From: Paraburkholderia sp. BL10I2N1
Lineage (GTDB): Bacteria; Pseudomonadota; Gammaproteobacteria; Burkholderiales; Burkholderiaceae
DNA length: 64,000 nucleotides
Assembly: GCF_004361815.1 (NCBI RefSeq)
Contig: NZ_SNWA01000001.1
Span: forward strand, 1,240,001-1,304,000
Reading direction: 5' to 3'
Shown here one piece after another: positions 1 through 64,000 of this stretch (its first letter is position 1; every line of letters begins with the position of its first letter). Position numbers and translations under genes: made by a program. A model generated the notes under the pieces. It was not told the DNA's origin. It did not search any database and worked only from the letters and a program-made list of their open reading frames with translations.

Positions 1-275
1 TCGCGACGCGCCAGGTCTTCTTCGAGCGTGACCTCCGGCGCATAAAAGAACTGGAAGCCGTGATAGCCCGCCGCAGTCTTGCGCTCGGTGCGCGCGAGCG
101 CGTATTCCTCGTGCGTGTCGGGATGCAGAAACACCGGGAAATCCTTGCCCACCGGCCGATATCCCTGCGCCACCATCTGCTCGGGCGTCGCGCCGACAAC
201 CACGTAATCGCGATCCTGTACCGGCGCACCGAGCAGTTCGTCGCGGATCGCGCCGCCTACCGCGTAAATATTCAC
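1..275 (-). CDS. cca: CCA-adding tRNA nucleotidyltransferase, N-terminal part (runs off the left edge)
   Basis: Adds or repairs the 3'-terminal CCA of tRNAs. Only about the first 91 residues are in the window. They show the class II nucleotidyltransferase start: the Gly-rich [11 protein letters not shown] at residues 6-16, then DRDYVVVG with the metal-binding Asp21 and Asp23. The RR of the family's RRD motif falls at the window edge. The start is GTG at 275, and its GTGA overlaps the TGA of the upstream glutathione S-transferase gene, so the two are probably translationally coupled. An HD domain further on, as in multifunctional Cca proteins, cannot be checked here. Confidence 0.9.
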
Positions 276-919
276 GCGCAGGTGTCGTAAACCGACACAC
301 GATGCGTCTCGCGCAGCGCATCGTCGATCCACGCGTGCACCGCCGGCTGTGCCGTCACGCGCTGCGCGTAAGCGGCAGACGCTTTCGACAACGCCGGCTG
401 CCAGGTATTGAATCGCATCACGACCGGCGCATACATCGCGTCGGCAATCCCGAACTCGCCGAACAGGAACGGCCCGCCATGCCTTTCAAGGCAGTCTCGC
501 CACAGTGCATCGATACGCGCGACGTCGGCCAGCGCACCCGGCGCCGCACCCTTGCCGGGAAACGATGCGCGGATATTCATCCACATGTTCGAACGCAGAT
601 CGCCAAAGCCCGAATGCATTTCGGCGCTGACACTGCGCGCTTGCGCCCGGACAACCGGATCGCGCGGCCACATCGCGTGCTGGGGGAAACACTCGGCGAG
701 CGTCTCGCAGATCGCGAGCGAATCCCACACGGATGAGCCGTCATCGGCAACGAGGCAGGGCACCTTTCCCGAAGGCGCATGTTCCGTGATCGCGGCCTTC
801 GTGTTCGCCTCGTTGAGCGGAATCAGCACTTCGTCGAAGGGAATACCGAAATGCTTCAGCAGCAGCCACGGCCGCATCGACCACGACGAATAATTCTTGT
901 CACCAATGATGAGCTTCAT
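272..919 (-). CDS. Glutathione S-transferase family protein
   Basis: A 215-residue cytosolic GST. Residues 1-80 form the thioredoxin-like half, with YSSWSMRPW as the likely active-site loop near residues 10-18 and SGKVPCLV carrying the cis-proline before the last strand. The rest is the helical domain. Length is normal for the family. An AAGGAAG ribosome site precedes the ATG. It sits between the epimerase gene and cca on the same strand and overlaps cca by four bases. The substrate cannot be read from the sequence. A detoxification or thiol-conjugation role is inferred from family only. Confidence 0.85.
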
Positions 920-948
920 GCTTCCTTGAAAGAGTGAAAAAATCAGAT

Positions 949-1902
949 TTACCGGCCCGCATTCGCGCGGAACGTATTGAACCGCGAACGCATCGACGCG
1001 CCCGTCAGGTACACCGGCGCAATCGTTTCGATGCTCGCGGGCTCGATGCCGAGTTCCGGCGCGAGCGGTCCGCTCAGCACGCTGTCTACTTTCATCGAAT
1101 CGAGGTTGTCGCGCGTGATCACCGGCTCGCCGGGCGCCAGTTCGAACGTCAGCGCCTGCAGGCGCGCCAGCGCCTCCGGCAGGCGTACGATCTTCGCGTG
1201 ACGACCAATCGTGTCGCCGCAGAACTTGACCAGCTGCTCGAGCGTGTACACGGTCGGGCCGCCGAGTTCGTACGTGCGGCCAACGGCGGCATCCAGATCG
1301 AGCACGTCGACGATTGCCTTCGCCACATCGCCCACGAACACCGGCTGGAACTTCGCATCCGGCATCGCGAGCGGAATCACCGGAAACACGCGTTGCAGGA
1401 ACGCGAACTTGTTGAGAAACGCATCCTCCGGCCCGAACACCACCGACGGCCGGAAAATCGTCGACGCCAGCGCGGCCTGACGCACGGCCTTTTCGCCATC
1501 CCCCTTCGAGCGCAGGTACATGCTCGGCCCTTTCGGATCCGCGCCGATCGCGCTCACGTGGATCAGCCGATGCACCCCCTTGCCTTCGCAGGCGGCGACA
1601 ATCTTTGTCGGCAATTCGACGTGCGCTTTCGCAAACTCCGGGCCGTACGGATTGCCGCGGCTCGAATGCAGCACCCCGACCAGATTGATCACCGCATCCG
1701 CGTTCTCGACAAAGCGTGCGAGTTCGACCGGATCGAACACATCGGTTTCGATCACGTCGATGGGCAATAGCGTGAGATGACGGGCGTTGTAGCGTCGGCG
1801 GGTGGCAATGCGCACGTCCTTGCCGAGTTCGACAAGCGCGTTCACGAGATGACTGCCAATAAACCCTGAACCGCCGACGATCGCGATGGCTTGATGTCGC
1901 AT
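949..1902 (-). CDS. NAD(P)-binding SDR-type epimerase, complex I NDUFA9-like family
   Basis: A 317-residue extended short-chain dehydrogenase fold. The dinucleotide-binding GGSGFIGSHL lies at residues 8-17, followed by VIETDVFD and VINLVGVL strands of the Rossmann fold. The family is the bacterial relative of the complex I accessory subunit NDUFA9/39 kDa, which binds NAD(P)H without a proven catalytic role. I chose the ATG at 1902 because GGGGAG lies just upstream; an in-frame start 10 codons earlier has weaker support. It lies between slt and the GST gene on the same strand. Function beyond nucleotide binding is inferred. Confidence 0.82.
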   Translation of the reverse strand: MRHQAIAIVGGSGFIGSHLVNALVELGKDVRIATRRRYNARHLTLLPIDVIETDVFDPVELARFVENADAVINLVGVLHSSRGNPYGPEFAKAHVELPTKIVAACEGKGVHRLIHVSAIGADPKGPSMYLRSKGDGEKAVRQAALASTIFRPSVVFGPEDAFLNKFAFLQRVFPVIPLAMPDAKFQPVFVGDVAKAIVDVLDLDAAVGRTYELGGPTVYTLEQLVKFCGDTIGRHAKIVRLPEALARLQALTFELAPGEPVITRDNLDSMKVDSVLSGPLAPELGIEPASIETIAPVYLTGASMRSRFNTFRANAGR

Positions 1903-1988
1903 TTTCGACTCCCCTTGTGGAAGCCGCGGCAACGGCTGGCGAGGCGGCCGCCGCGTGAGGCGCGGCGGCGTGGCGCGGGCGCTGGAAT

Positions 1989-3965
1989 TTATGGTGCGAT
2001 GTAGCCCAGACGCGCCTTCAGCGATTGCGGACGGCCTTCAAACAATGCCGCGTAGTAGACCGTGTTCGACAACACATTCTTGACGTAGTCGCGGGTTTCC
2101 TGGAACGGGATCGTCTCCGCAAAAATCGCACCCTCAACCGGATGCGCCAAACCCTGCCGCCATGCGCGCGGACGGCCGGGACCGGCGTTGTATCCAGCGG
2201 TAGCGAGTACAGCAGACCCGTCGAACTGATTGTAGATCATCGACAGATAGTTGGTGCCGAGCAGGATATTGGTGTTGATGTCGTTCATCTGCGCACGCGA
2301 GATGGGCCCAAGACCGATCTTCTTCGCGACCAGCTGCGCGGTGCCCGGCATCAACTGCATCAAGCCGCTCGCGCCCACTTCGGAACGCGCGTTCATGATG
2401 AAGCGCGACTCCTGGCGGATCAGCCCGTAAGCCCATTCGACGTCGAGGCCGGTCGCCTGCGCGTCGCGCTCGACGATATCGCGGAACGGCGACAGATAGC
2501 GCAGCGAGAAATCGTGCTCGGTCTTCGTCCGGTCGGCGGTGTTGACGGTGCGATCGTACAGCTCGATGCGGCGCGCGTATTCGGCCAGAGCCAGCAACTG
2601 GCGGTCGGTCATGCTGCGCAGCGGCCAGTTCCACTCACGATTGCCTTCGAGCCGCAGGTTCAACGCGTAGAACCGCTGCGCAAGCTGCAAGCCCGGCGTG
2701 TTGCCCGCCTGTGCGACTTCGGCGTCCGTCACGGTGGTCTTCTGGGGCACCGTGATCTTCTGGCCAAGTTCTTCGGCGGCCAGCTGGCCGTAGAAGTTGT
2801 AGCCCTGCGCGATCTGCTCGAATTCCTGATTCGCCCGCACGGTGTCGCCGCTTTGCTTCAGCGCACGCGCGTGCCAGTAAACCCACGACGGCTGGTTGCG
2901 CAGCGACGGCGGCATCTGCTCGATCGACCAGCGTACCATCGTCCAGTCGCCCGCGAGCAGCGCGGTGCGCGTGCGCCATTCGTAGGCAGGATTCGACAGC
3001 GGCGCATTCGCCGACAGGCGATACCAGTCGACGGCGGCCGGCATCTGCTTCGCCGCCGCCTGATAGGCGATCGTGCCCCAGCCGATCCCGCGTTCAGCCG
3101 CTGTGAGCGACGGCGCCACCGACCCGAAGGTCGCGGCGGCCATCGCCGGATCGTTGCGCGCCATGCGCGTGATTGCCAGCAGCGCCAGCTGATGCGACTG
3201 AGGATCGGCGCTGACGCCCGCTGCGAGCAACAGCGGCGGCGTACTCGCGGCCTGATTGAACAACACCGGATCGGGTGGCCGGTTGCCGAGCGCATCGACC
3301 AGCCTGCTGCCGGTGTTGGTTTCGTTTTGCTCGTACGCGAGACGGATCTGCTGCCAGACGTCGTCGGTGGAGAACTGCTGGTTGATCGCGAGCGACGTGA
3401 TCAGATCGACGCAGCCGTCGCCGTACACCTTCGGATCGACGAGCAACGCGCGTGCTGCATCGGCGACATTTTCGCCGCGCGCCGCGCGCGATTCGAGCGC
3501 GTAGCACTTCACCTGCGTGTCGTCGTTCAGCACGAAGCGCGCGTATTGCTCGTCGAAGTTGCGCCAGTCGTGGCGCGCGCCGAGCACGACCAGGTAGTCG
3601 TTGCGCATGCGGTCGGCGATGGCCTGGCCGTCGTACTTTTGCAGGAACGCCACCACCGGCGCGTCGGGCGCGTCGATGCGCGCATGACCTGAGCTGTCGA
3701 AGAGCTGTGGCTTGAGCTGGAAATACTCCAGATATGCCGGCGCTGGATAATCCGGGATCATGCTCGCCAGTTGGGCGGCGCGCGCTGGGTCATTATTACG
3801 CGCGGCTTCGCGAAGCTGGATGAAGGTCTGATCTGCGTCAGAGAGCTGGGACAGCTGGGAGACCGGGATGGGGCGGACGGCGGAGGCCGTGCCACATGCG
3901 ACGAGTGCCGCAGCAGCCAGCGCCGAACCGGCCGCGCGATATACTCGAAAAAGGCGTTTTGACAT
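1989..3965 (-). CDS. slt: Soluble lytic murein transglycosylase, lipoprotein
   Basis: Cleaves peptidoglycan glycan strands, leaving 1,6-anhydromuramyl ends. The 658-residue protein starts with a lipoprotein signal (hydrophobic LAAAALVAC, lipobox Cys near residue 24), so it is probably anchored in the outer membrane. A long alpha-helical superhelix region fills residues 40-450. The C-terminal SLT domain follows, with QESRF (catalytic Glu), SEVGASGLMQLMPGTA and GYNAGPGR. A much longer open frame extends upstream, but the lipoprotein start at 3965 fits the family and leaves 20 bp to the divergent fthC start. It heads a minus-strand run with the epimerase, GST and cca. Confidence 0.92.
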   Translation of the reverse strand: MSKRLFRVYRAAGSALAAAALVACGTASAVRPIPVSQLSQLSDADQTFIQLREAARNNDPARAAQLASMIPDYPAPAYLEYFQLKPQLFDSSGHARIDAPDAPVVAFLQKYDGQAIADRMRNDYLVVLGARHDWRNFDEQYARFVLNDDTQVKCYALESRAARGENVADAARALLVDPKVYGDGCVDLITSLAINQQFSTDDVWQQIRLAYEQNETNTGSRLVDALGNRPPDPVLFNQAASTPPLLLAAGVSADPQSHQLALLAITRMARNDPAMAAATFGSVAPSLTAAERGIGWGTIAYQAAAKQMPAAVDWYRLSANAPLSNPAYEWRTRTALLAGDWTMVRWSIEQMPPSLRNQPSWVYWHARALKQSGDTVRANQEFEQIAQGYNFYGQLAAEELGQKITVPQKTTVTDAEVAQAGNTPGLQLAQRFYALNLRLEGNREWNWPLRSMTDRQLLALAEYARRIELYDRTVNTADRTKTEHDFSLRYLSPFRDIVERDAQATGLDVEWAYGLIRQESRFIMNARSEVGASGLMQLMPGTAQLVAKKIGLGPISRAQMNDINTNILLGTNYLSMIYNQFDGSAVLATAGYNAGPGRPRAWRQGLAHPVEGAIFAETIPFQETRDYVKNVLSNTVYYAALFEGRPQSLKARLGYIAP

Positions 3966-3985
3966 CGTTGTTTCTGGAGCGCGAA

Positions 3986-4600
3986 TTGAGCCCAAGGATA
4001 GCATGCAACCCCATCCCAAAATCGAAAAAGGAACTGCGTAAAACGTTGCTGGAAGCCCGTCTTGACGCGGCGCGCGAGCCGGCGGCAAACGATGCGCTGA
4101 AACGTCACGTGCTTGACACGCTAAAGCGCTATCAACCTGCCTGCGTGGGGTTTTACTGGCCGCTTGCAGGCGAGTTCGACGCGCGCGATGCGATTGCCGC
4201 ATGGCTCGCGTCCGATCCGCAACGACAGGCCGGATTGCCAGTGATCCATGCAGTCGGCAAGCCGCTTGCGTTTCATGCGTGGGTGCCGGAGATGACGATG
4301 CGGGACGGGCATCATAGGATTCCGGAACCGGACTCTGGACACGCCGTGATTCCCGACCTGTTGCTGATCCCCTGCGTCGGTTTCGATGAACACGGCTACC
4401 GGCTGGGTTATGGCGGCGGTTACTACGACCGCACGCTGGCCACATGGCCAGGCAAAACAAGGCCGGTGACCGTGGGCATCGCCTATGAAGCATGCCGCAC
4501 GGACGCGCTGCACCGTGAAGCGCACGACATTCCGCTGGACGCGATCGTCACCGACGTCGACCGCTACCCGAAGGTCGTGCAGATCGTGACCAAAGCCTGA
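3986..4600 (+). CDS. fthC: 5-formyltetrahydrofolate cyclo-ligase
   Basis: Converts 5-formyl-THF to 5,10-methenyl-THF with ATP, returning the storage or inhibitory folate to one-carbon metabolism. The 204-residue protein shows the N-terminal SKKELRK and the family signature GYRLGYGGGYYDRTLA near residues 130-145. No in-frame ATG fits the family's N terminus. The TTG at 3986 has GGAG six bases upstream (3976-3979) and gives the usual length. It is divergent from slt with only 20 bp between starts, so both promoters must lie inside the neighbouring coding sequence. It is convergent with the winged-helix gene. Confidence 0.92.
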   Translation: MSPRIACNPIPKSKKELRKTLLEARLDAAREPAANDALKRHVLDTLKRYQPACVGFYWPLAGEFDARDAIAAWLASDPQRQAGLPVIHAVGKPLAFHAWVPEMTMRDGHHRIPEPDSGHAVIPDLLLIPCVGFDEHGYRLGYGGGYYDRTLATWPGKTRPVTVGIAYEACRTDALHREAHDIPLDAIVTDVDRYPKVVQIVTKA

Positions 4601-4607
4601 GCACGCC

Positions 4608-5120
4608 CTACAGCGAAGCCGCCGCGCGCGCCGCCGTGTCGTACAGTCCGGAGGCGTTGCGCATCAACTGCGCGGCGTCACCGATCTGCTGATTCGTCAG
4701 ACCGCTCTCTTTCAGCGTCGCGATCAGGCAACTCTCCCTCACCTCACGATATTTCAGGCACAGGTCGCGGCCCGCCTGGGTTGCCGAGAAAAACACTTCC
4801 TTGCCGGTCTTTTCGCTTTTTACATACCCTCTAGCTACGAGCTTCTTCAGTGCATAGGTCGCAACGTGCGTGTCCTCGATGTTCAGCACGAAGCAGATAT
4901 CGGCCAGTTTCTTGCGGCGCTCGCGATGGCTGACGTGGTGCAGCAGCGACACTTCGATGGCGGTCATGTCCTTGTCGCCCGCCGCCGACATGCAGCGCAC
5001 CATCCAGCGGTTGAACGCGTTGCCGGCCATGATAAGGGCGTACTCCAGCTCGGATAGTTCCGCGCTTGTTTCAGACACGAGGTGTTCTGAGGAGACGATC
5101 TTGGTGGGCTGACGCGACAT
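4608..5120 (-). CDS. Winged-helix DNA-binding protein (MarR-like)
   Basis: A 170-residue cytosolic regulator. The central part (about residues 50-125) reads as a winged helix-turn-helix: TAIEVSLLHHVSHRERRKKLADI, then a recognition helix in DTHVATYALKKLVARGYV, then a wing around KTGKEVFFSATQAG. It resembles MarR-fold proteins (COG5631-like) but lacks an obvious ligand pocket motif. It is divergent from the 5-oxoprolinase operon across about 200 bp that contains an AT-rich dyad at 5207-5226, so it may control that operon, itself, or both. This is inferred from position only. Confidence 0.8.
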   Translation of the reverse strand: MSRQPTKIVSSEHLVSETSAELSELEYALIMAGNAFNRWMVRCMSAAGDKDMTAIEVSLLHHVSHRERRKKLADICFVLNIEDTHVATYALKKLVARGYVKSEKTGKEVFFSATQAGRDLCLKYREVRESCLIATLKESGLTNQQIGDAAQLMRNASGLYDTAARAAASL

Positions 5121-5322
5121 GGCTAAGGGTCTCGATACAGGTTGGGAATGTGCCGGAAGTGTACGGCACCCGCCCGTCGATGTGAGCCTGGCAAAAACGC
5201 TTATTGATAAATTGTAGATAATTTATTGAGAATGTAGGCTATCCAGATTGCATGACGCGAAGCCGGCTGTCTCTTCCGGATCAGCGCGGGCGGTCGGATT
5301 TCCGACTCGAACCAGGTCTTTC
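5121..5322. promoter_or_regulatory. Divergent regulatory region between the winged-helix gene and pxpB
   Basis: An AT-rich island in otherwise GC-rich DNA. At 5207-5226, ATAAATT and AATTTAT form a 7-bp inverted repeat with a 6-base spacer, and TTATTGA occurs as a direct repeat at 5201-5207 and 5223-5229. The spacing suits a dimeric winged-helix regulator. No convincing -35/-10 pair could be fixed for either gene. Confidence 0.45.
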
Positions 5323-5976
5323 ATGAACCAGCCACGAATCTATCCATTGGGCGACAACGCGCTTGTCTGCGAGTCGGCGCCCCCTGCGACGCTCGATTGC
5401 CAGCGGCGCGTCTGGGCGGCCGCCCAAGCGGCGCGCGGCTGGCCGCACGTGCTCGAAGTCGTGCCCGGCATGAACAACCTGACGCTGGTCGTCGATCCGC
5501 TCGCCGCCGACCGCGACGCGCTCGCCGACCAGCTGCGCGCCGCCTGGGACGCCGCCAGCGACGCCCCCGCCCCCGGCCGCGAAGTCGACATTCCCGTGCA
5601 CTACGGCGGCGAAGCCGGGCCGGACCTCGAGGTCGTCGCGAAGCACACAGGGTTGTCACCGAAGGAAGTCGTCGAGCGGCACGCGGCGGGCCGGTACATC
5701 GTGTTCTTTCTCGGTTTCCAGCCAGGTTTCGCCTACATGGGCGGTCTCGACGAAAAGCTGCATACGCCGCGCCGTGCAGAGCCACGGCTCGAGGTGCCGG
5801 CCGGCTCGGTCGGGATCGGCGGGGCGCAGACCGGGGTCTATCCGGCGAGTTCGCCAGGCGGCTGGCAGTTGATCGGGCGCACCCATGTGCCGCTCTTCGA
5901 TCCGGCGCGCACGCCGCCCACCTTGCTGCAACCGGGCGACCAGGTACGCTTTGTAGTCGCGGGGGTGCAAGCATGA
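5323..5976 (+). CDS. pxpB: 5-oxoprolinase subunit PxpB (KipI family)
   Basis: Subunit B of the ATP-dependent bacterial 5-oxoprolinase (PxpABC), which opens 5-oxoproline to glutamate in the cytosol. The 217-residue protein has the strongly conserved stretch FFLGFQPGFAYMGGL (about residues 128-142) followed by PRLEVPAGSVGIGG and QTGVYP. The ATG at 5323 is preceded by a weak AGGT; a frame reaching further upstream has no family support. It overlaps pxpC by ATGA, so B and C are translationally coupled. The older name KipI comes from the Bacillus kinase-inhibitor homologue. Confidence 0.93.
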   Translation: MNQPRIYPLGDNALVCESAPPATLDCQRRVWAAAQAARGWPHVLEVVPGMNNLTLVVDPLAADRDALADQLRAAWDAASDAPAPGREVDIPVHYGGEAGPDLEVVAKHTGLSPKEVVERHAAGRYIVFFLGFQPGFAYMGGLDEKLHTPRRAEPRLEVPAGSVGIGGAQTGVYPASSPGGWQLIGRTHVPLFDPARTPPTLLQPGDQVRFVVAGVQA

Positions 5977-7034
5977 TCGACATCATTCGCGCGGGTCTTC
6001 TGACCACGGTTCAGGATCTCGGGCGGCACGGCTACCGGCATCTCGGCGTGTCGATGGGCGGCGCGCTCGACCGTCTGTCGCTCGAAGTCGGCAATCGCCT
6101 CGTCGGCAACCGGCCGGACGCGGCCGGCCTCGAAATCACCCTGGGTCCCGTTACGCTGCGCTTTGCGCGCCCGACGCGGATCGCGATCACCGGCACCGAC
6201 TTCAGCGCGACGCTCGACGGCCAACCGGTCTACTCATGGTGGAGCCTGCCCGTGCAGGCGAACCAGGAACTCGCGCTGCAGCCGGCGAGGCGCGGCATGC
6301 GCGGCTATGTGGCCGTCGCCGGCGGCATCGACGTGCTGCCGATGCTCGGCTCGCGCAGCACCGATCTTGGCGCCGGCTTCGGAGGTCTCGGCGGCCGCGC
6401 GCTGCGCGACGGCGACCGCCTGCCGGTCGGCGCGCCGCTCACGCGCCCCGGCTCCTGGTTCAGCCCGGACGCCCCCGAGTTCGGCGTGAAGGCGCCGGCC
6501 TGGTGCAAGTTCGTGCTGGTCAACGAGCCGCTGCGGCGCGGGCGTCATCCGTCGAATGTGCCGTGGGCGGTGTCGATCCGCGTGCTGCCGGGCCCCGAGT
6601 ACGACAGCTTCACCGCCGAAGCACAGAAAACCTTCTGGTCCGACGAATGGCTGGTCACCCCGAACAGCAACCGGATGGGCTATCGCCTCGCGGGCGTGGC
6701 GCTCAAACGGACACACAAGACCGATCTGCTGTCGCACGCGGTGCTGCCGGGCACGATCCAGGTGCCGCCCAACGGCCAGCCGATCGTGCTGATGAGCGAC
6801 GCACAGACGACGGGCGGCTATCCGAAGATCGGCGCCGTGATCCAGGCCGACATGTGGAAGCTCGCGCAGGTGCGGCTGAACGGCGCCGTGCGCTTCATCC
6901 CGACCACATCAGACGAAGCGCGTCAGGCGCTTGACGAAGAACGCGCGTATCTGCGGCAGATCGATGCCGCAATCGCGATGCACCAAGAACGCTGCGCGCG
7001 CCAGCCGGCGCTGGCGGCACTCCAGGACAAGTAG
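5973..7034 (+). CDS. pxpC: 5-oxoprolinase subunit PxpC (KipA family, biotin-dependent carboxyltransferase-like)
   Basis: Subunit C of 5-oxoprolinase, 353 residues. Family signatures are LLTTVQDLGRHGYRHLGV at the N terminus, GGALDRLSLEVGNRLVGN, GLEITLGP, and NRMGYRLAG in the second half. The fold is shared with the allophanate hydrolase / urea carboxylase AHS2 domain. The start overlaps the pxpB stop (ATGA at 5973-5976). pxpA follows after nine bases. Homologues are sometimes annotated as urea carboxylase subunits, but the adjacent LamB/YcsF gene makes 5-oxoprolinase the better call. Confidence 0.93.
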   Translation: MIDIIRAGLLTTVQDLGRHGYRHLGVSMGGALDRLSLEVGNRLVGNRPDAAGLEITLGPVTLRFARPTRIAITGTDFSATLDGQPVYSWWSLPVQANQELALQPARRGMRGYVAVAGGIDVLPMLGSRSTDLGAGFGGLGGRALRDGDRLPVGAPLTRPGSWFSPDAPEFGVKAPAWCKFVLVNEPLRRGRHPSNVPWAVSIRVLPGPEYDSFTAEAQKTFWSDEWLVTPNSNRMGYRLAGVALKRTHKTDLLSHAVLPGTIQVPPNGQPIVLMSDAQTTGGYPKIGAVIQADMWKLAQVRLNGAVRFIPTTSDEARQALDEERAYLRQIDAAIAMHQERCARQPALAALQDK

Positions 7035-7043
7035 GAGAACACC

Positions 7044-7796
7044 ATGCAAATCGATTTGAACGCCGATCTCGGCGAAGGATGCGGATCCGACGAGGCACTG
7101 CTCGATCTCGTCAGCTCGGCGAACATCGCGTGCGGCTGGCACGCGGGCGGCGCCAACGCGATGCGCGAGTGCGTGCGCTGGGCGGTGCAGAAAGGCGTGT
7201 CGATCGGCGCGCACCCGGGCTTCAACGATCCGGAGAATTTCGGCCGCAAGGAGATGGACCTGCCGGCGGGCGACATCTACGCCGGCGTGCTGTACCAGCT
7301 TGGCGCGCTGTCGGCGATCGCGCAGGCCGAAGGCGGTCGCATCGCGCACGTCAAACCGCACGGCGCGCTCTACAACCAGGCCGCACGCGACCCGAAGATC
7401 GCCGATGCGATTGCGTCGGCGGTCCACGACTTCGATCCGTCGCTGTCGATGTTCGCGCTGGCCAACAGCGAGCTCGTGACAGCAGCGCGTGAAGCCGGCC
7501 TGACCGCCGTCGAAGAAGTGTTCGCCGACCGTGGCTATCGCGCGGACGGCTCGCTCGTGCCGCGCAAGGAGCCGGGCGCCCTGCTCGACGACGAAGACCT
7601 CGTGCTCGAACGCACGCTCGCGATGGTGCGCGAGCGGCGCGTACAGGCTGTCGACGGCCAGTGGGTTCCGCTCAACCCCCAGACGATCTGCCTGCACGGC
7701 GACGGCCCGCACGCACTCGCGTTCGCGCGGCGCATCCGCGCGGCGCTCGCTGAAGCCGGGATCGCCGTTCATGCGGCCAGCGCCGCGCGCGTCTGA
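7044..7796 (+). CDS. pxpA: 5-oxoprolinase subunit PxpA (LamB/YcsF family)
   Basis: Subunit A of 5-oxoprolinase, 250 residues, normal length. It opens with the family signature [12 protein letters not shown] and continues with [20 protein letters not shown] and [10 protein letters not shown], which carry the conserved His and Asp residues of the polysaccharide-deacetylase-like barrel. A GGAGAAC ribosome site lies seven bases upstream of the ATG. It is third in the pxpB-C-A operon. A GC-rich stem-loop follows at 7827-7855 before the membrane genes. Confidence 0.95.
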
Positions 7797-7826
7797 ACAG
7801 CGCGAACCTGCCTGCGATCACGATTC

Positions 7827-7855
7827 CCCAACGCCCCGCTTCAAGCGGGGCGTTG
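7827..7855 (+). terminator. GC-rich stem-loop after pxpA (terminator or mRNA-stabilising hairpin)
   Basis: A perfect inverted repeat: CCAACGCCCCGC pairs with its complement around a TTCAA loop. No T-run follows, so it may weaken rather than stop transcription into DUF969/DUF979, or protect the pxp mRNA 3' end. The rest of the 241-bp gap holds a 13-bp palindrome (CCGGTT-C-AACCGG, 8002-8014) but no gene. Confidence 0.5.
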
Positions 7856-8037
7856 GCCAGATGCAGGAGATCATCGAAGTACGGAAGTAGAAGACGCAGT
7901 TCTGAAACGCTGAAGTCAAAGCGGCCGCCTGGAGCCGCTCAAGCAAGGACGACCCGCGGCACTCGCGCGCGCCGTTCAATACGCGCCGCCACGAGCGGCA
8001 ACCGGTTCAACCGGAAAAACCCTGTTTGGAGATCCAC

Positions 8038-8799
8038 ATGCAGACAACAGTCAGTTTATGGCCTCTCATTGGCGTGGCCGTCATCATCGTCGGGTTTGTG
8101 TTGCGCTTCAACCCGATGCTGATCGTGGCCGCGGCGGCCATCGCCACCGGACTCGCCGCGCACTTTCCGCCAGACAAGATTCTCGCGGCGATCGGCACCG
8201 GCTTCATCAAGACCCGCAACATCCCGCTCATCATCCTGCTGCCGCTCGCGGTCATCGGGCTGCTTGAACGACACGGCCTGCGCGAGCGTGCGCAGATATG
8301 GATTTCCAGCATCAAGGCGGCGACCGCAGGGCGTCTCCTGATTGTCTATCTGCTGGTGCGTGAACTGACCGCCGCAGTCGGGCTGACCGGGCTCGGCGGT
8401 CATCCGCAGATGGTGCGCCCACTGATCGCGCCGATGGCCGAGGGCGCCACCGAAAGCCGCTTCGGCAAGATCAGCGACGCGGTGCGTTTCCGTCTACGCG
8501 CGTACTCGGCGGCAACCGACAACGTCGGGCTTTTTTTCGGTGAGGACATCTTCGTCGCGTTCGGTGCGATCGTGCTGATGGTCACCTTCCTCAAGGAAGC
8601 AGGCATCACCGTCGAACCGATGCATGTGGCCGTGTGGGGCATCCCGACCGCGATCTGCGCATTCCTGATCCACGGCTTCCGGCTCTGGCTGCTCGACCGC
8701 AAACTCGAACGTGAACTGCGCGGCAACCTGTCCGCAGGCGCCGCGCAAAAGCCGGCGGCAACCCGCACGGCCGCGGGCGCATCGGGAGACCGCGCATGA
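8038..8799 (+). CDS. DUF969 membrane protein, putative 5-oxoproline transporter component
   Basis: A 253-residue integral membrane protein. Hydrophobic segments are at about residues 6-22, 27-45, 62-78 and 175-215. It contains TAAVGLTGLGGHPQMVRPL and SAATDNVGLFFGEDIFVAFGA, which look like conserved polar re-entrant or substrate-site segments. The ATG at 8038 has GGAG six bases upstream. It overlaps the DUF979 gene by ATGA, and the two families normally occur as a pair. Linkage to pxpBCA suggests uptake of 5-oxoproline or a related metabolite. The transport function is inferred, not shown. Confidence 0.85.
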   Translation: MQTTVSLWPLIGVAVIIVGFVLRFNPMLIVAAAAIATGLAAHFPPDKILAAIGTGFIKTRNIPLIILLPLAVIGLLERHGLRERAQIWISSIKAATAGRLLIVYLLVRELTAAVGLTGLGGHPQMVRPLIAPMAEGATESRFGKISDAVRFRLRAYSAATDNVGLFFGEDIFVAFGAIVLMVTFLKEAGITVEPMHVAVWGIPTAICAFLIHGFRLWLLDRKLERELRGNLSAGAAQKPAATRTAAGASGDRA

Positions 8800-9749
8800 T
8801 CACGATCAACTACCTGTTCTGGCTGCTGGGGATTGTGCTGCTGATCGTGGGCGGCATGATCATGACGGATCGCGAACATCCGCGCCGCTTCACCGCGGGC
8901 GGCTTCTGGATCCTCTACGCATTGATCTTCCTCGTCGGCGACAGGCTGCCGCCGGAAGTCGTCGGCGTGCTGGTGATCGTCATGGCGGTGATCGCCGGTT
9001 TTGGCGGCGTCACGGCAGCGAAGCCCAAGGTATTGTCCGAAGAGGTTCGTCGTGCGAGCGCGCGGCGTCTCGGCAACAAGCTCTTCGTTCCCGCGTTGAC
9101 GATTCCGGTCGTCACGGTCGTGTTGACGCTGTCGGCCAGCCATCTCGTGTTCGGCGGCATGCCGCTCATCGAACTGAAGAACGTCACGCTGATTGGCTTC
9201 GGCATCGGGTGCGTGATTGCGCTTGCCGTCGCGTGTCTGATGACACGCGATACCGTCGGCCAGTCGACGAAGGAAGCGCGACGGCTCGTCGATGCCCTGT
9301 CGTGGGCTGCCGTGCTGCCGCAGATGCTCGGCATGCTCGGCCTCGTGTTCTCGGACGCGGGTGTCGGCAAGGCGGTCGCGCATCTGACCATCGCTTACGT
9401 CAATCTCGACTACCGGATCGTCGCGGTCGCCGTGTACTGCATCGGCATGGCGCTCTTCACGATGGTGATGGGCAATGGCTTCGCCGCGTTTCCGGTGATG
9501 ACGGGTGGCGTGGGCGTACCGATCCTCGTCGGTGTGTTTCATGGCAACCCGGCCGTGATGGTCGCGATCGGCATGTTCTCGGGATACTGCGGCACGCTGA
9601 TGACGCCGATGGCCGCGAACTTCAACATGGTGCCGGCTGCGCTGCTCGAACTGCCGGACAAGAACGCGGTGATCAAGGTTCAGGTGCCGACCGCGCTGCC
9701 GTTGCTGGTCGTGAACATTCTCCTGCTGAACTTCCTGATGTTCCTGTAA
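8796..9749 (+). CDS. DUF979 membrane protein, partner of DUF969
   Basis: A 317-residue protein with about eight or nine membrane spans (the first at residues 5-22, the last at 298-317). Polar glycine-rich stretches such as GNGFAAFPVMTGGVGVPILVG and FSGYCGTLMTPMAANFNM resemble the conserved unwound helices of ion-coupled carriers. It overlaps the DUF969 stop by four bases, implying a fixed stoichiometry. It probably forms a two-subunit permease with DUF969. Substrate is inferred from the 5-oxoprolinase genes upstream. Confidence 0.85.
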   Translation: MITINYLFWLLGIVLLIVGGMIMTDREHPRRFTAGGFWILYALIFLVGDRLPPEVVGVLVIVMAVIAGFGGVTAAKPKVLSEEVRRASARRLGNKLFVPALTIPVVTVVLTLSASHLVFGGMPLIELKNVTLIGFGIGCVIALAVACLMTRDTVGQSTKEARRLVDALSWAAVLPQMLGMLGLVFSDAGVGKAVAHLTIAYVNLDYRIVAVAVYCIGMALFTMVMGNGFAAFPVMTGGVGVPILVGVFHGNPAVMVAIGMFSGYCGTLMTPMAANFNMVPAALLELPDKNAVIKVQVPTALPLLVVNILLLNFLMFL

Positions 9750-9766
9750 GGGCTGCCGTGTGGTGA

Positions 9767-9799
9767 GATCGGGCGCGGCGCATGACGCCGCCCCCGATC
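9767..9799. terminator. Bidirectional stem-loop between convergent DUF979 and TraB/GumN genes
   Basis: A 14-bp GC-rich stem with one mismatch (GATCGGGCGCGGCG against its complement) and a CATGA loop, placed in the 68-bp convergent gap. Short T-rich stretches flank it, but there is no long U-tract. Confidence 0.6.
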
Positions 9800-9817
9800 A
9801 CCTTTCGTCGCCCCGCA

Positions 9818-11108
9818 TCATCCCGGCTCAACCACAAATCCCCGCTCCCTCAAGAGCGCCAGCACGCCCTTCGGTCCGCCCAGGTGCAGCGCGCCGATCG
9901 CGACGAATATGGGTTTATTCGGCGCGGCGATCGCAATCATCCGCGACACGAAACGCCGGTTCCGCTCGAACACGATCTTGTTGTCGATCGAAGCGGACAG
10001 CCGATGGTCACGTGCCAGTTTCTCGGACTTTGCCGTTTCCCACGCCGCAATCGCGTCCGCATCGCCGACCTGCCAGAGACGGTGCAACGTTTGCACATCG
10101 GCGACGTTGTCAGCGGGCGTCTGCACCAGATCCTGCGCGACCATTTCGCGTTGCTGCGCGAGCGTCAGTCCCGTGAACGCACGCATCTGTTCGGACAGCG
10201 TCTCGAGGCCCACGATCTTGCCGCGCGTGCGCAGGTAGACGTTCTGCAACTGTGCTTCGGTGCCGTACTCGGTCTGCAGGCCGGCGCTCAGCGAAACGTA
10301 GGTTTCGACCAGCAGCGACGCGAGCCACGGACGCATCTTCTTGATCTCTTCGAGCGCCGCGGGATTGTCACGCAGCCGGTACGCGAGCTTGCGCCACAAC
10401 GGATCCGGCAACAACCGCGGCAGACATTCGCGCGTACAGACGCCGTATTTCGACACGTCGTCCTGCGACACCAGCAGATCGTCCGGCGACAGTTCGAGCG
10501 CGAGGATGGGTGAAGCCGCGAGCGCGGCCAGGATCGACTTGCGAAACGGCTGGTCCGGCGGATAGTCGGACGGGTCGCCAACGTGCAATGTGCCGAGCAC
10601 GTAAATGGTTGTGGTGCCGCGCGTGGCGACATAGAACGGCATGCGCGCGGGCGGCCTGCGGACCGGACCGCCGGCCGTGGTGCCGGGACTCGCCGCCGGC
10701 GGATTAAAACCGGGCAGCGCGGCGGGCGGCGCGGCAGGAGGCGCAGGTGCGCCCGCAACCGGCCGCCCGGCCTGCACCGGCGTATTCGCCGACGCACCCG
10801 CGGCATACGCCACCGGAATTGGCAGCAGCACGCCGCACGGCGCCAGAACAAGCGAAGCGCATGCGAGCCGCGACGCCGCCCAGCGCCGCTCGAGCACAAC
10901 GACGAGGCCGCCAGATCGGGCTACGACGCAAACAACAGCGCTGACAACAGCACTGGCGATCACGCCGGCACCCCAGGAGACGACCATCAATGCGGCCAGC
11001 AAGAAGGCCATCAAGAAAGCCGCAAACACGACAGTGAAGGCGGCCGTGCAGACGACACACCGCCCACCTTCACGCAGGCGGCGCGCAGGACGGCGCGCCG
11101 CCAACGCA

Positions 11109-11116
<8 letters not shown>
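9818..11116 (-). CDS. TraB/GumN family protein, exported
   Basis: A 432-residue protein as drawn. The C-terminal two thirds is a TraB/GumN domain: YVLGTLHVGDPSDYP near residue 171 and AIGALHLGGPKGVLALLRERGF at the C terminus hold the paired GxxH motifs of this Tiki-like putative metalloprotease fold. The N terminus is odd: a long hydrophobic stretch (residues 21-70), then a second signal-like segment ending in IPVAYAAG, then a Pro/Ala linker. A GTG at 10897 would start just before the second segment and give a plain signal peptide. I kept 11116 because it overlaps the dppF stop by eight bases. Export to the periplasm is likely either way. Confidence 0.75.
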
Positions 11117-12121
<1,005 letters not shown>

Positions 12122-12125
<4 letters not shown>

Positions 12126-13138
12126 CGTGCGCCTCCCTGGGGTTGTGTTTTCGTGTGGACGTTCGCGTCGCCGGTCAGGTTCAGCGGCTTGATGCAGCGC
12201 ACCTGAGTCGCTTCACCATGATCCGGCAACGGCCCGAGCGCGGGCCGCGCCTTCATGCAGTCGTCGACGACGTACTTGCAGCGCGGCGCGAAGAGGCACC
12301 CACGCGGCCGGTCATCGCGACCCGGCACCATGCCCGGCAGCGCGGCAAGCCGTACCGCGCCGACGTTATGCTCGGGAATCGCCGCCAGCAGCGCCTCCGT
12401 GTACGGATGATGGGGCGCGGCGAAGATATCCGGCACGCGGTTCGTCTCGATGACTTCGCCCGCATACATCACGGCCACGCGTTGCGCGACTTCCGACACG
12501 ACAGCGAGATCGTGCGAAATCAGCACGAGCGCCATGCCGCGTTCCTTCTGCAGCCTCACGAGCAGTTCCATGATCTGCGCCTGGATCGTCACGTCGAGCG
12601 CGGTGGTCGGCTCGTCGGCGATCAGCAGCTTCGGATTGCACGCGACGGCCATCGCGATCATCACGCGCTGGTTCATCCCGCCCGACATCTGATGCGGAAA
12701 CGACGTGATGCGGTTCTTCGCGTCGGGAATCCCCACCTGATCCAGCAGTTCCACCGCACGCCGGTGCAGCGCGTCGCCGCGCAGGCCTTCGTGCAGCTTC
12801 AACACTTCCTTGATCTGGTAGCCGACGGTGTAGCTCGGATTCAGGCTCGTCAGCGCGTCCTGAAAGACCATGGCGATGTCCTTGCCGATGATCCTGCGGC
12901 GCGCGCTCGCGGAAGCCTTCAGCAGATCCTTGCCGTCGAAGGTGATTTCGTCGGCGGTTACCTTGCCGGGCGCGTCGATGAGGCCCATCAGCGCCATCAT
13001 CGTCACGCTCTTGCCCGAGCCCGATTCGCCGACCACGCCCACCACTTCGCCAGGCGCCACGTTCAGGTTGATCCGGTCGACAGCGGGCAAGCCGCTGAAA
13101 TTCACCGAGAGATTGCGGATGGTCAATAGATTGCTCAT
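12122..13138 (-). CDS. dppD: Dipeptide/oligopeptide ABC transporter ATP-binding protein, DppD-type
   Basis: The first ATPase subunit, 338 residues. Walker [17 protein letters not shown] is near residues 36-51, signature [13 protein letters not shown] near 157, Walker [15 protein letters not shown] after it, then the H-loop ISHDLAVV. The C-terminal Cys motif ([14 protein letters not shown]) matches DppD/OppD. It lies two bases downstream of dppC and overlaps dppF, consistent with a heterodimeric ATPase made in equal amounts. Confidence 0.92.
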
Positions 13139-13139
13139 A

Positions 13140-14057
13140 TCAGGCCATCCGTTTCAGTTTGGGATCGAGCGCATCGCGCAGCCCGTCGCCAAGCAGGTTG
13201 ATCGACAGCACCGAAATCAGAATGGAGAGACCAGGCATCGTGACGATCCACCATGCGCTGTCGATGTAATCGCGCGCCGATGCCAGCATCGCGCCCCACT
13301 CCGCCGAAGGCGGTTGTACGCCGAGGCCGAGAAAGCCGAGTGCCGCGGCATCGAGAATCGCGGACGAAAAACCGAGCGTCGCCTGCACGATCAGCGGCGC
13401 GGTGCAGTTCGGCAGCACCTGCGAGAACATCAGACGCAGCGTGCCCGCACCTGCGACGCGCGAAGCCGTCACGTATTCCTTCTGCAGTTCGCCGAGCGCC
13501 GATGCGCGCGTGAGACGCACATAACCCGGCAGTGCAACGATTGCGATTGCAAGCATCGTATTCGTCAAACCCGGACCGATGATCGCGACGACCGCGACCG
13601 CAAGCAGCAGCGACGGCAGCGCGAGCAGCACGTCCATGATGCGCATGATCGGCGTGTCGGCCCAGTTCTGGAAGAACGCGGCGATGAGACCGAGCACGAT
13701 GCCCGGAATCAGCGCCAGCACCACCGATACGAAGCCGATCCAGAACGACAGCCGCGCGCCGTACATCAGACGCGAGAGGATGTCGCGGCCCGCTTCGTCA
13801 GTGCCGAGGATGAACTTCCAGTTGCCGCCGGCAAGCCACGCCGGCGGAATCTTCACGGAGTCGCGATACTGCTCGATCGGGCTGTGCGGCGCGATCAGCG
13901 GCGCGAAGATCGCGACGAAGATCAACACCAGCACGATGACGCCCGCGGTCACGGCGCCCCGGTTGCGCGAGAAGTTCGCCCAGAATTCACGGGCTGCAAG
14001 TGCGCGGCCGCTGGGCGGCGTCACTGCGGTGGGAACTGTATTTTGAATGTCTGCCAT
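13140..14057 (-). CDS. dppC: Dipeptide ABC transporter permease, DppC-type
   Basis: Inner-membrane permease, 305 residues. It has an N-terminal cytoplasmic tail, a first span near residues 30-50 ([20 protein letters not shown]), the conserved [20 protein letters not shown], and five further spans. The EAA loop near [21 protein letters not shown] contacts the ATPases. Two ATGs are adjacent; the second (14057) stands at better distance from GGGAGG. The 88-bp gap to dppB contains two short GC-rich stem-loops. Confidence 0.92.
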
Positions 14058-14060
14058 CAT

Positions 14061-14145
14061 GCCTCCCGCAGAGCCGCCTCAAGGGAGGCATGCGCCCCCT
14101 TGGGGGGCAGCGAACGAATGTGAACTTGGGGGTACATGATTCTGT
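14061..14145 (-). repeat. Paired GC-rich stem-loops between dppB and dppC
   Basis: On the minus strand, GCCCCCCAAGGGGGC and GCCTCCCTTGAGGC form two consecutive short hairpins, the second just upstream of the dppC ribosome site. They could modulate dppC translation or be a small dispersed repeat. Nothing else is seen here. Confidence 0.35.
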
Positions 14146-15156
14146 TTACCTCGTATGGCGAATGCGCGGATTCAACACGCCGTACAACAGATCAACGATC
14201 AGATTCACGAAGATCACCAGAGTCGCAATCATCAGGATCCCGCCCTGCACGACCGGATAGTCGCGCCGGCTGATCGCATCGATGAGCCATTTGCCGATGC
14301 CGGGCCATGAGAACAGCGTCTCGGTCAGCACCGCGCCTGCGAGCAGCGTCCCGACCTGGAGACCGATCACCGTCACCACGGGAATCAGCGCATTACGCAG
14401 CGCATGCACGATGATCACGCGTGCCGGCGCGAGCCCCTTCGCCCGCGCGGTGCGGATGTAGTCTTCGCGCAGCACCTCGAGCATCGACGAACGCGTCATC
14501 CGTGCGACGACAGCAAGCGGAATCGTGCCGAGCACGATGGCCGGCAGGATCAGATGGCTCACGGCCGACCTGAACGAGCCTTCGTCGGGAGCAAGCAGCG
14601 CGTCCACCAGCATGAAGCCGGTCACGTGCGGAATGTCGTATTCGACCGCGATCCGGCCAGACACCGGCGTCCAGCCGAGGTCGGCGGAAAACACCATGAT
14701 GAGGATCAGCCCCCACCAGAAGATCGGCATCGAGTAGCCGGTGAGCGCCGTGCCCATCACGCCGTGATCGACCACGGTGCCACGTCTTAACGCAGCAAAC
14801 ACGCCCGCCGGCAGACCGACGATCAACGCGAACATCAATGCGCAGAACGACAGCTCGACAGTGGCGGGAAAGCGGGCAAGGAACTCGCCCATCACGCTCG
14901 TGTTGGTGATGATCGACATCCCAAGATTGCCATGCAGGGCGCGGCCGACGTAGTGGATGTACTGCATCGGCAGGGGCTCGTCGAGCCCGAGGCGGTGCAG
15001 CGCAGCAGCGTGCATCGCCGGATCGACCCCACGTTCGCCCATCATCACTTCGATGGGGTCGCCGGGGATCAGGTGTATCAGCGCAAACGCCAGAATGGTG
15101 ATGCCGATGAAAGTCGGTATCACCATTCCGATGCGACGCAAAACGAATCGGAACAT
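14146..15156 (-). CDS. dppB: Dipeptide ABC transporter permease, DppB-type
   Basis: Inner-membrane permease, 336 residues, six predicted spans. N-terminal RRIGMVIPTFIGITILAFALIHLIPGDP is the classic DppB/OppB first span and PGDP motif. The EAA loop MTRSSMLEVLREDYIRTARAKG sits near residue 210. AGGG is placed well upstream of the ATG. It pairs with dppC to form the channel. A terminator-like hairpin separates it from dppA, which would keep permease levels below binding-protein levels. Confidence 0.93.
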   Translation of the reverse strand: MFRFVLRRIGMVIPTFIGITILAFALIHLIPGDPIEVMMGERGVDPAMHAAALHRLGLDEPLPMQYIHYVGRALHGNLGMSIITNTSVMGEFLARFPATVELSFCALMFALIVGLPAGVFAALRRGTVVDHGVMGTALTGYSMPIFWWGLILIMVFSADLGWTPVSGRIAVEYDIPHVTGFMLVDALLAPDEGSFRSAVSHLILPAIVLGTIPLAVVARMTRSSMLEVLREDYIRTARAKGLAPARVIIVHALRNALIPVVTVIGLQVGTLLAGAVLTETLFSWPGIGKWLIDAISRRDYPVVQGGILMIATLVIFVNLIVDLLYGVLNPRIRHTR

Positions 15157-15192
15157 GGTTCGTCCCTCTGGTCGTGACTCTTGGATGAATGG

Positions 15193-15236
15193 AAAAAACG
15201 CAACCGGCGACGAGGGCTCGTGACCCCGGTCGCCGG
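15193..15236 (-). terminator. Attenuating terminator-like hairpin between dppA and dppB
   Basis: On the minus strand CCGGCGAC pairs perfectly with GTCGCCGG around a 17-base loop. TTGCG and then six Ts follow, the layout of an intrinsic terminator. It lies inside an apparent operon, so partial read-through is expected, as is common after binding-protein genes. Confidence 0.55.
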
Positions 15237-15285
15237 ACCATTTCGACCAGTTTTCTAATGGTACGAAAAGCTTACTGCGTCAGTA

Positions 15286-16917
15286 TTACTTCACGCTAAC
15301 ACCATCAAAGCGCGCATAGCCGAGCGGCTCGATGCGCATGTCGACAACCTTCTTGCTGACCGGTTGGTACACCGTCGAGTGAGCCATCGGCGAGAACGGC
15401 AGTTCCTGCGCGAAGATCTTCTGTGCTTCCACATAGTGCTCCGTGCGCTGGGCGACATCCGACGTCGTGCGGCCCTTCTGGATCAGCTCGTCGAACGGCT
15501 TGTAGCACCACTTCGAGAAGTTGTTGCCATTGACCGCTTCGCAGCCGAGCAGCGTGCCGAGCCAGTTATCCGGATCGCCATTGTCGCCAGTCCAGCCGAT
15601 CAGCATCGTGTCGTCTTCGCCAGCGTGCGCGCGCTTGATGTACTCGCCCCACTCATACGTGACGATCTTCGCCTTCACGCCGATCTTGGCCCAGTCGGCC
15701 TGGATCATTTCGGCCATCAGCCGTGCGTTCGGGTTGTACGCGCGCTGCACGGGCATCGCCCACAGCGTGAGCTCGAAACCATTCGCATAACCGGCCTTCG
15801 CGAGCAGGTCCTTCGCCTTCGCCGGATCGTACGGCAGGCTCTTCAGATCCTTGTAGAACGACCATTGCGTCGGCGGCATCGGATTGGTCGCCGGCTGGCC
15901 TGCGCCCTGGTACACCGACTCGATGATCGCCTTCTTGTTGATCGCCATGTCGAGCGCCTGACGCACTTCGAGCTTGTCGACCGGCTTGTGCGTCACGTTG
16001 TACGCGAGATAGCCGAGGTTGAAGCCCGGTTGCGACGGCATCGCGATGTTCGGCTCAGCCTTCAGCGGCGCGATGTCGGCCGGACGCGGATAGCTCATCA
16101 CCTGGCATTCGTCGCGCTTGATCTTCTGCACGCGCACGCCGGCGTCCGGCGTAATCGAGAAGATCAGCTTCGAGATCTGCACGGCGCCCGGCTTCCAGTA
16201 GTCCGGATTGCCGTCGAAACGGATCGTCGCGTCCTTCGTGTAGCTGCGGAAAATGAACGGGCCCGTGCCGACCGGAGACTGGTTGATGTCGGCAGCCTTG
16301 CCGGCCTTCAGCAACTGGTCCGCATATTCCGCCGACAGGATCGACGCATATTCCATCGCCAGATTCTGGATGAACGGGGCGTTGACTTCCTTCAGCGTGA
16401 ACTTGACCGTGTACGGGTCGACCTTTTCGACGCTGGTGATCAGCTTGTCGAGGCCCATATCGGTGAAGTACGGGAACTGCACCGGGTACGCCTTGCGGAA
16501 CGGCTGGTTCGGATCCAGCATGCGCTGGAACGAGAACACGACGTCGTCCGCGTTGAATTCGCGCGTCGGTTTGAAGAACGACGTGGTCTGGAACTTCACA
16601 CCGTGGCGCAGATGGAACGTATAGGTCTTGCCATCAGCGGAAACATCCCACTTTTCGGCGAGGCCGGGTTCGACCTTGGTGCCGCCGCGTTCGAATTCGA
16701 CGAGGCGGTTATAGACGGTGAACGTGTTGGCCGTGAAATCCACGCCCGTGGTGTATTGGGCCGGATCGAAACCCGCGGGACTGCCTTCTGAGCAGTAAAC
16801 CAGGGTCTTGTTCGGAATCCCGGCTGCGCCCGCAATATTGGACACGGCCATCGATGCCGCTGCGGCAGCGACGAGCGTGGTCAGACGCGCGGCGCGCAAC
16901 AGTTTGTTTTGCTTCAT
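15286..16917 (-). CDS. dppA: Periplasmic dipeptide-binding protein of ABC transporter, DppA-type
   Basis: Solute-binding protein (SBP family 5), 543 residues. A Sec signal peptide occupies residues 1-31 (LVAAAAASMAVSNIAGAAG). The mature protein begins with KTLVYCSEGSPAGFDPAQY and contains the cluster signature near AEKWDVSADGKTYTFHLRHGVKF. A Cys pair (CEAVNGNNFSKWC) near residue 460 could form a disulphide. GGAGG precedes the ATG. It is the first gene of dppABCDF. Peptide specificity cannot be told from sequence; dipeptide rather than longer is suggested by similarity to DppA. Confidence 0.92.
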   Translation of the reverse strand: MKQNKLLRAARLTTLVAAAAASMAVSNIAGAAGIPNKTLVYCSEGSPAGFDPAQYTTGVDFTANTFTVYNRLVEFERGGTKVEPGLAEKWDVSADGKTYTFHLRHGVKFQTTSFFKPTREFNADDVVFSFQRMLDPNQPFRKAYPVQFPYFTDMGLDKLITSVEKVDPYTVKFTLKEVNAPFIQNLAMEYASILSAEYADQLLKAGKAADINQSPVGTGPFIFRSYTKDATIRFDGNPDYWKPGAVQISKLIFSITPDAGVRVQKIKRDECQVMSYPRPADIAPLKAEPNIAMPSQPGFNLGYLAYNVTHKPVDKLEVRQALDMAINKKAIIESVYQGAGQPATNPMPPTQWSFYKDLKSLPYDPAKAKDLLAKAGYANGFELTLWAMPVQRAYNPNARLMAEMIQADWAKIGVKAKIVTYEWGEYIKRAHAGEDDTMLIGWTGDNGDPDNWLGTLLGCEAVNGNNFSKWCYKPFDELIQKGRTTSDVAQRTEHYVEAQKIFAQELPFSPMAHSTVYQPVSKKVVDMRIEPLGYARFDGVSVK

Positions 16918-17291
16918 GTTTCCTCCAGGTTCGGAACCGGCTCCCGCCGGTGTAGCGCGATATTACTTGAGCAAGGCTCACCCGAACAAGCGGAGGAAAT
17001 TCCCTGTGTTCACGATCGGAATCACCGCTTGACACCGGTTGCTGCACTGCCGCAGCAGCCGGCATGAAGATTAGTGTGCGCCTTCGGAACAATAAAGGTC
17101 ATTTTTTCACTTCAGGCCGACCGCCCGGAATTGTGCCGGCCCAAACGGATCGATCTTGAACGCAGCGATTAGCCTCTGCGCGAGTGAGTCCAGCCACCAT
17201 GTGGGCTGCTGCGGGCGACGTTTCACCGGGCCGCAGCAGTCAGTCAGGGCGCATCGAGCAGCCATTGCGGCGCGACCGTATGCCTGGGTGT
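16918..17291 (-). promoter_or_regulatory. Non-coding 374 bp between metF and dppA
   Basis: It must carry the dppA promoter and any metF terminator. A perfect 9-bp stem (CTGCTGCGG against CCGCAGCAG, 17206-17239, 16-base loop) lies 50 bp past metF and may end that transcript, though no U-tract follows. A weak TTATTG-16 bp-TAATCT pair on the minus strand is the best -35/-10 candidate for dppA. No gene is visible. Confidence 0.4.
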
Positions 17292-18122
17292 CTAGACGCC
17301 CAGGCGTTCGCAGATGGCCTTGGTGGCCGCCGCGCCATTGAGCGTATAGAAGTGCAGGCCCGGCACTTTCGCATCGACGAGCCGCTGACACAGGTTCGTC
17401 ACGACATCGAGGCCGAATGCGCGGATCGCATCGCGGTCGTCGCCGAAGCTTTCCAGCCTGCGCGCGACCCAGCGCGGTACTTCGGCGCCGCACATCTCGG
17501 AGAAACGCATCAGTTGCGAGAAGTTCGTGATCGGCATGATGCCGGGCACGATCGGCACATCGACGCCCAGCTTGCGTGCGTCGTCAACAAAACGGAAGTA
17601 CGCGTCCGCATTGAAGAAATACTGCGTGATCGCCGAATTCGCGCCGGCCTTCACCTTGCGCGCGAAGTTCTCCAGATCGGCCTTCGGCGAACGCGACTGC
17701 GGATGGTATTCCGGATAGGCGGCCACTTCGATACGAAACCAGTCGCCAAACTCGGAGCGGATGAAGCTCACCAGATCCGACGCGTAACGAAGCTCGCCCA
17801 CTTCGCCCATGCCGGAGGGCAGGTCGCCGCGCAGTGCGACGATATGGCGGATGCCATGCGAGCGGTACTCGTTGAGGATCGCGCGCAGGCTTTCCTTCGA
17901 CGAACCGATGCACGACAGGTGAGGCGCGGCTTCGATGCCGTCCTTCGCGATGTCGAGCACGGTATCGAGCGTGCCCTGCTGCGTCGAGCCGCCCGCACCG
18001 AACGTGCAGGACACAAACTTGGGCTTGAGCGGGGTCAGTTGCGCGCGGGTGGCTCGCAGCTTGTCGACGGCTTCCTGCGTCTTCGGCGGGAAGAATTCGA
18101 ATGAGAGTTCGATCGGGTTCAT
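17292..18122 (-). CDS. metF: 5,10-methylenetetrahydrofolate reductase
   Basis: FAD enzyme that reduces 5,10-methylene-THF to 5-methyl-THF, the methyl donor for methionine synthesis. The 276 residues form a TIM barrel opening with ELSFEFFPPKTQEA (catalytic Glu region). It continues with VSCTFGAGGSTQQGT and ALRGDLP and later shows AITQYFFNADAYFRF. Length fits the short bacterial form without a regulatory domain. It lies downstream of ahcY and the holin-like gene on the same strand, so it is probably co-controlled by the SAH riboswitch and joins SAH removal to methyl-group supply. Confidence 0.95.
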   Translation of the reverse strand: MNPIELSFEFFPPKTQEAVDKLRATRAQLTPLKPKFVSCTFGAGGSTQQGTLDTVLDIAKDGIEAAPHLSCIGSSKESLRAILNEYRSHGIRHIVALRGDLPSGMGEVGELRYASDLVSFIRSEFGDWFRIEVAAYPEYHPQSRSPKADLENFARKVKAGANSAITQYFFNADAYFRFVDDARKLGVDVPIVPGIMPITNFSQLMRFSEMCGAEVPRWVARRLESFGDDRDAIRAFGLDVVTNLCQRLVDAKVPGLHFYTLNGAAATKAICERLGV

Positions 18123-18155
18123 GATTTACCAGGGTTGCCCGTCTTCAGGACGCCG

Positions 18156-18509
18156 TCAGCCGATGCTGCGGTTACCGAAGATCAGCGCGGACAGCAGCCA
18201 CGAGACTATGCTGTACAGGATCGAGCCGAAAAATGCCGACCAGAAACCCGACACCTCGAAGCCCTTCAGCAGCGACGCGCACAGCCAGAAGCACAGCGCG
18301 TTGACGACCAGAATGAACAGTCCGAGCGTGATGATCGTGACGGGCAGCGTGAGCAGGATCAGCACCGGTCGCAACACGGCGTTGATGAGCCCAAGCACCA
18401 GCGCAATGATCAGTGCCGTGCCGAAACTGCGGATGTGAATCGACGGCACCAGATACGTGATGATCAGCAGGGCGAGCGCATTGATCAGCCAGGTCAGCAG
18501 CACAGTCAT
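18156..18509 (-). CDS. Holin-like small membrane protein (phage holin 4 superfamily)
   Basis: A 117-residue protein with four tightly packed hydrophobic helices (about residues 3-20, 28-50, 55-75 and 90-112) and very little soluble part. It belongs to the family usually called phage holin family protein, which is chromosomal in many betaproteobacteria. AGGAG lies just upstream of the ATG at 18509; a longer frame upstream has no hydrophobic character. It is always found near ahcY/metF in this group as far as I recall, but its role is unknown. The phage name should not be read as evidence of lysis. Confidence 0.85.
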   Translation of the reverse strand: MTVLLTWLINALALLIITYLVPSIHIRSFGTALIIALVLGLINAVLRPVLILLTLPVTIITLGLFILVVNALCFWLCASLLKGFEVSGFWSAFFGSILYSIVSWLLSALIFGNRSIG

Positions 18510-18609
18510 GTAGAGCTCCTTGTCAACGGGAAGTCCGGGATGAAATCCGGACTGGGCGGATTCGTGGGTCGCGCGAGCCGTGCTCCATGCGTGGGGTTCA
18601 GCGCCCATC

Positions 18610-18671
18610 ACGCAGCGCGTCTTTTACGATGCGCGCTGCGTAATGGGACGCCCGGGACGCCCGGGACGCCC
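18610..18671. repeat. Stem-loop and three 9-bp tandem repeats downstream of ahcY
   Basis: A perfect 10-bp stem (ACGCAGCGCG, 18610-18641, 12-base loop) is followed by GGGACGCCC three times in tandem at 18645-18671. It lies in the 256-bp gap between ahcY and the holin-like gene. The hairpin may end part of the ahcY transcripts, but there is no U-tract on the minus strand. Confidence 0.5.
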
Positions 18672-18765
18672 GCCGGCCGCATGCGTTCGAACTGCATTCA
18701 GCACGCGGCGGGCGGCGGCGGACTGAACCGCCGCATCCGCCATGGCGGCCGGCGCTTCGGGCCGC

Positions 18766-20187
18766 TTAGTAGCGATAGTGGTTCGGCTTGAACGGACCGC
18801 TCTTGTCGACGCCGATGTAGCCAGCCTGTTCGTCGGACAGCACGGTCAGGTTTGCGCCGATACGCGCCAGATGCAGACGCGCGACCTTTTCGTCGAGCTG
18901 CTTCGGCAACACGTACACCTTGTTCTCGTACTTGTCGCCCTGCGTGAACAGTTCGATCTGCGCGAGCGTCTGGTTCGTGAACGAGTTCGACATCACGAAC
19001 GACGGGTGGCCCGTCGCGCAACCGAGGTTCACGAGGCGGCCTTCAGCCAGCAGGATCACGCGCTTGCCGTCCGGGAAGATGATGTGATCGACCTGCGGCT
19101 TGATGTTGTCCCACGTGTACTGACGCGTCGATGCAACGTCGATTTCCGAGTCGAAGTGACCGATGTTGCAGACGATCGCGTTGTGGCGCATCGCCTTCAT
19201 GTGGTCGTGGCCGATCACGTGGTAGTTGCCGGTCGCGGTCACGAAGATGTCAGCCTTGTCGGCGGCGTATTCCATCGTCACGACGCGGTAGCCTTCCATG
19301 GCAGCCTGCAGCGCGCAGATCGGATCGATTTCCGTGACCCACACCGTCGCGCCCAGACCGCGCAGCGACTGCGCACAGCCCTTGCCCACATCGCCGTAAC
19401 CAGCAACAACCGCGATCTTGCCGGCGATCATCACGTCGGTCGCGCGCTTGATGCCGTCGACGAGCGATTCACGGCAGCCATACAGGTTGTCGAACTTCGA
19501 CTTCGTCACCGAATCGTTGACGTTGATCGCCGGGAACGGCAGACGACCTTCCTTCTCCATCTGGTACAGGCGGTGCACGCCGGTCGTGGTTTCTTCGGTG
19601 ACGCCCTGGATGTGCTTGAGGCGCGTCGAGTACCACACCGGATCGGCATCCAGATGACGGGCGATCGACTTGTACAGCGCCACTTCTTCCTCGTTGGTCG
19701 GCTTTGCGATCACCGAGCGGTCCTGCTCGGCCTTCGAGCCGAGGATCAGCAGCAACGTGGCGTCGCCGCCGTCGTCGAGGATCATGTTGGCGAATTCGCC
19801 GTTCGGCCATTCGAAGATGCGGTGCGAGTATTCCCAGTATTCGTCGAGCGTTTCGCCCTTGTATGCGAACACCGGCGTGCCGCCCTTGGCGATCGCCGCG
19901 GCGGCGTGGTCCTGGGTCGAGAAGATGTTGCACGATGCCCAGCGGACGTCGGCGCCGAGCGCCTTCAGTGTCTCGATCAGCACGCCGGTCTGGATCGTCA
20001 TGTGCAGCGAGCCCGCCACGCGTGCGCCCTTCAGCGGTTGCTGCGCCTTGTACTCGTCACGGATCTGCACGAGGCCGGGCATTTCCGTCTCGGCGATGTT
20101 GAGTTCCTTGCGGCCCCAGTCGGCGAGCGACAGGTCGGCAACGATGAAGTCCTTGGAATCTTTGGAATCGTAAACTGCGGCGTTCAT
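18766..20187 (-). CDS. ahcY: S-adenosylhomocysteine hydrolase
   Basis: Reversibly splits S-adenosylhomocysteine into adenosine and homocysteine, relieving methyltransferase inhibition. The 473-residue protein includes [30 protein letters not shown], the NAD-binding [15 protein letters not shown] near residue 265, and the C-terminal [13 protein letters not shown] that contributes Lys and Tyr to the neighbouring active site. The start at 20187 follows AGAAAGGAGGG. The open frame continues upstream through the SAH riboswitch, which is not coding. It is the first gene of an operon with the holin-like gene and metF. Confidence 0.97.
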
Positions 20188-20222
20188 CACGCCCTCCTTT
20201 CTAAAATTGACTAGAAATTTGA

Positions 20223-20350
20223 CGTGAGCGCGGTTCGATGCGGTGGATGGAAAGCGCGTGGCGCATTCTAGCCGTCCGATTGAAGCCTCCGAGCCTGGCG
20301 GGCGGCATGCGAACGCAGATTCGCTGTGCCCGTCGCAACGCTCCTCGAAG
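20223..20350 (-). promoter_or_regulatory. SAH riboswitch in the ahcY leader
   Basis: The minus-strand leader contains the conserved blocks of the SAH aptamer in order: CGAGGAGCGTTGCGACGGG (20347-20329), a variable stem, CAGGCTCG (20298-20291), and about 60 nt later CCGCGCTCAC. P1 forms between CGAG and CTCG. The pseudoknot can form between GAGCGT and GCGCTC (20231-20226). Position directly upstream of ahcY is the known context. SAH binding turns the gene on. The aptamer is recognised from memory of the consensus; no covariance model was run. Confidence 0.85.
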
Positions 20351-20360
20351 ACGAACGGCG

Positions 20361-20369
20361 ATTGTAGCA
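20361..20369 (-). promoter_or_regulatory. Extended -10 promoter for ahcY
   Basis: TGCTACAAT on the minus strand is an extended -10 element (TGn plus TACAAT). It would start transcription at about 20354, a few bases before the riboswitch begins. No good -35 is present, as is usual with extended -10 sites. Confidence 0.6.
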
Positions 20370-20444
20370 AATCGAGATGGATTCGGGATGTCTGAAATGC
20401 GGGGGGAACGCGTGGCTTATTGCGCTGCCGCAACCGACGCTTCG

Positions 20445-21167
20445 TCAGACTGGCAAAAAGCCCAGCGCCGGCGCGAGCAGCACCATCACGACACCAGCGA
20501 TCATCATCGTCAGGCTGGCGACGACGCCCTCCTCGCTGCCCAGTTCGCGCGCCTTCGCCGTGCCCACACCGTGGGCCGCCGCGCCGAACAGCGCGCCGCG
20601 CGCGAGGCGCGTGCGCAGCGGCACGAGCGCCAGCACGATTTCGCCGAACAGCATCCCGCAGACGCCCGTCGCAATCACGAAGAGCGCCGTCAGGTCCTTC
20701 GGCGCGCCGATCTTGTCGGAGACTGCAAGAGCGAACGGCGTGGACACCGAGCGCGTCATCAGGCTGCGCTGAAGTTCAGGGGACAGGTGCAACAGCCTGG
20801 CCAGCGCAAGCGACCCGCCCACCGCGACGATGATCCCGACCGTCACGCCGACCGTCAGCGAAATCCAGTGCCGTTTCATCAGGTCGCGGTATTCGTAGAT
20901 CGGCACCGCGAACGCGACCGTGGCGGGGCCGAGCAGCCACATCAACCAGCGCGTGTCCTCGAAATAGACCGGATACGGAATATGCGCGGCCAGCACGATC
21001 ACTGCCAGCACCACCGGCACGGCGAGAAGCGGCGTCAGCCAGGGCCTCCTGAAGCGCGCGTACAGGCGCTTCGAGGCGAAATAGAGCGCGACCGTCAGCA
21101 CGAGGCAGCCGGCCGCGATCAGCGGTGAAGCGTCATCAGCGAAAAGGGAGGAATAGAAGGCGTTCAT
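20445..21167 (-). CDS. lrgB: LrgB/CidB family membrane protein
   Basis: About 240 residues and eight predicted membrane segments. The family motif region shows [24 protein letters not shown] and later [17 protein letters not shown] and GVCGMLFGE. LrgB/CidB proteins work with LrgA/CidA in holin-like control of murein hydrolases or in export of small overflow metabolites such as pyruvate or glycolate. An in-frame GTG seven codons upstream (21188) is an alternative start. It lies 42 bp downstream of lrgA on the same strand, divergent from a LysR regulator. Confidence 0.88.
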
Positions 21168-21209
21168 GAGCGGGACTGTAGGCGTCACATCACGTCACAT
21201 CACGCCACA

Positions 21210-21656
21210 TCAGGCGCGAGCGGCGTGGCGCGTGACCAGCACGCGACGCAGCGCAAGACGGCGTTCGAGCCGCGCGGCCTGCTCGACGGCGAACGCCACC
21301 GCCACCATCACCATCAGCGTGCCCGCGACGACCACCACGGCGAGACGCCAGCCGTCTTCCTTGAAGAGGCCACCGTATTGCACCGCCGCGACCGCTGCGG
21401 GAATAAAGAAGAGCAGCATGTCGGACAGCAGCCAGTCGGCGCCGGCCTTGATCCAGCGCGACGGCAGGCCGCCGCAGAACAGCAGCGCGAGCAAGGCGGC
21501 GAGGCCGACCACGCCGCCCGGTACCGGCAATCCAAGCCGACGCACCAGCAAATCGGCGACGTACCATACGCCAGCCAGCGCAGTACTCTGGAGCGCGATC
21601 CGGGCGACACGGACCACGCCCGCGGACGCAGCTTGAGTCGAAAAACGTGTCGTCAT
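21210..21656 (-). CDS. lrgA: LrgA/CidA family membrane protein
   Basis: A 148-residue membrane protein with four hydrophobic segments. Family signatures are GLPVPGGVVGLAALLALLF and ADWLLSDMLLFFIPAAVAAVQY, which precede the last spans. The ATG at 21656 has TGGGGA upstream; the open frame reaches 18 codons further without family support. With lrgB it forms the holin/antiholin-like pair. The divergent LysR gene is the likely activator, as CidR is for cid. Confidence 0.87.
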   Translation of the reverse strand: MTTRFSTQAASAGVVRVARIALQSTALAGVWYVADLLVRRLGLPVPGGVVGLAALLALLFCGGLPSRWIKAGADWLLSDMLLFFIPAAVAAVQYGGLFKEDGWRLAVVVVAGTLMVMVAVAFAVEQAARLERRLALRRVLVTRHAARA

Positions 21657-21770
21657 GGCAATCCCCAGGTGGACTTTTGATGAAAGTGAGTATAGGTTGC
21701 ACCGCAACATAAATATAATGACTTAACATCATTCACTTCATTCCAATCTGGAATCGAGGAGCCGTTGACC
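21657..21770. promoter_or_regulatory. Divergent lrgA/LysR control region with a T-N11-A LysR box
   Basis: ATTCCA-ATC-TGGAAT at 21740-21754 is a perfect dyad that contains T-N11-A, the LysR-type core. It lies just before the regulator's ribosome site, so autorepression is plausible. A second dyad, GTTGC-ACC-GCAAC (21696-21708), lies beside a TATACT on the minus strand (21694-21689) that could be the lrgA -10. Confidence 0.6.
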
Positions 21771-22736
21771 GTGGAACTGCGCGCCCTGCGTTATTTTGTT
21801 GAAGTCGTTCGTCAGCAAAGCTTCACCGTCGCGGCCGAGCAGATGTTCGTCACGCAGCCGACCATCAGCAAGATGGTGAAGTCGCTGGAAGACGAAATCG
21901 GCTCCCCGCTGCTGCTGCGCGATGGCCGCCAGATGGTCCTCACCGACGCCGGCCGGATCGTCTACCAGCGCGGTCAGGACGTGCTGGCCGCACACGCGCA
22001 GTTGCAGGCCGAGCTGAACGATCTCGGCACGCTAGGCAGCGGCGAAGTGACCATCGGTATTCCGCCGATGGGCGGCTCGCTTTTCACGCCCGCGATCGCC
22101 GCCTTCCGGCAGCGCTACCCGAAAATCGACCTGAAGCTGTTCGAGCAGGGTTCGCGGGCGATCGAAGCCGCACTGATCAGCGGTGAACTGGAACTGGGCG
22201 GCGTGCTGCTGCCCGTCGATCCGGAGATGATCGACGTGCTGCCGGTTACCCGCCAGGTGCTGTGGCTCGTCGCACGCCACGCTTCGCGCTGGGACGACCT
22301 GCGCGAGGTGCCGCTTGCAGTGCTCGCGATGGAGCCGTTCGTGTTTTACGGCGAAAGTCTCGCGCTCAACGACGTCGTGCTGAACGCCTGCCGGCAGGCC
22401 GGCTTCGCGCCGACCATCGTCGGACGCAGCGGACATTGGGATTTCATGGCGGCGCTGGTGCAGGCGGGCGTCGGCATCGCGCTCTTGCCCGCGCCTTACT
22501 GCCGGCGACTCGACGCGACGCAGTTCACCTGCCGGCCGGTCGTCGAACCGGAAATTCCGTGGGAAATGGCGATCGGCTGGCGGCGCAACGGCTATCTGTC
22601 GCACGCGGCACGCGCGTGGCTCGACGTCGCCCGCGAGACGCTGCCGGGCCAGGCCGGCAGCGATTTCATGCATGCGCCAATGCCCGATAATGCCGAACCA
22701 GCGGCGAGCCAGCTAGCCGATCACACGCCCAAATGA
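21771..22736 (+). CDS. LysR-family transcriptional regulator (CidR-like)
   Basis: A 321-residue regulator. The N-terminal winged HTH reads ELRALRYFVEVVRQQSFTVAAEQMFVTQPTISKMVK in consecutive parts, with the recognition helix around QPTISKMVKSLE near residues 31-42. The effector domain follows from residue 90. GTG at 21771 stands nine bases from GAGGAG; the TTG two codons earlier is too close. Divergence from lrgAB points to control of that pair. LysR proteins of this position often respond to carboxylic acids, but no ligand can be read here. Confidence 0.88.
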   Translation: MELRALRYFVEVVRQQSFTVAAEQMFVTQPTISKMVKSLEDEIGSPLLLRDGRQMVLTDAGRIVYQRGQDVLAAHAQLQAELNDLGTLGSGEVTIGIPPMGGSLFTPAIAAFRQRYPKIDLKLFEQGSRAIEAALISGELELGGVLLPVDPEMIDVLPVTRQVLWLVARHASRWDDLREVPLAVLAMEPFVFYGESLALNDVVLNACRQAGFAPTIVGRSGHWDFMAALVQAGVGIALLPAPYCRRLDATQFTCRPVVEPEIPWEMAIGWRRNGYLSHAARAWLDVARETLPGQAGSDFMHAPMPDNAEPAASQLADHTPK

Positions 22737-22907
22737 AACATGCCGCCCGGCTCAGGCCGACCGGCATGTTGACGAACAGGTTGCGTTCCGTGTGAGGGCC
22801 AACCTCGATCAGTGCGATCGAGGCATCGGGACAACTGTCCGCAAGCCGGCCTGCCCAGCGCACAGCCGCCTGAGCCCTGCACCGACAATGATGTAGTCGT
22901 ATTGCAT
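22733..22907 (-). pseudogene. Decayed N-terminal fragment of a GMC-family oxidoreductase
   Basis: Starts well (TAAGGAGGAG site, ATG at 22907) with MQYDYIIVGAG, the FAD-binding start of choline dehydrogenase-type enzymes. It is then frameshifted: the next homologous pieces, SGGCAL and AGRLADSCPDASIALIEVG, then NLFVNMPVGL, lie in other minus frames. Homology stops after about 60 residues, against roughly 530-560 for an intact enzyme. The rest is missing, and the LysR gene's 3' end abuts it. It is a remnant, not a working gene. Confidence 0.7.
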
Positions 22908-23212
22908 CCGCTCCTCCTTAGGCGGGTCGCGTTGTTCGCGAACCCTGTCTCGTGCACACTCGTCCACGTGTGCTGACGCGCATTGTAGGGACGCGATCGC
23001 GCGCGAAACGGCTTCGCATCAGAGCGATCCCTCTAAACGAAACCCGCGCCGCACCCTATGATAAAAAGTTGTCGCCTGCCTTCAGGCTGAGAGCGTGACC
23101 TTCAGACGTAGCGGAAAGCGTGGCGCAAAACGCGCCGCCCATCGTTGCGCGACACAGCAGGCGCCGATAAAACAAACCATGCCGGCGCGCATCCGGTGAA
23201 TGGAGACAGCAG
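22908..23212. other. Non-coding 305 bp upstream of aidB
   Basis: No gene is seen. It contains scattered short dyads such as GCACAC...GTGTGC and a GCCGATAA at 23163-23170 that lacks a matching -35. The aidB promoter should be here, but I cannot place it. Confidence 0.4.
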
Positions 23213-24889
23213 ATGGAATCGCACTGCCCCGGCAAGACGCATGACGTGACCAACCAGGTCCCGCCGCTTGCGGACTACAACCTGTTCGAAAGCGATGCCG
23301 CTCTCGCCGCCGCTGTCGATCGCGACGGCGCGGGCTGGCACCGCGACGCATTGCAGCGCTACGGCGCCGCGCTCACGACGCCGGACATCCTCGCCCTCGC
23401 CGACCTCGCAAACCGTCACACGCCCGAACTCTTCACGCATTCACCGCGCGGCGAACGCATCGACGCGCTGGAGTTTCATCCTTCATGGCATACGTTGCTC
23501 GCGTTGCTGCGGCGCGAAGGGCTGCTTGCGCTGCCTTTTTCAGATCCGCAGCGCGGCGCGATGGCCGCGCGCTGCGCTGGCTACTATCTGCATGCGCAGC
23601 TTGAATCGGGTTCGCTGTGTCCGCTAACGATGACCTTCGCCAGCATTCCGGTGCTGCAACGTGAGCCCGCGCTTTTTGAAACGTTGCGCGACAAGCTCTA
23701 CACCCGCCAGCACGATCCGCGCGACCTGCCGCTTGCGCAGAAAGCGTCGATGATGATCGGCATGGGAATGACCGAGAAACAGGGCGGCTCGGACGTGCGC
23801 AGCAACCAGACCCGCGCGTTCGCGGCGGGCAACGGCAGCGGTCGTGGCGCGCCATACCGGCTCGTCGGGCACAAATGGTTTTTCTCGGCGCCGCAGTGCG
23901 ACGCGCATCTGGTGCTTGCGCGCACCGGCGATCACGAAGGCCTGTCGTGCTTCTTCGTGCCGCGCTTCGCGCCCGACGGCAGCAAAAACGCGGTGCAGAT
24001 CCAGCGCCTCAAGAACAAGCTCGGCAACCGCTCCAACGCAAGCGGCGAAGTCGAATTTCTCGACGCATACGGCATGCTGATCGGCGACGAAGGACGCGGC
24101 GTGCCCACCATCATCGAGATGGCGAACTACACGCGGCTCGACTGCGTGATCGGCAGCGCGGGGCTCATGCGCGCCGCGCTCGTGCAGGCGATCCATCACG
24201 CGCGGCATCGCAGCGCATTCGGCCGGCATCTTGCCGACCAGCCGCTGATGCGCAACGTGCTGGCCGACCTCGCGCTCGAATCCGAAGCGGCGACTGTCCT
24301 GTTCATGCGCCTCGCTCGCGCCTTCGAAGACGCCGCGAACGCGCCCGAAGAGCGTGCGTGGCGGCGCATCGTCACACCGGCGGCGAAGTACTGGGTGTGC
24401 AAGCGCGCGCTCGAATTCACCGGCGAAGCGATGGAGGTCTGGGGCGGCAACGGCTACGTCGAAGAAGGCCCGATGGCGCGCTTCTATCGAGAAGCGCCGG
24501 TCAATTCGATCTGGGAAGGCTCGGGCAACGTGATGTGCCTCGACGTGCTGCGTGCGATGGAGCGCGAGCCCGAAGCGGCACAGGCGCTCTTCGCCGCGTG
24601 GCGCAGCACGGCGCAGGTGCATCCCGCTCTGGGGGCGGCGCTCGACCGGCTTGCCGCCGCACTCAGCAGCGCACCCGATCTGCGCGAGGCCGCAGCGCGC
24701 CGCATCGCCCAGTCGATCGTTCTCATCGCTCAGGCGACCTTGCTCGTTGAGCACGCACCGGCGCAAGCCGCGGATGCTTTCATCGCGACGCGGCTCGCCG
24801 ACGGCTGCGGCGAAAGCGGGCGCGTATACGGCACGCTGCCGGCCGCGTTCGACCACGCGATGATCATCGCCCGCGCGTTTGCAGCTTGA
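23213..24889 (+). CDS. aidB: AidB-like acyl-CoA dehydrogenase family protein (alkylation response)
   Basis: A 558-residue flavoprotein. The order of motifs follows E. coli AidB closely: N-terminal SDAALAAAVDRDGAGW-like start, GSLCPLTMTFA, GMGMTEKQGGSDVRSNQTRA (flavin region), YRLVGHKWFFSAPQCDAHLVLA, LKNKLGNRSNASGEVEF and REAPVNSIWEGSGNVMCLDVLRA. AidB binds FAD and DNA and is induced by alkylating agents; its substrate is unsettled. Some annotators call these isovaleryl-CoA dehydrogenases. The ATG follows GGAGACAGCAG. The aldehyde dehydrogenase gene follows 83 bp later. Confidence 0.88.
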   Translation: MESHCPGKTHDVTNQVPPLADYNLFESDAALAAAVDRDGAGWHRDALQRYGAALTTPDILALADLANRHTPELFTHSPRGERIDALEFHPSWHTLLALLRREGLLALPFSDPQRGAMAARCAGYYLHAQLESGSLCPLTMTFASIPVLQREPALFETLRDKLYTRQHDPRDLPLAQKASMMIGMGMTEKQGGSDVRSNQTRAFAAGNGSGRGAPYRLVGHKWFFSAPQCDAHLVLARTGDHEGLSCFFVPRFAPDGSKNAVQIQRLKNKLGNRSNASGEVEFLDAYGMLIGDEGRGVPTIIEMANYTRLDCVIGSAGLMRAALVQAIHHARHRSAFGRHLADQPLMRNVLADLALESEAATVLFMRLARAFEDAANAPEERAWRRIVTPAAKYWVCKRALEFTGEAMEVWGGNGYVEEGPMARFYREAPVNSIWEGSGNVMCLDVLRAMEREPEAAQALFAAWRSTAQVHPALGAALDRLAAALSSAPDLREAAARRIAQSIVLIAQATLLVEHAPAQAADAFIATRLADGCGESGRVYGTLPAAFDHAMIIARAFAA

Positions 24890-24972
24890 TCGTCCGCGTC
24901 GCGCGTAGTGTCGACGCAGGTTCAGATACGGCAAACGCGACCATACGCGTACTGACTCCAGGATGGGGGCTC

Positions 24973-26412
24973 ATGAAAAACGATCTACCTGACGTGGCCG
25001 CGCTCGAAGCGCTGCTGCGCGAACAGCGGAACGCGTACCTGCGTGCGCCTTATCCGTCGTGGGAGACACGCGCCGCGCATCTGAGGGCGCTGCTCAGGAT
25101 GCTGCTCGATCACCGCGACGCGCTGGCCGATGCCATCAGCGCGGATTTCGGCAATCGCGCGAAGCAGGAGGTGTTGCTCGCTGAATTCCTGCTCGTGAAG
25201 AATGAGATCGACGGCGCGCTGCGTCACGGCAGGCGCTGGATGAAGGCGCAGCGACGCAGCACCAACAAATGGCTGTTGCCGGCGCGTGTGAAAGTCGTGC
25301 CGCAGCCGCTTGGCGTAGTCGGCATCATCGCGCCGTGGAATTATCCCGTGCTGCTCGCCGCCGGTCCGCTCATCAGCGCGCTCACGGCAGGCAACCGCGC
25401 GATCATCAAGATGTCGGAGCTGACGCCGCGCACCTCGGCGCTCTTCGAGCAACTGATCGCACAGACCTTCGCGCGCGATCATGTGGCGGTCGTCAACGGC
25501 GACGCCGCGTTTGCCGCCGCCTTCAGCACGCAGCCATTCGATCACCTGCTCTTCACCGGTTCGACGCAGGTGGGCCGTCACGTCATGCGCGCCGCCGCCG
25601 ACAACCTCACACCCGTCACGCTCGAACTGGGCGGTAAGTCGCCGGCGATCGTCGGACCGCACGCGCGCTTCGACTACGCGGTGGCGAACCTCGTCACCGG
25701 CAAGACGCTCAACGCGTGTCAAACCTGCGTGGCGCCTGACTATGTGCTGGTGCCGCGCGGCAAGGAGCAGGCGTTCATCGACCGCGCCCGCGTGCAGATG
25801 AAGAAGCTGTACCCCGACTTCGCCCGCAACCGCGATTACACGACGATCATCAGCGCGCGTCATTTCGAGCGCCTGCAGCGGCTCGCCGAGGAAGCGCAGG
25901 CGTGCGGCGCACAGCTGCATCCGCTAGCCGACCTTCCCGGCGCACCCGGGAGCGGGCTGTGCGATCCCGACACGCGCCGCTTTCCGCTCGTTGCCATAAC
26001 GAACGCACCCGACGAATCGGCCCTGATGCAGGAGGAAATCTTTGGTCCGCTGCTGCCTGTCGTCCCCTACGACACACTCGATGACGCGATCGCCTACATC
26101 AACGCGCGGCCGAGGCCCCTCTCGCTCTATCTCTACGACGACGACGCCGCGACGATCGAACGCGTGACGCACGAAACGGTTGCGGGCGGCATGGCCGTCA
26201 ACGAAACGCTGATGCATCTCGCGTGCGAGAGCCTGCCGTTTGGCGGCGTCGGCGCGAGCGGGATGGGCGCGTATCACGGCCACGAAGGCTTCGTGACGTT
26301 TTCGAAGATGAAACCCGTGTTGCAGCAGGCGCGCCTGAACGCGCGCGCCCTGGTCGCGCCGCCCTACGGCAGGGTGTTCAACGTGCTGATCAGGCTGATG
26401 ATGCGGTTCTAG
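24973..26412 (+). CDS. Aldehyde dehydrogenase, coniferyl-aldehyde dehydrogenase type
   Basis: NAD(P)-dependent aldehyde oxidation in the cytosol; 479 residues. VVGIIAPWNYPVLLAAGPL (near residue 115), LFTGSTQVGRHV, LELGGKSPAIV with the general-base Glu, and NACQTCVAPDYV with the catalytic Cys are all present. The C-terminal PFGGVGASGMGAYHG is typical of the membrane-associated ALDH3 / coniferyl class. The ATG at 24973 follows GGATGGGGG. The frame extends further upstream without similarity. Substrate is not known; medium or aromatic aldehydes are plausible. Confidence 0.88.
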   Translation: MKNDLPDVAALEALLREQRNAYLRAPYPSWETRAAHLRALLRMLLDHRDALADAISADFGNRAKQEVLLAEFLLVKNEIDGALRHGRRWMKAQRRSTNKWLLPARVKVVPQPLGVVGIIAPWNYPVLLAAGPLISALTAGNRAIIKMSELTPRTSALFEQLIAQTFARDHVAVVNGDAAFAAAFSTQPFDHLLFTGSTQVGRHVMRAAADNLTPVTLELGGKSPAIVGPHARFDYAVANLVTGKTLNACQTCVAPDYVLVPRGKEQAFIDRARVQMKKLYPDFARNRDYTTIISARHFERLQRLAEEAQACGAQLHPLADLPGAPGSGLCDPDTRRFPLVAITNAPDESALMQEEIFGPLLPVVPYDTLDDAIAYINARPRPLSLYLYDDDAATIERVTHETVAGGMAVNETLMHLACESLPFGGVGASGMGAYHGHEGFVTFSKMKPVLQQARLNARALVAPPYGRVFNVLIRLMMRF

Positions 26413-26441
26413 TCCGCGCAGGCCATGCCGCGCGGCCCGGG

Positions 26442-26798
26442 TTAGCGCGCCGCGCCGCCGCTTCCGCTTTCCGGTGTGCCCGATGTCGTTTCGACGACAG
26501 TTGCAGGCTCGGCGCCGGGCGCATCGTCGGCCGCGCCGCTTTCCAGCCGGTGCAGCCACGCCAGCAGTTCCGCGACCGCCTGATACAGCTGCGGCGGAAT
26601 CCTCGTGTCGAGGTCGACCTGCATCAGCAACGACACCATCTCCGGCGCCTCGTGCACATACAGGCCGGCCTCTTTGGCCCGCTGCACGATCATGTCCGCG
26701 ACGAGACCGTAGCCCTTCGCCACCACGCGCGGCGCAGCGTCGCCCAACTGCGAATCGTAGACGAGCGCCGCCGCGCTCCGGCGATGCGTGCGGCTCAT
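26442..26798 (-). CDS. Stand-alone FlhB C-domain-like protein (FlhX/YlqH type)
   Basis: A 118-residue soluble protein matching only the cytoplasmic C-domain of the flagellar export switch FlhB. It begins MSRTHRRSAAALVYD, so it starts almost exactly where mature FlhB does after NP/TH autocleavage, then APRVVAKG and IPPQLYQAVAELLAWLHRL follow. The four FlhB membrane helices and the cleavable Asn-Pro are absent. The last 30 residues are Ala/Gly-rich. It overlaps the FliK-like gene by ATGA, suggesting that a FliK partner and an FlhB-C mimic act together in secretion-substrate switching. Confidence 0.82.
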   Translation of the reverse strand: MSRTHRRSAAALVYDSQLGDAAPRVVAKGYGLVADMIVQRAKEAGLYVHEAPEMVSLLMQVDLDTRIPPQLYQAVAELLAWLHRLESGAADDAPGAEPATVVETTSGTPESGSGGAAR

Positions 26799-28243
26799 GA
26801 CAGGTCCCAGTCGTAATCTGTGGCGCCCTGCGTGCCGGCCCCCCCTCTATGCCGGGCGGCGGATGCGGCTGTCGCTTCGTCGCCGGCGGCGGCCGAGCGT
26901 GCATAGGCCGTTGTGGCCTGCGCCGCCGCTGCCGCCGCAGACGTCCCGACTGCCGGCGCACCACCGCCGATTTCGCGGATCGACAGCCCATTCAGTTCGA
27001 TGCCGGCTGCGGCAAGCCGCTGGCGAAACGTTTCGCCTTGCGCCGCGAGCCGCGCCGCGCCGCCCGGGTTCGCCTGCACCCGCACCGCGAGTTGTGTGCC
27101 GGTGAGCGTCAGTTCGGCGTCGACGGTGCCGAGCGATGGCAGCGACAAGGTCAGCCGCGTGCGCCACGGATACGGCTCGTCCGTCTCGACACCCTTCCCG
27201 CCACGATGCCACTCGTCGCCTTCCTGCTGGATCGTCCAGTCGAGCCGCGCGCCGGGCCAGGCTTCGCCAGTCCAGCGGAATTCACCGGTGGCAAGCAGAT
27301 CGAGTTGCTGCCGCACAAGCGGAACCGTCGCCGGATGAATCGCGGGCGCGGCAGACTGCTGCGGGGGTGCATCATGAGTGTCGAGGCCGAGCGGATCGCT
27401 GGCGGCCCCATGCACCGACGAGCGGGACGACGAGGAGCCTGAAAACGCCGTGTTGCCCACGGAATTGACTGTCGCAAAGCGTGCTGCCTGCGACTGCGGA
27501 CCATCCGGCGCGCCTCGGACGTTCGCCGTACCAGCGGCAGCCGGATTCTGACCGAGTCCGGCTGCCGCCCTCGCCTGGGACCCCGCACCGCTTGACCATG
27601 GCTGCGCCGAAGCATCCGCATCGGCATTCCAGTCGAGCGGCAATTGCGCCGCCGCGTCGACCAGACGGTTTTGCGGCTCGCCGGCGAGCGACGCAGGCGT
27701 GCGCTGCCCCGACAGCCATTGCGCGAGATGCGATTCGTAGAACAGTCCGCTTTCGACGACCGTCTGCCTAAGTGCCGCAGCCAGCGCCACGACAGGCAGC
27801 GGCGAAGCCACCACGCTGGTCGCCGCCGCGCCTGCCGCCGCACTCATGGCCGCCCCGGCCTGCGGCGCTGTGCCTGCCGTTGCCGTTGCTGAAGCGTCGG
27901 TCGTCAGCGTATCGAAGAGCGGCAACGGCTCGGCCAGCGCGACATCCAGCGCCGGCGCCGCCGGCCACACCGGTATCTGGCCGACGACGGCAGGTGTCGC
28001 ATCGCCACCAGAGCGCACGATGGCGTCAAGCGTCAGGGCGACGGCGGACAGCGCGGTCTGCGCGGAAGCGGGTGGAGTGGAAGATGTGTCAGGCAACGCC
28101 CCGCCACGGGCGACGGGCGTATCGACGCTCAGCGCGGAAGCGCCCGTCTGCGACGCCGTGGCATCAGCGCGCGCGCCGATCGAGAGCAGGCTGTCGACGC
28201 GGCTTGTCAGCACAGAAGCCACCGCCGTGTCGATTCCGTTCAT
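26795..28243 (-). CDS. Second FliK-like hook-length control C-domain protein
   Basis: 482 residues. Residues 1-300 are Ala/Ser/Pro/Gln-rich low complexity. The C-terminal part from about 310 carries a FliK/Flg_hook-type domain: ATVPLVRQQLDLLATGEFRWTGEAWPG and then LTLSLPSLGTVDAELTLTGTQLAVRVQ. The canonical fliK is elsewhere in the window, so this is a paralogue or an orphan partner of the FlhB-C mimic that overlaps it. The ATG at 28243 follows GAGGAA. It lies 79 bp after fliT and may share the fliST promoter. Confidence 0.75.
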   Translation of the reverse strand: MNGIDTAVASVLTSRVDSLLSIGARADATASQTGASALSVDTPVARGGALPDTSSTPPASAQTALSAVALTLDAIVRSGGDATPAVVGQIPVWPAAPALDVALAEPLPLFDTLTTDASATATAGTAPQAGAAMSAAAGAAATSVVASPLPVVALAAALRQTVVESGLFYESHLAQWLSGQRTPASLAGEPQNRLVDAAAQLPLDWNADADASAQPWSSGAGSQARAAAGLGQNPAAAGTANVRGAPDGPQSQAARFATVNSVGNTAFSGSSSSRSSVHGAASDPLGLDTHDAPPQQSAAPAIHPATVPLVRQQLDLLATGEFRWTGEAWPGARLDWTIQQEGDEWHRGGKGVETDEPYPWRTRLTLSLPSLGTVDAELTLTGTQLAVRVQANPGGAARLAAQGETFRQRLAAAGIELNGLSIREIGGGAPAVGTSAAAAAAQATTAYARSAAAGDEATAASAARHRGGAGTQGATDYDWDLS

Positions 28244-28322
28244 GCCGATTCCTCTCGCGCACGATTCGCGCGTGTCCACCGGCGGCGGACTGGCCCCGAT
28301 GATGCGGGTCGAAAAAACGCGC

Positions 28323-28652
28323 TCAGCGCGCCCGATAAAGTTCCTTCAGCACGCAGGCGGGACGGGACGCCGCGAACAACGCCGACAGCTTCGCCATGCG
28401 CGGATTCGCCAGGTCGCGGATAGCGGCGTCGTCGGCGAGAATCTGGCGGATCAGGTCAAACTTGCGCGCCCGTTCCCCATCGTCCAGCTTGACGCAGGCT
28501 TCCGCGCTCTTGAGCGCCTCAACCAGGTGGCGATACTCGTCCTGAAGCCCGACCAGATCGTTCCAGAGGGCGTTGCGGGCTGCCACCAACATGCGGCCGG
28601 AAATCACTGCGATCGCCTCGTAGCGGGCGAAATATTCTGCGTTCGAAGTCAT
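28323..28652 (-). CDS. fliT: Flagellar export chaperone FliT
   Basis: A 109-residue helical protein. FliT keeps the filament cap FliD in an export-ready form and, in enterics, also binds FlhDC to damp early-gene expression. Two helices with charged spacing are seen: ARNALWNDLVGLQDEYRHLVE and KFDLIRQILADDAAIRDL. Its start overlaps the fliS stop (ATGA), the usual fliST pairing. Assignment rests mainly on position and size; the sequence is weakly conserved across the family. Confidence 0.8.
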   Translation of the reverse strand: MTSNAEYFARYEAIAVISGRMLVAARNALWNDLVGLQDEYRHLVEALKSAEACVKLDDGERARKFDLIRQILADDAAIRDLANPRMAKLSALFAASRPACVLKELYRAR

Positions 28653-29083
28653 CTCATGCTTTCCGCGGACGACTGTGTCGCCATCCGCGCGATCTCCGGG
28701 GCAATCCCCATCCAGGCTTCTTCGAGCGTGGCCAGCAAGCCGTCGACTTCGACGAGCATGGCCTCGCTCTGTTTCAGGTTGGCCTCGAACAGGCGCCGCG
28801 TCATGTATCTATAAAGCGCGTCCAGCCGCTCCGCGATTTCGCCGCCCACTTCCACGTTCAACGCCTCCTGCAAACCGCCCCCGATGATCTGGATCGCCTT
28901 GGTGATCGCCTCCCCGCGCGCCGCGATATTGCCCTGCTGCAGGTGCATGCGCGCCAGAGCGATGGCCTTCCGGGCGCCCTGATACAGCATCGCGATCAGA
29001 CGATGCGGACTCGCGCCCATCACCCCGGTCTCGACTCCGACGCGTGCGTAGGCATTGGCTCCAGAGTGGGCTGCGGAAAACAT
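28649..29083 (-). CDS. fliS: Flagellin export chaperone FliS
   Basis: A 144-residue chaperone that binds the flagellin C-terminus and prevents premature polymerisation. Family signatures are the N-terminal AYARVGVETGVMGASPHRLIAMLYQGARKAI, in pieces, and RLDALYRYMTRRLFEAN in the third helix. AGGAGG precedes the ATG. It is first of fliS-fliT and downstream of a sigma-28 promoter at 29175-29201, so expected with the late flagellar genes. fliC and fliD are not in the window. Confidence 0.92.
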   Translation of the reverse strand: MFSAAHSGANAYARVGVETGVMGASPHRLIAMLYQGARKAIALARMHLQQGNIAARGEAITKAIQIIGGGLQEALNVEVGGEIAERLDALYRYMTRRLFEANLKQSEAMLVEVDGLLATLEEAWMGIAPEIARMATQSSAESMR

Positions 29084-29174
29084 CGGCGCTCCTCCTGTTT
29101 GATGCAGATTGCGGGTTGGTTAGCGGGCCGCTGGTGCGCGTTGCCGTGCATCAGCATGCATGCCTGTATCCCGG

Positions 29175-29201
29175 TTATCGGAAAGCTCGCGCAAAGCTTT
29201 A
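29175..29201 (-). promoter_or_regulatory. Sigma-28 (FliA) promoter for fliST
   Basis: On the minus strand TAAA, 15 bases, then TCCGATAA: one mismatch from the enteric consensus GCCGATAA, with exact spacing. The 5' leader to fliS would be about 85 nt. Confidence 0.75.
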
Positions 29202-29250
29202 GCCCGCAGGAGGAATGGCTCAGTGCGTAACAGGGCGAGCGGCCGGCCTG

Positions 29251-29267
29251 GCGGCCCCCTGGGCCGC
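29251..29267. terminator. Stem-loop downstream of fliE
   Basis: GCGGCCC-CCT-GGGCCGC is a perfect 7-bp GC stem between fliE and fliS. It may end fliE transcription, but no U-tract is present. Confidence 0.4.
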
Positions 29268-29338
29268 TGCACCCTGGTGGCGCAGGCGACTTGTGGCAAC
29301 GCCGCCGCACACGCAAAAACGCGCAGCGCGCAACTGGC

Positions 29339-29674
29339 TCAAACGGCCGTCTGCATGATCTCGTTGTAGGCCGTGACGAGCTTGTTGCGCACCTGCAGGC
29401 CGAACTGGAAGCCGAGGTTGGCCTTCTGCATATCGACCATCACGTCGTTCAGCGACACGTTCGATGCGCCGATTTCGAACGCGTGCGCCTCGCCGAGGGA
29501 GGTTTGCTGGTCGTTGCTGATCTTGTCGATCGAGGTTTTCAGAGCCGAGGCAAAGCCGCCAGCCGTCGCCGCGCCGGAGCTGGACGCCGCCGGGGCGGTT
29601 CCGCCGGCAGCCTGCGCCGCCATTGACTGCATCTGCGCAAGCGCCGACGAAAGCGCATTCACGGGCAAAGTCAT
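29339..29674 (-). CDS. fliE: Flagellar MS-ring/rod junction protein FliE
   Basis: A 111-residue rod adaptor between the MS ring and the proximal rod, exported by the flagellar apparatus. N-terminal [17 protein letters not shown] and the conserved C-terminal half [42 protein letters not shown] (read in segments) are typical. GGAGA precedes the ATG. It is divergent from fliF, whereas many species have fliE as first gene of the fliFGHIJK operon. Confidence 0.94.
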
Positions 29675-29910
29675 GTTGTCTCCATAAGAGGGAAAAGCGA
29701 CGCGGCAAGGCCTGCCGATCTGGACGAAAGCATAGCAGCGGGCATTTTTCGAAAGACTTGAAAGTAGGGGTGAAACCCCGCTCTATTCGACCAATCAGGT
29801 TGCATCCTGGTGGGGATAATCCCTAACGTGAAAGTGTCTGCTCCTGCGCCCGTCGGCCTGACGCGGCGGCCGGCAGCAGAACGCAAGGCATCCCCGGAGA
29901 TACCCGACGC
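29675..29910. promoter_or_regulatory. Divergent fliE/fliF control region
   Basis: 236 bp that must carry promoters for both class II units. It holds a small dyad GGGGT-GAA-ACCCC at 29767-29779. No sigma-28 or sigma-54 site fits. FlhDC boxes could be present but are too degenerate to call by eye. Confidence 0.4.
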
Positions 29911-31680
29911 ATGGATTCGTCAGCCAACTCTTTGATCAACCCCGACGCCCGCATGGGGCTCGCCGGCGCGCAAACTGGCGCGGGCGGCGCCGGCCAGCCT
30001 GGTGCAGCGGACCTCGGTGGGGGTTTTGGCCAGCGCCTGTCAGCGTTCCCAAGCTCGCTCACGCAGATGCGCGGCAATCCGCGGGCGCCGCTGATCTTCG
30101 CCGTCGCGCTGCTGGTTGCGATCGTCGCGGGTCTCGTGCTCTGGTCGCGCGCGCCGGACTACAAGGTGCTCTACAGCAATCTGTCGGACCGCGACGGCGG
30201 CGCGATCATCACCGCGCTCCAGGCTGCCAACATCCCCTACAAGTTCAGCGATTCCGGTGGCGCGATCCTCGTGCCCGCCGAACAGGTTCACGAAATGCGC
30301 CTGCGGCTCGCCTCGCAGGGGCTGCCCAAAGCCGGTTCCGTCGGCTTCGAGCTGATGGACAACCAGAAGTTCGGCATCAGCCAGTTCGCCGAGCAGATCA
30401 ACTACCAGCGCGCCCTCGAAGGCGAACTCCAGCAGACCATCGAGTCGATTTCCGCGGTGAAGTCGTCGCGCGTGCACCTCGCGATTCCGAAGCCCTCCGT
30501 GTTCGTGCGCGACCACGAAGCGCCGTCGGCCTCAGTGCTCGTCAACCTGTACCCGGGCCGCACGCTCGACGAAGGCCAGGTGGTCGCGATCACCCATATG
30601 GTTTCGTCGGCGGTGGCCGACATGCCGGTGCGCAACGTCACGATCGTCGACCAGGACGGCAACCTGCTGACGCAGACCGCGTCCGGCACCGGTCTCGACG
30701 CGAGTCAGCTCAAGTTTGTCCAGCAGATCGAGCGCAACACGCAGCAGCGCATCGACGCGATCCTCGCCCCGCTGTTCGGCGCCGGCAACGCGCACTCGCA
30801 GGTGAGCGCCGACGTCGATTTCGCCAAGGTCGAGCAGACGTCCGAAAAGTACGGCCCGAACGCGACGCCGGACCAGGCTGCGATCCGCAGCCAGCAAACC
30901 AGCACGGCCACGGAAATGACGCAGGGCGGCGCCTCGGGCGTGCCGGGCGCGTTGTCCAACCAGCCGCCGCAGCCGGCATCCGCGCCGGTCGTCGCGAGCG
31001 CCAGCGGCGCGAGCAGCGTGGCCACGACGCCGGTCAGCGACCGTAAGGACCAGACCACCAACTACGAGCTCGACAAGACCGTGCGCCACTATGAGCAGCC
31101 GATGGGCGGCATCAAGCGGCTGTCGGTGGCGGTGGTGGTCAACTATCAGCGCCAGGTCGACGCCAGGGGTCACGCGACGATGCAGCCGATGTCCGCCGAC
31201 AAGCTCGCGCAGGTCAACCAGTTGGTGAAGGACGCAATGGGTTACGACGCGAGCCGCGGCGACTCGGTGAACGTGGTCAACAGCGCGTTCACGACCGAGG
31301 TCGACCCGAATGCCGACCTGCCGTGGTGGCGCACGCCGGAGATGATCGCGCTCGCAAAACAGGTCGCGACGTATCTGGGCATCGGTGCGGTGGCCCTGTT
31401 CCTCTACTTCGTGATGGTTCGCCCGGCGCTGCGCCGCGCGTTTCCGCCGCCGCAACCGCCTGTCGCCGCGCTGCAGTCGCCGGACGAGCCGATGCTGCTC
31501 GACGGCCTGCCCTCGCCCGACAAAACGGTCGCCGAAGTGGAAGAGGAAAACAACCTGCTCTCGTTCGAAAATGAGAAGCATAAATATGAGCGGAACCTGG
31601 AATTCGCACGCAACATCGCGCGCCAGGATCCGAAGATCGTAGCGACTGTCGTCAAGAACTGGGTGTCCGATGAGCGCTGA
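29911..31680 (+). CDS. fliF: Flagellar MS-ring protein FliF
   Basis: Builds the MS ring in the inner membrane, the base for assembly and rotation. 589 residues: first membrane span at about 54-74 (PLIFAVALLVAIVAGLVLWS), ring-building motifs with EGELQQTIESISAVKSSRVHLAIPKPS (in segments) near 170-195, and a long variable periplasmic stretch. The second span is near 480-503, and the C-terminal FliG-binding tail ends NIARQDPKIVATVVKNWV. CGGAGAT precedes the ATG. Its end overlaps fliG by 11 bp. Confidence 0.96.
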   Translation: MDSSANSLINPDARMGLAGAQTGAGGAGQPGAADLGGGFGQRLSAFPSSLTQMRGNPRAPLIFAVALLVAIVAGLVLWSRAPDYKVLYSNLSDRDGGAIITALQAANIPYKFSDSGGAILVPAEQVHEMRLRLASQGLPKAGSVGFELMDNQKFGISQFAEQINYQRALEGELQQTIESISAVKSSRVHLAIPKPSVFVRDHEAPSASVLVNLYPGRTLDEGQVVAITHMVSSAVADMPVRNVTIVDQDGNLLTQTASGTGLDASQLKFVQQIERNTQQRIDAILAPLFGAGNAHSQVSADVDFAKVEQTSEKYGPNATPDQAAIRSQQTSTATEMTQGGASGVPGALSNQPPQPASAPVVASASGASSVATTPVSDRKDQTTNYELDKTVRHYEQPMGGIKRLSVAVVVNYQRQVDARGHATMQPMSADKLAQVNQLVKDAMGYDASRGDSVNVVNSAFTTEVDPNADLPWWRTPEMIALAKQVATYLGIGAVALFLYFVMVRPALRRAFPPPQPPVAALQSPDEPMLLDGLPSPDKTVAEVEEENNLLSFENEKHKYERNLEFARNIARQDPKIVATVVKNWVSDER

Positions 31681-32665
31681 AGGCGTAGTGAAAAGCGCGC
31701 TCCTGCTGATGTCGATCGGCGAGGAGGAGGCCGCGCAGGTGTTCAAGTTCCTCGGCCCGCGCGAGGTGCAGAAGATCGGCGTCGCGATGGCGGCCCTGAA
31801 GAACATCACGCGCGAGCAGATCGACGAGGTGCTGCAGGAATTCGTCAAGGAAGCGGAACAGCACACTGCGCTCTCGCTCGATTCGAGCGACTACATCCGC
31901 TCGGTGCTGACCAAGGCGCTCGGCGACGACAAGGCCGGCGCGATCATCGACCGGATCCTGCAAGGCAGCGACACGAGCGGCATCGAAGGCCTCAAGTGGA
32001 TGGATTCGGCCGCGGTCGCCGAACTGATCAAGAACGAGCACCCGCAGATCATCGCGACGATTCTGGTCCACCTGGATCGGGATCAGGCTTCCGAGATCGT
32101 TGCCAACTTCACCGAGCGGCTGCGTAACGACGTGCTGCTGCGGATCGCGACGCTCGACGGCATCCAGCCGGCCGCGCTGCGCGAACTGGACGATGTCCTG
32201 ACAGGCCTGCTGTCCGGTAGCGACAACCTCAAGCGCAGCCCGATGGGCGGCATCCGCACGGCGGCGGAAATTCTCAACTTCATGTCGAGCGGCCACGAGG
32301 AATCGGTGCTCGAAAACGTCCGCCAGTACGATACGGAACTCGCGCAGAAGATCATCGACCAGATGTTCGTGTTCGAAAACCTGCTCGACCTCGAAGACCG
32401 CGCGATCCAGTTGCTGCTGAAGGAAGTCGAGTCCGAATCGCTGATCATTTCGCTGAAGGGCGCGCCGCCTGCCCTGCGCCAGAAGTTCCTGTCGAACATG
32501 TCGCAGCGCGCCGCGGAACTGCTCGCGGAAGACCTGGACGCGCGTGGCCCGGTACGCGTCTCGGACGTCGAGACGCAGCAGCGCCGCATCCTGCAGGTCG
32601 TGCGCAACCTGGCCGAAAGCGGCCAGATCGCGCTAGGCGGCAAGGCGGAAGACGCATATGTCTGA
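31670..32665 (+). CDS. fliG: Flagellar motor switch protein FliG
   Basis: Rotor protein that couples stator force to the ring, 331 residues. The N-domain GVVKSALLLMSIGEEEAAQVFKFL binds FliF. The middle domain has the EHPQ motif (KNEHPQIIATILVHL) near residue 124. The C-domain holds the charged torque helix around ELLAEDLDARGPVRVSDVE. It overlaps fliF upstream and fliH downstream (8 bp), so the run fliF-G-H-I is tightly coupled. Confidence 0.97.
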   Translation: MSAEGVVKSALLLMSIGEEEAAQVFKFLGPREVQKIGVAMAALKNITREQIDEVLQEFVKEAEQHTALSLDSSDYIRSVLTKALGDDKAGAIIDRILQGSDTSGIEGLKWMDSAAVAELIKNEHPQIIATILVHLDRDQASEIVANFTERLRNDVLLRIATLDGIQPAALRELDDVLTGLLSGSDNLKRSPMGGIRTAAEILNFMSSGHEESVLENVRQYDTELAQKIIDQMFVFENLLDLEDRAIQLLLKEVESESLIISLKGAPPALRQKFLSNMSQRAAELLAEDLDARGPVRVSDVETQQRRILQVVRNLAESGQIALGGKAEDAYV

Positions 32666-33326
32666 TCAGAACTCCACGCGCAAGGAGAGCCACTCGGCCT
32701 ACCAGCGCTGGGAGATGGCCTCGTTCGACCCGGTGCCGGAACCGGAACCGGTCGACGAAGGCGCTTTCGAAGCCGAACTGGAGCGCCTGCGCGACGCCGC
32801 GCACGCGCAGGGTGTCGCATCCGGCCATGTGGCGGGTCAGGCGCTCGGCTATCAGGCGGGCTACGAACAGGGTTACGCGCAGGGTCTCGAGCAGGGCCGC
32901 GTCGAAGCGCGCGCGGAAGGCATGCGCCTTGCCGCGATTGCCGACACGTTCTCGGCCGCACTCGGCGGCGCACAGGGCGAGATCGCCGACACGCTCGTGG
33001 CGCTGGCGCTCGACATCGCGCAGCAGGTGGTCCGTCAGCACGTGCAGCACGACCCCGCCGCACTGATCGCCGTCGCGCGCGAGGTGCTGGCGACCGAGCC
33101 CGCCCTCGTCGGCGCACCGAGTCTGATCGTGAGCCCGGCGGACCTGCCGGTCGTCGAAGCCTATCTGCTTGAGGAGCTTCAGGCCCGCGGCTGGACCGTG
33201 CGCACTGATCCGATGGTCGAGCGCGGCGGTTGCCGGGCGCATGCCGGCACCGGCGAAGTGGATGCCGGCATCGGCACCCGCTGGGAACGCGTCGCCGCGG
33301 CACTGGGCAAGGTGAGCACGTGGTGA
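32658..33326 (+). CDS. fliH: Flagellar export ATPase regulator FliH
   Basis: A 222-residue cytoplasmic protein that dimerises, binds FliI and docks it to the C-ring. The GxxxG-repeat helix typical of FliH is clear at about residues 52-85 ([20 protein letters not shown] continuing with [15 protein letters not shown]). The C-terminal half resembles ATP synthase subunits b/delta. The start overlaps fliG. Its TGA overlaps the GTG start of fliI. Confidence 0.93.
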
Positions 33327-34861
33327 AGCCGACCCTTCAGGAGATCGAAGCCAGCGACCTGACGCCGCTCGAACGCGAGCTGGCGCTGGCGTCGTTCGGC
33401 GCGCCCGAAACGCTGCCGCCCGCGAAACCCGCCGCCGCCGCGGCAAGTCGCGAGTCAGCGCCGGTTTTCAGGCCGGATCCCGCGCTGCTGCAGAATCCGC
33501 ATTTTCAGGCCTGGCGCGCGCACCTCGACGGCCTGCGCGCCCGCAACGCCATCGCGCGGCCGCTGCGCGGCTGCGGGCGCCTCACGCGCGCCGCCGGGCT
33601 CGTGCTCGAAGCGGTTGGCCTGCGTCTTTCAGTGGGCGCGGAAGTGATGATCGAACTGCCGCCCGGTAGTCCGATCGCCATGGCCGAAGCGGAGGTCGTC
33701 GGCTTTGCGGGCGACAGGCTGTTCCTGATGCCGACCACCGAAGTCCACGGCCTGTTGCCCGGCGCGCGCGTCTATCCGCTTGAAAGCGCGCCGATCGCCG
33801 ATCCGATGGCGGGCGCGAAGCGTCTGCCGGTCGGCTGGGAACTGCTGGGGCGTGTCGTCGATGCGGCCGGCCGGCCGCTCGACAGTCTCGGCCCGCTCAG
33901 CGCGGCGGCCGATGCGCCGCTGTCGGCGCCGTCGATCAATCCGCTGCGCCGCGAGCCGATCCACAAGGTGCTCGACGTCGGCGTGCGTGCGATCAATGCG
34001 CTGCTGACCGTCGGCCGTGGCCAGCGCATGGGTCTCTTTGCCGGCTCAGGCGTCGGCAAGTCGGTGCTGCTCGGCACGATGGCCCGCTATACCAGCGCCG
34101 AAGTGATCGTGATCGGCCTGATCGGCGAACGCGGCCGCGAAGTGAAGGAATTCATCGAACAGATTCTCGGCGAGGAAGGTCTCGCGCGCTCGGTCGTGGT
34201 TGCCGCGCCGGCCGACGTGTCGCCGCTCCTGCGCATGCAGGGCGCGGCTTATGCAACGTCGCTCGCCGAATACTTTCGCGATCAGGGCAAGCACGTCCTG
34301 CTGCTGATGGATTCGCTAACCCGCTATGCGATGGCGCAGCGCGAGATCGCCCTCGCCGTCGGCGAACCGCCGGCAACTAAGGGTTATCCGCCGTCGGTGT
34401 TCGCGAAGCTGCCGGCCCTCGTCGAACGGACCGGCAATGGCCCGGAAGGTGGCGGCTCCATCACCGCTTTCTATACTGTACTGACTGAAGGCGACGACCA
34501 GCAGGATCCGATCGCCGATTCGGCACGCGCGATCCTCGACGGCCACATCGTGCTGTCACGCACACTCGCCGAAGCCGGCCATTATCCGGCCATCGATATC
34601 GAGGCCTCGATCAGCCGCGCGATGACCGCGCTGATCGACGACGCGCACCTCGACCGGACGCGTCTTTTCAAGCAGATGCTGTCGCGCTATCAGCGCAATC
34701 GCGACCTGATCAACGTCGGTGCCTATTCGAGTGGTCGCGACGCGGTGCTCGATCGTGCAATTGCGCTGTATCCGAGGATGGAAGCGTTCCTGCAACAGGG
34801 CTATCGCGAAAGCGCTGGCTTCGAGTCGAGCGTAGCCATGCTTGACTCGCTGTTCGAATAA
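33323..34861 (+). CDS. fliI: Flagellum-specific ATPase FliI
   Basis: Type III export ATPase, F1-beta-like, 512 residues. Walker A is [15 protein letters not shown] near residue 235, then [15 protein letters not shown], Walker [13 protein letters not shown], and [16 protein letters not shown]. The N-terminal 80 residues are longer and Ala/Pro-rich compared with Salmonella FliI (456 aa). GTG at 33323 gives a GTGA overlap with fliH; the GTG one codon earlier is equivalent. fliJ follows 11 bases later. Confidence 0.96.
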
Positions 34862-34872
34862 GGAGTGGACAG

Positions 34873-35322
34873 ATGTCGAAGCATTTTCCGATCAAGACGC
34901 TGATTGGTCTCGCGCAGGACGACGTCGACGTCGCCGCCCAACGGCTCGCACGTGTGCAGCGCGAGCGCAACGACGTGGAAGCGCAGCTGAATTCGCTGAT
35001 CCAGTATCGCGACGAGTACCACGCGCGCTTTACGGCCACCGCCCAATCCGGGATGCCTGCCGGCAACATGCGCAACTTCCAGGCGTTCATCGACACGCTC
35101 GATGCCGCCATCGACCAGCAACGCAAGCTCCTCGTCACCGCGACGGCACGGGTCGAAGCGGCCAGGCCCGAATGGCAGCGCCAGAAGCAGAAGCTCGGCT
35201 CGTTTGAAGTCTTGCAGGCACGCGGCGAAGCCGTTGAAGCAAAGCAGACCGCGCGGCGCGAGCAGCGCGACGCCGACGAACACGCGGCAAGAATTCTCCG
35301 GATGCGAGTGGAAGGCGTCTGA
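34873..35322 (+). CDS. fliJ: Flagellar export chaperone / stalk protein FliJ
   Basis: A 149-residue, almost wholly alpha-helical coiled coil. It stands in the FliI ring like the F1 gamma stalk and escorts rod/hook cargo. Heptad patterns run through residues 10-140 (DDVDVAAQRLARVQRERNDVE, RQKQKLGSFEVLQARGEAVEA). AAGGAG lies eight bases before the ATG. Position after fliI is the standard one. Confidence 0.92.
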   Translation: MSKHFPIKTLIGLAQDDVDVAAQRLARVQRERNDVEAQLNSLIQYRDEYHARFTATAQSGMPAGNMRNFQAFIDTLDAAIDQQRKLLVTATARVEAARPEWQRQKQKLGSFEVLQARGEAVEAKQTARREQRDADEHAARILRMRVEGV

Positions 35323-35376
35323 CGCGCCCGCGCATGACTGACTGATACGAACGGATACACGAACGAGAGATAAGGT

Positions 35377-36903
35377 ATGTCGCCTCTTTCACTGATCAAC
35401 TCGCTGCTCGGCACGGCCAGCGGCACGTCGTCCAGCGGCTCCCCGGCGAGCTCAAGCGCGCTGCCGTTTGCGCAGACGCTGCAACAGAGCATCGATTCGC
35501 AAAACAACGCGGCACGGGCGAGCGCCAGTGCGTTGCAAAACGCGTCGTCCTCGTCATCATCGTCGGCGGCTTCGTCTTCGGATTCGTCGCCGGATTCGTC
35601 GAGCGTGCACGATGTGTCGTCGCCGGACAACTCGTCGAACAGCGCGGACGCGGCCGGCAGCAAGCAGTCCTCGGACAGCACGACGGCGGCGAACCCATCG
35701 ACGGGCAGCACGCAGCAAACCTCCGGCAACGACAGCGGCAACCCGGCTGGCGGCACGACGTCGAAGCCGCAGCAGGATGCGAACACGCAGGCGACAGCGC
35801 CCACTACGGCTGCTGCGGCGGCAACCGCAGCGGCGGCGGCTGCCGCACAGGCACAGGCGCAGGCGAGCGCCGCGGCAACCACGGCGGCCACGGACGCATT
35901 GCCGGCCGACCCGGCTGCGACGGCTCCGGCCACCACGCCCGTCGCATCGACTCCGGTCAGCGGCACGAATCTCGGCAAGAAGATCGCGTCACTCGATCCG
36001 AAAGCGGTTCAGGACGGTTTGCAGGCAGCGCTGGCGGCGCTGGCGAGCGGCCAGGGCGCAGCGGCGACGCCAGCGACCACCGCCGCTACGGCGGGCACTG
36101 CGACGGCTGGCAGCGCGGACGCGACGGGGCTTGGCGGGCGCGGTGCTGGCGCGAGCGCGGGCCTGACACCGGGCGCGAAGCTTGCCGATGGAAAGGGCGG
36201 GTTGGGCGACAACGTGAAGTCGACGGTATCGAACGCCGCTGTGGCGGCGACGCCTGATGCACTCGGCGGGGGCAACGCTGGCGAGGCGCTGGCGGCCGCG
36301 AATACCGGCAATGGACAGGCCAGTTTTGCGACGCTGAAGGACGCCGCCGACTCCGCGCAAGCGGCGCTCGCCGCGACTCAGGCGGCATCTGCGGCGGCCG
36401 CCTCGAACGCCGTGTCGCCGACGACCAATCCGAACGCCATCGCGGCGGCCAGCACGACGCTGACCCCACAGGTCGGCACGCCCGACTGGGACGAAGCGCT
36501 GAGCCAGAAAGTCGTGTTTCTTTCGAATGCACACCAGCAGACGGCCGAACTGACCTTGAACCCGAAGGATCTCGGACCGCTACAGGTCGTGCTGCAAGTT
36601 GCCGATAACCATGCACATGCGTTGTTTGTTTCGCAGCATCAGCAGGTACGGGAGGCGGTGGAAGCTGCGCTTCCGAAGCTTCGCGAAGCGATGGAGCAAG
36701 GGGGGATTGGGCTTGGCAGCGCGAGTGTGAGTGATGGGTTTGCGAGGCAGACTGCCCAGCAGGGGCAAGATGGGGGTTCTGCTTTCTCCTCGCGGGGCGG
36801 TAGGGGTGGTGCTGGCGGCGCCAGTGCGGGTTCTGATGGCGCTGTCAGTGTTGCTGATGTGCCTGTTCGGCGAACTGTTGGGTTGGTTGATACTTTTGCC
36901 TGA
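35377..36903 (+). CDS. fliK: Flagellar hook-length control protein FliK
   Basis: Secreted molecular ruler that stops hook growth by switching FlhB specificity. 508 residues: about 370 of extreme Ala/Ser/Thr low complexity (including a run of alternating Ala and Gln near residue 160), then the Flg_hook C-domain with QTAELTLNPKDLGPLQVVLQV and HQQVREAVEAALPKLREAMEQGG. The last ~60 codons turn G/T-rich in the third position, unlike the rest of the operon, merging with the T/G-rich spacer behind it. It ends the fliF-K unit. Confidence 0.94.
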   Translation: MSPLSLINSLLGTASGTSSSGSPASSSALPFAQTLQQSIDSQNNAARASASALQNASSSSSSSAASSSDSSPDSSSVHDVSSPDNSSNSADAAGSKQSSDSTTAANPSTGSTQQTSGNDSGNPAGGTTSKPQQDANTQATAPTTAAAAATAAAAAAAQAQAQASAAATTAATDALPADPAATAPATTPVASTPVSGTNLGKKIASLDPKAVQDGLQAALAALASGQGAAATPATTAATAGTATAGSADATGLGGRGAGASAGLTPGAKLADGKGGLGDNVKSTVSNAAVAATPDALGGGNAGEALAAANTGNGQASFATLKDAADSAQAALAATQAASAAAASNAVSPTTNPNAIAAASTTLTPQVGTPDWDEALSQKVVFLSNAHQQTAELTLNPKDLGPLQVVLQVADNHAHALFVSQHQQVREAVEAALPKLREAMEQGGIGLGSASVSDGFARQTAQQGQDGGSAFSSRGGRGGAGGASAGSDGAVSVADVPVRRTVGLVDTFA

Positions 36904-37825
36904 TTTTTTTGCTGTATTTTTAGTTTGTGTTTTTTTGGTTGTCTACCTGGTTTGTTGGCCTTTCCCTGTTTTGCTTTTGGTTTATTGGCGTCGCCCCTGT
37001 GCGGGGTAGCACCTACTTTTCTTTGTCCCCCAAGGGGACTTCCTTCGGGGCGTCTTCCAAAGAAAAGTAGGCAAAAGAAAGGCGCTTCGAAAATTTATCT
37101 GTTCCCGGTGTGTGACTCACGGGGAACGGCAACCCATGAAGTGTCGCCCTCGCAGGGGACGCGACATTGGTCCGACGCCAGACCGTCCCTCGCGCAGTGC
37201 CGCTTGTGACAAAGGGCTCGTTCATCCCGCTCCGCACTACGTGCGTCACGGATGGGTTCTTCCGGCAGGGTGCCGTTTGCACCCCAGCGGTTTGCCCCGC
37301 TCCGCGTCGAGTTGGTAGGGAAGCCTGACGAAGTGGCGAGGCGGCAAGGCGGGGGTTATGCCGGTCGGCGACGCGCGTAGCGCGGAGTCGGATGGATGAA
37401 TGCTTTGTCACACGCGGCACTGCGCGAGGGACGGTCTGGCGTCGGGCCAATGTCGGGTCCCCTGTGAGGGCGACACTTCATGGAGTGCCATTCCCCGCTA
37501 GCGACACACCTTGACGAGGTGAGTTTTCGAAGCGCCTTTCTTTTGCCTACTTTTCTTTGGAAGACGCCCCGAAGGAAGTCCCCTGGGGGGACAAAGAAAA
37601 GTAGGTGCCGCCCCGCACAGGGGCAACGCCAATAAACCAGAAGCAAAACAAGGAAAGGCACCACCCCAAGCAAACAACAACAAACAAAAACAACAACAAA
37701 CAAAAACCCCCGCCGGCAGGCTCAAACACATGAGCTAACCAGAATAACCCCTTCTTTTCGACCCATCGCAAACCCGTAAGAAACCTGAGAATTCACCTTA
37801 CAGAATTGAGGCAATCAAAAACCCC
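36904..37825. other. Non-coding 922-bp spacer between fliK and fliL
   Basis: Unusual for this packed locus. The left ~60 bp are T/G-rich and the right ~140 bp are C/A-rich, framing a large imperfect inverted repeat (annotated separately). Open frames inside are mirror copies of each other and carry no recognisable protein. A promoter for fliL-R should lie in 37690-37815, but I cannot place it. The fliL ribosome site is poor (GAGG 15 bases before the ATG). Confidence 0.75.
36957..37660. repeat. ~700-bp imperfect inverted repeat (two ~290-bp arms) between fliK and fliL
   Basis: The left arm (about 36957-37246) and right arm (about 37373-37660) are reverse complements at roughly 80-90 % by eye, separated by a ~125-bp centre. 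Each arm carries nested hairpins. One is the GCCCCTGTGCGGGG-type stem. Another is CCTACTTTTCTTTG paired with CAAAGAAAAGTAGG enclosing a GGGGAC/CTTCCTTCGGGG segment (37012-37070; mirror 37547-37605). Shared blocks further in include ATGAAGTGTCGCCCTC and GACGCCAGACCGTCCCTCGC. It encodes no protein I can identify. It could be two head-to-head copies of a dispersed intergenic repeat, a MITE-like element, or a structured RNA source. Confidence 0.85.
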
Positions 37826-38338
37826 ATGGCAACCACGACCGCAAACCAGCAAGCCAGCGCGCAGCCGTCCTCACCGGGCCTGATGAAGCGCATCATCGTG
37901 ATCCTGCTGATCGTACTGGTCGCCGCTGGTGCGGCCGGAGCGGCCACCTGGTTCTTCATGTCCAGAAGCGCCCCGGCGCAAGCCGCCTCCACATCGCCGG
38001 CAGCACCGGCGCCCAGCCCGATCCCGGTGTTCTTCCCGCTCGAGCCGATGACCGTGAATCTCCAGTCCGACGACGGCCAGCAGCACTATCTGCGCATCGG
38101 CCTCACGCTCAAGCTCAACGATCAGCAGACTCAGCAACACCTCGCCGAACACATGCCGGAAATCCGCAGCCGTGTCCTGCTCGCACTGTCGAACAAACAT
38201 CCGGAAGAACTCGCGCCGCTCGAAGGCAAGCACGCGCTCGCCAAAGAACTCGAAACGCTGATCGAGCAGCCGACCGAAACGGGCGCTCAGCCAGTACACG
38301 TCGCCGATGTGCTGTTCACCGAGTTCGTCGTGCAGTGA
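37826..38338 (+). CDS. fliL: Flagellar basal-body-associated protein FliL
   Basis: A single-pass inner-membrane protein beside the stators, 170 residues. It has a short cytoplasmic N-tail and a membrane span at about 21-43 (MKRIIVILLIVLVAAGAAGA). A Pro/Ala linker follows, then the stomatin-like periplasmic domain FFPLEPMTVNLQSDDGQQHY to the end (VADVLFTEFVVQ). First gene of the fliL-M-N-O-P-Q-R unit. Its spacer from fliK suggests its own promoter. Confidence 0.94.
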   Translation: MATTTANQQASAQPSSPGLMKRIIVILLIVLVAAGAAGAATWFFMSRSAPAQAASTSPAAPAPSPIPVFFPLEPMTVNLQSDDGQQHYLRIGLTLKLNDQQTQQHLAEHMPEIRSRVLLALSNKHPEELAPLEGKHALAKELETLIEQPTETGAQPVHVADVLFTEFVVQ

Positions 38339-38393
38339 CGCCGGTTCACGCGACTGCCATCATTAACCGACACGGGACGCACGAGGAATAGGA

Positions 38394-39392
38394 ATGGGCC
38401 ACGAAGAGTTCATGTCCCAGGAGGAGGTCGATGCCCTCCTCAAGGGCGTTACCGGTGAATCGGACGCCGAATCCGATGCGAGCGACAGGTCCGGCATCCG
38501 CCCGTACAACATCGCCACGCAGGAACGCATCGTCCGTGGCCGGATGCCCGGCCTCGAAATCATCAACGACCGTTTCGCGCGTCTTTTGCGCGTCGGTATC
38601 TTCAACTTCATGCGGCGCACGGCGGAAATCTCCGTCGGCCCGGTGAAGGTGCAGAAGTACAGCGAGTTCACCCGCAACCTGCCCATCCCGACGAACCTGA
38701 ACCTCGTCCACGTGAAGCCCCTGCGCGGCACGTCGCTGTTCGTGTTCGATCCGAACCTCGTGTTCTTCGTCGTCGACAACCTGTTCGGCGGCGACGGCCG
38801 CTTCCACACACGCGTCGAAGGCCGCGATTTCACCGCAACCGAACAACGCATCATCGGCAAACTGCTCAACCTCGTGTTCGAGCACTACGCGACATCGTGG
38901 AAGAGCGTGCGCCCGCTGCAGTTCGAATTCGTGCGCTCGGAAATGCACACGCAGTTCGCCAACGTCGCCACGCCGAACGAAATCGTCATCGTCACGCAGT
39001 TTTCGATCGAGTTCGGCTCGACGGGCGGCACGCTGCACATCTGCATGCCGTATTCGATGATCGAACCGATTCGCGACATCCTGTCCTCGCCGATCCAGGG
39101 CGAAGCCATGGATATCGACCGCCGCTGGGTGCGCGTGCTGTCGCAGCAGGTTCAGTCGGCGCAAGTCGAGCTGACCGCCGATCTCACGCAGGTGCCGGTC
39201 ACGTTCGAACAGATCCTGAACATGCGCAAGGGCGACGTGCTGCCGCTCAATATCCCCGAGCACATCACGGCGAAGGTCGATGGTGTGCCGGTGATGGAAT
39301 GCGGCTACGGAATTTTCAATGGTCAGTACGCGTTGCGGGTCCAGAAGATGATCAGCGCAGCGGACACGATGAAGGAAGGTGGATATGAGTGA
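38394..39392 (+). CDS. fliM: Flagellar motor switch protein FliM
   Basis: C-ring protein that binds phospho-CheY and sets rotation direction, 332 residues. The N-terminal CheY-binding peptide is exact: MSQEEVDALLKG at residues 6-17. The middle CheC-like domain includes GLEIINDRFARLLRVGIFNF. The C-terminal SpoA domain includes NILSS-type segments near MRKGDVLPLNIPE. AGGAATAGG precedes the ATG. It overlaps fliN by eight bases. Confidence 0.97.
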   Translation: MGHEEFMSQEEVDALLKGVTGESDAESDASDRSGIRPYNIATQERIVRGRMPGLEIINDRFARLLRVGIFNFMRRTAEISVGPVKVQKYSEFTRNLPIPTNLNLVHVKPLRGTSLFVFDPNLVFFVVDNLFGGDGRFHTRVEGRDFTATEQRIIGKLLNLVFEHYATSWKSVRPLQFEFVRSEMHTQFANVATPNEIVIVTQFSIEFGSTGGTLHICMPYSMIEPIRDILSSPIQGEAMDIDRRWVRVLSQQVQSAQVELTADLTQVPVTFEQILNMRKGDVLPLNIPEHITAKVDGVPVMECGYGIFNGQYALRVQKMISAADTMKEGGYE

Positions 39393-39852
39393 GCTGAACC
39401 CCACGCCGGAGAAGGAACTCCCGGTCGGCGAGCCGCAACCGGCCGCCACGGAAGCCGCAACTGAAGAAGATGAGATTGCAATGGACGATTGGGCAAGCGC
39501 GCTCGCCGAGCAAAACGATAACCCCGGAGTGAACGCGGCGACGGCAGGTGTGTTCCAGCCGCTGTCGAAGGTCGAACCGACCACCACGCGTAACGACATC
39601 GACATGATCCTGGACATCCCCGTCCAGATGACCGTCGAACTCGGCCGCACCAAGATCGCAATCCGCAACCTGCTGCAACTCGCGCAGGGCTCGGTCGTGG
39701 AACTCGATGGCCTCGCCGGCGAACCGATGGACGTGCTCGTGAACGGCTGCCTGATCGCCCAGGGCGAAGTGGTGGTCGTGAACGACAAGTTCGGCATCCG
39801 CCTGACCGACATCATCACGCCGTCCGAGCGCATCCGGAAGCTGAACCGATGA
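39385..39852 (+). CDS. fliN: Flagellar motor switch protein FliN
   Basis: C-ring base protein, 155 residues. An acidic, variable N-terminal 75 residues precede the SpoA domain: ILDIPVQMTVELGRTKIAIRNLLQLAQGSVVELDGLAG, read in segments, ends in GEVVVVNDKFGIRLTDI. ATG at 39385 follows GGAAGG; a GTG two codons upstream is less likely. Overlaps fliM upstream and fliO downstream (ATGA). Confidence 0.96.
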   Translation: MSELNPTPEKELPVGEPQPAATEAATEEDEIAMDDWASALAEQNDNPGVNAATAGVFQPLSKVEPTTTRNDIDMILDIPVQMTVELGRTKIAIRNLLQLAQGSVVELDGLAGEPMDVLVNGCLIAQGEVVVVNDKFGIRLTDIITPSERIRKLNR

Positions 39853-40433
39853 AACGCGTGACAGGCCTCGCCGTGCCCGAACGAAGCGGCGTGCCGTTTC
39901 GTCTGCGCACGTGCCTCGCCTCGCTGGCCGCAGTGATCCCGGCGGCGCTCGCCGCCACCGTGGCGCGTGCCGCCGACATCAACGCAGTCAACCACGCCGC
40001 ACAAATCGCTTCGGGCGTGGGCGCGGGCTCCGCGGTGCCGGCGCTCGGTATCGGCGCGGTGCTGCAAACGCTCGTGGGACTACTCGTCGTGATCGGCCTC
40101 GTGTTCGGTTGCGCATGGCTCGCCCGGCGCCTCGGCCTTCAGCCTTCGCAGCGCAGCGGACTCGTGAAGACGATCGGGGGCGCGTCGCTCGGCGGCAAGG
40201 AGCGCGTTGCGGTCGTCGAGATCGGCGATACGTGGCTCGTGCTCGGCGCCGCGCCCGGCAACGTGCGGCTGCTTCATACCATGCCCGCCGGCCCGGCCGG
40301 CGCGGACCTCATGCCCGCGTGCACACCGGCTGCGCCCGGCGCGCTGCCCGGCACTTTCGGACAACGCTTTCGCGACGCGCTCAAAAACGAAGCAGGCAAA
40401 CGTTTTCAGCGACGCGCGAGCGGAGAACAGTAA
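39849..40433 (+). CDS. fliO: Flagellar export apparatus protein FliO
   Basis: Assembly factor for the FliP ring, 194 residues. It has an N-terminal signal-like segment ending near AARAAD (residue ~40), a membrane span at about 66-88 (LQTLVGLLVVIGLVFGCAWL), and a cytoplasmic tail with KTIGGASLGGKERVAVVEIGDTWLVLG, in segments. The length is typical of betaproteobacterial FliO. It overlaps fliN by four bases and abuts fliP directly. Confidence 0.92.
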   Translation: MKRVTGLAVPERSGVPFRLRTCLASLAAVIPAALAATVARAADINAVNHAAQIASGVGAGSAVPALGIGAVLQTLVGLLVVIGLVFGCAWLARRLGLQPSQRSGLVKTIGGASLGGKERVAVVEIGDTWLVLGAAPGNVRLLHTMPAGPAGADLMPACTPAAPGALPGTFGQRFRDALKNEAGKRFQRRASGEQ

Positions 40434-41291
40434 ATGCAGTTCAATCATCGTGAAGCGCAGGATGCCGGCGCGCCGGCCAACCACGCGCTGAAAAACGCGC
40501 GAGCAGGCGCACTGCCGCGCTCAGGCAGCCGTGTCGGCACGGCATTGCGCCGCGTCGCGCCGCTTGCGGTTCCTGCACTGATGCTCGCGCTGCCGACGCT
40601 CGCATTCGCGCAGACGGCCGGCCTCCCCGCCTTCAACACAAGCCCCGGCCCGAACGGCGGCACGACGTATTCGCTGAGCGTGCAGACGATGCTGCTGCTC
40701 ACGATGTTGACGTTCCTGCCAGCAATGGTACTGATGATGACGAGCTTCACGCGGATCATCATCGTGCTGTCGCTGCTGCGCCAGGCGCTCGGCACGACTA
40801 CGACGCCGCCGAACCAGGTGCTCGTCGGTCTGGCTCTGTTCCTGACGCTGTTTGTGATGTCGCCGGTGCTCGACAAGGCCTATACAGACGGCTACAAGCC
40901 TTTCTCCGAAGGCACGCTGCAGATGGACCAGGCGGTCTCACGCGGGCTTGCGCCGTTCAAGACCTTCATGTTGCGGCAAACGCGTGAAACCGATCTCGCA
41001 CTCTTTGCACGGATCTCTCACGCCGCGCCGATGCAGGGCCCGGAAGATGTGCCGCTGTCGCTGCTCGTGCCGTCGTTCGTCACCAGCGAACTGAAGACTG
41101 GATTCCAGATCGGCTTTACGATCTTCATTCCGTTCCTCATCATCGACATGGTGGTGGCCAGCGTGCTGATGTCGATGGGGATGATGATGATTTCGCCCGC
41201 GACGATCTCGCTGCCGTTCAAGCTGATGCTGTTCGTGCTCGTCGACGGCTGGCAGCTGTTGCTGGGTTCGCTCGCGCAGAGCTTCGTGTGA
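40434..41291 (+). CDS. fliP: Flagellar export gate protein FliP
   Basis: Core of the type III export gate, 285 residues. A charged N-tail of about 40 residues precedes a cleavable signal peptide ([13 protein letters not shown]), which is longer than usual; a later start cannot be ruled out. It continues with [28 protein letters not shown], in pieces, [20 protein letters not shown], and the C-terminal spans ending [16 protein letters not shown]. It assembles five copies with FliQ and FliR. Confidence 0.96.
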
Positions 41292-41316
41292 CCGCCGCAA
41301 ACAGGGAATATCGATC

Positions 41317-41586
41317 ATGACGCCCGAAGCAGTCACCACACTCGCGCATGAAGCGATGTATGTCGCCCTGATGCTCGCTTCGCCGCTACTTCTCGTGGCG
41401 CTGGTGGTCGGGCTCGTGGTGAGCCTGTTTCAGGCAGCCACGCAGATCAACGAAACGACGCTGTCGTTCATTCCCAAGCTGGCGGCGATCATCCTCACGC
41501 TCGTCATCATCGGCCCGTGGATGCTGTCGACGATGCTCGACTACATGCGTCACATGTTCACGAGCATCCCGTCGTTCGCGACCTGA
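41317..41586 (+). CDS. fliQ: Flagellar export gate protein FliQ
   Basis: Small export-gate subunit, 89 residues, two membrane hairpin helices (about 17-38 and 50-72). The family core is LLLVALVVGLVVSLFQAATQINETTLSFIPK. The ATG follows GGGAAT. fliR starts 23 bases downstream. Confidence 0.96.
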   Translation: MTPEAVTTLAHEAMYVALMLASPLLLVALVVGLVVSLFQAATQINETTLSFIPKLAAIILTLVIIGPWMLSTMLDYMRHMFTSIPSFAT

Positions 41587-41609
41587 CCCTCGCCCGCTAC
41601 GCACGTTCG

Positions 41610-42392
41610 ATGTTTTCCGTCACCTACGCGCAACTGAATGCCTGGATGACCGCCTTTCTCTGGCCGTTCGTGCGCATTCTCGCGCTCGTCGCGAGCGCAC
41701 CCGCGTTCGGTGACAAGTCGGTGCCGACGCGCGTGAAGGTGGGTCTTTCGGGTTTCGTGACGATCATCGTCGCACCGACGCTCGGCGCCATGCCGCAAGT
41801 CACGGTCTTCTCGTCTGACGGCTTGTGGATTATCGTCAACCAGTTCCTGATCGGTATCGCGCTCGGCTTCACGATGCAGATCGTGGTCGCCGCGGTCGAG
41901 GCGACCGGCGAAATCGTCGGGCTCGGCATGGGTCTCGGCTTCGCAACGTTCTTCGACATTCACGCGAGCGGCTCGAGCGCGGTGCTGTCACGCTACATGT
42001 GGGCCATCGCGATGCTCACGTTCCTCGCGTTCGACGGCCATCTGCAGATGTTGAATGCGCTCATCGCAACGTTCCAGTCGGTGCCGATATCGGCCAGTCT
42101 GCTGGGTGCGAACGCCTGGCGCATGCTGGCCGCGTATGGCGGCACGATTCTCTCGGCCGGACTGCTGCTGTCACTGCCTGTCGTCACCGCCTTGCTGATA
42201 TGCAACCTCGCGCTCGGCATTCTCAACCGCGCAGCGCCGCAGATCGGCGTCTTCCAGGTGGGCCTGCCGCTGACGATGATCGTCGGTCTCCTGCTCGTAC
42301 AGCTGATGCTGCCGAACATGATCCCGTACTTCTCCCGGCTGTTCGACAACGGTATCGAGGAAATGGGACGCGTAGCGGCGGCCTTCCGGTAG
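41610..42392 (+). CDS. fliR: Flagellar export gate protein FliR
   Basis: Single-copy subunit that closes the FliP5-FliQ4-FliR gate, 260 residues, six predicted helices. It includes WPFVRILALVASAPAFGDKSVPTRVKVGLSG, in segments, and LGMGLGFATFFD. The start at 41610 is the first ATG matching the family; the frame extends upstream into fliQ. Last gene of the unit and followed by a strong terminator. flhB, often next, is absent here. Confidence 0.95.
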   Translation: MFSVTYAQLNAWMTAFLWPFVRILALVASAPAFGDKSVPTRVKVGLSGFVTIIVAPTLGAMPQVTVFSSDGLWIIVNQFLIGIALGFTMQIVVAAVEATGEIVGLGMGLGFATFFDIHASGSSAVLSRYMWAIAMLTFLAFDGHLQMLNALIATFQSVPISASLLGANAWRMLAAYGGTILSAGLLLSLPVVTALLICNLALGILNRAAPQIGVFQVGLPLTMIVGLLLVQLMLPNMIPYFSRLFDNGIEEMGRVAAAFR

Positions 42393-42437
42393 CGGCGAAC
42401 AGTCCGACCGACGCCAGACGGACTTCAGATACGGACC

Positions 42438-42478
42438 GAAAGAAAGCCCGGGTCCTTGCGGCCCCCGGGCTTTCTTTT
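42438..42478. terminator. Bidirectional intrinsic terminator between fliR and flgL
   Basis: A 14-bp stem (AAAGAAAGCCCGGG against CCCGGGCTTTCTTT) around an 11-base loop, flanked by T-runs on both strands. It serves convergent fliR and flgL. Confidence 0.85.
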
Positions 42479-42504
42479 CAAACCGCCAGTATTGCCGGTG
42501 CCGG

Positions 42505-43725
42505 TCAGTTGCTGATGTAGTTGAACAGCGACATCTTCTGGATCATCGTGAAGCCTTGCTGCGCCGCCTGCAGCGAGTACTGGGTCATCGTGTACTTGCT
42601 GACGACCTTCGTCATGTCGATATCCGTGAAATTGGCCAGGTTGCTTTGCGTCTGCAGCGAGTTGCTCTGCGTGACCGACTGCAGTGCCTGAACTTCGTTT
42701 TCGCGGCCACCAACCGAAGCCTGCACCGTGACGACGTTGTTCAACGTATTGGCGAGCTTGCTCATGCCCGTCGTCAGTGCGTTGTTCAGGGTCGCTGCCG
42801 CCGCCGTCGAGCTTCCTACGGGAACCTGCAACGCGGCCACAACTGCATCGAGGTTAGCGAACACGTCGGTGCCGGCCTGCGTCGCAGGCGTGACGCTGAA
42901 CGAGTCGCCGGTGGCCGGCGCCCCCGAAATCGCGACGGTCTGGCCGCCGCCGAGCGCGATCGCCGAGCCTGCGGTGTACGTCCCGGCTACGGCAGGCGTG
43001 CCCGCGGTAACGTTGGTTACCGTATAGGTTGTCGGACTCGTGAACGCAATTGAGAACTGATCCGCATTGGTCGCGCTCCCGGCGTTGGTCGTGCTTACCG
43101 GGCTGATCGTCCCGCTGCCGGTATTCCCGGCCGCTCCCGAAGGAATTGAACTCGTGCCCGCCGCCCCCACGCTGAGGAATACCTGCGCGCCGGTGTCGCC
43201 GGTCGCGATGGTCCGCGTGCCGGTGACCTGCACGCTCTGTACGCCGTTATCTCCGGTGTACTGCACAGCGCCGCTCGAGCCGACGCTGAACGGCGCGTTA
43301 GCAGACTGGAAACCTGCAAACAGGTAATTGCCCGATCCGTCGGTGCTGTTCGCGAGCCCCATCAGCTGCTTGCGCAGACCCTGCAATTGCGTCGCGATGG
43401 CGCTCCGGTTGCTGTCGTTGAGCGAGCCGTCGCCGGCGCGCACGAGCAGCGTGTTGACGTTGGTCAGCACGCTGTTGACGCTCCCCAGCGTCGAGTCTTC
43501 CGCCTGCAGCGACGAGAGCGCAGTATTCTGGTTGGTGGAATACTGCGACAGCGTCGATGCCTGCATGCTCAGCTGGACAGCCTGGGCGGCGCCCACCGGA
43601 TTGTCCGACGGCGTGCTGATGGCCACGCCGCTGGAGAGCTGCTGGTAGAGTTGCCCGAGCGTCGCCTGCTGGTCGTCCATCGTCTGGACGTTCATGCCGA
43701 AATACTGGCTCGTAGAGATGCGCAT
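42505..43725 (-). CDS. flgL: Hook-filament junction protein FlgL (HAP3)
   Basis: 406 residues, larger than Salmonella FlgL (317). The N-terminal D0/D1 helices MRISTSQYFG ... LSSGVAISTPSDNPVGAAQAV and the C-terminal helix LANFTDIDMTKVVSKYTMTQYSLQAAQQGF, in segments, are canonical. The excess is a variable surface domain; residues about 203-281 form a beta-rich module ending GDSFSVTP that resembles segments in FlgE and FlgK here. It lies 14 bp behind flgK and is co-transcribed from the sigma-28 promoter at 45795-45821. Confidence 0.95.
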   Translation of the reverse strand: MRISTSQYFGMNVQTMDDQQATLGQLYQQLSSGVAISTPSDNPVGAAQAVQLSMQASTLSQYSTNQNTALSSLQAEDSTLGSVNSVLTNVNTLLVRAGDGSLNDSNRSAIATQLQGLRKQLMGLANSTDGSGNYLFAGFQSANAPFSVGSSGAVQYTGDNGVQSVQVTGTRTIATGDTGAQVFLSVGAAGTSSIPSGAAGNTGSGTISPVSTTNAGSATNADQFSIAFTSPTTYTVTNVTAGTPAVAGTYTAGSAIALGGGQTVAISGAPATGDSFSVTPATQAGTDVFANLDAVVAALQVPVGSSTAAAATLNNALTTGMSKLANTLNNVVTVQASVGGRENEVQALQSVTQSNSLQTQSNLANFTDIDMTKVVSKYTMTQYSLQAAQQGFTMIQKMSLFNYISN

Positions 43726-43739
43726 ATGCGTTCAACGCC

Positions 43740-45740
43740 TCACTGGAAAATGCCGAGGATGGTCTGGAACAGCGTGTTGGCGGTCTGGATGACCTTGCTG
43801 TTCGCCTGATACAGCTGCTGATACTGCAGCAGGTTGGCCGCTTCCTCGTTGATGTTGACGCCCGACACCGCCTGCTGTGCGGTCGTGATCTGCGTGACGA
43901 GCGAACTCTGTGCCGTGTTCGCCGTCTGCACCTGGTTGGTCTGATTGCCGATGTTGTTGACGTAGTTCGCGTACGCGTCAGTCAACGTGACGGAGCCGCC
44001 GTTCAGCTGCTTCGCAGTCACGAGGTTTGATATTGCCTGCGCGTTGCGGCCGTCCTGGCCGCCGCCGGTGTTGGTCGCAATCGCGAACGTGTCGCCATTC
44101 GAGGGCGCACCGCTGATCGTCACGGTCACACCGTTCATGGCGCCACCTGCCGGCACGGTAGCGCCGCCATTGATCGTCAGGGTCGCGCCCGAAGCGGCGC
44201 TGTACGGCACCGGTGTCGTGCCGGCTGCGTTGATCGTGTACGTGGTGGCTGGCGTCCCCGCCACGGTCACGACCGAGTACGGCGGAAAGCCCGTCAGCTG
44301 GCCGCCGGCCGTCGAGCTATAGGTGAGTGTCGTCGTCGACGAAGGCAGCGAGTAACCTGCAGTGACCGTGCCCTGTGTGATCGTCGCCGAGCCGGCGTTC
44401 GACGTCCCAACTGTCGCGAGCACCGGTGAAGATGCGGCGATTGCCGAGCCGCTCGTGGTCGTCAGCGCGAAGTTGTTCAGTGCGGCGCGCGTCGGCTCGA
44501 CCGTGAACGAGTCTCCCGCCGCCATCGAACCTGTCAACGTGAACTGCAGCCCGCCGATCGGATTGGTCAGGCTGGTCGCCTGGCCGACGATGCTGCCCGT
44601 CGCCTTGTCGGTCAGCGTGTAGTTGGTGCCGTCGAAGGCGAGCGTGTAGTCGCTCGTCGTCGGCTGGGCGGCGTTCGCGAACGAGACGCCCAGCGTCGCA
44701 CCGCCGGTGTTTTTCGGGTTGGTGTAGACAGTCGGGCTACCGACTGTGAACAGCGCGCCGCCCGCGTTGCCGGACAGGTCGATACCCAGCGCGTTCTGCG
44801 CGTTCACCTGGGCGGCGAAGCTCGTCGCGATTGCGCCCAGCTGGGCTTCGGCTGGATCGAGTGACTGGCTGCGGAACGTCAGCAAGCCGCCAAGCTGGCC
44901 GCCCACATCGGTGCTGTCCGGGATGGCCTGCGGCGTCGGTGCTGGATTCTGACCGGCCAGCCCTGCGTACGCCACCGCGAGTTCCGTCGGATCCGACGGC
45001 GAAGTCATGGTGGTGAGGTTGAAGCTCTTGTCGCTCACCACGAGCGGCTGGCCGTTGCCCATGAACACGCTATAGCCGCTGCTGCCCTGCACGACCTGCA
45101 CGCCGACGAGTTTCGACAGGTTCGACACCGCGAGATCGCGCTGGTCCAGCAGCTGGTTCGGCGGCTGGCCCGACGAGCTGGCGGCGGCGATCTGAACGTT
45201 CAGCTGCGCGATCTGCGCCGAGTACGTGTTGACCTGCGCAACGGTGTTGGTGAGCTGCGTGTTCACGCTCTGGCGCAACTGGTCGTACTGGTCGCCCGCA
45301 GCGTTGATCTGGTCGGCGAGCGACTGCGCGCTGCTCACCGCGGTCTGGCGCATGGCCTGATTGGATGCGCTGTTGGCGACGTTCTGCAAACCCGTGAAGT
45401 AGCTTGTGATCGCGCTCGAAATACCCGTCGTCGGACTGCCGACCGCGTTATTGAGCTGCGCGATCATCGTGTAGTAGGACGTCAGCGAGCCCGACTGCGA
45501 CTGCGCCGTGTTCAGTTCGCTGGTCAGGTACTGGCTGTACTGGCGCTGCACGGTCGTCGTCGACACGCCCTGCGGCAGATAGCCCGATCCCGTGTACTGC
45601 CCGCTCGTTTCCGAATAGACGGGACGCTCGACCGAATAGCCGGCCGTCGCCTGGTTGCTGATGTTCTGACCTGTCGTCGTCAGCCCCCACTGGGCTGCGT
45701 TGAGTCCACTAAGGCCGATATTGAAAAGGGTACTGGACAT
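43740..45740 (-). CDS. flgK: Hook-filament junction protein FlgK (HAP1)
   Basis: 666 residues versus 553 in Salmonella. Canonical N-terminus SSTLFNIGLSGLNAAQWGLTTTGQNISNQATAGYSVE, in segments, and C-terminal VSGVNINEEAANLLQYQQLYQANSKVIQTANTLFQ, in segments. The central 330-560 stretch is expanded and beta-rich, with two GDSFTV/GDTFAI-type modules. AGGATGA precedes the ATG. First gene of flgKL. Confidence 0.96.
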   Translation of the reverse strand: MSSTLFNIGLSGLNAAQWGLTTTGQNISNQATAGYSVERPVYSETSGQYTGSGYLPQGVSTTTVQRQYSQYLTSELNTAQSQSGSLTSYYTMIAQLNNAVGSPTTGISSAITSYFTGLQNVANSASNQAMRQTAVSSAQSLADQINAAGDQYDQLRQSVNTQLTNTVAQVNTYSAQIAQLNVQIAAASSSGQPPNQLLDQRDLAVSNLSKLVGVQVVQGSSGYSVFMGNGQPLVVSDKSFNLTTMTSPSDPTELAVAYAGLAGQNPAPTPQAIPDSTDVGGQLGGLLTFRSQSLDPAEAQLGAIATSFAAQVNAQNALGIDLSGNAGGALFTVGSPTVYTNPKNTGGATLGVSFANAAQPTTSDYTLAFDGTNYTLTDKATGSIVGQATSLTNPIGGLQFTLTGSMAAGDSFTVEPTRAALNNFALTTTSGSAIAASSPVLATVGTSNAGSATITQGTVTAGYSLPSSTTTLTYSSTAGGQLTGFPPYSVVTVAGTPATTYTINAAGTTPVPYSAASGATLTINGGATVPAGGAMNGVTVTISGAPSNGDTFAIATNTGGGQDGRNAQAISNLVTAKQLNGGSVTLTDAYANYVNNIGNQTNQVQTANTAQSSLVTQITTAQQAVSGVNINEEAANLLQYQQLYQANSKVIQTANTLFQTILGIFQ

Positions 45741-45794
45741 GCGTCATCCTGAATGGCGACCGGCAGCTGCCGCCGAGTTGACTGAACACCATGT

Positions 45795-45821
45795 ATATCG
45801 GCCAACCCGCAAAAAGATTGA
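45795..45821 (-). promoter_or_regulatory. Sigma-28 (FliA) promoter for flgKL
   Basis: On the minus strand TCAA, 15 bases, GCCGATAT, about 48 nt upstream of the expected leader end at flgK. It is close to the betaproteobacterial FliA consensus. Confidence 0.78.
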
Positions 45822-45894
45822 GGGCCAATTGCGGATCGGGACGCCCTTTTTAGCGGGATATTTCGTGTTCTGCGGGCGTCGGTCGGGTGTGCAG

Positions 45895-45915
45895 CGCACG
45901 CGATTATCGCGTGCG
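45895..45915. terminator. Hairpin downstream of ycgR
   Basis: CGCACGCGA-TTA-TCGCGTGCG is a perfect 9-bp stem between ycgR and flgK. It may be a ycgR terminator without U-tract, or an operator-like palindrome. Confidence 0.4.
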
Positions 45916-45978
45916 TGCCTTAGGCGTGCTTTTGAACTGACTGCGGTCTGCGGCTGACCTGCTTACGGCCTGTTTCCG

Positions 45979-46743
45979 TCAGGCCCGAACGAGCGAGCGG
46001 CGCTTCATTTCAAGCTGCGTGATGAGGCGCTGCAGCGTGTTCTCCGCGTTGCCCGGCAGCGTGACGAAGCGAAAACCAAGCTGATAACGCTGCATGCCGT
46101 TCGGCTGCGCGGCCGCGCGCGTCGAAACGAGTTCGAGGTCGACCGTCAGCTTGCCGAGCGCGCCGAGACTCAGTTCGGTATCGGGCAGAAGCGCGCCCAG
46201 CTGTAGCTGTGCGACGCGCTCATCCGTCGTGCGCATGCCGACGCCGCCCAGCGACAGGTCCTGCACGTCGAAGCGGAATGGCCCGCCCTCCGGCAGGCGG
46301 CCGCTGCAGATATACGGATCGAGTATCGGCCCCTCGACGCGGAAATACTCGCGGCGCTGCACGTAGAAGAGCACTTCCGGGAAATCCGACTCGAATGCCG
46401 GCCGGCCTTCGTACTGGGTCGCGCGGGGCGTCGGCGTCGCGAATTCGACGCGCACGCCATCCGGCGACGCGTGGAAATGGCTGCGCTGCGCGGCGAGCAA
46501 TCCCTGGTTCTGCTCGGCGAGCGCGCCCCAGTCAAACGTAAACGTTCGGCTGCGGACATCGACGTCGAGGATTTTCGTAACGAGCTGTCCGCCCTTGTAC
46601 TGAACAGTCAGAAAATCGCCACGGTTGACGAGATTGCGCAGCTGAACGCCGATTTCCAGCGGATTGCGACGACCGAAATCGTGGCCGCTTTCAGCGTCGT
46701 TCGCCGGGCTGTTTTCGACGCCATTTGACTGGGTGGTATCCAT
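45979..46743 (-). CDS. ycgR: Flagellar brake protein YcgR (PilZ domain)
   Basis: Cyclic-di-GMP receptor that slows the motor by binding the rotor/stator, 254 residues. The N-terminal YcgR domain spans about 25-125. The PilZ domain begins with the c-di-GMP-binding QRREYFRVEGP (residues ~129-139) and continues with DLSLGGVGM (the DxSxxG motif) near 162. It sits between flgJ and flgK and has its own sigma-28 promoter at 46885-46911, so it is a late flagellar gene, as ycgR is in enterics. Confidence 0.92.
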   Translation of the reverse strand: MDTTQSNGVENSPANDAESGHDFGRRNPLEIGVQLRNLVNRGDFLTVQYKGGQLVTKILDVDVRSRTFTFDWGALAEQNQGLLAAQRSHFHASPDGVRVEFATPTPRATQYEGRPAFESDFPEVLFYVQRREYFRVEGPILDPYICSGRLPEGGPFRFDVQDLSLGGVGMRTTDERVAQLQLGALLPDTELSLGALGKLTVDLELVSTRAAAQPNGMQRYQLGFRFVTLPGNAENTLQRLITQLEMKRRSLVRA

Positions 46744-46884
46744 GAGCTTGCCGGTATGCCTGTTCTTGCGGGCACGTCCTGCGGGTGGGGACGGGGAGCC
46801 GTTTTGCAGGCCTCGTCCGTTGCCTTCAGACGCGCGTTCAACCGGAGTTGCTTACTGCGCCTTTCCGGTATCGGGTCTATCTGA

Positions 46885-46911
46885 TTAGCGGCAGCGGATC
46901 CCCAAAGTTTA
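46885..46911 (-). promoter_or_regulatory. Sigma-28 (FliA) promoter for ycgR
   Basis: On the minus strand TAAACTTT, 11 bases, GCCGCTAA: spacing is exact, with one mismatch in each half relative to TAAAGTTT-N11-GCCGATAA. The leader to ycgR would be about 135 nt. Confidence 0.72.
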
Positions 46912-47024
46912 GGGCCGTCTCGCGAAATATTTTCCGCAAACGTTCAACCCGCGCGGGACCGGCAGCGCGGCGCAGTGCAGCGAAAAGAGGAGAAGTCCGG
47001 CGTGAACTTGCGAGGCGGGCCGCG

Positions 47025-47951
47025 TCAGCCCATCTTCTGCATGATCGAGATGAGCTTTTTCGCGTAGTGCGGGTCGGTTGCGTAGCCGGCGCGTTGCATG
47101 CCGTGCGCAAAGCCGTTTACATCGTGCGACGAATTCAGCACCTGGGCGTAGCGCGGATTCGCTTTCAGCATGCCTGCGTAATCGGTCATCGCCTGCTCGT
47201 ACGAGTCGTAGGCGCGGAACTTCTCGACCTTGCGCTGCGGCTTGCCGTCAACGTATTCGGTCGTGACCGTCGACACCGTCTTGCCGGTCCAGTCTTTCGT
47301 CGCCTTGATGCCGAACACGTTGTGGCTCGTCGAACCGTCGATCTTCCTGATCTCGCTCTTGCCCCAACCCGATTCCAGTGCCGCCTGGCCGATGATGAAA
47401 CGCGCCGGGATGCCCGTCGCCTGGCTGGCGGCCTGGGCCGGCGCGGCGAGCTTGTCGACGAACGCATCGATCTTCGGCGACGAGCCGTCGCCTTTCATCG
47501 GCGGCGTCAGTGCGCTGTTCGCCGAATAACCCTTACCCGACTGCAACGCACCGTTGTTCGCAGGGTTCGCATAGGCCTTTGCGAGCGCGTTGAGTGCGGC
47601 GCTGTTGCCATTCGCGTCGCCGGCCTGCATGCCGGAATTGAGCATCAACTGCTTGAGCATCGCATCGGCCACGCCTATGCCCTTGTTCGACATCTGCTGC
47701 GCCAGTTGCTGGTCGAGCATCGACGTAAACGTCGCGCTGTCATGCGAATCGAACGGGCCGTCGGAGGGCGTCGCTTCGCGCATGCTTTTCAGCATCATCT
47801 GCGTGAACACCGCGTCGAACTGCTTCGCGGCGGACTTCATCGCCTCCTGCGGCGCGGCCTTCGCCTGGGCGCGCATGGCGTCGAAGCCCTGCACGTCGAG
47901 CGCGAAGCGCTGCGACAGGTCGGGTGCGTTGAGTGTCGAATCGGAATTCAT
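47025..47951 (-). CDS. flgJ: Flagellar rod-cap protein and peptidoglycan hydrolase FlgJ
   Basis: A 308-residue bifunctional protein. The N-domain (about 30-120) caps the growing rod: AAKQFDAVFTQMMLKSMREATP. The C-domain from about 155 is a GH73 muramidase with RFIIGQAALESGWGKSEI (catalytic Glu), HNVFGIKA and FRAYDSYEQAMTDYAGML. AAGGAA precedes the ATG. Last gene of flgB-J, nine bases after flgI. Confidence 0.95.
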   Translation of the reverse strand: MNSDSTLNAPDLSQRFALDVQGFDAMRAQAKAAPQEAMKSAAKQFDAVFTQMMLKSMREATPSDGPFDSHDSATFTSMLDQQLAQQMSNKGIGVADAMLKQLMLNSGMQAGDANGNSAALNALAKAYANPANNGALQSGKGYSANSALTPPMKGDGSSPKIDAFVDKLAAPAQAASQATGIPARFIIGQAALESGWGKSEIRKIDGSTSHNVFGIKATKDWTGKTVSTVTTEYVDGKPQRKVEKFRAYDSYEQAMTDYAGMLKANPRYAQVLNSSHDVNGFAHGMQRAGYATDPHYAKKLISIMQKMG

Positions 47952-47960
47952 CGCTGTTCC

Positions 47961-49178
47961 TTAGATGATTTCGAGGTCGGCGCGCAATGCGCCCGCTGCC
48001 TTCATCGCCTGGAGGATCGACATCAGATCCGCCGGCGTCGCCCCAAGGGCGTTGAGTGCCTTCACCACGTCAGCGAGATTCGCTCCAGCACTGACGAGCT
48101 TCAGCGCTCCGTTCTCCTGCTTCAACTGGATCTGCGACTGTTGCGCAACCACGGTCTGGCCGTTCGAGAACGCGCCCGGCTGGCTCACCACCGGCGTCGT
48201 ATTCACCACCACCGACAGATTGCCGTGCGCGACGGCACAGTTCTGCAACGTCACCATCTGGTTCATCACGATCGAGCCGGTGCGTGCGTTCAGGATCACC
48301 TTCGCGGCCGCCTGTGCCGGCTTCACGTCGAGATTCTGCAGTTGCGCCATGAATGCGACCTGCTGCGCCGGATCGGCCGGCGCGCGCAACTGGATCGTGC
48401 GGCCGTCGAGCGCGACGGCAGTGCCGAAGCCAAACGCATTGTTCACGGCCGCGGTGATGCGTTGCGTCGTGTCGTAATCCATGTCGTTCAGTTCGAGCTG
48501 CATCGTGCCCGCTTGTGAGATCGACGTCTGCACGGCGCGCTCGATGAGTGCGCCGCCTGCGATGCGACCCGCGGCAAGCTGGTTCACCTGCACCTTGCTG
48601 CCGTTGGCGCTCGCGCCTGCGCCGCCCACCGCCATGTTGCCCTGCGCAAGCGCGTACACCTGGCCGTCGGCGCCCTTCAGGGGGGTGAGCAGCAGCGTGC
48701 CGCCGCGCAGGCTCTTGGCGTTGCCAAGCGACGAGACGGTCACATCGATCGCTTCGCCGGGCCGCGCGAACGGCGGCAACGTCGCCGTCACCATCACGGC
48801 CGCGACGTTTTTCAGCTGGATGTTCGACAGCGAAGATGAACCGCCGCTGCTGCCCGCATTGGCCTGTGCGTTGTTGATCGAGATGCCGAGGTTCGCGAGC
48901 ATGTTCGCGAGGGTCTGCGTCGTGAACGGCGTTTGCGTGGTCTGGTCGCCCGTGCCGTCGAGGCCGACGACCAGGCCGTAACCGATCAGCGGGTTGTCGC
49001 GCACGCCCTGGATCGACACGAGGTCTTTCAGGCGTTCGGCATGGGCCACCGGCGTGGCGACGGGCAGCGCTGCGCACGCCAGTGCGAACAGGGCGAGCGC
49101 ACGGCAGACGGAGCCGAAGCGGCCGTGCGGGCGGCGGATACGGGCGAAGCCGGCGCGGCGGCAAATTGCGAGTCCCAT
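47961..49178 (-). CDS. flgI: Flagellar P-ring protein FlgI
   Basis: Forms the periplasmic P ring around the rod, 405 residues. A Sec signal peptide ends near residue 48 ([15 protein letters not shown]). The mature part starts with [31 protein letters not shown], in segments, and includes [17 protein letters not shown]. Three starts compete: ATG 49178, and GTGs at 49184 and 49187, of which the first makes a GTGA overlap with flgH. The choice does not change the mature protein. Needs the chaperone FlgA encoded nearby. Confidence 0.95.
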
Positions 49179-49180
49179 GA

Positions 49181-49891
49181 TCACCACGGTGAAACGTTGA
49201 GGAAGAAGCGTTGCAGCCAGCCCATGTTCTCGGCCTCGTCGATATAGCCTTTCGCCGAGTATTCGATCTTCGCGTCCGCCACCTGGGTGGAGTACACGTA
49301 GTTCGCGCCGGAAATCGTGTTCGGATTGACGACACCCGAGAAGCGCACGAACTCGTTGCCCTGGTTGATCAGCATCTGCTTTTCGCCGCTGACGATCAGG
49401 TTGCCGTTCGGCTGCACGCCGGTGACAGTGACGGTAATCGTGCCGTTGAAGGTGTTGGCCGCGCTCGCGCCGCCCGTGCCCTGGAACTTGTTGGCGCCGC
49501 TCGCGTCGAGGTCGACCCGGTTGAACAGACCGCTGAGAAAGCCGGCCGTCGGCACGCCGAATTTCGTGCTGCCATTGCGGTTAGCTGCCGCCTGCGACGA
49601 CTTCGTCGCGTTGATGTTTTCGGCGATGACGATGGTGATGATGTCGCCTACATTGCGCGGCCGCTGGTCTTCGAAGAGCGGCCGACCTGCGTAGCCCGGG
49701 TTGTAGATCGCGCCCGGCGACGAATTCACCGGCGGCACCGGGGGAGCGGCCGTCATCGGCTGCTGGACGATCGGCTCCCTCGGCACGAGCGCGCAGCCGC
49801 CAAGGCCGGCCATCAACGTGCCGGCGAACGCGGCGAACCACACCGCGCGCGCGCAGCCCGTTTCTTTCGGGAGTCGGATGGAGTGCGACAT
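49181..49891 (-). CDS. flgH: Flagellar L-ring lipoprotein FlgH
   Basis: Outer-membrane L-ring lipoprotein, 236 residues. Signal peptide with lipobox LGGC (Cys near residue 33). The family core is [31 protein letters not shown], in segments, then [30 protein letters not shown]. Between flgG and flgI in standard order. Confidence 0.96.
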
Positions 49892-49929
49892 CTTGATTAC
49901 CGCCTGTCTGTTTCTAAACCGTCAAGCCG

Positions 49930-50718
49930 TCAGACCGGCATCTGGCTGAGGGTCTGCAGCATCTGGTCGGAAGTCGTCACGGCCTTGCTGTTGATTTCAT
50001 ACGCACGCTGGGTCTGGATCATGTTCACCAGTTCCTGCACGACATTCACGTTCGATGCCTCGACATAGCCCTGATTCAGCGAGCCAGCACCGTTCAGCCC
50101 CGGCTGCGAGACGTTCGGTGCACCCGACGACTGGGTTTCGGAGAACAGGTTTTCGCCCTTCGCTTCGAGGCCGGCCGGGTTGATGAACGTCGCAAGTTGC
50201 ATCGAGCCTACCTGCTGCGTCGCGGTCGAGCCGGCCGTGGTGATCGACACGGTGCCGTCGCTGCCGATCGTGAGCGACGTCGCATTGACGGGAATCGTGA
50301 TCGGCGGCGTCACCTGATAGCCGCTCGACGTGACGAGCTGGCCCTGGGCGTTGGTCTGGAAAGAGCCGTCGCGCGTGTAGGCGGTTGTGCCATCCGGCAT
50401 CTGCACCTGAAAGAAGCCGTTGCCGTTGATGGCGACGTCTTTCGAATTGCCGGTCTGCTGCAGGTTGCCCTGCGTGTAGAGGCGTTCTGTTGCGACCTGC
50501 TGCACGCCGGTGCCGAGCTGGATGCCCGACGGCAGTTCGGTCTGCTGCGTCGAGTTCGCGCCCGGCTGGCGGATGGTCTGATACAGCAGATCCTCGAACA
50601 CGGCGCGCGAGCCCTTGAAGCCATTGGTGCTGACGTTCGCGAGGTTGTTCGAGATCACGTCCATCTGCGCCTGCTGCGCATTCATGCCAGTCGCGGCGAT
50701 ATAGAGTGAGCGGTTCAC
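49930..50718 (-). CDS. flgG: Flagellar distal rod protein FlgG
   Basis: Main distal rod subunit, 262 residues. N-terminal [32 protein letters not shown], in segments, with the rod signature [13 protein letters not shown]-terminal [30 protein letters not shown], in segments. Starts with GTG at 50718, with AGGAG nine bases upstream. Length matches the 260-residue norm. Confidence 0.97.
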
Positions 50719-50759
50719 GATGTATTTCTCCTGGAGCGCAGGCGTGCCTGCAGCCGGTA

Positions 50760-51518
50760 TTAACTGAAGTCGAGCAGCTTGTTGGCCGACTGATCGTTCT
50801 GATCGGCGGCTTCGAGCATCTTCGTCTGCATCTGGAACTGCCGCGCGTTGGTGATCATCGACACCATCGCCGCAACCGGATTCACATTGCTGCCTTCGAG
50901 CGCCCCCCCGATGACGATCGCGTTCGGATCGGCATCGGCCGGGTTGCCGTCCGAGGTGCGATAGAGACCGTCGTCGCCATGCACGAGCGTTGCCGGGTCG
51001 GGGTTCACGATCTTCAGCTGGTCGACGACCACGACGGCGGTGGGCGGATCGCCCGGCGTCAGTGCCGACACGGTGCCGTCTTTGCCGATCGTGATCTGGG
51101 CGCCCGGCGGCACCGAAATCGGGCCGCCCGTGCCGAGCACCGGCTGGTTCGTCGCCGTCACCAGCTGGCCGTTCGGGTCGACGTGCAAGGCGCCAGCGCG
51201 CGTGTACGCTTCGTTGCCGTCGGCGGCGAGCACGGACAGCCAGCCCGGGCCCTGCACGGCGACATCGAGCGGATTGCCGGTCTGCTGGATCGGGCCGGGC
51301 GTGTAGTCCGCGCCCGGCGTCGACGACAGCACGAAGGTCCGGGTCGTGGTGTTGTTGACGGTGCTGCCGTCGCCGAACGCCATCGGCACGGCGCGGAAAG
51401 TCGCGAGCTGCGCGCGGAAGCCCGTCGTCGACGCGTTCGCGAGGTTGTTCGCGATCACAGCCTGCTGATCGAGCGCCTGCGTGGCGCCCGACATCGCGGT
51501 GTATATGAGCCGGTCCAT
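50760..51518 (-). CDS. flgF: Flagellar proximal rod protein FlgF
   Basis: 252 residues. N-terminal [38 protein letters not shown], in segments, is the FlgF form of the rod signature. The C-terminus [29 protein letters not shown], in segments, follows. The frame runs on far upstream inside flgE, but homology begins at 51518. It lies 23 bp after flgE. Confidence 0.95.
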
Positions 51519-51541
51519 GATGGTGTCGGTGAGTGCTGCGC

Positions 51542-53047
51542 TTACAGGTTGATCAGCGTTTGATCGACGGCCTGCTGGGTCTTGATCGTCTGCGCGTTCG
51601 CCTGGTAGTTGCGTTGCGCCGTGATCAGGTTCACCAGTTCGCTCGTCAGGTCGACGTTCGAGTTTTCCAGCGCGCCGCCCTGCACCGTGCCGTGGTTCGT
51701 GCTGCCCGGCGTCGAGATCTGTGCGACGCCCGAAGCCGCCGTTGCCTGAAACTCGTTGTTGCCCAGGTTGATGAGGCCGTTCTGGTTCGCAAAGTTCGCG
51801 AGCACGACCTGGCCAAGGGCAGCCGTCTGGCCGTTCGAATAGTTGCCGGTGAGCGTGCCGTCGGTGCCGACCGTGAAGTTGGTCAGCTGGCCGGCGGCGA
51901 AACCGTCCTGGTTGAGCGAATTGGTGCCGTCCTTGCTGCCGTACTGCGTCGTGCCGCCGATCTTCAGCAGCAGGCTTTGCGGTGTGGAAGAACCGTCGGT
52001 GTTCGGAATCGAGAAATTGAACGCGAGCGGCGTGGCGGTCGCAACGCCGGCGGCGTCGGTCGTGGAGAGCAGGTTGCCCGACGTGTCGAACTGCGCCGTG
52101 CCGATCTTGCTCGCCGTGCCCGTCGATGAGCCCGCATAGACGTCCCACGAGCCTGCAGCCGTCTTCACGAAGTACATGTTGACCTGCTGCTGGCCGCCGA
52201 GCGAGTCGTACACCGGCACCGACGTCGAGTAGCTGTAGGTCGACGAGTCGGTCTGGTTGAACGCCGGGCGGTTGGGCGTGACGGTGACCACGTCGCCCGT
52301 CACGGCGGCGCCGGTGAGGGTCACCGTTTCGCCGGTGCCCAGGGTGATTGCCTGGCCTGCGGTGTACGTGCCTGTTGTGGTCGTGGTGCCGTCGGACAGG
52401 CTATAGCTGTTCGCACCGGTAAAGGTGATCGTGTAGGTGTTCGCGTTGGTGCCCGCTGCGCCATGGGTGATCGTCGCACCGCTGCTTGCCAGCGTCGAGC
52501 CAGCGTTGACCGTCGGGAACGCAACCGTCGGCGTGCTGAGCACGAGATTGTCCTGGGCGTTCAGGTTGAGACCGGCCGTGATGGTCGCGGTCGCGGTCGG
52601 CGCGATGTTCGCCGTCGGAACCTGCAGCGGCACCGTGCCTGCCGAATTGATGATGCCGTTCTTGTTGGCGGCGTAACCCATCAGTTGCAGGCCGTCCGCG
52701 TTGACGATATAGCCGTTCTTGTCGAGCTGGAACACGCCGTTACGCGAATACGTCAGCGAGCCGTTGTTCGACATCTGGAAGAAGCCCTGGCCGTTGATCG
52801 CGACGTCGAGCGCCTGATTGGTCGTCGTGATCGTGCCTTGCGAGAACTGCTGCTGCACCGACGCGAGGCGCGAGCCGATACCGATCTGGTTGTTGACGGC
52901 AGTGGCCACCGAATTGGCGTACATGTCGGCGAATTGCGCCGTGCCCTGCTTGAAGCCCACCGTATTTGCATTGGCGATGTTGTTGCCGATCACGTCGAGA
53001 TCGCTCGACGCGCCTGCCAAACCGCTCAACCCTTGCTGGTAACCCAT
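51542..53047 (-). CDS. flgE: Flagellar hook protein FlgE
   Basis: Hook subunit, 501 residues versus 403 in Salmonella. Canonical N-terminus [34 protein letters not shown], in segments. [15 protein letters not shown] and [27 protein letters not shown] belong to the core. About 75 residues (183-260) between [10 protein letters not shown] and DSSTYSYS are extra and form a beta-rich module, [19 protein letters not shown]...GDVVTVTP. C-terminal [31 protein letters not shown], in segments. Confidence 0.96.
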
Positions 53048-53080
53048 GACGGTCTCCGTGTCTGATGTATCTGGATGCAG

Positions 53081-53791
53081 TTAGATGATGGCGGCGACAG
53101 TCGACAGACCGACCGTGCTGCCGTTCGACAGGACGAGGCCCGCGGTGCCGTCGGTCTGCTTGATGACGCCCTGAACCGTCGCGGCGGACAACGTCGTCGC
53201 GGTCGCCGCCTTGCCGCCGACCGTGCCGGTCGCGGTGATCGTGTAGGTGCCGTCCGGCAGCGCATTGCCTGCCGTGTCGACCGGCGTCCAGCCGACCGGA
53301 ATCGTGCCCGCCGACTGCTTGCCGAGGTCGATCGTGTTGACGATCGTGCCGGCCGAGTTCTTGACGACGACCTGCAGGTCCGACGCGGCGTTCGCGAGCG
53401 TCACGCCGAAGCCGGTGGCCTTGCCGCTCGCGACGGAGAAGGTGCTGCCCGGAGCCAGCACGGTCGTGCCGATCAGGTTCGCGGCCTGGGTCTGCTGGCC
53501 GGCCGTCAGTTGCGTCGACAGCGACGTGAGCGACGTGTTGAGCTGGCCGATACCCGTCACCGTATTGATTTGCGCAAGCTGCGAAGTCATCTGCGAGCTG
53601 TCCATCGGGCTCGTCGGATCCTGGTTCTTCATCTGCGCGACGAGCAGTTGCAGGAAGGTGTTCTGCAGGTCGGTTGCCGTGTTGCCGGTCGATTGCGTGC
53701 TCGACGTGCTGCTGTTCGTGCCGTTCATCGTGTCGAGCAGCGACTGCGAAACGGTCGTGCCGTTGCTGCCGATAGTGGTGTTGGTCGTCAA
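53081..53791 (-). CDS. flgD: Flagellar hook capping/scaffold protein FlgD
   Basis: Hook cap, 236 residues. The conserved N-domain reads LQNTFLQLLVAQMKNQDPTSPMDSSQMTSQLAQINTV, in segments. FlgD tudor-like and Ig-like halves follow. The start is TTG at 53791: GAGGAG lies seven bases upstream and the frame has no better start. Between flgC and flgE. Confidence 0.94.
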   Translation of the reverse strand: MTTNTTIGSNGTTVSQSLLDTMNGTNSSTSSTQSTGNTATDLQNTFLQLLVAQMKNQDPTSPMDSSQMTSQLAQINTVTGIGQLNTSLTSLSTQLTAGQQTQAANLIGTTVLAPGSTFSVASGKATGFGVTLANAASDLQVVVKNSAGTIVNTIDLGKQSAGTIPVGWTPVDTAGNALPDGTYTITATGTVGGKAATATTLSAATVQGVIKQTDGTAGLVLSNGSTVGLSTVAAII

Positions 53792-53802
53792 GGAAATGCT
53801 CC

Positions 53803-54228
53803 TCAGGTTCCGATCGTTAGCGTTTTCAGCATCAGCTGTTTCGCGGTATTCAGGGTTTCCACATTCGCCTGGTACGAGCGTGAGGCCGAGATCATGTTGA
53901 CCATTTCCTGCACGGGGTCGACATTGGGCAGCGTCACATAACCATCCGCGTTGGCCGACGGATTGCTCGGGTCGTAGGCTGTCTTCATCGGCGTCGGATC
54001 GTCGACGACGCCCGTCACCTGAACGCCGCCGATCTGCTGGCCGGAACCGGTGCGCGCGCCGCCGATCGGGTTCACGGCGAACACGACCTGCTTCGCCTTG
54101 TACGGCTGGCCGTCGGGGCCGGTCGTACTGTCCGCGTTGGCGAGATTCGACGCCGTGACGTTGAGCCGCTGCGACTGCGCGGACAACGCCGAACCGGCGA
54201 CGTTGAAAATGTTCATCAGGGATGGCAT
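53803..54228 (-). CDS. flgC: Flagellar proximal rod protein FlgC
   Basis: 141 residues. [34 protein letters not shown], in segments, carries the rod-family N-terminal motif. [32 protein letters not shown], in segments, is the C-terminal helix. ATG at 54228 follows AGAGGT; the longer open frame lacks similarity. Confidence 0.96.
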
Positions 54229-54327
54229 GGCTTGCTGACCTCTCTTGCCGGTGTGTCCGGCTTCTAGTCCCGTAGCGTGTGGTTTCTGGCGGTGCTCAAG
54301 GGTGGTGCCTTGCAACTGCGTGCTGCG

Positions 54328-54819
54328 TTACGAGCCCGACGTGATGGCCGAGAGCATCGTCTTGATCTGTTGCGACAACACGGTCATGCCCGACTCGAAG
54401 TGCAGCGAGTTGTCGGCGAACTGGACACGCTCGGCGTCGAGATCGACGGTGTTGCCGTCGAGCGCTGGCTGGGTCGGGATGCGGTAAGCGACGGTGCCGA
54501 AGTCGTCGGTCGGGCCGCCGGTCGCCTGCAGGGTGGCCTTGCCCGCCATGTGGCCCCGCTCGGTGGACACCATCGACATGCCGCTCGTCACGCCGGCCGG
54601 CTGCGTCATCGCCAGCGACGAACTGTTCGACGCGCCGGGCGTGGCGCCGCCACTCTTCTTCAGCGCGCCGGCGAGCGACGACGCGAAATCGACATCGCGT
54701 GCCTTGTAGCCTGGCGTGTCGGCGTTCGCGATATTCGACGACAGCAGTTCCTGGCGGTAAGCGCGCACATCGAGCGCCTGACGGCCAAAGGCGAATTCGG
54801 CATCGAGTTTGTCCAGCAT
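54328..54819 (-). CDS. flgB: Flagellar proximal rod protein FlgB
   Basis: 163 residues, a little longer than the Salmonella protein (138) because of a Gly/Ser-rich central loop. RRQALDVRAYRQELLSSNIANADTPGYKARDVDF-like N-terminal motif is present as ALDVRAYRQELLSSNIANAD. C-terminal NSLHFESGMTVLSQQIKTMLSAI. First gene of flgB-J, divergent from flgA. Confidence 0.95.
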   Translation of the reverse strand: MLDKLDAEFAFGRQALDVRAYRQELLSSNIANADTPGYKARDVDFASSLAGALKKSGGATPGASNSSSLAMTQPAGVTSGMSMVSTERGHMAGKATLQATGGPTDDFGTVAYRIPTQPALDGNTVDLDAERVQFADNSLHFESGMTVLSQQIKTMLSAITSGS

Positions 54820-55052
54820 GTTCTCTCCGGATGACGGTCCGAGGCTTCCTGCGCCGGCCTGCTTCCGTCTCCCGCGAGACGAAAGCGTAGCTGGCGGCCA
54901 GGAAGGCCTTTTTGCATGAGGTGCATCTTATGGGCGCAATGCAAGCGGCAATCGGACGAATAACCGGGGAAGCCGGCCTCTATTCAACGTTTGCGCAACG
55001 GGTGGCGTCTCTAGAATGCGATTCGTACTGATGCATTCGATGGAGAGTCACG
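54820..55052. promoter_or_regulatory. Divergent flgB/flgA control region
   Basis: 233 bp. A TAGAAT at 55012-55017 with TTGCGC-like sequence 15 bp upstream is a possible sigma-70 promoter for flgA (start 55053). No sigma-28 site is visible, as expected for class II genes. The flgB promoter could not be placed. Confidence 0.45.
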
Positions 55053-56408
55053 ATGGCCCTGTCCGCTTCCGAGGTCCCCCGCACAGCGCGCCGCGCCCGC
55101 GCCGGTGCCGCGCGGACACTGGCGGCATGGGCAATGTTCGCCATCGGCGGCGTTGCCATCGTGCTGCCGGTCAGCACCCGCGCACAGGAAGCGGGCGGAC
55201 CGATCGTGATTCCCGGCCCCGCTGAAAAGAATCCCGCCGCGCTGGCTGCGCTGGCGGAGCGTGTGAACGCGCCTGCTGCCGTCGCTGCCCCGCCGGCAGC
55301 ACCGGCCGCCATGCAGGTGCCGGTGGCGGCGCCTTCAGCAGGCGAGCGTAACAATGGGGATCGCTTCGCCAGCGCGGCAAAGGCGGACGGCGCGATTGTG
55401 ATCCCCGGCGCCGGCGAAGCCGCGGCACCCGTTCAACAGCCCGCGCTGACGCGCGTGAGCCAGCAGACAGCAACCCGGCAAGTGCTGCCGGTCGTGGTCG
55501 CGCCGGCCCGGGCGGGCGGGCTGCAGCCCGCAGCGGCGCAGTCCGTTGCGATGAATCAACCGGATGGTTCGGGCGCCTCGCTCGACCCGCTCGCGTCGCG
55601 CGGCGAGCCGCCGCAGTTGCGCTCAGGGAGCAACTCAGGCACTAACTCAGGCAGCAACACGGGCGTACCGGCCAACGACATCGGTCGGGTAGTCCCGGCC
55701 GCGCAAGTCCGGCTTCAGGCTCAAGCCCAGCAAGGCAGCGTTGCCTCCCAACCGGTGGCCCAGCCCGTGCAGCCCGCGCCCGCCGGGCAGCAGGACGCCG
55801 AATCGATCCGCCGCGCCGCGCTCGCGTTTCTCCAGCAGCAGGCGGCCGGTCTGCCAGGCAAGATCGACATCACCGTCGCGCCGGTCTTTCCGCGCGGCCT
55901 CGCGGCCTGCACGGCGCTCGCGCCGTTCATGCCTACCGGCACGCGTCTGTGGGGCCGTACCACGGTCGGTGTACGCTGTGCCGGCGAACATCCGTGGACG
56001 CTTTACCTGCAAGCGCGGATTGCGCTGCACGCCACCTACTACCTTGCCTCGCGCGCCATCGCGCCGGGCGAAATGCTGACTGCCGCCGATCTCGTCGCCC
56101 GTGACGGCGATCTGACCAATATGCCGCAGGCGATCGTCACGGATCCCTCGCAGGCAGTCGGCTCGGTCGCATTGATGCGCGTCGCGGCAGGCTTGCCGCT
56201 GCGTCAGGACATGCTGCGCAGCGCTTCCTCGGTAACCATTGGACAGACGGTCAGGGTCGTGGCCCAGGGCCCCGGCTTTGCGATTTCGTCGGAAGGCAGC
56301 GCGATGAACAACGCGGCGCCAGGCCAGCCGGTACGGGTCAAGACAGCCGCAGGACAGATCATCCAGGGTGTCGTGAAGGACGGCGGGACCGTCGAGATCC
56401 AGCTTTAG
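55053..56408 (+). CDS. flgA: Flagellar P-ring assembly chaperone FlgA
   Basis: Periplasmic chaperone for FlgI. 451 residues, about twice the enteric length. Signal peptide in the first ~48 residues (FAIGGVAIVLPVSTRAQEA). Then a ~200-residue Ala/Pro/Gln/Gly-rich region with two related PIVIPGP/AIVIPGAGE segments. Then the normal FlgA part from about 255: GKIDITVAPVFPRGLAACTALAPFMPTG, in segments, and a SAF domain with SRAIAPGEMLTAADLVARDGDL. GGAGAG precedes the ATG. Role of the extension is unknown. Confidence 0.92.
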   Translation: MALSASEVPRTARRARAGAARTLAAWAMFAIGGVAIVLPVSTRAQEAGGPIVIPGPAEKNPAALAALAERVNAPAAVAAPPAAPAAMQVPVAAPSAGERNNGDRFASAAKADGAIVIPGAGEAAAPVQQPALTRVSQQTATRQVLPVVVAPARAGGLQPAAAQSVAMNQPDGSGASLDPLASRGEPPQLRSGSNSGTNSGSNTGVPANDIGRVVPAAQVRLQAQAQQGSVASQPVAQPVQPAPAGQQDAESIRRAALAFLQQQAAGLPGKIDITVAPVFPRGLAACTALAPFMPTGTRLWGRTTVGVRCAGEHPWTLYLQARIALHATYYLASRAIAPGEMLTAADLVARDGDLTNMPQAIVTDPSQAVGSVALMRVAAGLPLRQDMLRSASSVTIGQTVRVVAQGPGFAISSEGSAMNNAAPGQPVRVKTAAGQIIQGVVKDGGTVEIQL

Positions 56409-56493
56409 GATTCGAGGTGAAAGGCCTCGGGGCGACGGCGCGAAGGTGAAATTCCGGTGAGATCAACCCGAAAAAGGGCCGTGACGATTGAGC

Positions 56494-56521
56494 TAAAGTT
56501 TCGATTGGTGATTGCCGTTAT
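56494..56521 (+). promoter_or_regulatory. Sigma-28 (FliA) promoter for flgM
   Basis: TAAAGTTT (exact -35), 12 bases, GCCGTTAT. Spacing is one base longer than consensus and the -10 has two mismatches, so it may be weaker. The flgM start is at 56549. Confidence 0.62.
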
Positions 56522-56548
56522 CACATTCAAATCATCAGGAAGCCAATC

Positions 56549-56905
56549 GTGAAAGTTGATTCCACCACCAGTTCAGGTCTGCAGACGTTGAAGGACGGCC
56601 TGCAGCGTACGCAGCAAGGCGATGCATCGACCAGCGGCGCCGGCACGACCGGTGCGGGCGCGGCGGCGCCGACGTCCCGCAGCACGTCGGGCGGTGACGC
56701 GAACGTGAGCCTTTCGGGTCTCTCCGGGCATCTGCACGGCCTCGCAAGTTCGGGCGCTGCCGACATCGATACGGCGCACGTCGACTCGATCAAGCAGGCG
56801 ATCCGGAACGGGTCGCTGACGATCGACTCGGGCAAGATCGCCGACGGCGTGCTGGAAACGGCGCGCAACCTGTTGCAGAACAAGAGCCAGTCGACCGGCA
56901 ACTGA
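56549..56905 (+). CDS. flgM: Anti-sigma-28 factor FlgM
   Basis: Holds FliA inactive until the hook is complete, then is exported. 118 residues, slightly longer than the ~97 of enterics. The N-terminal 50 residues are Ser/Thr/Gly-rich and disordered. The C-terminal FliA-binding helices are recognisable: DTAHVDSIKQAIRNGSLTID and KIADGVLETARNLL. Starts with GTG at 56549 behind AGGAAG. flgN follows 95 bp later. Confidence 0.93.
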   Translation: MKVDSTTSSGLQTLKDGLQRTQQGDASTSGAGTTGAGAAAPTSRSTSGGDANVSLSGLSGHLHGLASSGAADIDTAHVDSIKQAIRNGSLTIDSGKIADGVLETARNLLQNKSQSTGN

Positions 56906-57000
56906 TCGACGCACCGATGCAAGGTGCGCCAGGTGCCGGGCGGCATTTGTGAAACAGGGTCCGCGTGCAACGCGCGGACCAGCGTGTTTAGCGAGTTGTG

Positions 57001-57450
57001 ATGAAAGACGCCCTGCTTGCCACCGTCATCGACGAGTATTCGACTGTAGAGGCGTTCGCCTCGGTTCTGGCCCTGGAAGAAAAGGCCCTCACGGCGATAG
57101 AGCCGCTTGAAACGCTCCCGCCGATCGTCGAGAAAAAAACCGAACTGATAGGAAAGCTCGCGACGCTCGAGAAAGTGCGCGATACGCAGCTGGCCGAACT
57201 GGGTTTCCCCAGCGGCTGGAAAGGCATGGAACTGGCGGCGGGCAGCGATACGCGGATCGCCGCGCAGTGGTCGCTGCTGCAAAAAGCCGCCGAACGCGCG
57301 CAACGCTCCAACACGCTCAACGGCTCGCTGATCCGCACGCGCATGGAATACAACCAGCGGGCGTTGACTGCGCTCAACGTCGCGGTCACGACGGAAAAGG
57401 TCGGATTCTACGGTCCGGACGGACGGATTCCGGCCTACAGCAGCCTTTAA
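57001..57450 (+). CDS. flgN: Flagellar export chaperone FlgN
   Basis: Chaperone for FlgK and FlgL, 149 residues, helical. LEEKALTAIEPLETLPPIVEKKTELIGKLATLE, in segments, and QRSNTLNGSLIRTRMEYNQRALTALNVA, in segments, match the FlgN pattern, ending GFYGPDGR. ATG at 57001; an in-frame GTG one codon earlier is equivalent. flgM-flgN order is standard. Confidence 0.92.
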   Translation: MKDALLATVIDEYSTVEAFASVLALEEKALTAIEPLETLPPIVEKKTELIGKLATLEKVRDTQLAELGFPSGWKGMELAAGSDTRIAAQWSLLQKAAERAQRSNTLNGSLIRTRMEYNQRALTALNVAVTTEKVGFYGPDGRIPAYSSL

Positions 57451-57619
57451 GCGCCCGCGGCTCGACTGGCCGTCCGGCCAGGTGTCCGACGAACGCATTT
57501 TGCCTTCCAATGACGTTGAAGTTGCCCGGCATCGCGGCTTGCGCCCCGACCGGGCAGCTGCCTGCCTTTTCTTCGAGGATGAGCGCCATTGGACACCGCA
57601 ATCACGACACCGAACCACA

Positions 57620-57658
57620 CCACGAATAGCTGTATTTCGTGGACTGAAATGCTACACT
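57620..57658 (+). promoter_or_regulatory. Promoter and dyad operator of the toxin-antitoxin pair
   Basis: CCACGAA and TTCGTGG (57620-57626, 57636-57642) form a 7-bp inverted repeat with a 9-base spacer. It overlaps the -35 position of an extended -10 element TGCTACACT (57650-57658). A bound antitoxin complex here would block RNA polymerase, the usual autoregulation of type II systems. Confidence 0.55.
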
Positions 57659-57699
57659 CCATCGATCAGGTCGTTGCTGACCCTCGCCTTGGAGTTCTT

Positions 57700-58176
57700 A
57701 TGACCCTCACCACGTTTGATGTCGCCCAAGCCACTGCTGCCGTGAACTCCGGGGGGGTCGTGTCGGCCGTCCTGCGCGCGGACGGGAACAGTTTCTACAT
57801 CGAATTCGAAACGCGCGAGCGGGGAGCAGCCGAACTGGTGACGTCGAACGGCCGGCAGCGCAGGGCGTTCCGCGATCCGGTGCAGGCGTTGAAGGTACTG
57901 CGGGAACTGGGTCTCACGGAAGGACGTTTCGCGCTGGCGGAGTGGAATCCGGATGCGCCCCGGCGGGCGTGGAGCCGTCCGGATTCGGCGGCGGAGATGA
58001 AAGCGAAGCACGAGGCCGCGGCGGAACATGCGGCGTTCATCGCCGATATCGAAGCGGGGCTGGCGGAAGCCGGCAACCCGTCTGAGCCTGGCATCGATCA
58101 CGCCGACGCGATGGCCCAGCTGGAAGCGCGCCTCGCCGCCTATGTGAGCGCCAGTAAACGGAAAGCAGCCCGATGA
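57700..58176 (+). CDS. Putative two-domain antitoxin of a ParE/RelE-type system
   Basis: 158 residues. The first ~75 form a small, probably beta-rich domain (SAVLRADGNSFYIEFETRERGAAELVTS, in segments, then DPVQALKVLRELGL) that I do not recognise. The C-terminal part is helical and charged, and AAFIADIEAGLAEAGNPSEPGIDHADAMAQLEARLA, in segments, resembles the PaaA2/stability-determinant type of toxin-binding antitoxin. GGAG sits five bases before the ATG at 57700; an upstream in-frame TTG (57589) would begin before the promoter. ATGA overlap with the toxin gene supports the pair. Confidence 0.68.
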   Translation: MTLTTFDVAQATAAVNSGGVVSAVLRADGNSFYIEFETRERGAAELVTSNGRQRRAFRDPVQALKVLRELGLTEGRFALAEWNPDAPRRAWSRPDSAAEMKAKHEAAAEHAAFIADIEAGLAEAGNPSEPGIDHADAMAQLEARLAAYVSASKRKAAR

Positions 58177-58460
58177 GGGTAGTCTGGCGGCCGCGCGCGC
58201 TGGAACAGTTGCTGGAGATTATCGACTTCATCGCTGCCGACAGTCCGCACGCCGCAGCGGAATTCGGCGCGCTCGTGCGCAGCAGGACCGACGTCCTCGC
58301 CGCGCATCCGCGTCTGTATCGGGAAGGACGCGTCGCTGGCACGCGGGAGATTGTCGTCGCGGCGAACTACGTGATCGTCTATCGCGTCGCTGACGAAGAA
58401 CAGCGGGTGGACATACTGCGGGTTCGCCACGCCCGCCAGCAACCGGTCGCCCAGGTCTAG
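58173..58460 (+). CDS. Type II toxin, RelE/ParE family
   Basis: A 95-residue protein of the RelE/ParE fold. WRPRALEQLLEIIDFIAADSPHAA opens with the family's Arg and long helices. NYVIVYRVADEEQRVDILRVRHARQ near the C-terminus is the conserved strand pair with the terminal His/Arg patch. Ribosome-dependent mRNA cleavage (RelE) and gyrase inhibition (ParE) cannot be told apart by eye; ParE-like spelling is slightly favoured. Overlaps the antitoxin by four bases. An insertion within an otherwise pure flagellar locus. Confidence 0.85.
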   Translation: MRVVWRPRALEQLLEIIDFIAADSPHAAAEFGALVRSRTDVLAAHPRLYREGRVAGTREIVVAANYVIVYRVADEEQRVDILRVRHARQQPVAQV

Positions 58461-58532
58461 CCCGCGGGCCTCGCGCCCAACGGAACGCCGGCCTCGACCT
58501 GCCTTCAGCTCATCCTCAGTTCCACCCTCAGC

Positions 58533-59267
58533 TCAGCTCACCTCGGCCCCTGCCCAGGCCATCTCGCGCAGACGCGTACGCAGGCGCGCGACCGCCTGAC
58601 TGTGCAACTGGCAGACACGCGATTCGCTGACTTCCATCACTGCACCGATCTCGCGCAGATTCAGGCCGCGCTCGTAGTACAGCGACATTAACAGCTTCTC
58701 CCGTTCCGGCAGGCGTTCGATCGCTTCGACCAGCGCCGAACGCAGGCTCTCGTCGAGCAGTGCCGACAACGGATCCGCACGATCGACACAATACCGGTCG
58801 AGGAACGGTTCGTCGTCAGCGGAACGATCGAAGTCTTCGTAATAGATCAGCTGGCTGCCGTGCAGGTCCTGCAACATCGACTGATACTCGTCGAGCGGCA
58901 TCTTCAGCTGCTCGGCGATTTCCGCCTCGCTCGCCGAGCGCCCAAGGTTCTGCTCGACCTTGTGCACGGCCGTCTCGACCTCACGCGACGTGCGCCGCAG
59001 GCTGCGTGGCAGCCAGTCGTTGCTGCGCAGTTCGTCGAGCATCGCGCCGCGAATCCGCTGGCTTGCGTAGGTCTCGAACTGCGCACCCTGATCTTCCTTA
59101 TATCGGCTCGCCGCATCCAGCAGGCCGATCATGCCGGCCTGGATCAGATCGTCGAGATCGACGCTCGCCGGCATTTTGGCGACGAGCTGCAGGCCGAGGC
59201 GCCGCACCAGCGGTGCATACTTTGCCAGGACGTCGGCCTGGGAAATCTTTCCCTGAGCGTTGTACAT
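58533..59267 (-). CDS. fliA: Flagellar sigma factor FliA (sigma-28)
   Basis: Directs RNA polymerase to late flagellar promoters, 244 residues. Region 2 includes DLIQAGMIGLLDAASRYKE and QFETYASQRIRGAMLDELRS. Region 4 includes LPEREKLLMSLYYERGLNLREIGAVMEVSESRVCQLHSQA, in segments. Last gene of flhF-flhG-fliA, 30 bp after flhG. Its targets in this window are four predicted sites near fliS, flgK, ycgR and flgM. Confidence 0.97.
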   Translation of the reverse strand: MYNAQGKISQADVLAKYAPLVRRLGLQLVAKMPASVDLDDLIQAGMIGLLDAASRYKEDQGAQFETYASQRIRGAMLDELRSNDWLPRSLRRTSREVETAVHKVEQNLGRSASEAEIAEQLKMPLDEYQSMLQDLHGSQLIYYEDFDRSADDEPFLDRYCVDRADPLSALLDESLRSALVEAIERLPEREKLLMSLYYERGLNLREIGAVMEVSESRVCQLHSQAVARLRTRLREMAWAGAEVS

Positions 59268-59297
59268 CGTGCTCCCCTTGTCTGCGTGCCCCGCCCC

Positions 59298-60167
59298 TCA
59301 GGCGTGCTGCGCAGACGGTTGGTCGGCGTGTTGCGCCGCTGTTACAGTCGCTGAAGCCGCTCCGGCCGCGCGCGACGACATCGCTGGCCGCATCGGCCAG
59401 TACTGCAGTTCCGCGGCGACGTGCCGGTAGTCCCGCGCGGCCGGTGTCGACGGAAAGGCATCGACGACGCAGCGCGACAGCTCCACAGCCCGCACCATCC
59501 TCGGATCGGCTGCAATGCAGCCGGCGTTCTCGAGCGACACTGTCAGGTAGCGCCCCGCCACGCCCGCCAGATTCTCGAAGGCGGCGGTCGCATCGGACAC
59601 GCTCTGAACCTGGTTCACCAGCACGCGAAACTGCGGAATTGCCTGGGCGTAGTGCAGACGTTTCATGCAGGCGTACGCGTCAGTGATCGCCTGCCCCGCC
59701 ACGCGCGTGACGATCATCACGTCGTTCGACTGCATCGCGAGCGCCGACAGCGAACCGTCGCGATCCAGCTGGGCGTCGATCAGCACGATGTCGGCCGGTC
59801 CGCTCAACAGGATGGCAAGCTGCTCCGGCGTGCATCCTTCGCAATTGCCCCGCGATGCGGCCAGCACGGCGAAACCCAGTGCATGTCGCCCGACGGCTTC
59901 TTCGAGCGCCATTTCGCCGCGTATCACGGCCGAGAAATTGCCAGCGCCGCGCACCCCGCCGATCTGCGCGCTTACCCCGTTTTCACCCGGGCATTCGTCG
60001 ATCACCAGCACATCCTTGCCCTGCTCCGCGAGCGCGCTCGCCAGATTCACAACCGTCGTCGTGCGGCCGACGCCCACCGAGCCACCCGTCACGGCCACCA
60101 CGCGCGCGCCTGAGCGCGCGAGCAGCCGCCGCAGACCTTCCGCCTGGTCCAGCACGAATTTATCCAA
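59298..60167 (-). CDS. flhG: Flagellum number regulator FlhG (MinD/ParA-like, FleN)
   Basis: A 289-residue MinD-type protein that, with FlhF, sets flagellar number and site. N-terminal DQAEGLRRLLA resembles the FlhF-activating DQA motif. The P-loop reads TGGSVGVGRTTTVVNLA near residues 27-43: the MinD signature Lys and the Walker Lys of KGGxGKT are replaced, the latter by Arg. LVIDECPGENGV and IVLIDAQLD keep the Asp positions. No clear C-terminal amphipathic membrane helix; the tail is Ala-rich. Overlaps flhF by eight bases. Confidence 0.9.
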   Translation of the reverse strand: MDKFVLDQAEGLRRLLARSGARVVAVTGGSVGVGRTTTVVNLASALAEQGKDVLVIDECPGENGVSAQIGGVRGAGNFSAVIRGEMALEEAVGRHALGFAVLAASRGNCEGCTPEQLAILLSGPADIVLIDAQLDRDGSLSALAMQSNDVMIVTRVAGQAITDAYACMKRLHYAQAIPQFRVLVNQVQSVSDATAAFENLAGVAGRYLTVSLENAGCIAADPRMVRAVELSRCVVDAFPSTPAARDYRHVAAELQYWPMRPAMSSRAAGAASATVTAAQHADQPSAQHA

Positions 60168-62355
60168 AGCGAACCTCGTGCAGTTCCGCGGTCGAACGGG
60201 CCGACAGGGCCGAGAGCAACGCCGGGATATCGTCGTCGTGCGGCACGAACGGCGAACCGTCGCGCGGAATGCAGAACGCGCTCTTGATCAGGAATTTCTT
60301 TGTCGCAACGTAGAGGTTTTCCGGCACCTTCTGGCCGGTCGACACGTAGTGCACGGGCAGTTTGTAGCGGATCACGGTGTCGAGCACGCTGCCGAGGTTG
60401 GTCGCCTCGTCGAGCTTGGTCAGGATGACGCCAGCGAGCGGCTCCTTGCCCGGCGAAGCCTGATAAGCCTGCACGACTTCGTTGAGCGTGTCGCCGTGGC
60501 TTGTCGCGTTCAGCAACAGCAGACGCTGCACCGGCTGGCCGGCGCCGCACAACATCGCGATCTGGTCGGACACCGAGCGGTCGCGCTGGCTCATGCCGAT
60601 CGTGTCGATCAGCACGATGTGCTTGTTGCGCAGCTCCGTCAGCGCCAATTGCAGGTCAGCGCCGTCTTTCACCGCATGCACCGAGACGCCGAGGATCTTG
60701 CCGAAAATGCGCAGTTGCTCGTGGCCGCCGATCCGGTAGCTGTCGGTCGTGAGCAGCGCGACCTTGCTCGCGCCGAAGCGCATCACGCAGCGCGCTGCAA
60801 GCTTCGCCGTCGTCGTCGTCTTGCCGACGCCCGTCGGGCCCGTCAGCGCGAATACGCCGCCTCGGTCCATCAGCGCGTCTTCGTTTTCGATCACCGGCAG
60901 GTTCGATTCGAGCACGGAGTGAACCCACTCCATACCCGCTTCCATGTTCTCGACCTTCGGCAGGTTTTCGACCATCATGCGCACGAGCTGCGCGGAAAAG
61001 CCGGCGGCGAACAGATGCTTCGTCAGCGCAGCGTGCGTCGGGCTGCGGCGCTGGTGATCGGCCCAGAGGAGACCGGTGAACTGCTCTTCCATCATGCCGC
61101 GCATCGACGCCAGCTCGTTCATCACCGTTTCGTTGACGATCTGCTCCATGCGCGCCTTGATCGACTCCGTCACGGCGGCCGCCGCGCTTGCCGGCAGGCC
61201 GGCAAGCGGGGTCGCCCCACCCTTGCGGGCATCAGGCGAGGCGTTGACGTCGGCCTGCACTGCTGGCGCGACGCGCTGCGTGGCGCGGCGTGCGGCCAGC
61301 TGGGCAGCCTCGCGCGCCCAGTCGGGCGTGGCCTCGTCGTCGACGGATTCCTGCCGGTCGACCGTCACGCCAAGGCCGCGAGCCATCGCTGCAGACGGGG
61401 TCATCGTGGGCTTTGCCGTATGCACGACGTCCTGCGCAGCAATGCGGCGTGCGTGATCGATCAGCCACGGATTCGTTTCGGCCATCGTGCGCGGACGGGC
61501 CGGCGCCGACGGGACAGCGGGCGGCGGTGCGGTCACCGGCCTGTCGATGCGGATGTCGCTGCGGGTATCGGGTCGCGCTTCGAAGCGTGGTTCCGGTCGT
61601 GCCTCGGGCCGCATCTCGGACCGAACTTCGATACGCGCGTCAGGGCGACTTTCCGGCCGGGCCGCAGGAGCGTCGAGGCGCGCGCCAGCGCGGCCTTCGA
61701 GACGCGCGTCGAAGCGGATTTCCACGCGTGCGTCTTCTCCCGATCGCGACGCGGATGCGCCTGCCGCCGCGGCATGCTGCGATGCTCCGACGGACAGCGT
61801 ACCGGCCTCCCGCGAACCGCCGTCCATATTGCTGGCCGACATCCGTTCCGTGCCGGCTTCCGGGCTCGCGCCGAACACCGACGAGAACACATCGGGCATG
61901 CCGCCGCTTGCGTACGGATTTGCCTGCATCGGTGGCGCGGCCGGACGCGTCAGCGGCGCTGCGCTCGCGCCGGTGCCGGTCGTGAGGCTCGTGCCCTCTC
62001 CCGGATTCGCACTGCCCGCACCGTAACCTGAGTTGCTGCCGATGCCGAAGCTGCTGCTGAACCCGCCGCCTGTCGCGTTGGTACCGTGATTGCCGCCGTT
62101 GTTGCCGCCGTTGTTGCTATCGCTCGCGCTGTTGCCGTTGCCGCCCGCCCCAGCGCCGAAGCCGCCGCCAAAGCCCGCGCCTTCTTCGCCCTTGGGCGAG
62201 ATTGCAGCGAGATCGCTGTCGGCGAGCGCGACGATTTCAACGGTGCCGTCCTCAATCGCCCGGTTCGACAATACGACTGCATCGGAGCCCAGTGCCTCAC
62301 GGACAAGACGCAGTGCGTCACGGCTCGTTGAACCGACGAATTTGCGAATGTTCAA
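60160..62355 (-). CDS. flhF: Flagellar site-determining SRP-type GTPase FlhF
   Basis: Recruits the first basal-body parts to the correct cell site. 731 residues, against about 430 in Pseudomonas. The N-terminal 55 residues (NIRKFVGSTSRDALRLVREA) are conserved. A ~330-residue linker follows, first Gly/Asn-rich, then Arg/Pro/Glu-rich with near-repeats of RPEAR/RPDAR type. The NG domain starts about 395: G1 ALTGPTGVGKTTTTAKLAAR, G3-like DTIGMSQRDR, G4 ILTKLDEATNLGS. The start codon is TTG at 62355 with GGGAG six bases upstream. First gene of flhF-flhG-fliA. Confidence 0.94.
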   Translation of the reverse strand: MNIRKFVGSTSRDALRLVREALGSDAVVLSNRAIEDGTVEIVALADSDLAAISPKGEEGAGFGGGFGAGAGGNGNSASDSNNGGNNGGNHGTNATGGGFSSSFGIGSNSGYGAGSANPGEGTSLTTGTGASAAPLTRPAAPPMQANPYASGGMPDVFSSVFGASPEAGTERMSASNMDGGSREAGTLSVGASQHAAAAGASASRSGEDARVEIRFDARLEGRAGARLDAPAARPESRPDARIEVRSEMRPEARPEPRFEARPDTRSDIRIDRPVTAPPPAVPSAPARPRTMAETNPWLIDHARRIAAQDVVHTAKPTMTPSAAMARGLGVTVDRQESVDDEATPDWAREAAQLAARRATQRVAPAVQADVNASPDARKGGATPLAGLPASAAAAVTESIKARMEQIVNETVMNELASMRGMMEEQFTGLLWADHQRRSPTHAALTKHLFAAGFSAQLVRMMVENLPKVENMEAGMEWVHSVLESNLPVIENEDALMDRGGVFALTGPTGVGKTTTTAKLAARCVMRFGASKVALLTTDSYRIGGHEQLRIFGKILGVSVHAVKDGADLQLALTELRNKHIVLIDTIGMSQRDRSVSDQIAMLCGAGQPVQRLLLLNATSHGDTLNEVVQAYQASPGKEPLAGVILTKLDEATNLGSVLDTVIRYKLPVHYVSTGQKVPENLYVATKKFLIKSAFCIPRDGSPFVPHDDDIPALLSALSARSTAELHEVRFG

Positions 62356-62817
62356 GCTTGACTCCCGATGAGCTTAACGGACCGGCAACATACCGCTTCC
62401 CATTGAGAGCAATTATTGCGAAAGACATCCAGCCGCCATCGGTGGATAAGGAAGGAGAAAGGGAGGCAATTCGGGCATTCGGAGGCGCGGTACGAACCCG
62501 GTAGGCGGTCCGTTAAACTGCGTCGCATGCTCTCCCGGTTCCCCGGGAGCCTCCAGTTTTTCCAAAAACCGCACACGGACCATGAACCGGGGATCGTCTA
62601 TCGTCACATAACGCGTGGCGGTTTCTGGCAGCGTAGCTGAGGTCCCTCTGGTGCATCGGACAACTGTCGGATTGCCCGTGCGGGAGAATAGCTCTGGTCG
62701 CGGTCAGTCGCACATTCTGGTGAGCACTGCATCCCGCTGGAGAGATTTGTTTTTCATATGACGTGACCGGGCCAGGGCCACCGCGCGCATTGGGGTACCC
62801 AAATGCGGAGGTTCATC
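62356..62817. other. Non-coding 462 bp between flhF and the IS110 transposase
   Basis: No protein I recognise, and no trace of an flhA 3' end. TTAACGGACC (62374-62383) and GGTCCGTTAA (62507-62516) form a 10-bp inverted repeat. The part nearest the transposase (about 62640-62817) is probably the non-coding end of the IS and contains short stems such as CGGACA-ACTGTC-type. The flhF promoter should be in 62370-62520 but could not be fixed. Confidence 0.5.
62640..62817 (+). ncRNA. Candidate IS110 left end with bridge-RNA region
   Basis: In IS110-group elements the RNA that pairs with target and donor DNA is encoded between the left end and the transposase gene. The ~180 bp here has the right position and size and holds several short hairpins. 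The exact IS boundary and loops could not be determined by eye, so this is a positional prediction. Confidence 0.35.
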
Positions 62818-64000
62818 ATGTTACAGACACTCCCCATGCTCGATCCGTTAGCCGCGTTCGTGGACATCGGCAGTGAACACATGCATGTTTCGGTGGGCGG
62901 CAACAGGCCGGAAGTGTTCGGTACCGTCACGTCGCAGCTGCACGCGTTGCGCGACTGGCTGCTCGCACAGGGCGTGCATTCGGTAGCCATGGAAGCGACC
63001 GGCGTCTACTGGTTACCGTTGTATGGTGTGCTGGAAAGCGCCGGTCTGGAAGTGCGCATGGTCAATGGCAGGCAGACGCGCAACCTGCCGGGCAGGAAGA
63101 CCGATATGGCCGACAGCCAGTGGGGGGCCACGCTGCACATGCATGGTCTGCTGCACGCCGGCTTCGTGCCACCGGCTGACATCCGCCGGCTGCAGGACTA
63201 CCTGCGCCTGCGTGCCGATCACGTGGCGGCGGCAGCGGGTTGTGTGCAACTGATGCAAAAGGCTTTCGAGCGCATGAACATCAAGCTGCATGATGTCATC
63301 TCGTCCCTGGCCGGCGTCAGCGGCATGGCGGTGACGCGCGCAGTCGTGGCCGGCGAGCGTTCCCCTGAGGCACTGGTGGCACTGTGCGACGTGCAGATCC
63401 GGCGCAAAAAGGAACAGGCCGTGATCGAGGCCCTGCGGGGCACCTGGGCCGACGAGCACATCTTCGCGCTGGGCCAGGCACTGCAATCGTGGGACCACTA
63501 CCAGAAACTCATCGCCGATTGCGACGAGCGCATCGCCACAGTGCTGCCGCCGCACGATGACACACAGCCGCCGCTGCCCAGGTCCACCCGGCAGACCGGC
63601 ATCAACGCACCGGAAATTTCCAGGCTGCGTGAGATCCTGGCCCAGATGTGCGGCGGACGGGATCTGACCAAGCTGCCCGCGCTGTCGTCCTATGGCGTGC
63701 TGCAACTGATCAGTGAGGTGGGTACCGACCTGAGCGTCTGGCCCACTGAAAAACACTTCACCGCCTGGACGGGACTGGCACCGGGCAGCAGCGATAGCGG
63801 CAAACGCAGGAAAGGCGTAAAGCGCGGCCGCAACCGGACCGGACGGCTGTTCTGCATGATGGCGCAAAGCCTGGTACGCAGCAGGGATATTGCGCTGGGC
63901 GGTTTCTACCGCCGTCTCGCGGCACGCCGCGGCGGGCTGGTGGCGACCAAGGCGCTGGCGCGCAAGCTGGCCGCCTGGTTCTGGCGCGTGATGGTCAAGG
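62818..64000 (+). CDS. IS110-family transposase (continues past the right edge)
   Basis: 394 codons are in the window without a stop. The N-terminal RuvC-like DEDD domain keeps all four acids: Asp16 in FVDIGSEHMHV, Glu59 in AMEATGVYW, Asp96 and Asp99 in GRKTDMADSQW. The C-terminal Transposase_20 domain begins LPALSSYGVLQLISEVGTD and includes FTAWTGLAPGSSDSGKRRKG with the Ser-containing strand. The central helical part is long. GGAGG lies six bases before the ATG at 62818. IS110 enzymes are guided by a bridge RNA encoded in the non-coding end of the element. The gene looks intact so far. Confidence 0.92.
   Translation, partial: MLQTLPMLDPLAAFVDIGSEHMHVSVGGNRPEVFGTVTSQLHALRDWLLAQGVHSVAMEATGVYWLPLYGVLESAGLEVRMVNGRQTRNLPGRKTDMADSQWGATLHMHGLLHAGFVPPADIRRLQDYLRLRADHVAAAAGCVQLMQKAFERMNIKLHDVISSLAGVSGMAVTRAVVAGERSPEALVALCDVQIRRKKEQAVIEALRGTWADEHIFALGQALQSWDHYQKLIADCDERIATVLPPHDDTQPPLPRSTRQTGINAPEISRLREILAQMCGGRDLTKLPALSSYGVLQLISEVGTDLSVWPTEKHFTAWTGLAPGSSDSGKRRKGVKRGRNRTGRLFCMMAQSLVRSRDIALGGFYRRLAARRGGLVATKALARKLAAWFWRVMVK

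Follow-up and report, generated by a model that had tools for sequence, protein, structure and literature searches.

A REP-like gene-end palindrome between fliK and fliL of Paraburkholderia as a possible two-way transcription boundary

The window, that is the whole stretch of 64,000 nucleotides of Paraburkholderia sp. BL10I2N1 that was analysed, contains the flagellar genes fliK and fliL. Between them lies an inverted repeat (36958-37659) of two 295-nt arms, which are 88% complementary and are separated by a 112-nt spacer. From outside to inside, each arm is composed of a tail (GCCTTTCC...GGTTTATTGGCG), a GC hairpin (HP1), a perfect hairpin (HP2) and a long inner arm. The features of the locus are as follows:

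35377-36903, + strand: fliK, flanking gene
36958-37252, + strand: left arm of the palindrome
36990-37010, - strand: left HP1, a REP-like hairpin, which on the + strand reads GTCGCCCC TGTGC GGGGTAGC
37012-37071, no strand: left HP2 (CCTACTTTTCTTTG / CAAAGAAAAGTAGG), a perfect 14-bp hairpin with halves at 37012-37025 and 37058-37071
37253-37364, no strand: spacer, with an inverted counterpart in the copy at C1:1582535-1583196 (by eye)
37365-37659, - strand: right arm of the palindrome
37546-37605, no strand: right HP2, a perfect 14-bp hairpin with halves at 37546-37559 and 37592-37605
37595-37675, + strand: match to Rfam RF02421 (Bp1_684), 30.4 bits (gathering score 44), with a mirror match at 36937-37022 on the - strand
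37607-37627, + strand: right HP1, which together with the GTAGG head at 37601-37605 has the REP layout
37749-37769, + strand: 21-nt promoter-like block CCCTTCTTTTCGACCCATCGC upstream of fliL
37826-38338, + strand: fliL, flanking gene

With up to one mismatch, CAAAGAAAAGTAGG is matched four times in the 64-kb window, always within the element (mean of 100 shuffles 0.00). The RNA fold of the element, which the sequence-only reading of this DNA had proposed to compute, reaches -608.8 kcal/mol, far beyond the -291.9 (sd 4.0) of 20 shuffles. The same reading had described reverse-complement arms of ~290 bp with perfect hairpins inside them and several sequence blocks kept in both; this agrees with the measured arms, with the HP2 found in each and with the presence of the named blocks in both (by eye).

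Concerning the same site in relatives, fliL was matched in 18 of the 19 genus genomes searched. The element or its remains are found between fliK and fliL in nine of the 18 (our own genome, G101, G081, G064, G053, G055, G049, G068 and G121); the G101 locus ends inside the element, the G053 copy is short and the right arm of G121 is decayed. In nine genomes with a fliL match the motif was not found with either the exact or a looser pattern. Four of these (G023, G003, G085 and G025) still have 346-480 nt between the called upstream gene and fliL, so the palindrome occupies a spacer that exists without it. The comparison of these spacers, also proposed in the sequence-only reading, bears on its view that the repeat breaks the flagellar operon: the position between fliK and fliL is right, but 'breaks' is too strong given such gaps without the motif, and a newly broken operon is not supported. 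The block CCCTTCTTTTCGACCCATCGC, possibly a flagellar promoter, is identical in six of the nine species aligned (G101 left out) and one base off in the other three, and is kept with or without the palindrome.

The element is a member of a dispersed family. In our own genome (9.2 Mb, four contigs) the left arm has 27 DNA matches, many of them partial, and 13 exact HP2 hairpins were counted. Every one of them lies on contig C1, at 0.24-1.58 Mb, and together they make up six two-ended palindromes and one single hairpin. Across the genus, the HP2 pattern is present in 96 of 144 genomes, with 1-365 per genome and zero control matches; the exact hairpin is missing from 48 of the 144, and the element is therefore dispensable. 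A slightly degenerate HP2 pattern was found in four genomes of an even sample of 300 from the order Burkholderiales, two of the four being Paraburkholderia. Among the matches listed, most are from Paraburkholderia, and others are from Trinickia, Burkholderia sp., Xenophilus and uncultured Ralstonia and Variovorax bins. Whole palindromes covered by self-alignment measure 515-863 nt. The genome with 365 hairpins (G134) would, at ~0.7 kb per hairpin pair, hold ~1.3% of its sequence in them by arithmetic; on its contig C1 the elements are spread over at least 2.1 Mb, and in other species they are also found on large plasmid-type replicons. Both the dispersed element that had been suspected from the window and the tentative view of AAAGAAAAGTAGG-type repeats as common in Paraburkholderia are borne out by these matches, and the contrary case, a unique sequence with no copies elsewhere, does not apply.

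Some copies in other Burkholderiales (L348, L155, L113 and L079) are HP1-HP2 units with other inner sequence, single-sided as read and near gene ends. Also, the short-read contigs at L076, L098, L100, L106, L112 and L297 seem to stop inside a palindrome or within tens of bases of one, which is probably an assembly effect.

The placement of the copies was determined with gene orientations from a simple gene caller of our own, which recovered the fli genes of the window. In 1.2 Mb of a further genome, G021, none of 60 HP2 lies inside a called gene; the element is found in 20 of 139 convergent, 12 of 615 tandem and 0 of 139 divergent neighbour pairs (convergent vs divergent, Fisher 9e-7), and the 75 divergent gaps longer than 300 nt are all without it. 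For G134, in loci chosen around elements, 26 of 42 elements are between convergent and 16 between tandem genes, with none between divergent genes (background 17, 121 and 38, respectively). The six elements of our own genome divide into two convergent and four tandem cases, and in both convergent cases the called left neighbour seems to be an inserted transposase (read for L029). The 13 elements in genome-contig loci comprise five convergent, seven tandem and one divergent, with three more at edges; at the strain locus L368:28951 an element was called between divergent genes, and in one annotated record it lies between the convergent CDS of an MFS transporter and a hypothetical gene. Mapping of copies relative to gene 3' ends had been suggested beforehand, and it gives up to 365 hairpins per genome, placed at gene 3' ends with a bias toward convergent ones.

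The 100 nt outside the palindrome, reading in, consist of 5.8% A, 21% C, 34% G and 39% T, against 19, 31, 31 and 20% at control 3' ends. In G134 the flanks contain degenerate tandem copies of the outer unit (by eye). Outside the elements at L367 and L370, TTTTGC/GCAAAA-type tandem repeats adjoin the palindrome, and their copy number differs between strains.

The palindromes occupy fixed sites. G134 and G021 are two species, since the genome set holds one genome per species. Of the 45 G134 elements examined, the G021 stretch contains both flanks for 27 and neither flank for 18; all 27 testable sites are occupied in G021, with flanks 90-97% alike and all four HP2 halves exact. Starting from G021, 26 of 29 elements, those that could be compared with the G134 loci used, were matched. 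Four of these 27 sites have a gap that is extended by ~1.4 kb in just one of the two species. An IS66 transposase is encoded in one of the inserts and an IS256 transposase in another; the remaining two are similar to the IS256 insert (91% when the palindrome is counted in; 71% over 1182 nt). The IS256 and IS66 insertions (L235:3640-5576 and L329:5750-7230) lie inside palindromes of G134 and G021, each in one species only. As insertion sequences (IS) differ at four sites while all 27 palindromes are shared, IS turn over on that time scale and the palindromes do not. P. caribensis MWAP64 and 852011 share the element at 3/3 sites with both flanks in common. All seven records examined for another site carry the element at it (F2, PGU16, 22B1P, PGU19, MBA4, 852011 and MWAP64); PGU19 and MBA4 have ~1.1 and ~1.4 kb extra between the ends there, and PGU16 has one base changed in one HP2 half, so HP2 is not wholly fixed. 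None of the 27/27, 3/3 and 7/7 sets contains an empty site or, with it, an occupied/empty polymorphism; no target duplication was identified, no empty site being near enough to define a junction, and apart from the inserted IS no transposase was seen between palindrome ends. Judged from these sequences the palindromes do not look mobile at present, and the earlier suggestion of a non-autonomous mobile unit is unsupported as far as current mobility goes.

On C1 of our own genome, three elements have an IS inside HP1 (L029 ~1502-2867, L030 ~1670-3035 and L034 ~1659-3024). The transposase inserted at L029 is of the IS4 family (NF033592), with a near-identical ORF in L034 (by eye), and arm positions 40-49 recur on either side of the IS in L029 and L030.

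The ends of the palindromes are nearly invariant and the interiors change fast. In five close comparisons (PGU16 and PGU19 pairs were left out, as the strict pattern missed both) the interior changes 3.7-20 times faster than the flanks, with 0-2 substitutions per 62-nt end vs 12-56 per ~420-nt interior. The four P. caribensis comparisons give 2.9-13.4% for the interior (12-56 per ~420 nt) and 0.7-1.0% for the flanks; F2 vs 22B1P gives 5.0% and 1.2%, and the more distant F2 vs 852011 gives 18.4% and 9.4%, with three and two differences in the ends. Looking at 60-nt windows in P. caribensis, a paralog of the other strain is a better match (by more than four) than the ortholog in 8, 0, 10 and 6 of 13 windows at sites 1-4, and in the reverse direction in 2, 7 and 7 of 13 at sites 1, 3 and 4; setting the best of several paralogs against one ortholog favours paralogs somewhat. 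In the strongest window the paralog matches 60/60 and the ortholog 25/60. Orthologs in six G134/G021 pairs (0.69-0.85) resemble each other no more closely than do paralogs of the same genome (mean 0.82). Ectopic exchange among the dispersed copies is the best reading of the interior change, and we propose that the palindromes stay alike because these copies convert one another.

At fliK-fliL in six species, arms of the same element are 0.76 alike (0.70-0.85), against a mean of the best cross-species values of 0.67; the G049 and G068 arms reach 0.84 across species, and fliL is 0.78-0.82 alike to that of our own genome. Arms of the same element resemble each other more than arms with swapped partners do, both in our own genome (15 of 2000 permutations reach the value) and at fliK-fliL (2/2000 with seven species, 16/2000 with six). 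They resemble each other less than swapped arms in G134 (2000/2000) and G021 (1999/2000), because two arm types exist near the centre (columns 220-280) and an element has one of each (42/42 in G134, 28/28 in G021; also 12/12 in the strain set). Arm-to-arm copying as the sole homogeniser is thereby rejected. The own partner is the nearest neighbour for 4 of 12 arms in our own genome and for 0 of 84 in G134. Segment 1 is of type ab in 12 strain elements; G021 has 22 ab and 6 bb, and G134 has 9 ab, 21 aa and 12 unclear, so exchange between loci seems weightier there than exchange within the element.

Arm mismatches of the G-T and A-C kinds number 55 vs 60 at fliK-fliL and 479 vs 569 in G134 (p 0.006, a slight opposite bias). 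The lack of a G-U excess implies that pairing is at the DNA level or serves both strands, and it speaks against strand-specific RNA folding. Based on 23 hairpins, HP2 has five pairs (10 cells) changed on both sides and none changed on one side, with 1 of 322 cells unpaired; these figures are for HP2 alone, not the full arms, and the pattern used to pick the hairpins tolerated change at certain positions only. Differences between strains disrupt an arm pair in 82 cases and create one in 34, so what is selected may not be the long pairing as such. Selection on structure, as put forward in the sequence-only reading, is thus upheld in part: arms are kept complementary in the clade and HP2 co-varies, whereas a strand-specific folded RNA is disfavoured.

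Palindromes of such length are considered unstable in bacteria. Within the genus, 15 of 144 genomes have an SbcD that exceeds the family cut-off, as do 8 of 14 control genomes; a match at E 0.001 or better is found in 126 of the 144, most of those listed being low-scoring and partial. Since 13 of the 15 genomes with SbcD over the cut-off carry HP2, its absence is not required, and it was discarded as a precondition for the palindromes. With an SbcD above the cut-off so rare, the genus may tolerate long palindromes more readily.

Our interpretation, held tentatively and a little short of even confidence, is that the fliK-fliL sequence is a REP-like gene-end palindrome acting as a two-way transcription boundary. 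The comparisons above show its family to be dispersed, with 3'-end placement, fixed sites, near-invariant ends and a fast interior exchanged between loci. We infer the boundary role, and a transcription insulator is our leading guess. Two conserved end modules (HP1 with its GTAGG head, then HP2) point outward, one to the gene on each side, and the mutually inverted arms connect them. A polymerase arriving from either gene would transcribe a leader rich in G and U, followed by HP1, HP2 and a very long hairpin, which would stop or weaken read-through into the neighbour and may protect or trim the 3' end of the mRNA. The sequence beyond the palindrome, C/A-rich and poorer in G, would suit Rho.

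The same layout could belong to a selfish, non-autonomous element of the REPIN/MITE type, whose insertion gene ends merely tolerate and whose movement has stopped or is rare. Its REP-like ends (GTAGG plus hairpin), the inverted pair with a variable paired spacer, an HP2 count from 0 to 365 among congeners and the absence of HP2 from called genes agree with this. We regard it as unlikely, given 27/27 sites common to two species whose IS differ at four of these, the lack of an identified target duplication and the 75 empty divergent gaps, though insertions there could be purged. Concerning a RAYT flanked by its own repeats, none of 14 PF01797 (Y1) loci in five genomes carries the motif, and ten loci at RAYT-model hits contain only isolated GTAGG/CCTAC without HP2. 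Such hits are found in 143 of 144 genomes (1-5 each, all below the cut-off) whether hairpins are present or not, and G134 with its 365 hairpins has one low-scoring Y1 hit. Mobilisation by a RAYT was rejected, as no REP-type transposase lies beside the copies tested. A non-functional repeat kept alike by gene conversion alone, with ends that are its best-converted or recombination-active part, would suit the strong ectopic exchange and the 48 of 144 genomes without exact HP2. The bias to convergent gene ends, the avoidance of divergent gaps and the conservation of the ends across species despite a replaced interior make it distinctly improbable.

Two further readings give the element a different function. 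It could serve as DNA to which a protein of chromosome organisation or replication binds by way of the hairpin arms, as the symmetry, the DNA-level pairing and the clustering of all 13 hairpins of our own genome on C1 (0.24-1.58 Mb) might suggest; elsewhere the elements also lie on plasmid-type replicons and extend over at least 2.1 Mb of C1 in G134, and we think this very unlikely. We know of no protein that binds the hairpin arms. A discrete trans-acting regulatory RNA, following the Rfam view of Bp1_684 as an sRNA, draws on the match of RF02421 to both ends, below threshold, and on a B. pseudomallei member listed as validated by RT-PCR (PMC3521395). The dispersal of the element at many gene ends, the lack of a wobble excess (55 vs 60; 479 vs 569) and the lack of one-sided HP2 variants leave it highly improbable.

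If the boundary reading is extended to the genus, a wider picture is conceivable, about which we are more doubtful than confident: a RAYT-free, site-locked superfamily of giant REP-like palindromes, with as many as hundreds of hairpins that pair into elements of 0.5-0.9 kb, would form a genome-wide gene-conversion network marking 3' gene borders, chiefly convergent ones, with ends kept by function and interiors reshuffled between loci within species, and long palindromes would be stably used, not purged, where few genomes have a clear SbcD. Judging by the number of hairpins, certain genomes in the genus hold well over a hundred palindromes at fixed places. Two matters would become testable through them: how convergent genes stay apart, and how non-coding repeats at dispersed sites undergo concerted evolution. 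They further point to an Rfam sRNA family (Bp1_684) being a repeat terminus, and some of the contig breaks in short-read assemblies may be due to them.

We found no description of such a gene-end palindrome in the literature searched, which was mostly without subscription journals and preprints, and the accessible text of a survey of stem-loop families in 40 genomes does not name Burkholderia (PMC2267715). A REP is described, in the text available, as a GTAG head adjoining an imperfect palindrome (PMC2817692), and a REPIN as an inverted REP pair with a less conserved but pairing spacer, distributed randomly in extragenic space (PMC3116915). The ends studied here have the layout GTAGG-TGCCGCCCC-GCACA-GGGGC, in which the GTAGG head is kept in most variants and the HP1 stem varies; a GT(A/G)G head with an imperfect palindrome and an inverted doublet with a pairing spacer are thus both present. 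Like REP, REPIN and BIME sequences, the palindromes have a GTAG head, inverted pairs, a pairing spacer, high intergenic copy number and compensatory changes. Unlike the short REP/REPIN doublets, they are 515-863 nt long, contain a second conserved hairpin (HP2), are biased to gene ends and convergent pairs, are fixed in site between two species and have no RAYT beside the tested copies. With MITEs they share a non-coding, dispersed nature and terminal inverted repeats, but the arms make up nearly the whole palindrome, no target duplication or parent transposon was identified and no site turnover was seen.

The position between convergent genes and the symmetric hairpins are also those of intrinsic bidirectional terminators, whereas the palindrome is far longer and has no regular T-run directly after the stem. 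A terminator scan gave a match at 37627-37607 (-), with two in the region vs 2.3 in shuffles, and HP1 with its tail passes another terminator rule in 10 of 38 ends. Between stop codon and element, intrinsic terminators are predicted in 27 of 63 cases (shuffled mean 16.0), and in a sample of 200 control 3' ends there are 58 (shuffled 8.4), so they are not clearly rarer or commoner by the element. Lastly, one palindrome end aligns to positions 1-113 of the RF02421 model (Bp1_684, Bp1_Cand684_SIPHT); both ends match it below the gathering score (30.4 vs 44 bits), and three further loci gave no match at that score. The palindrome end shares sequence and HP1 structure with this family; Rfam lists one end as an sRNA, whereas in our case that end terminates a dispersed palindrome. 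For the B. pseudomallei member a possible trans role was suggested because its neighbours differ (PMC3521395); such differences would follow more simply from a repeat placed at gene ends.
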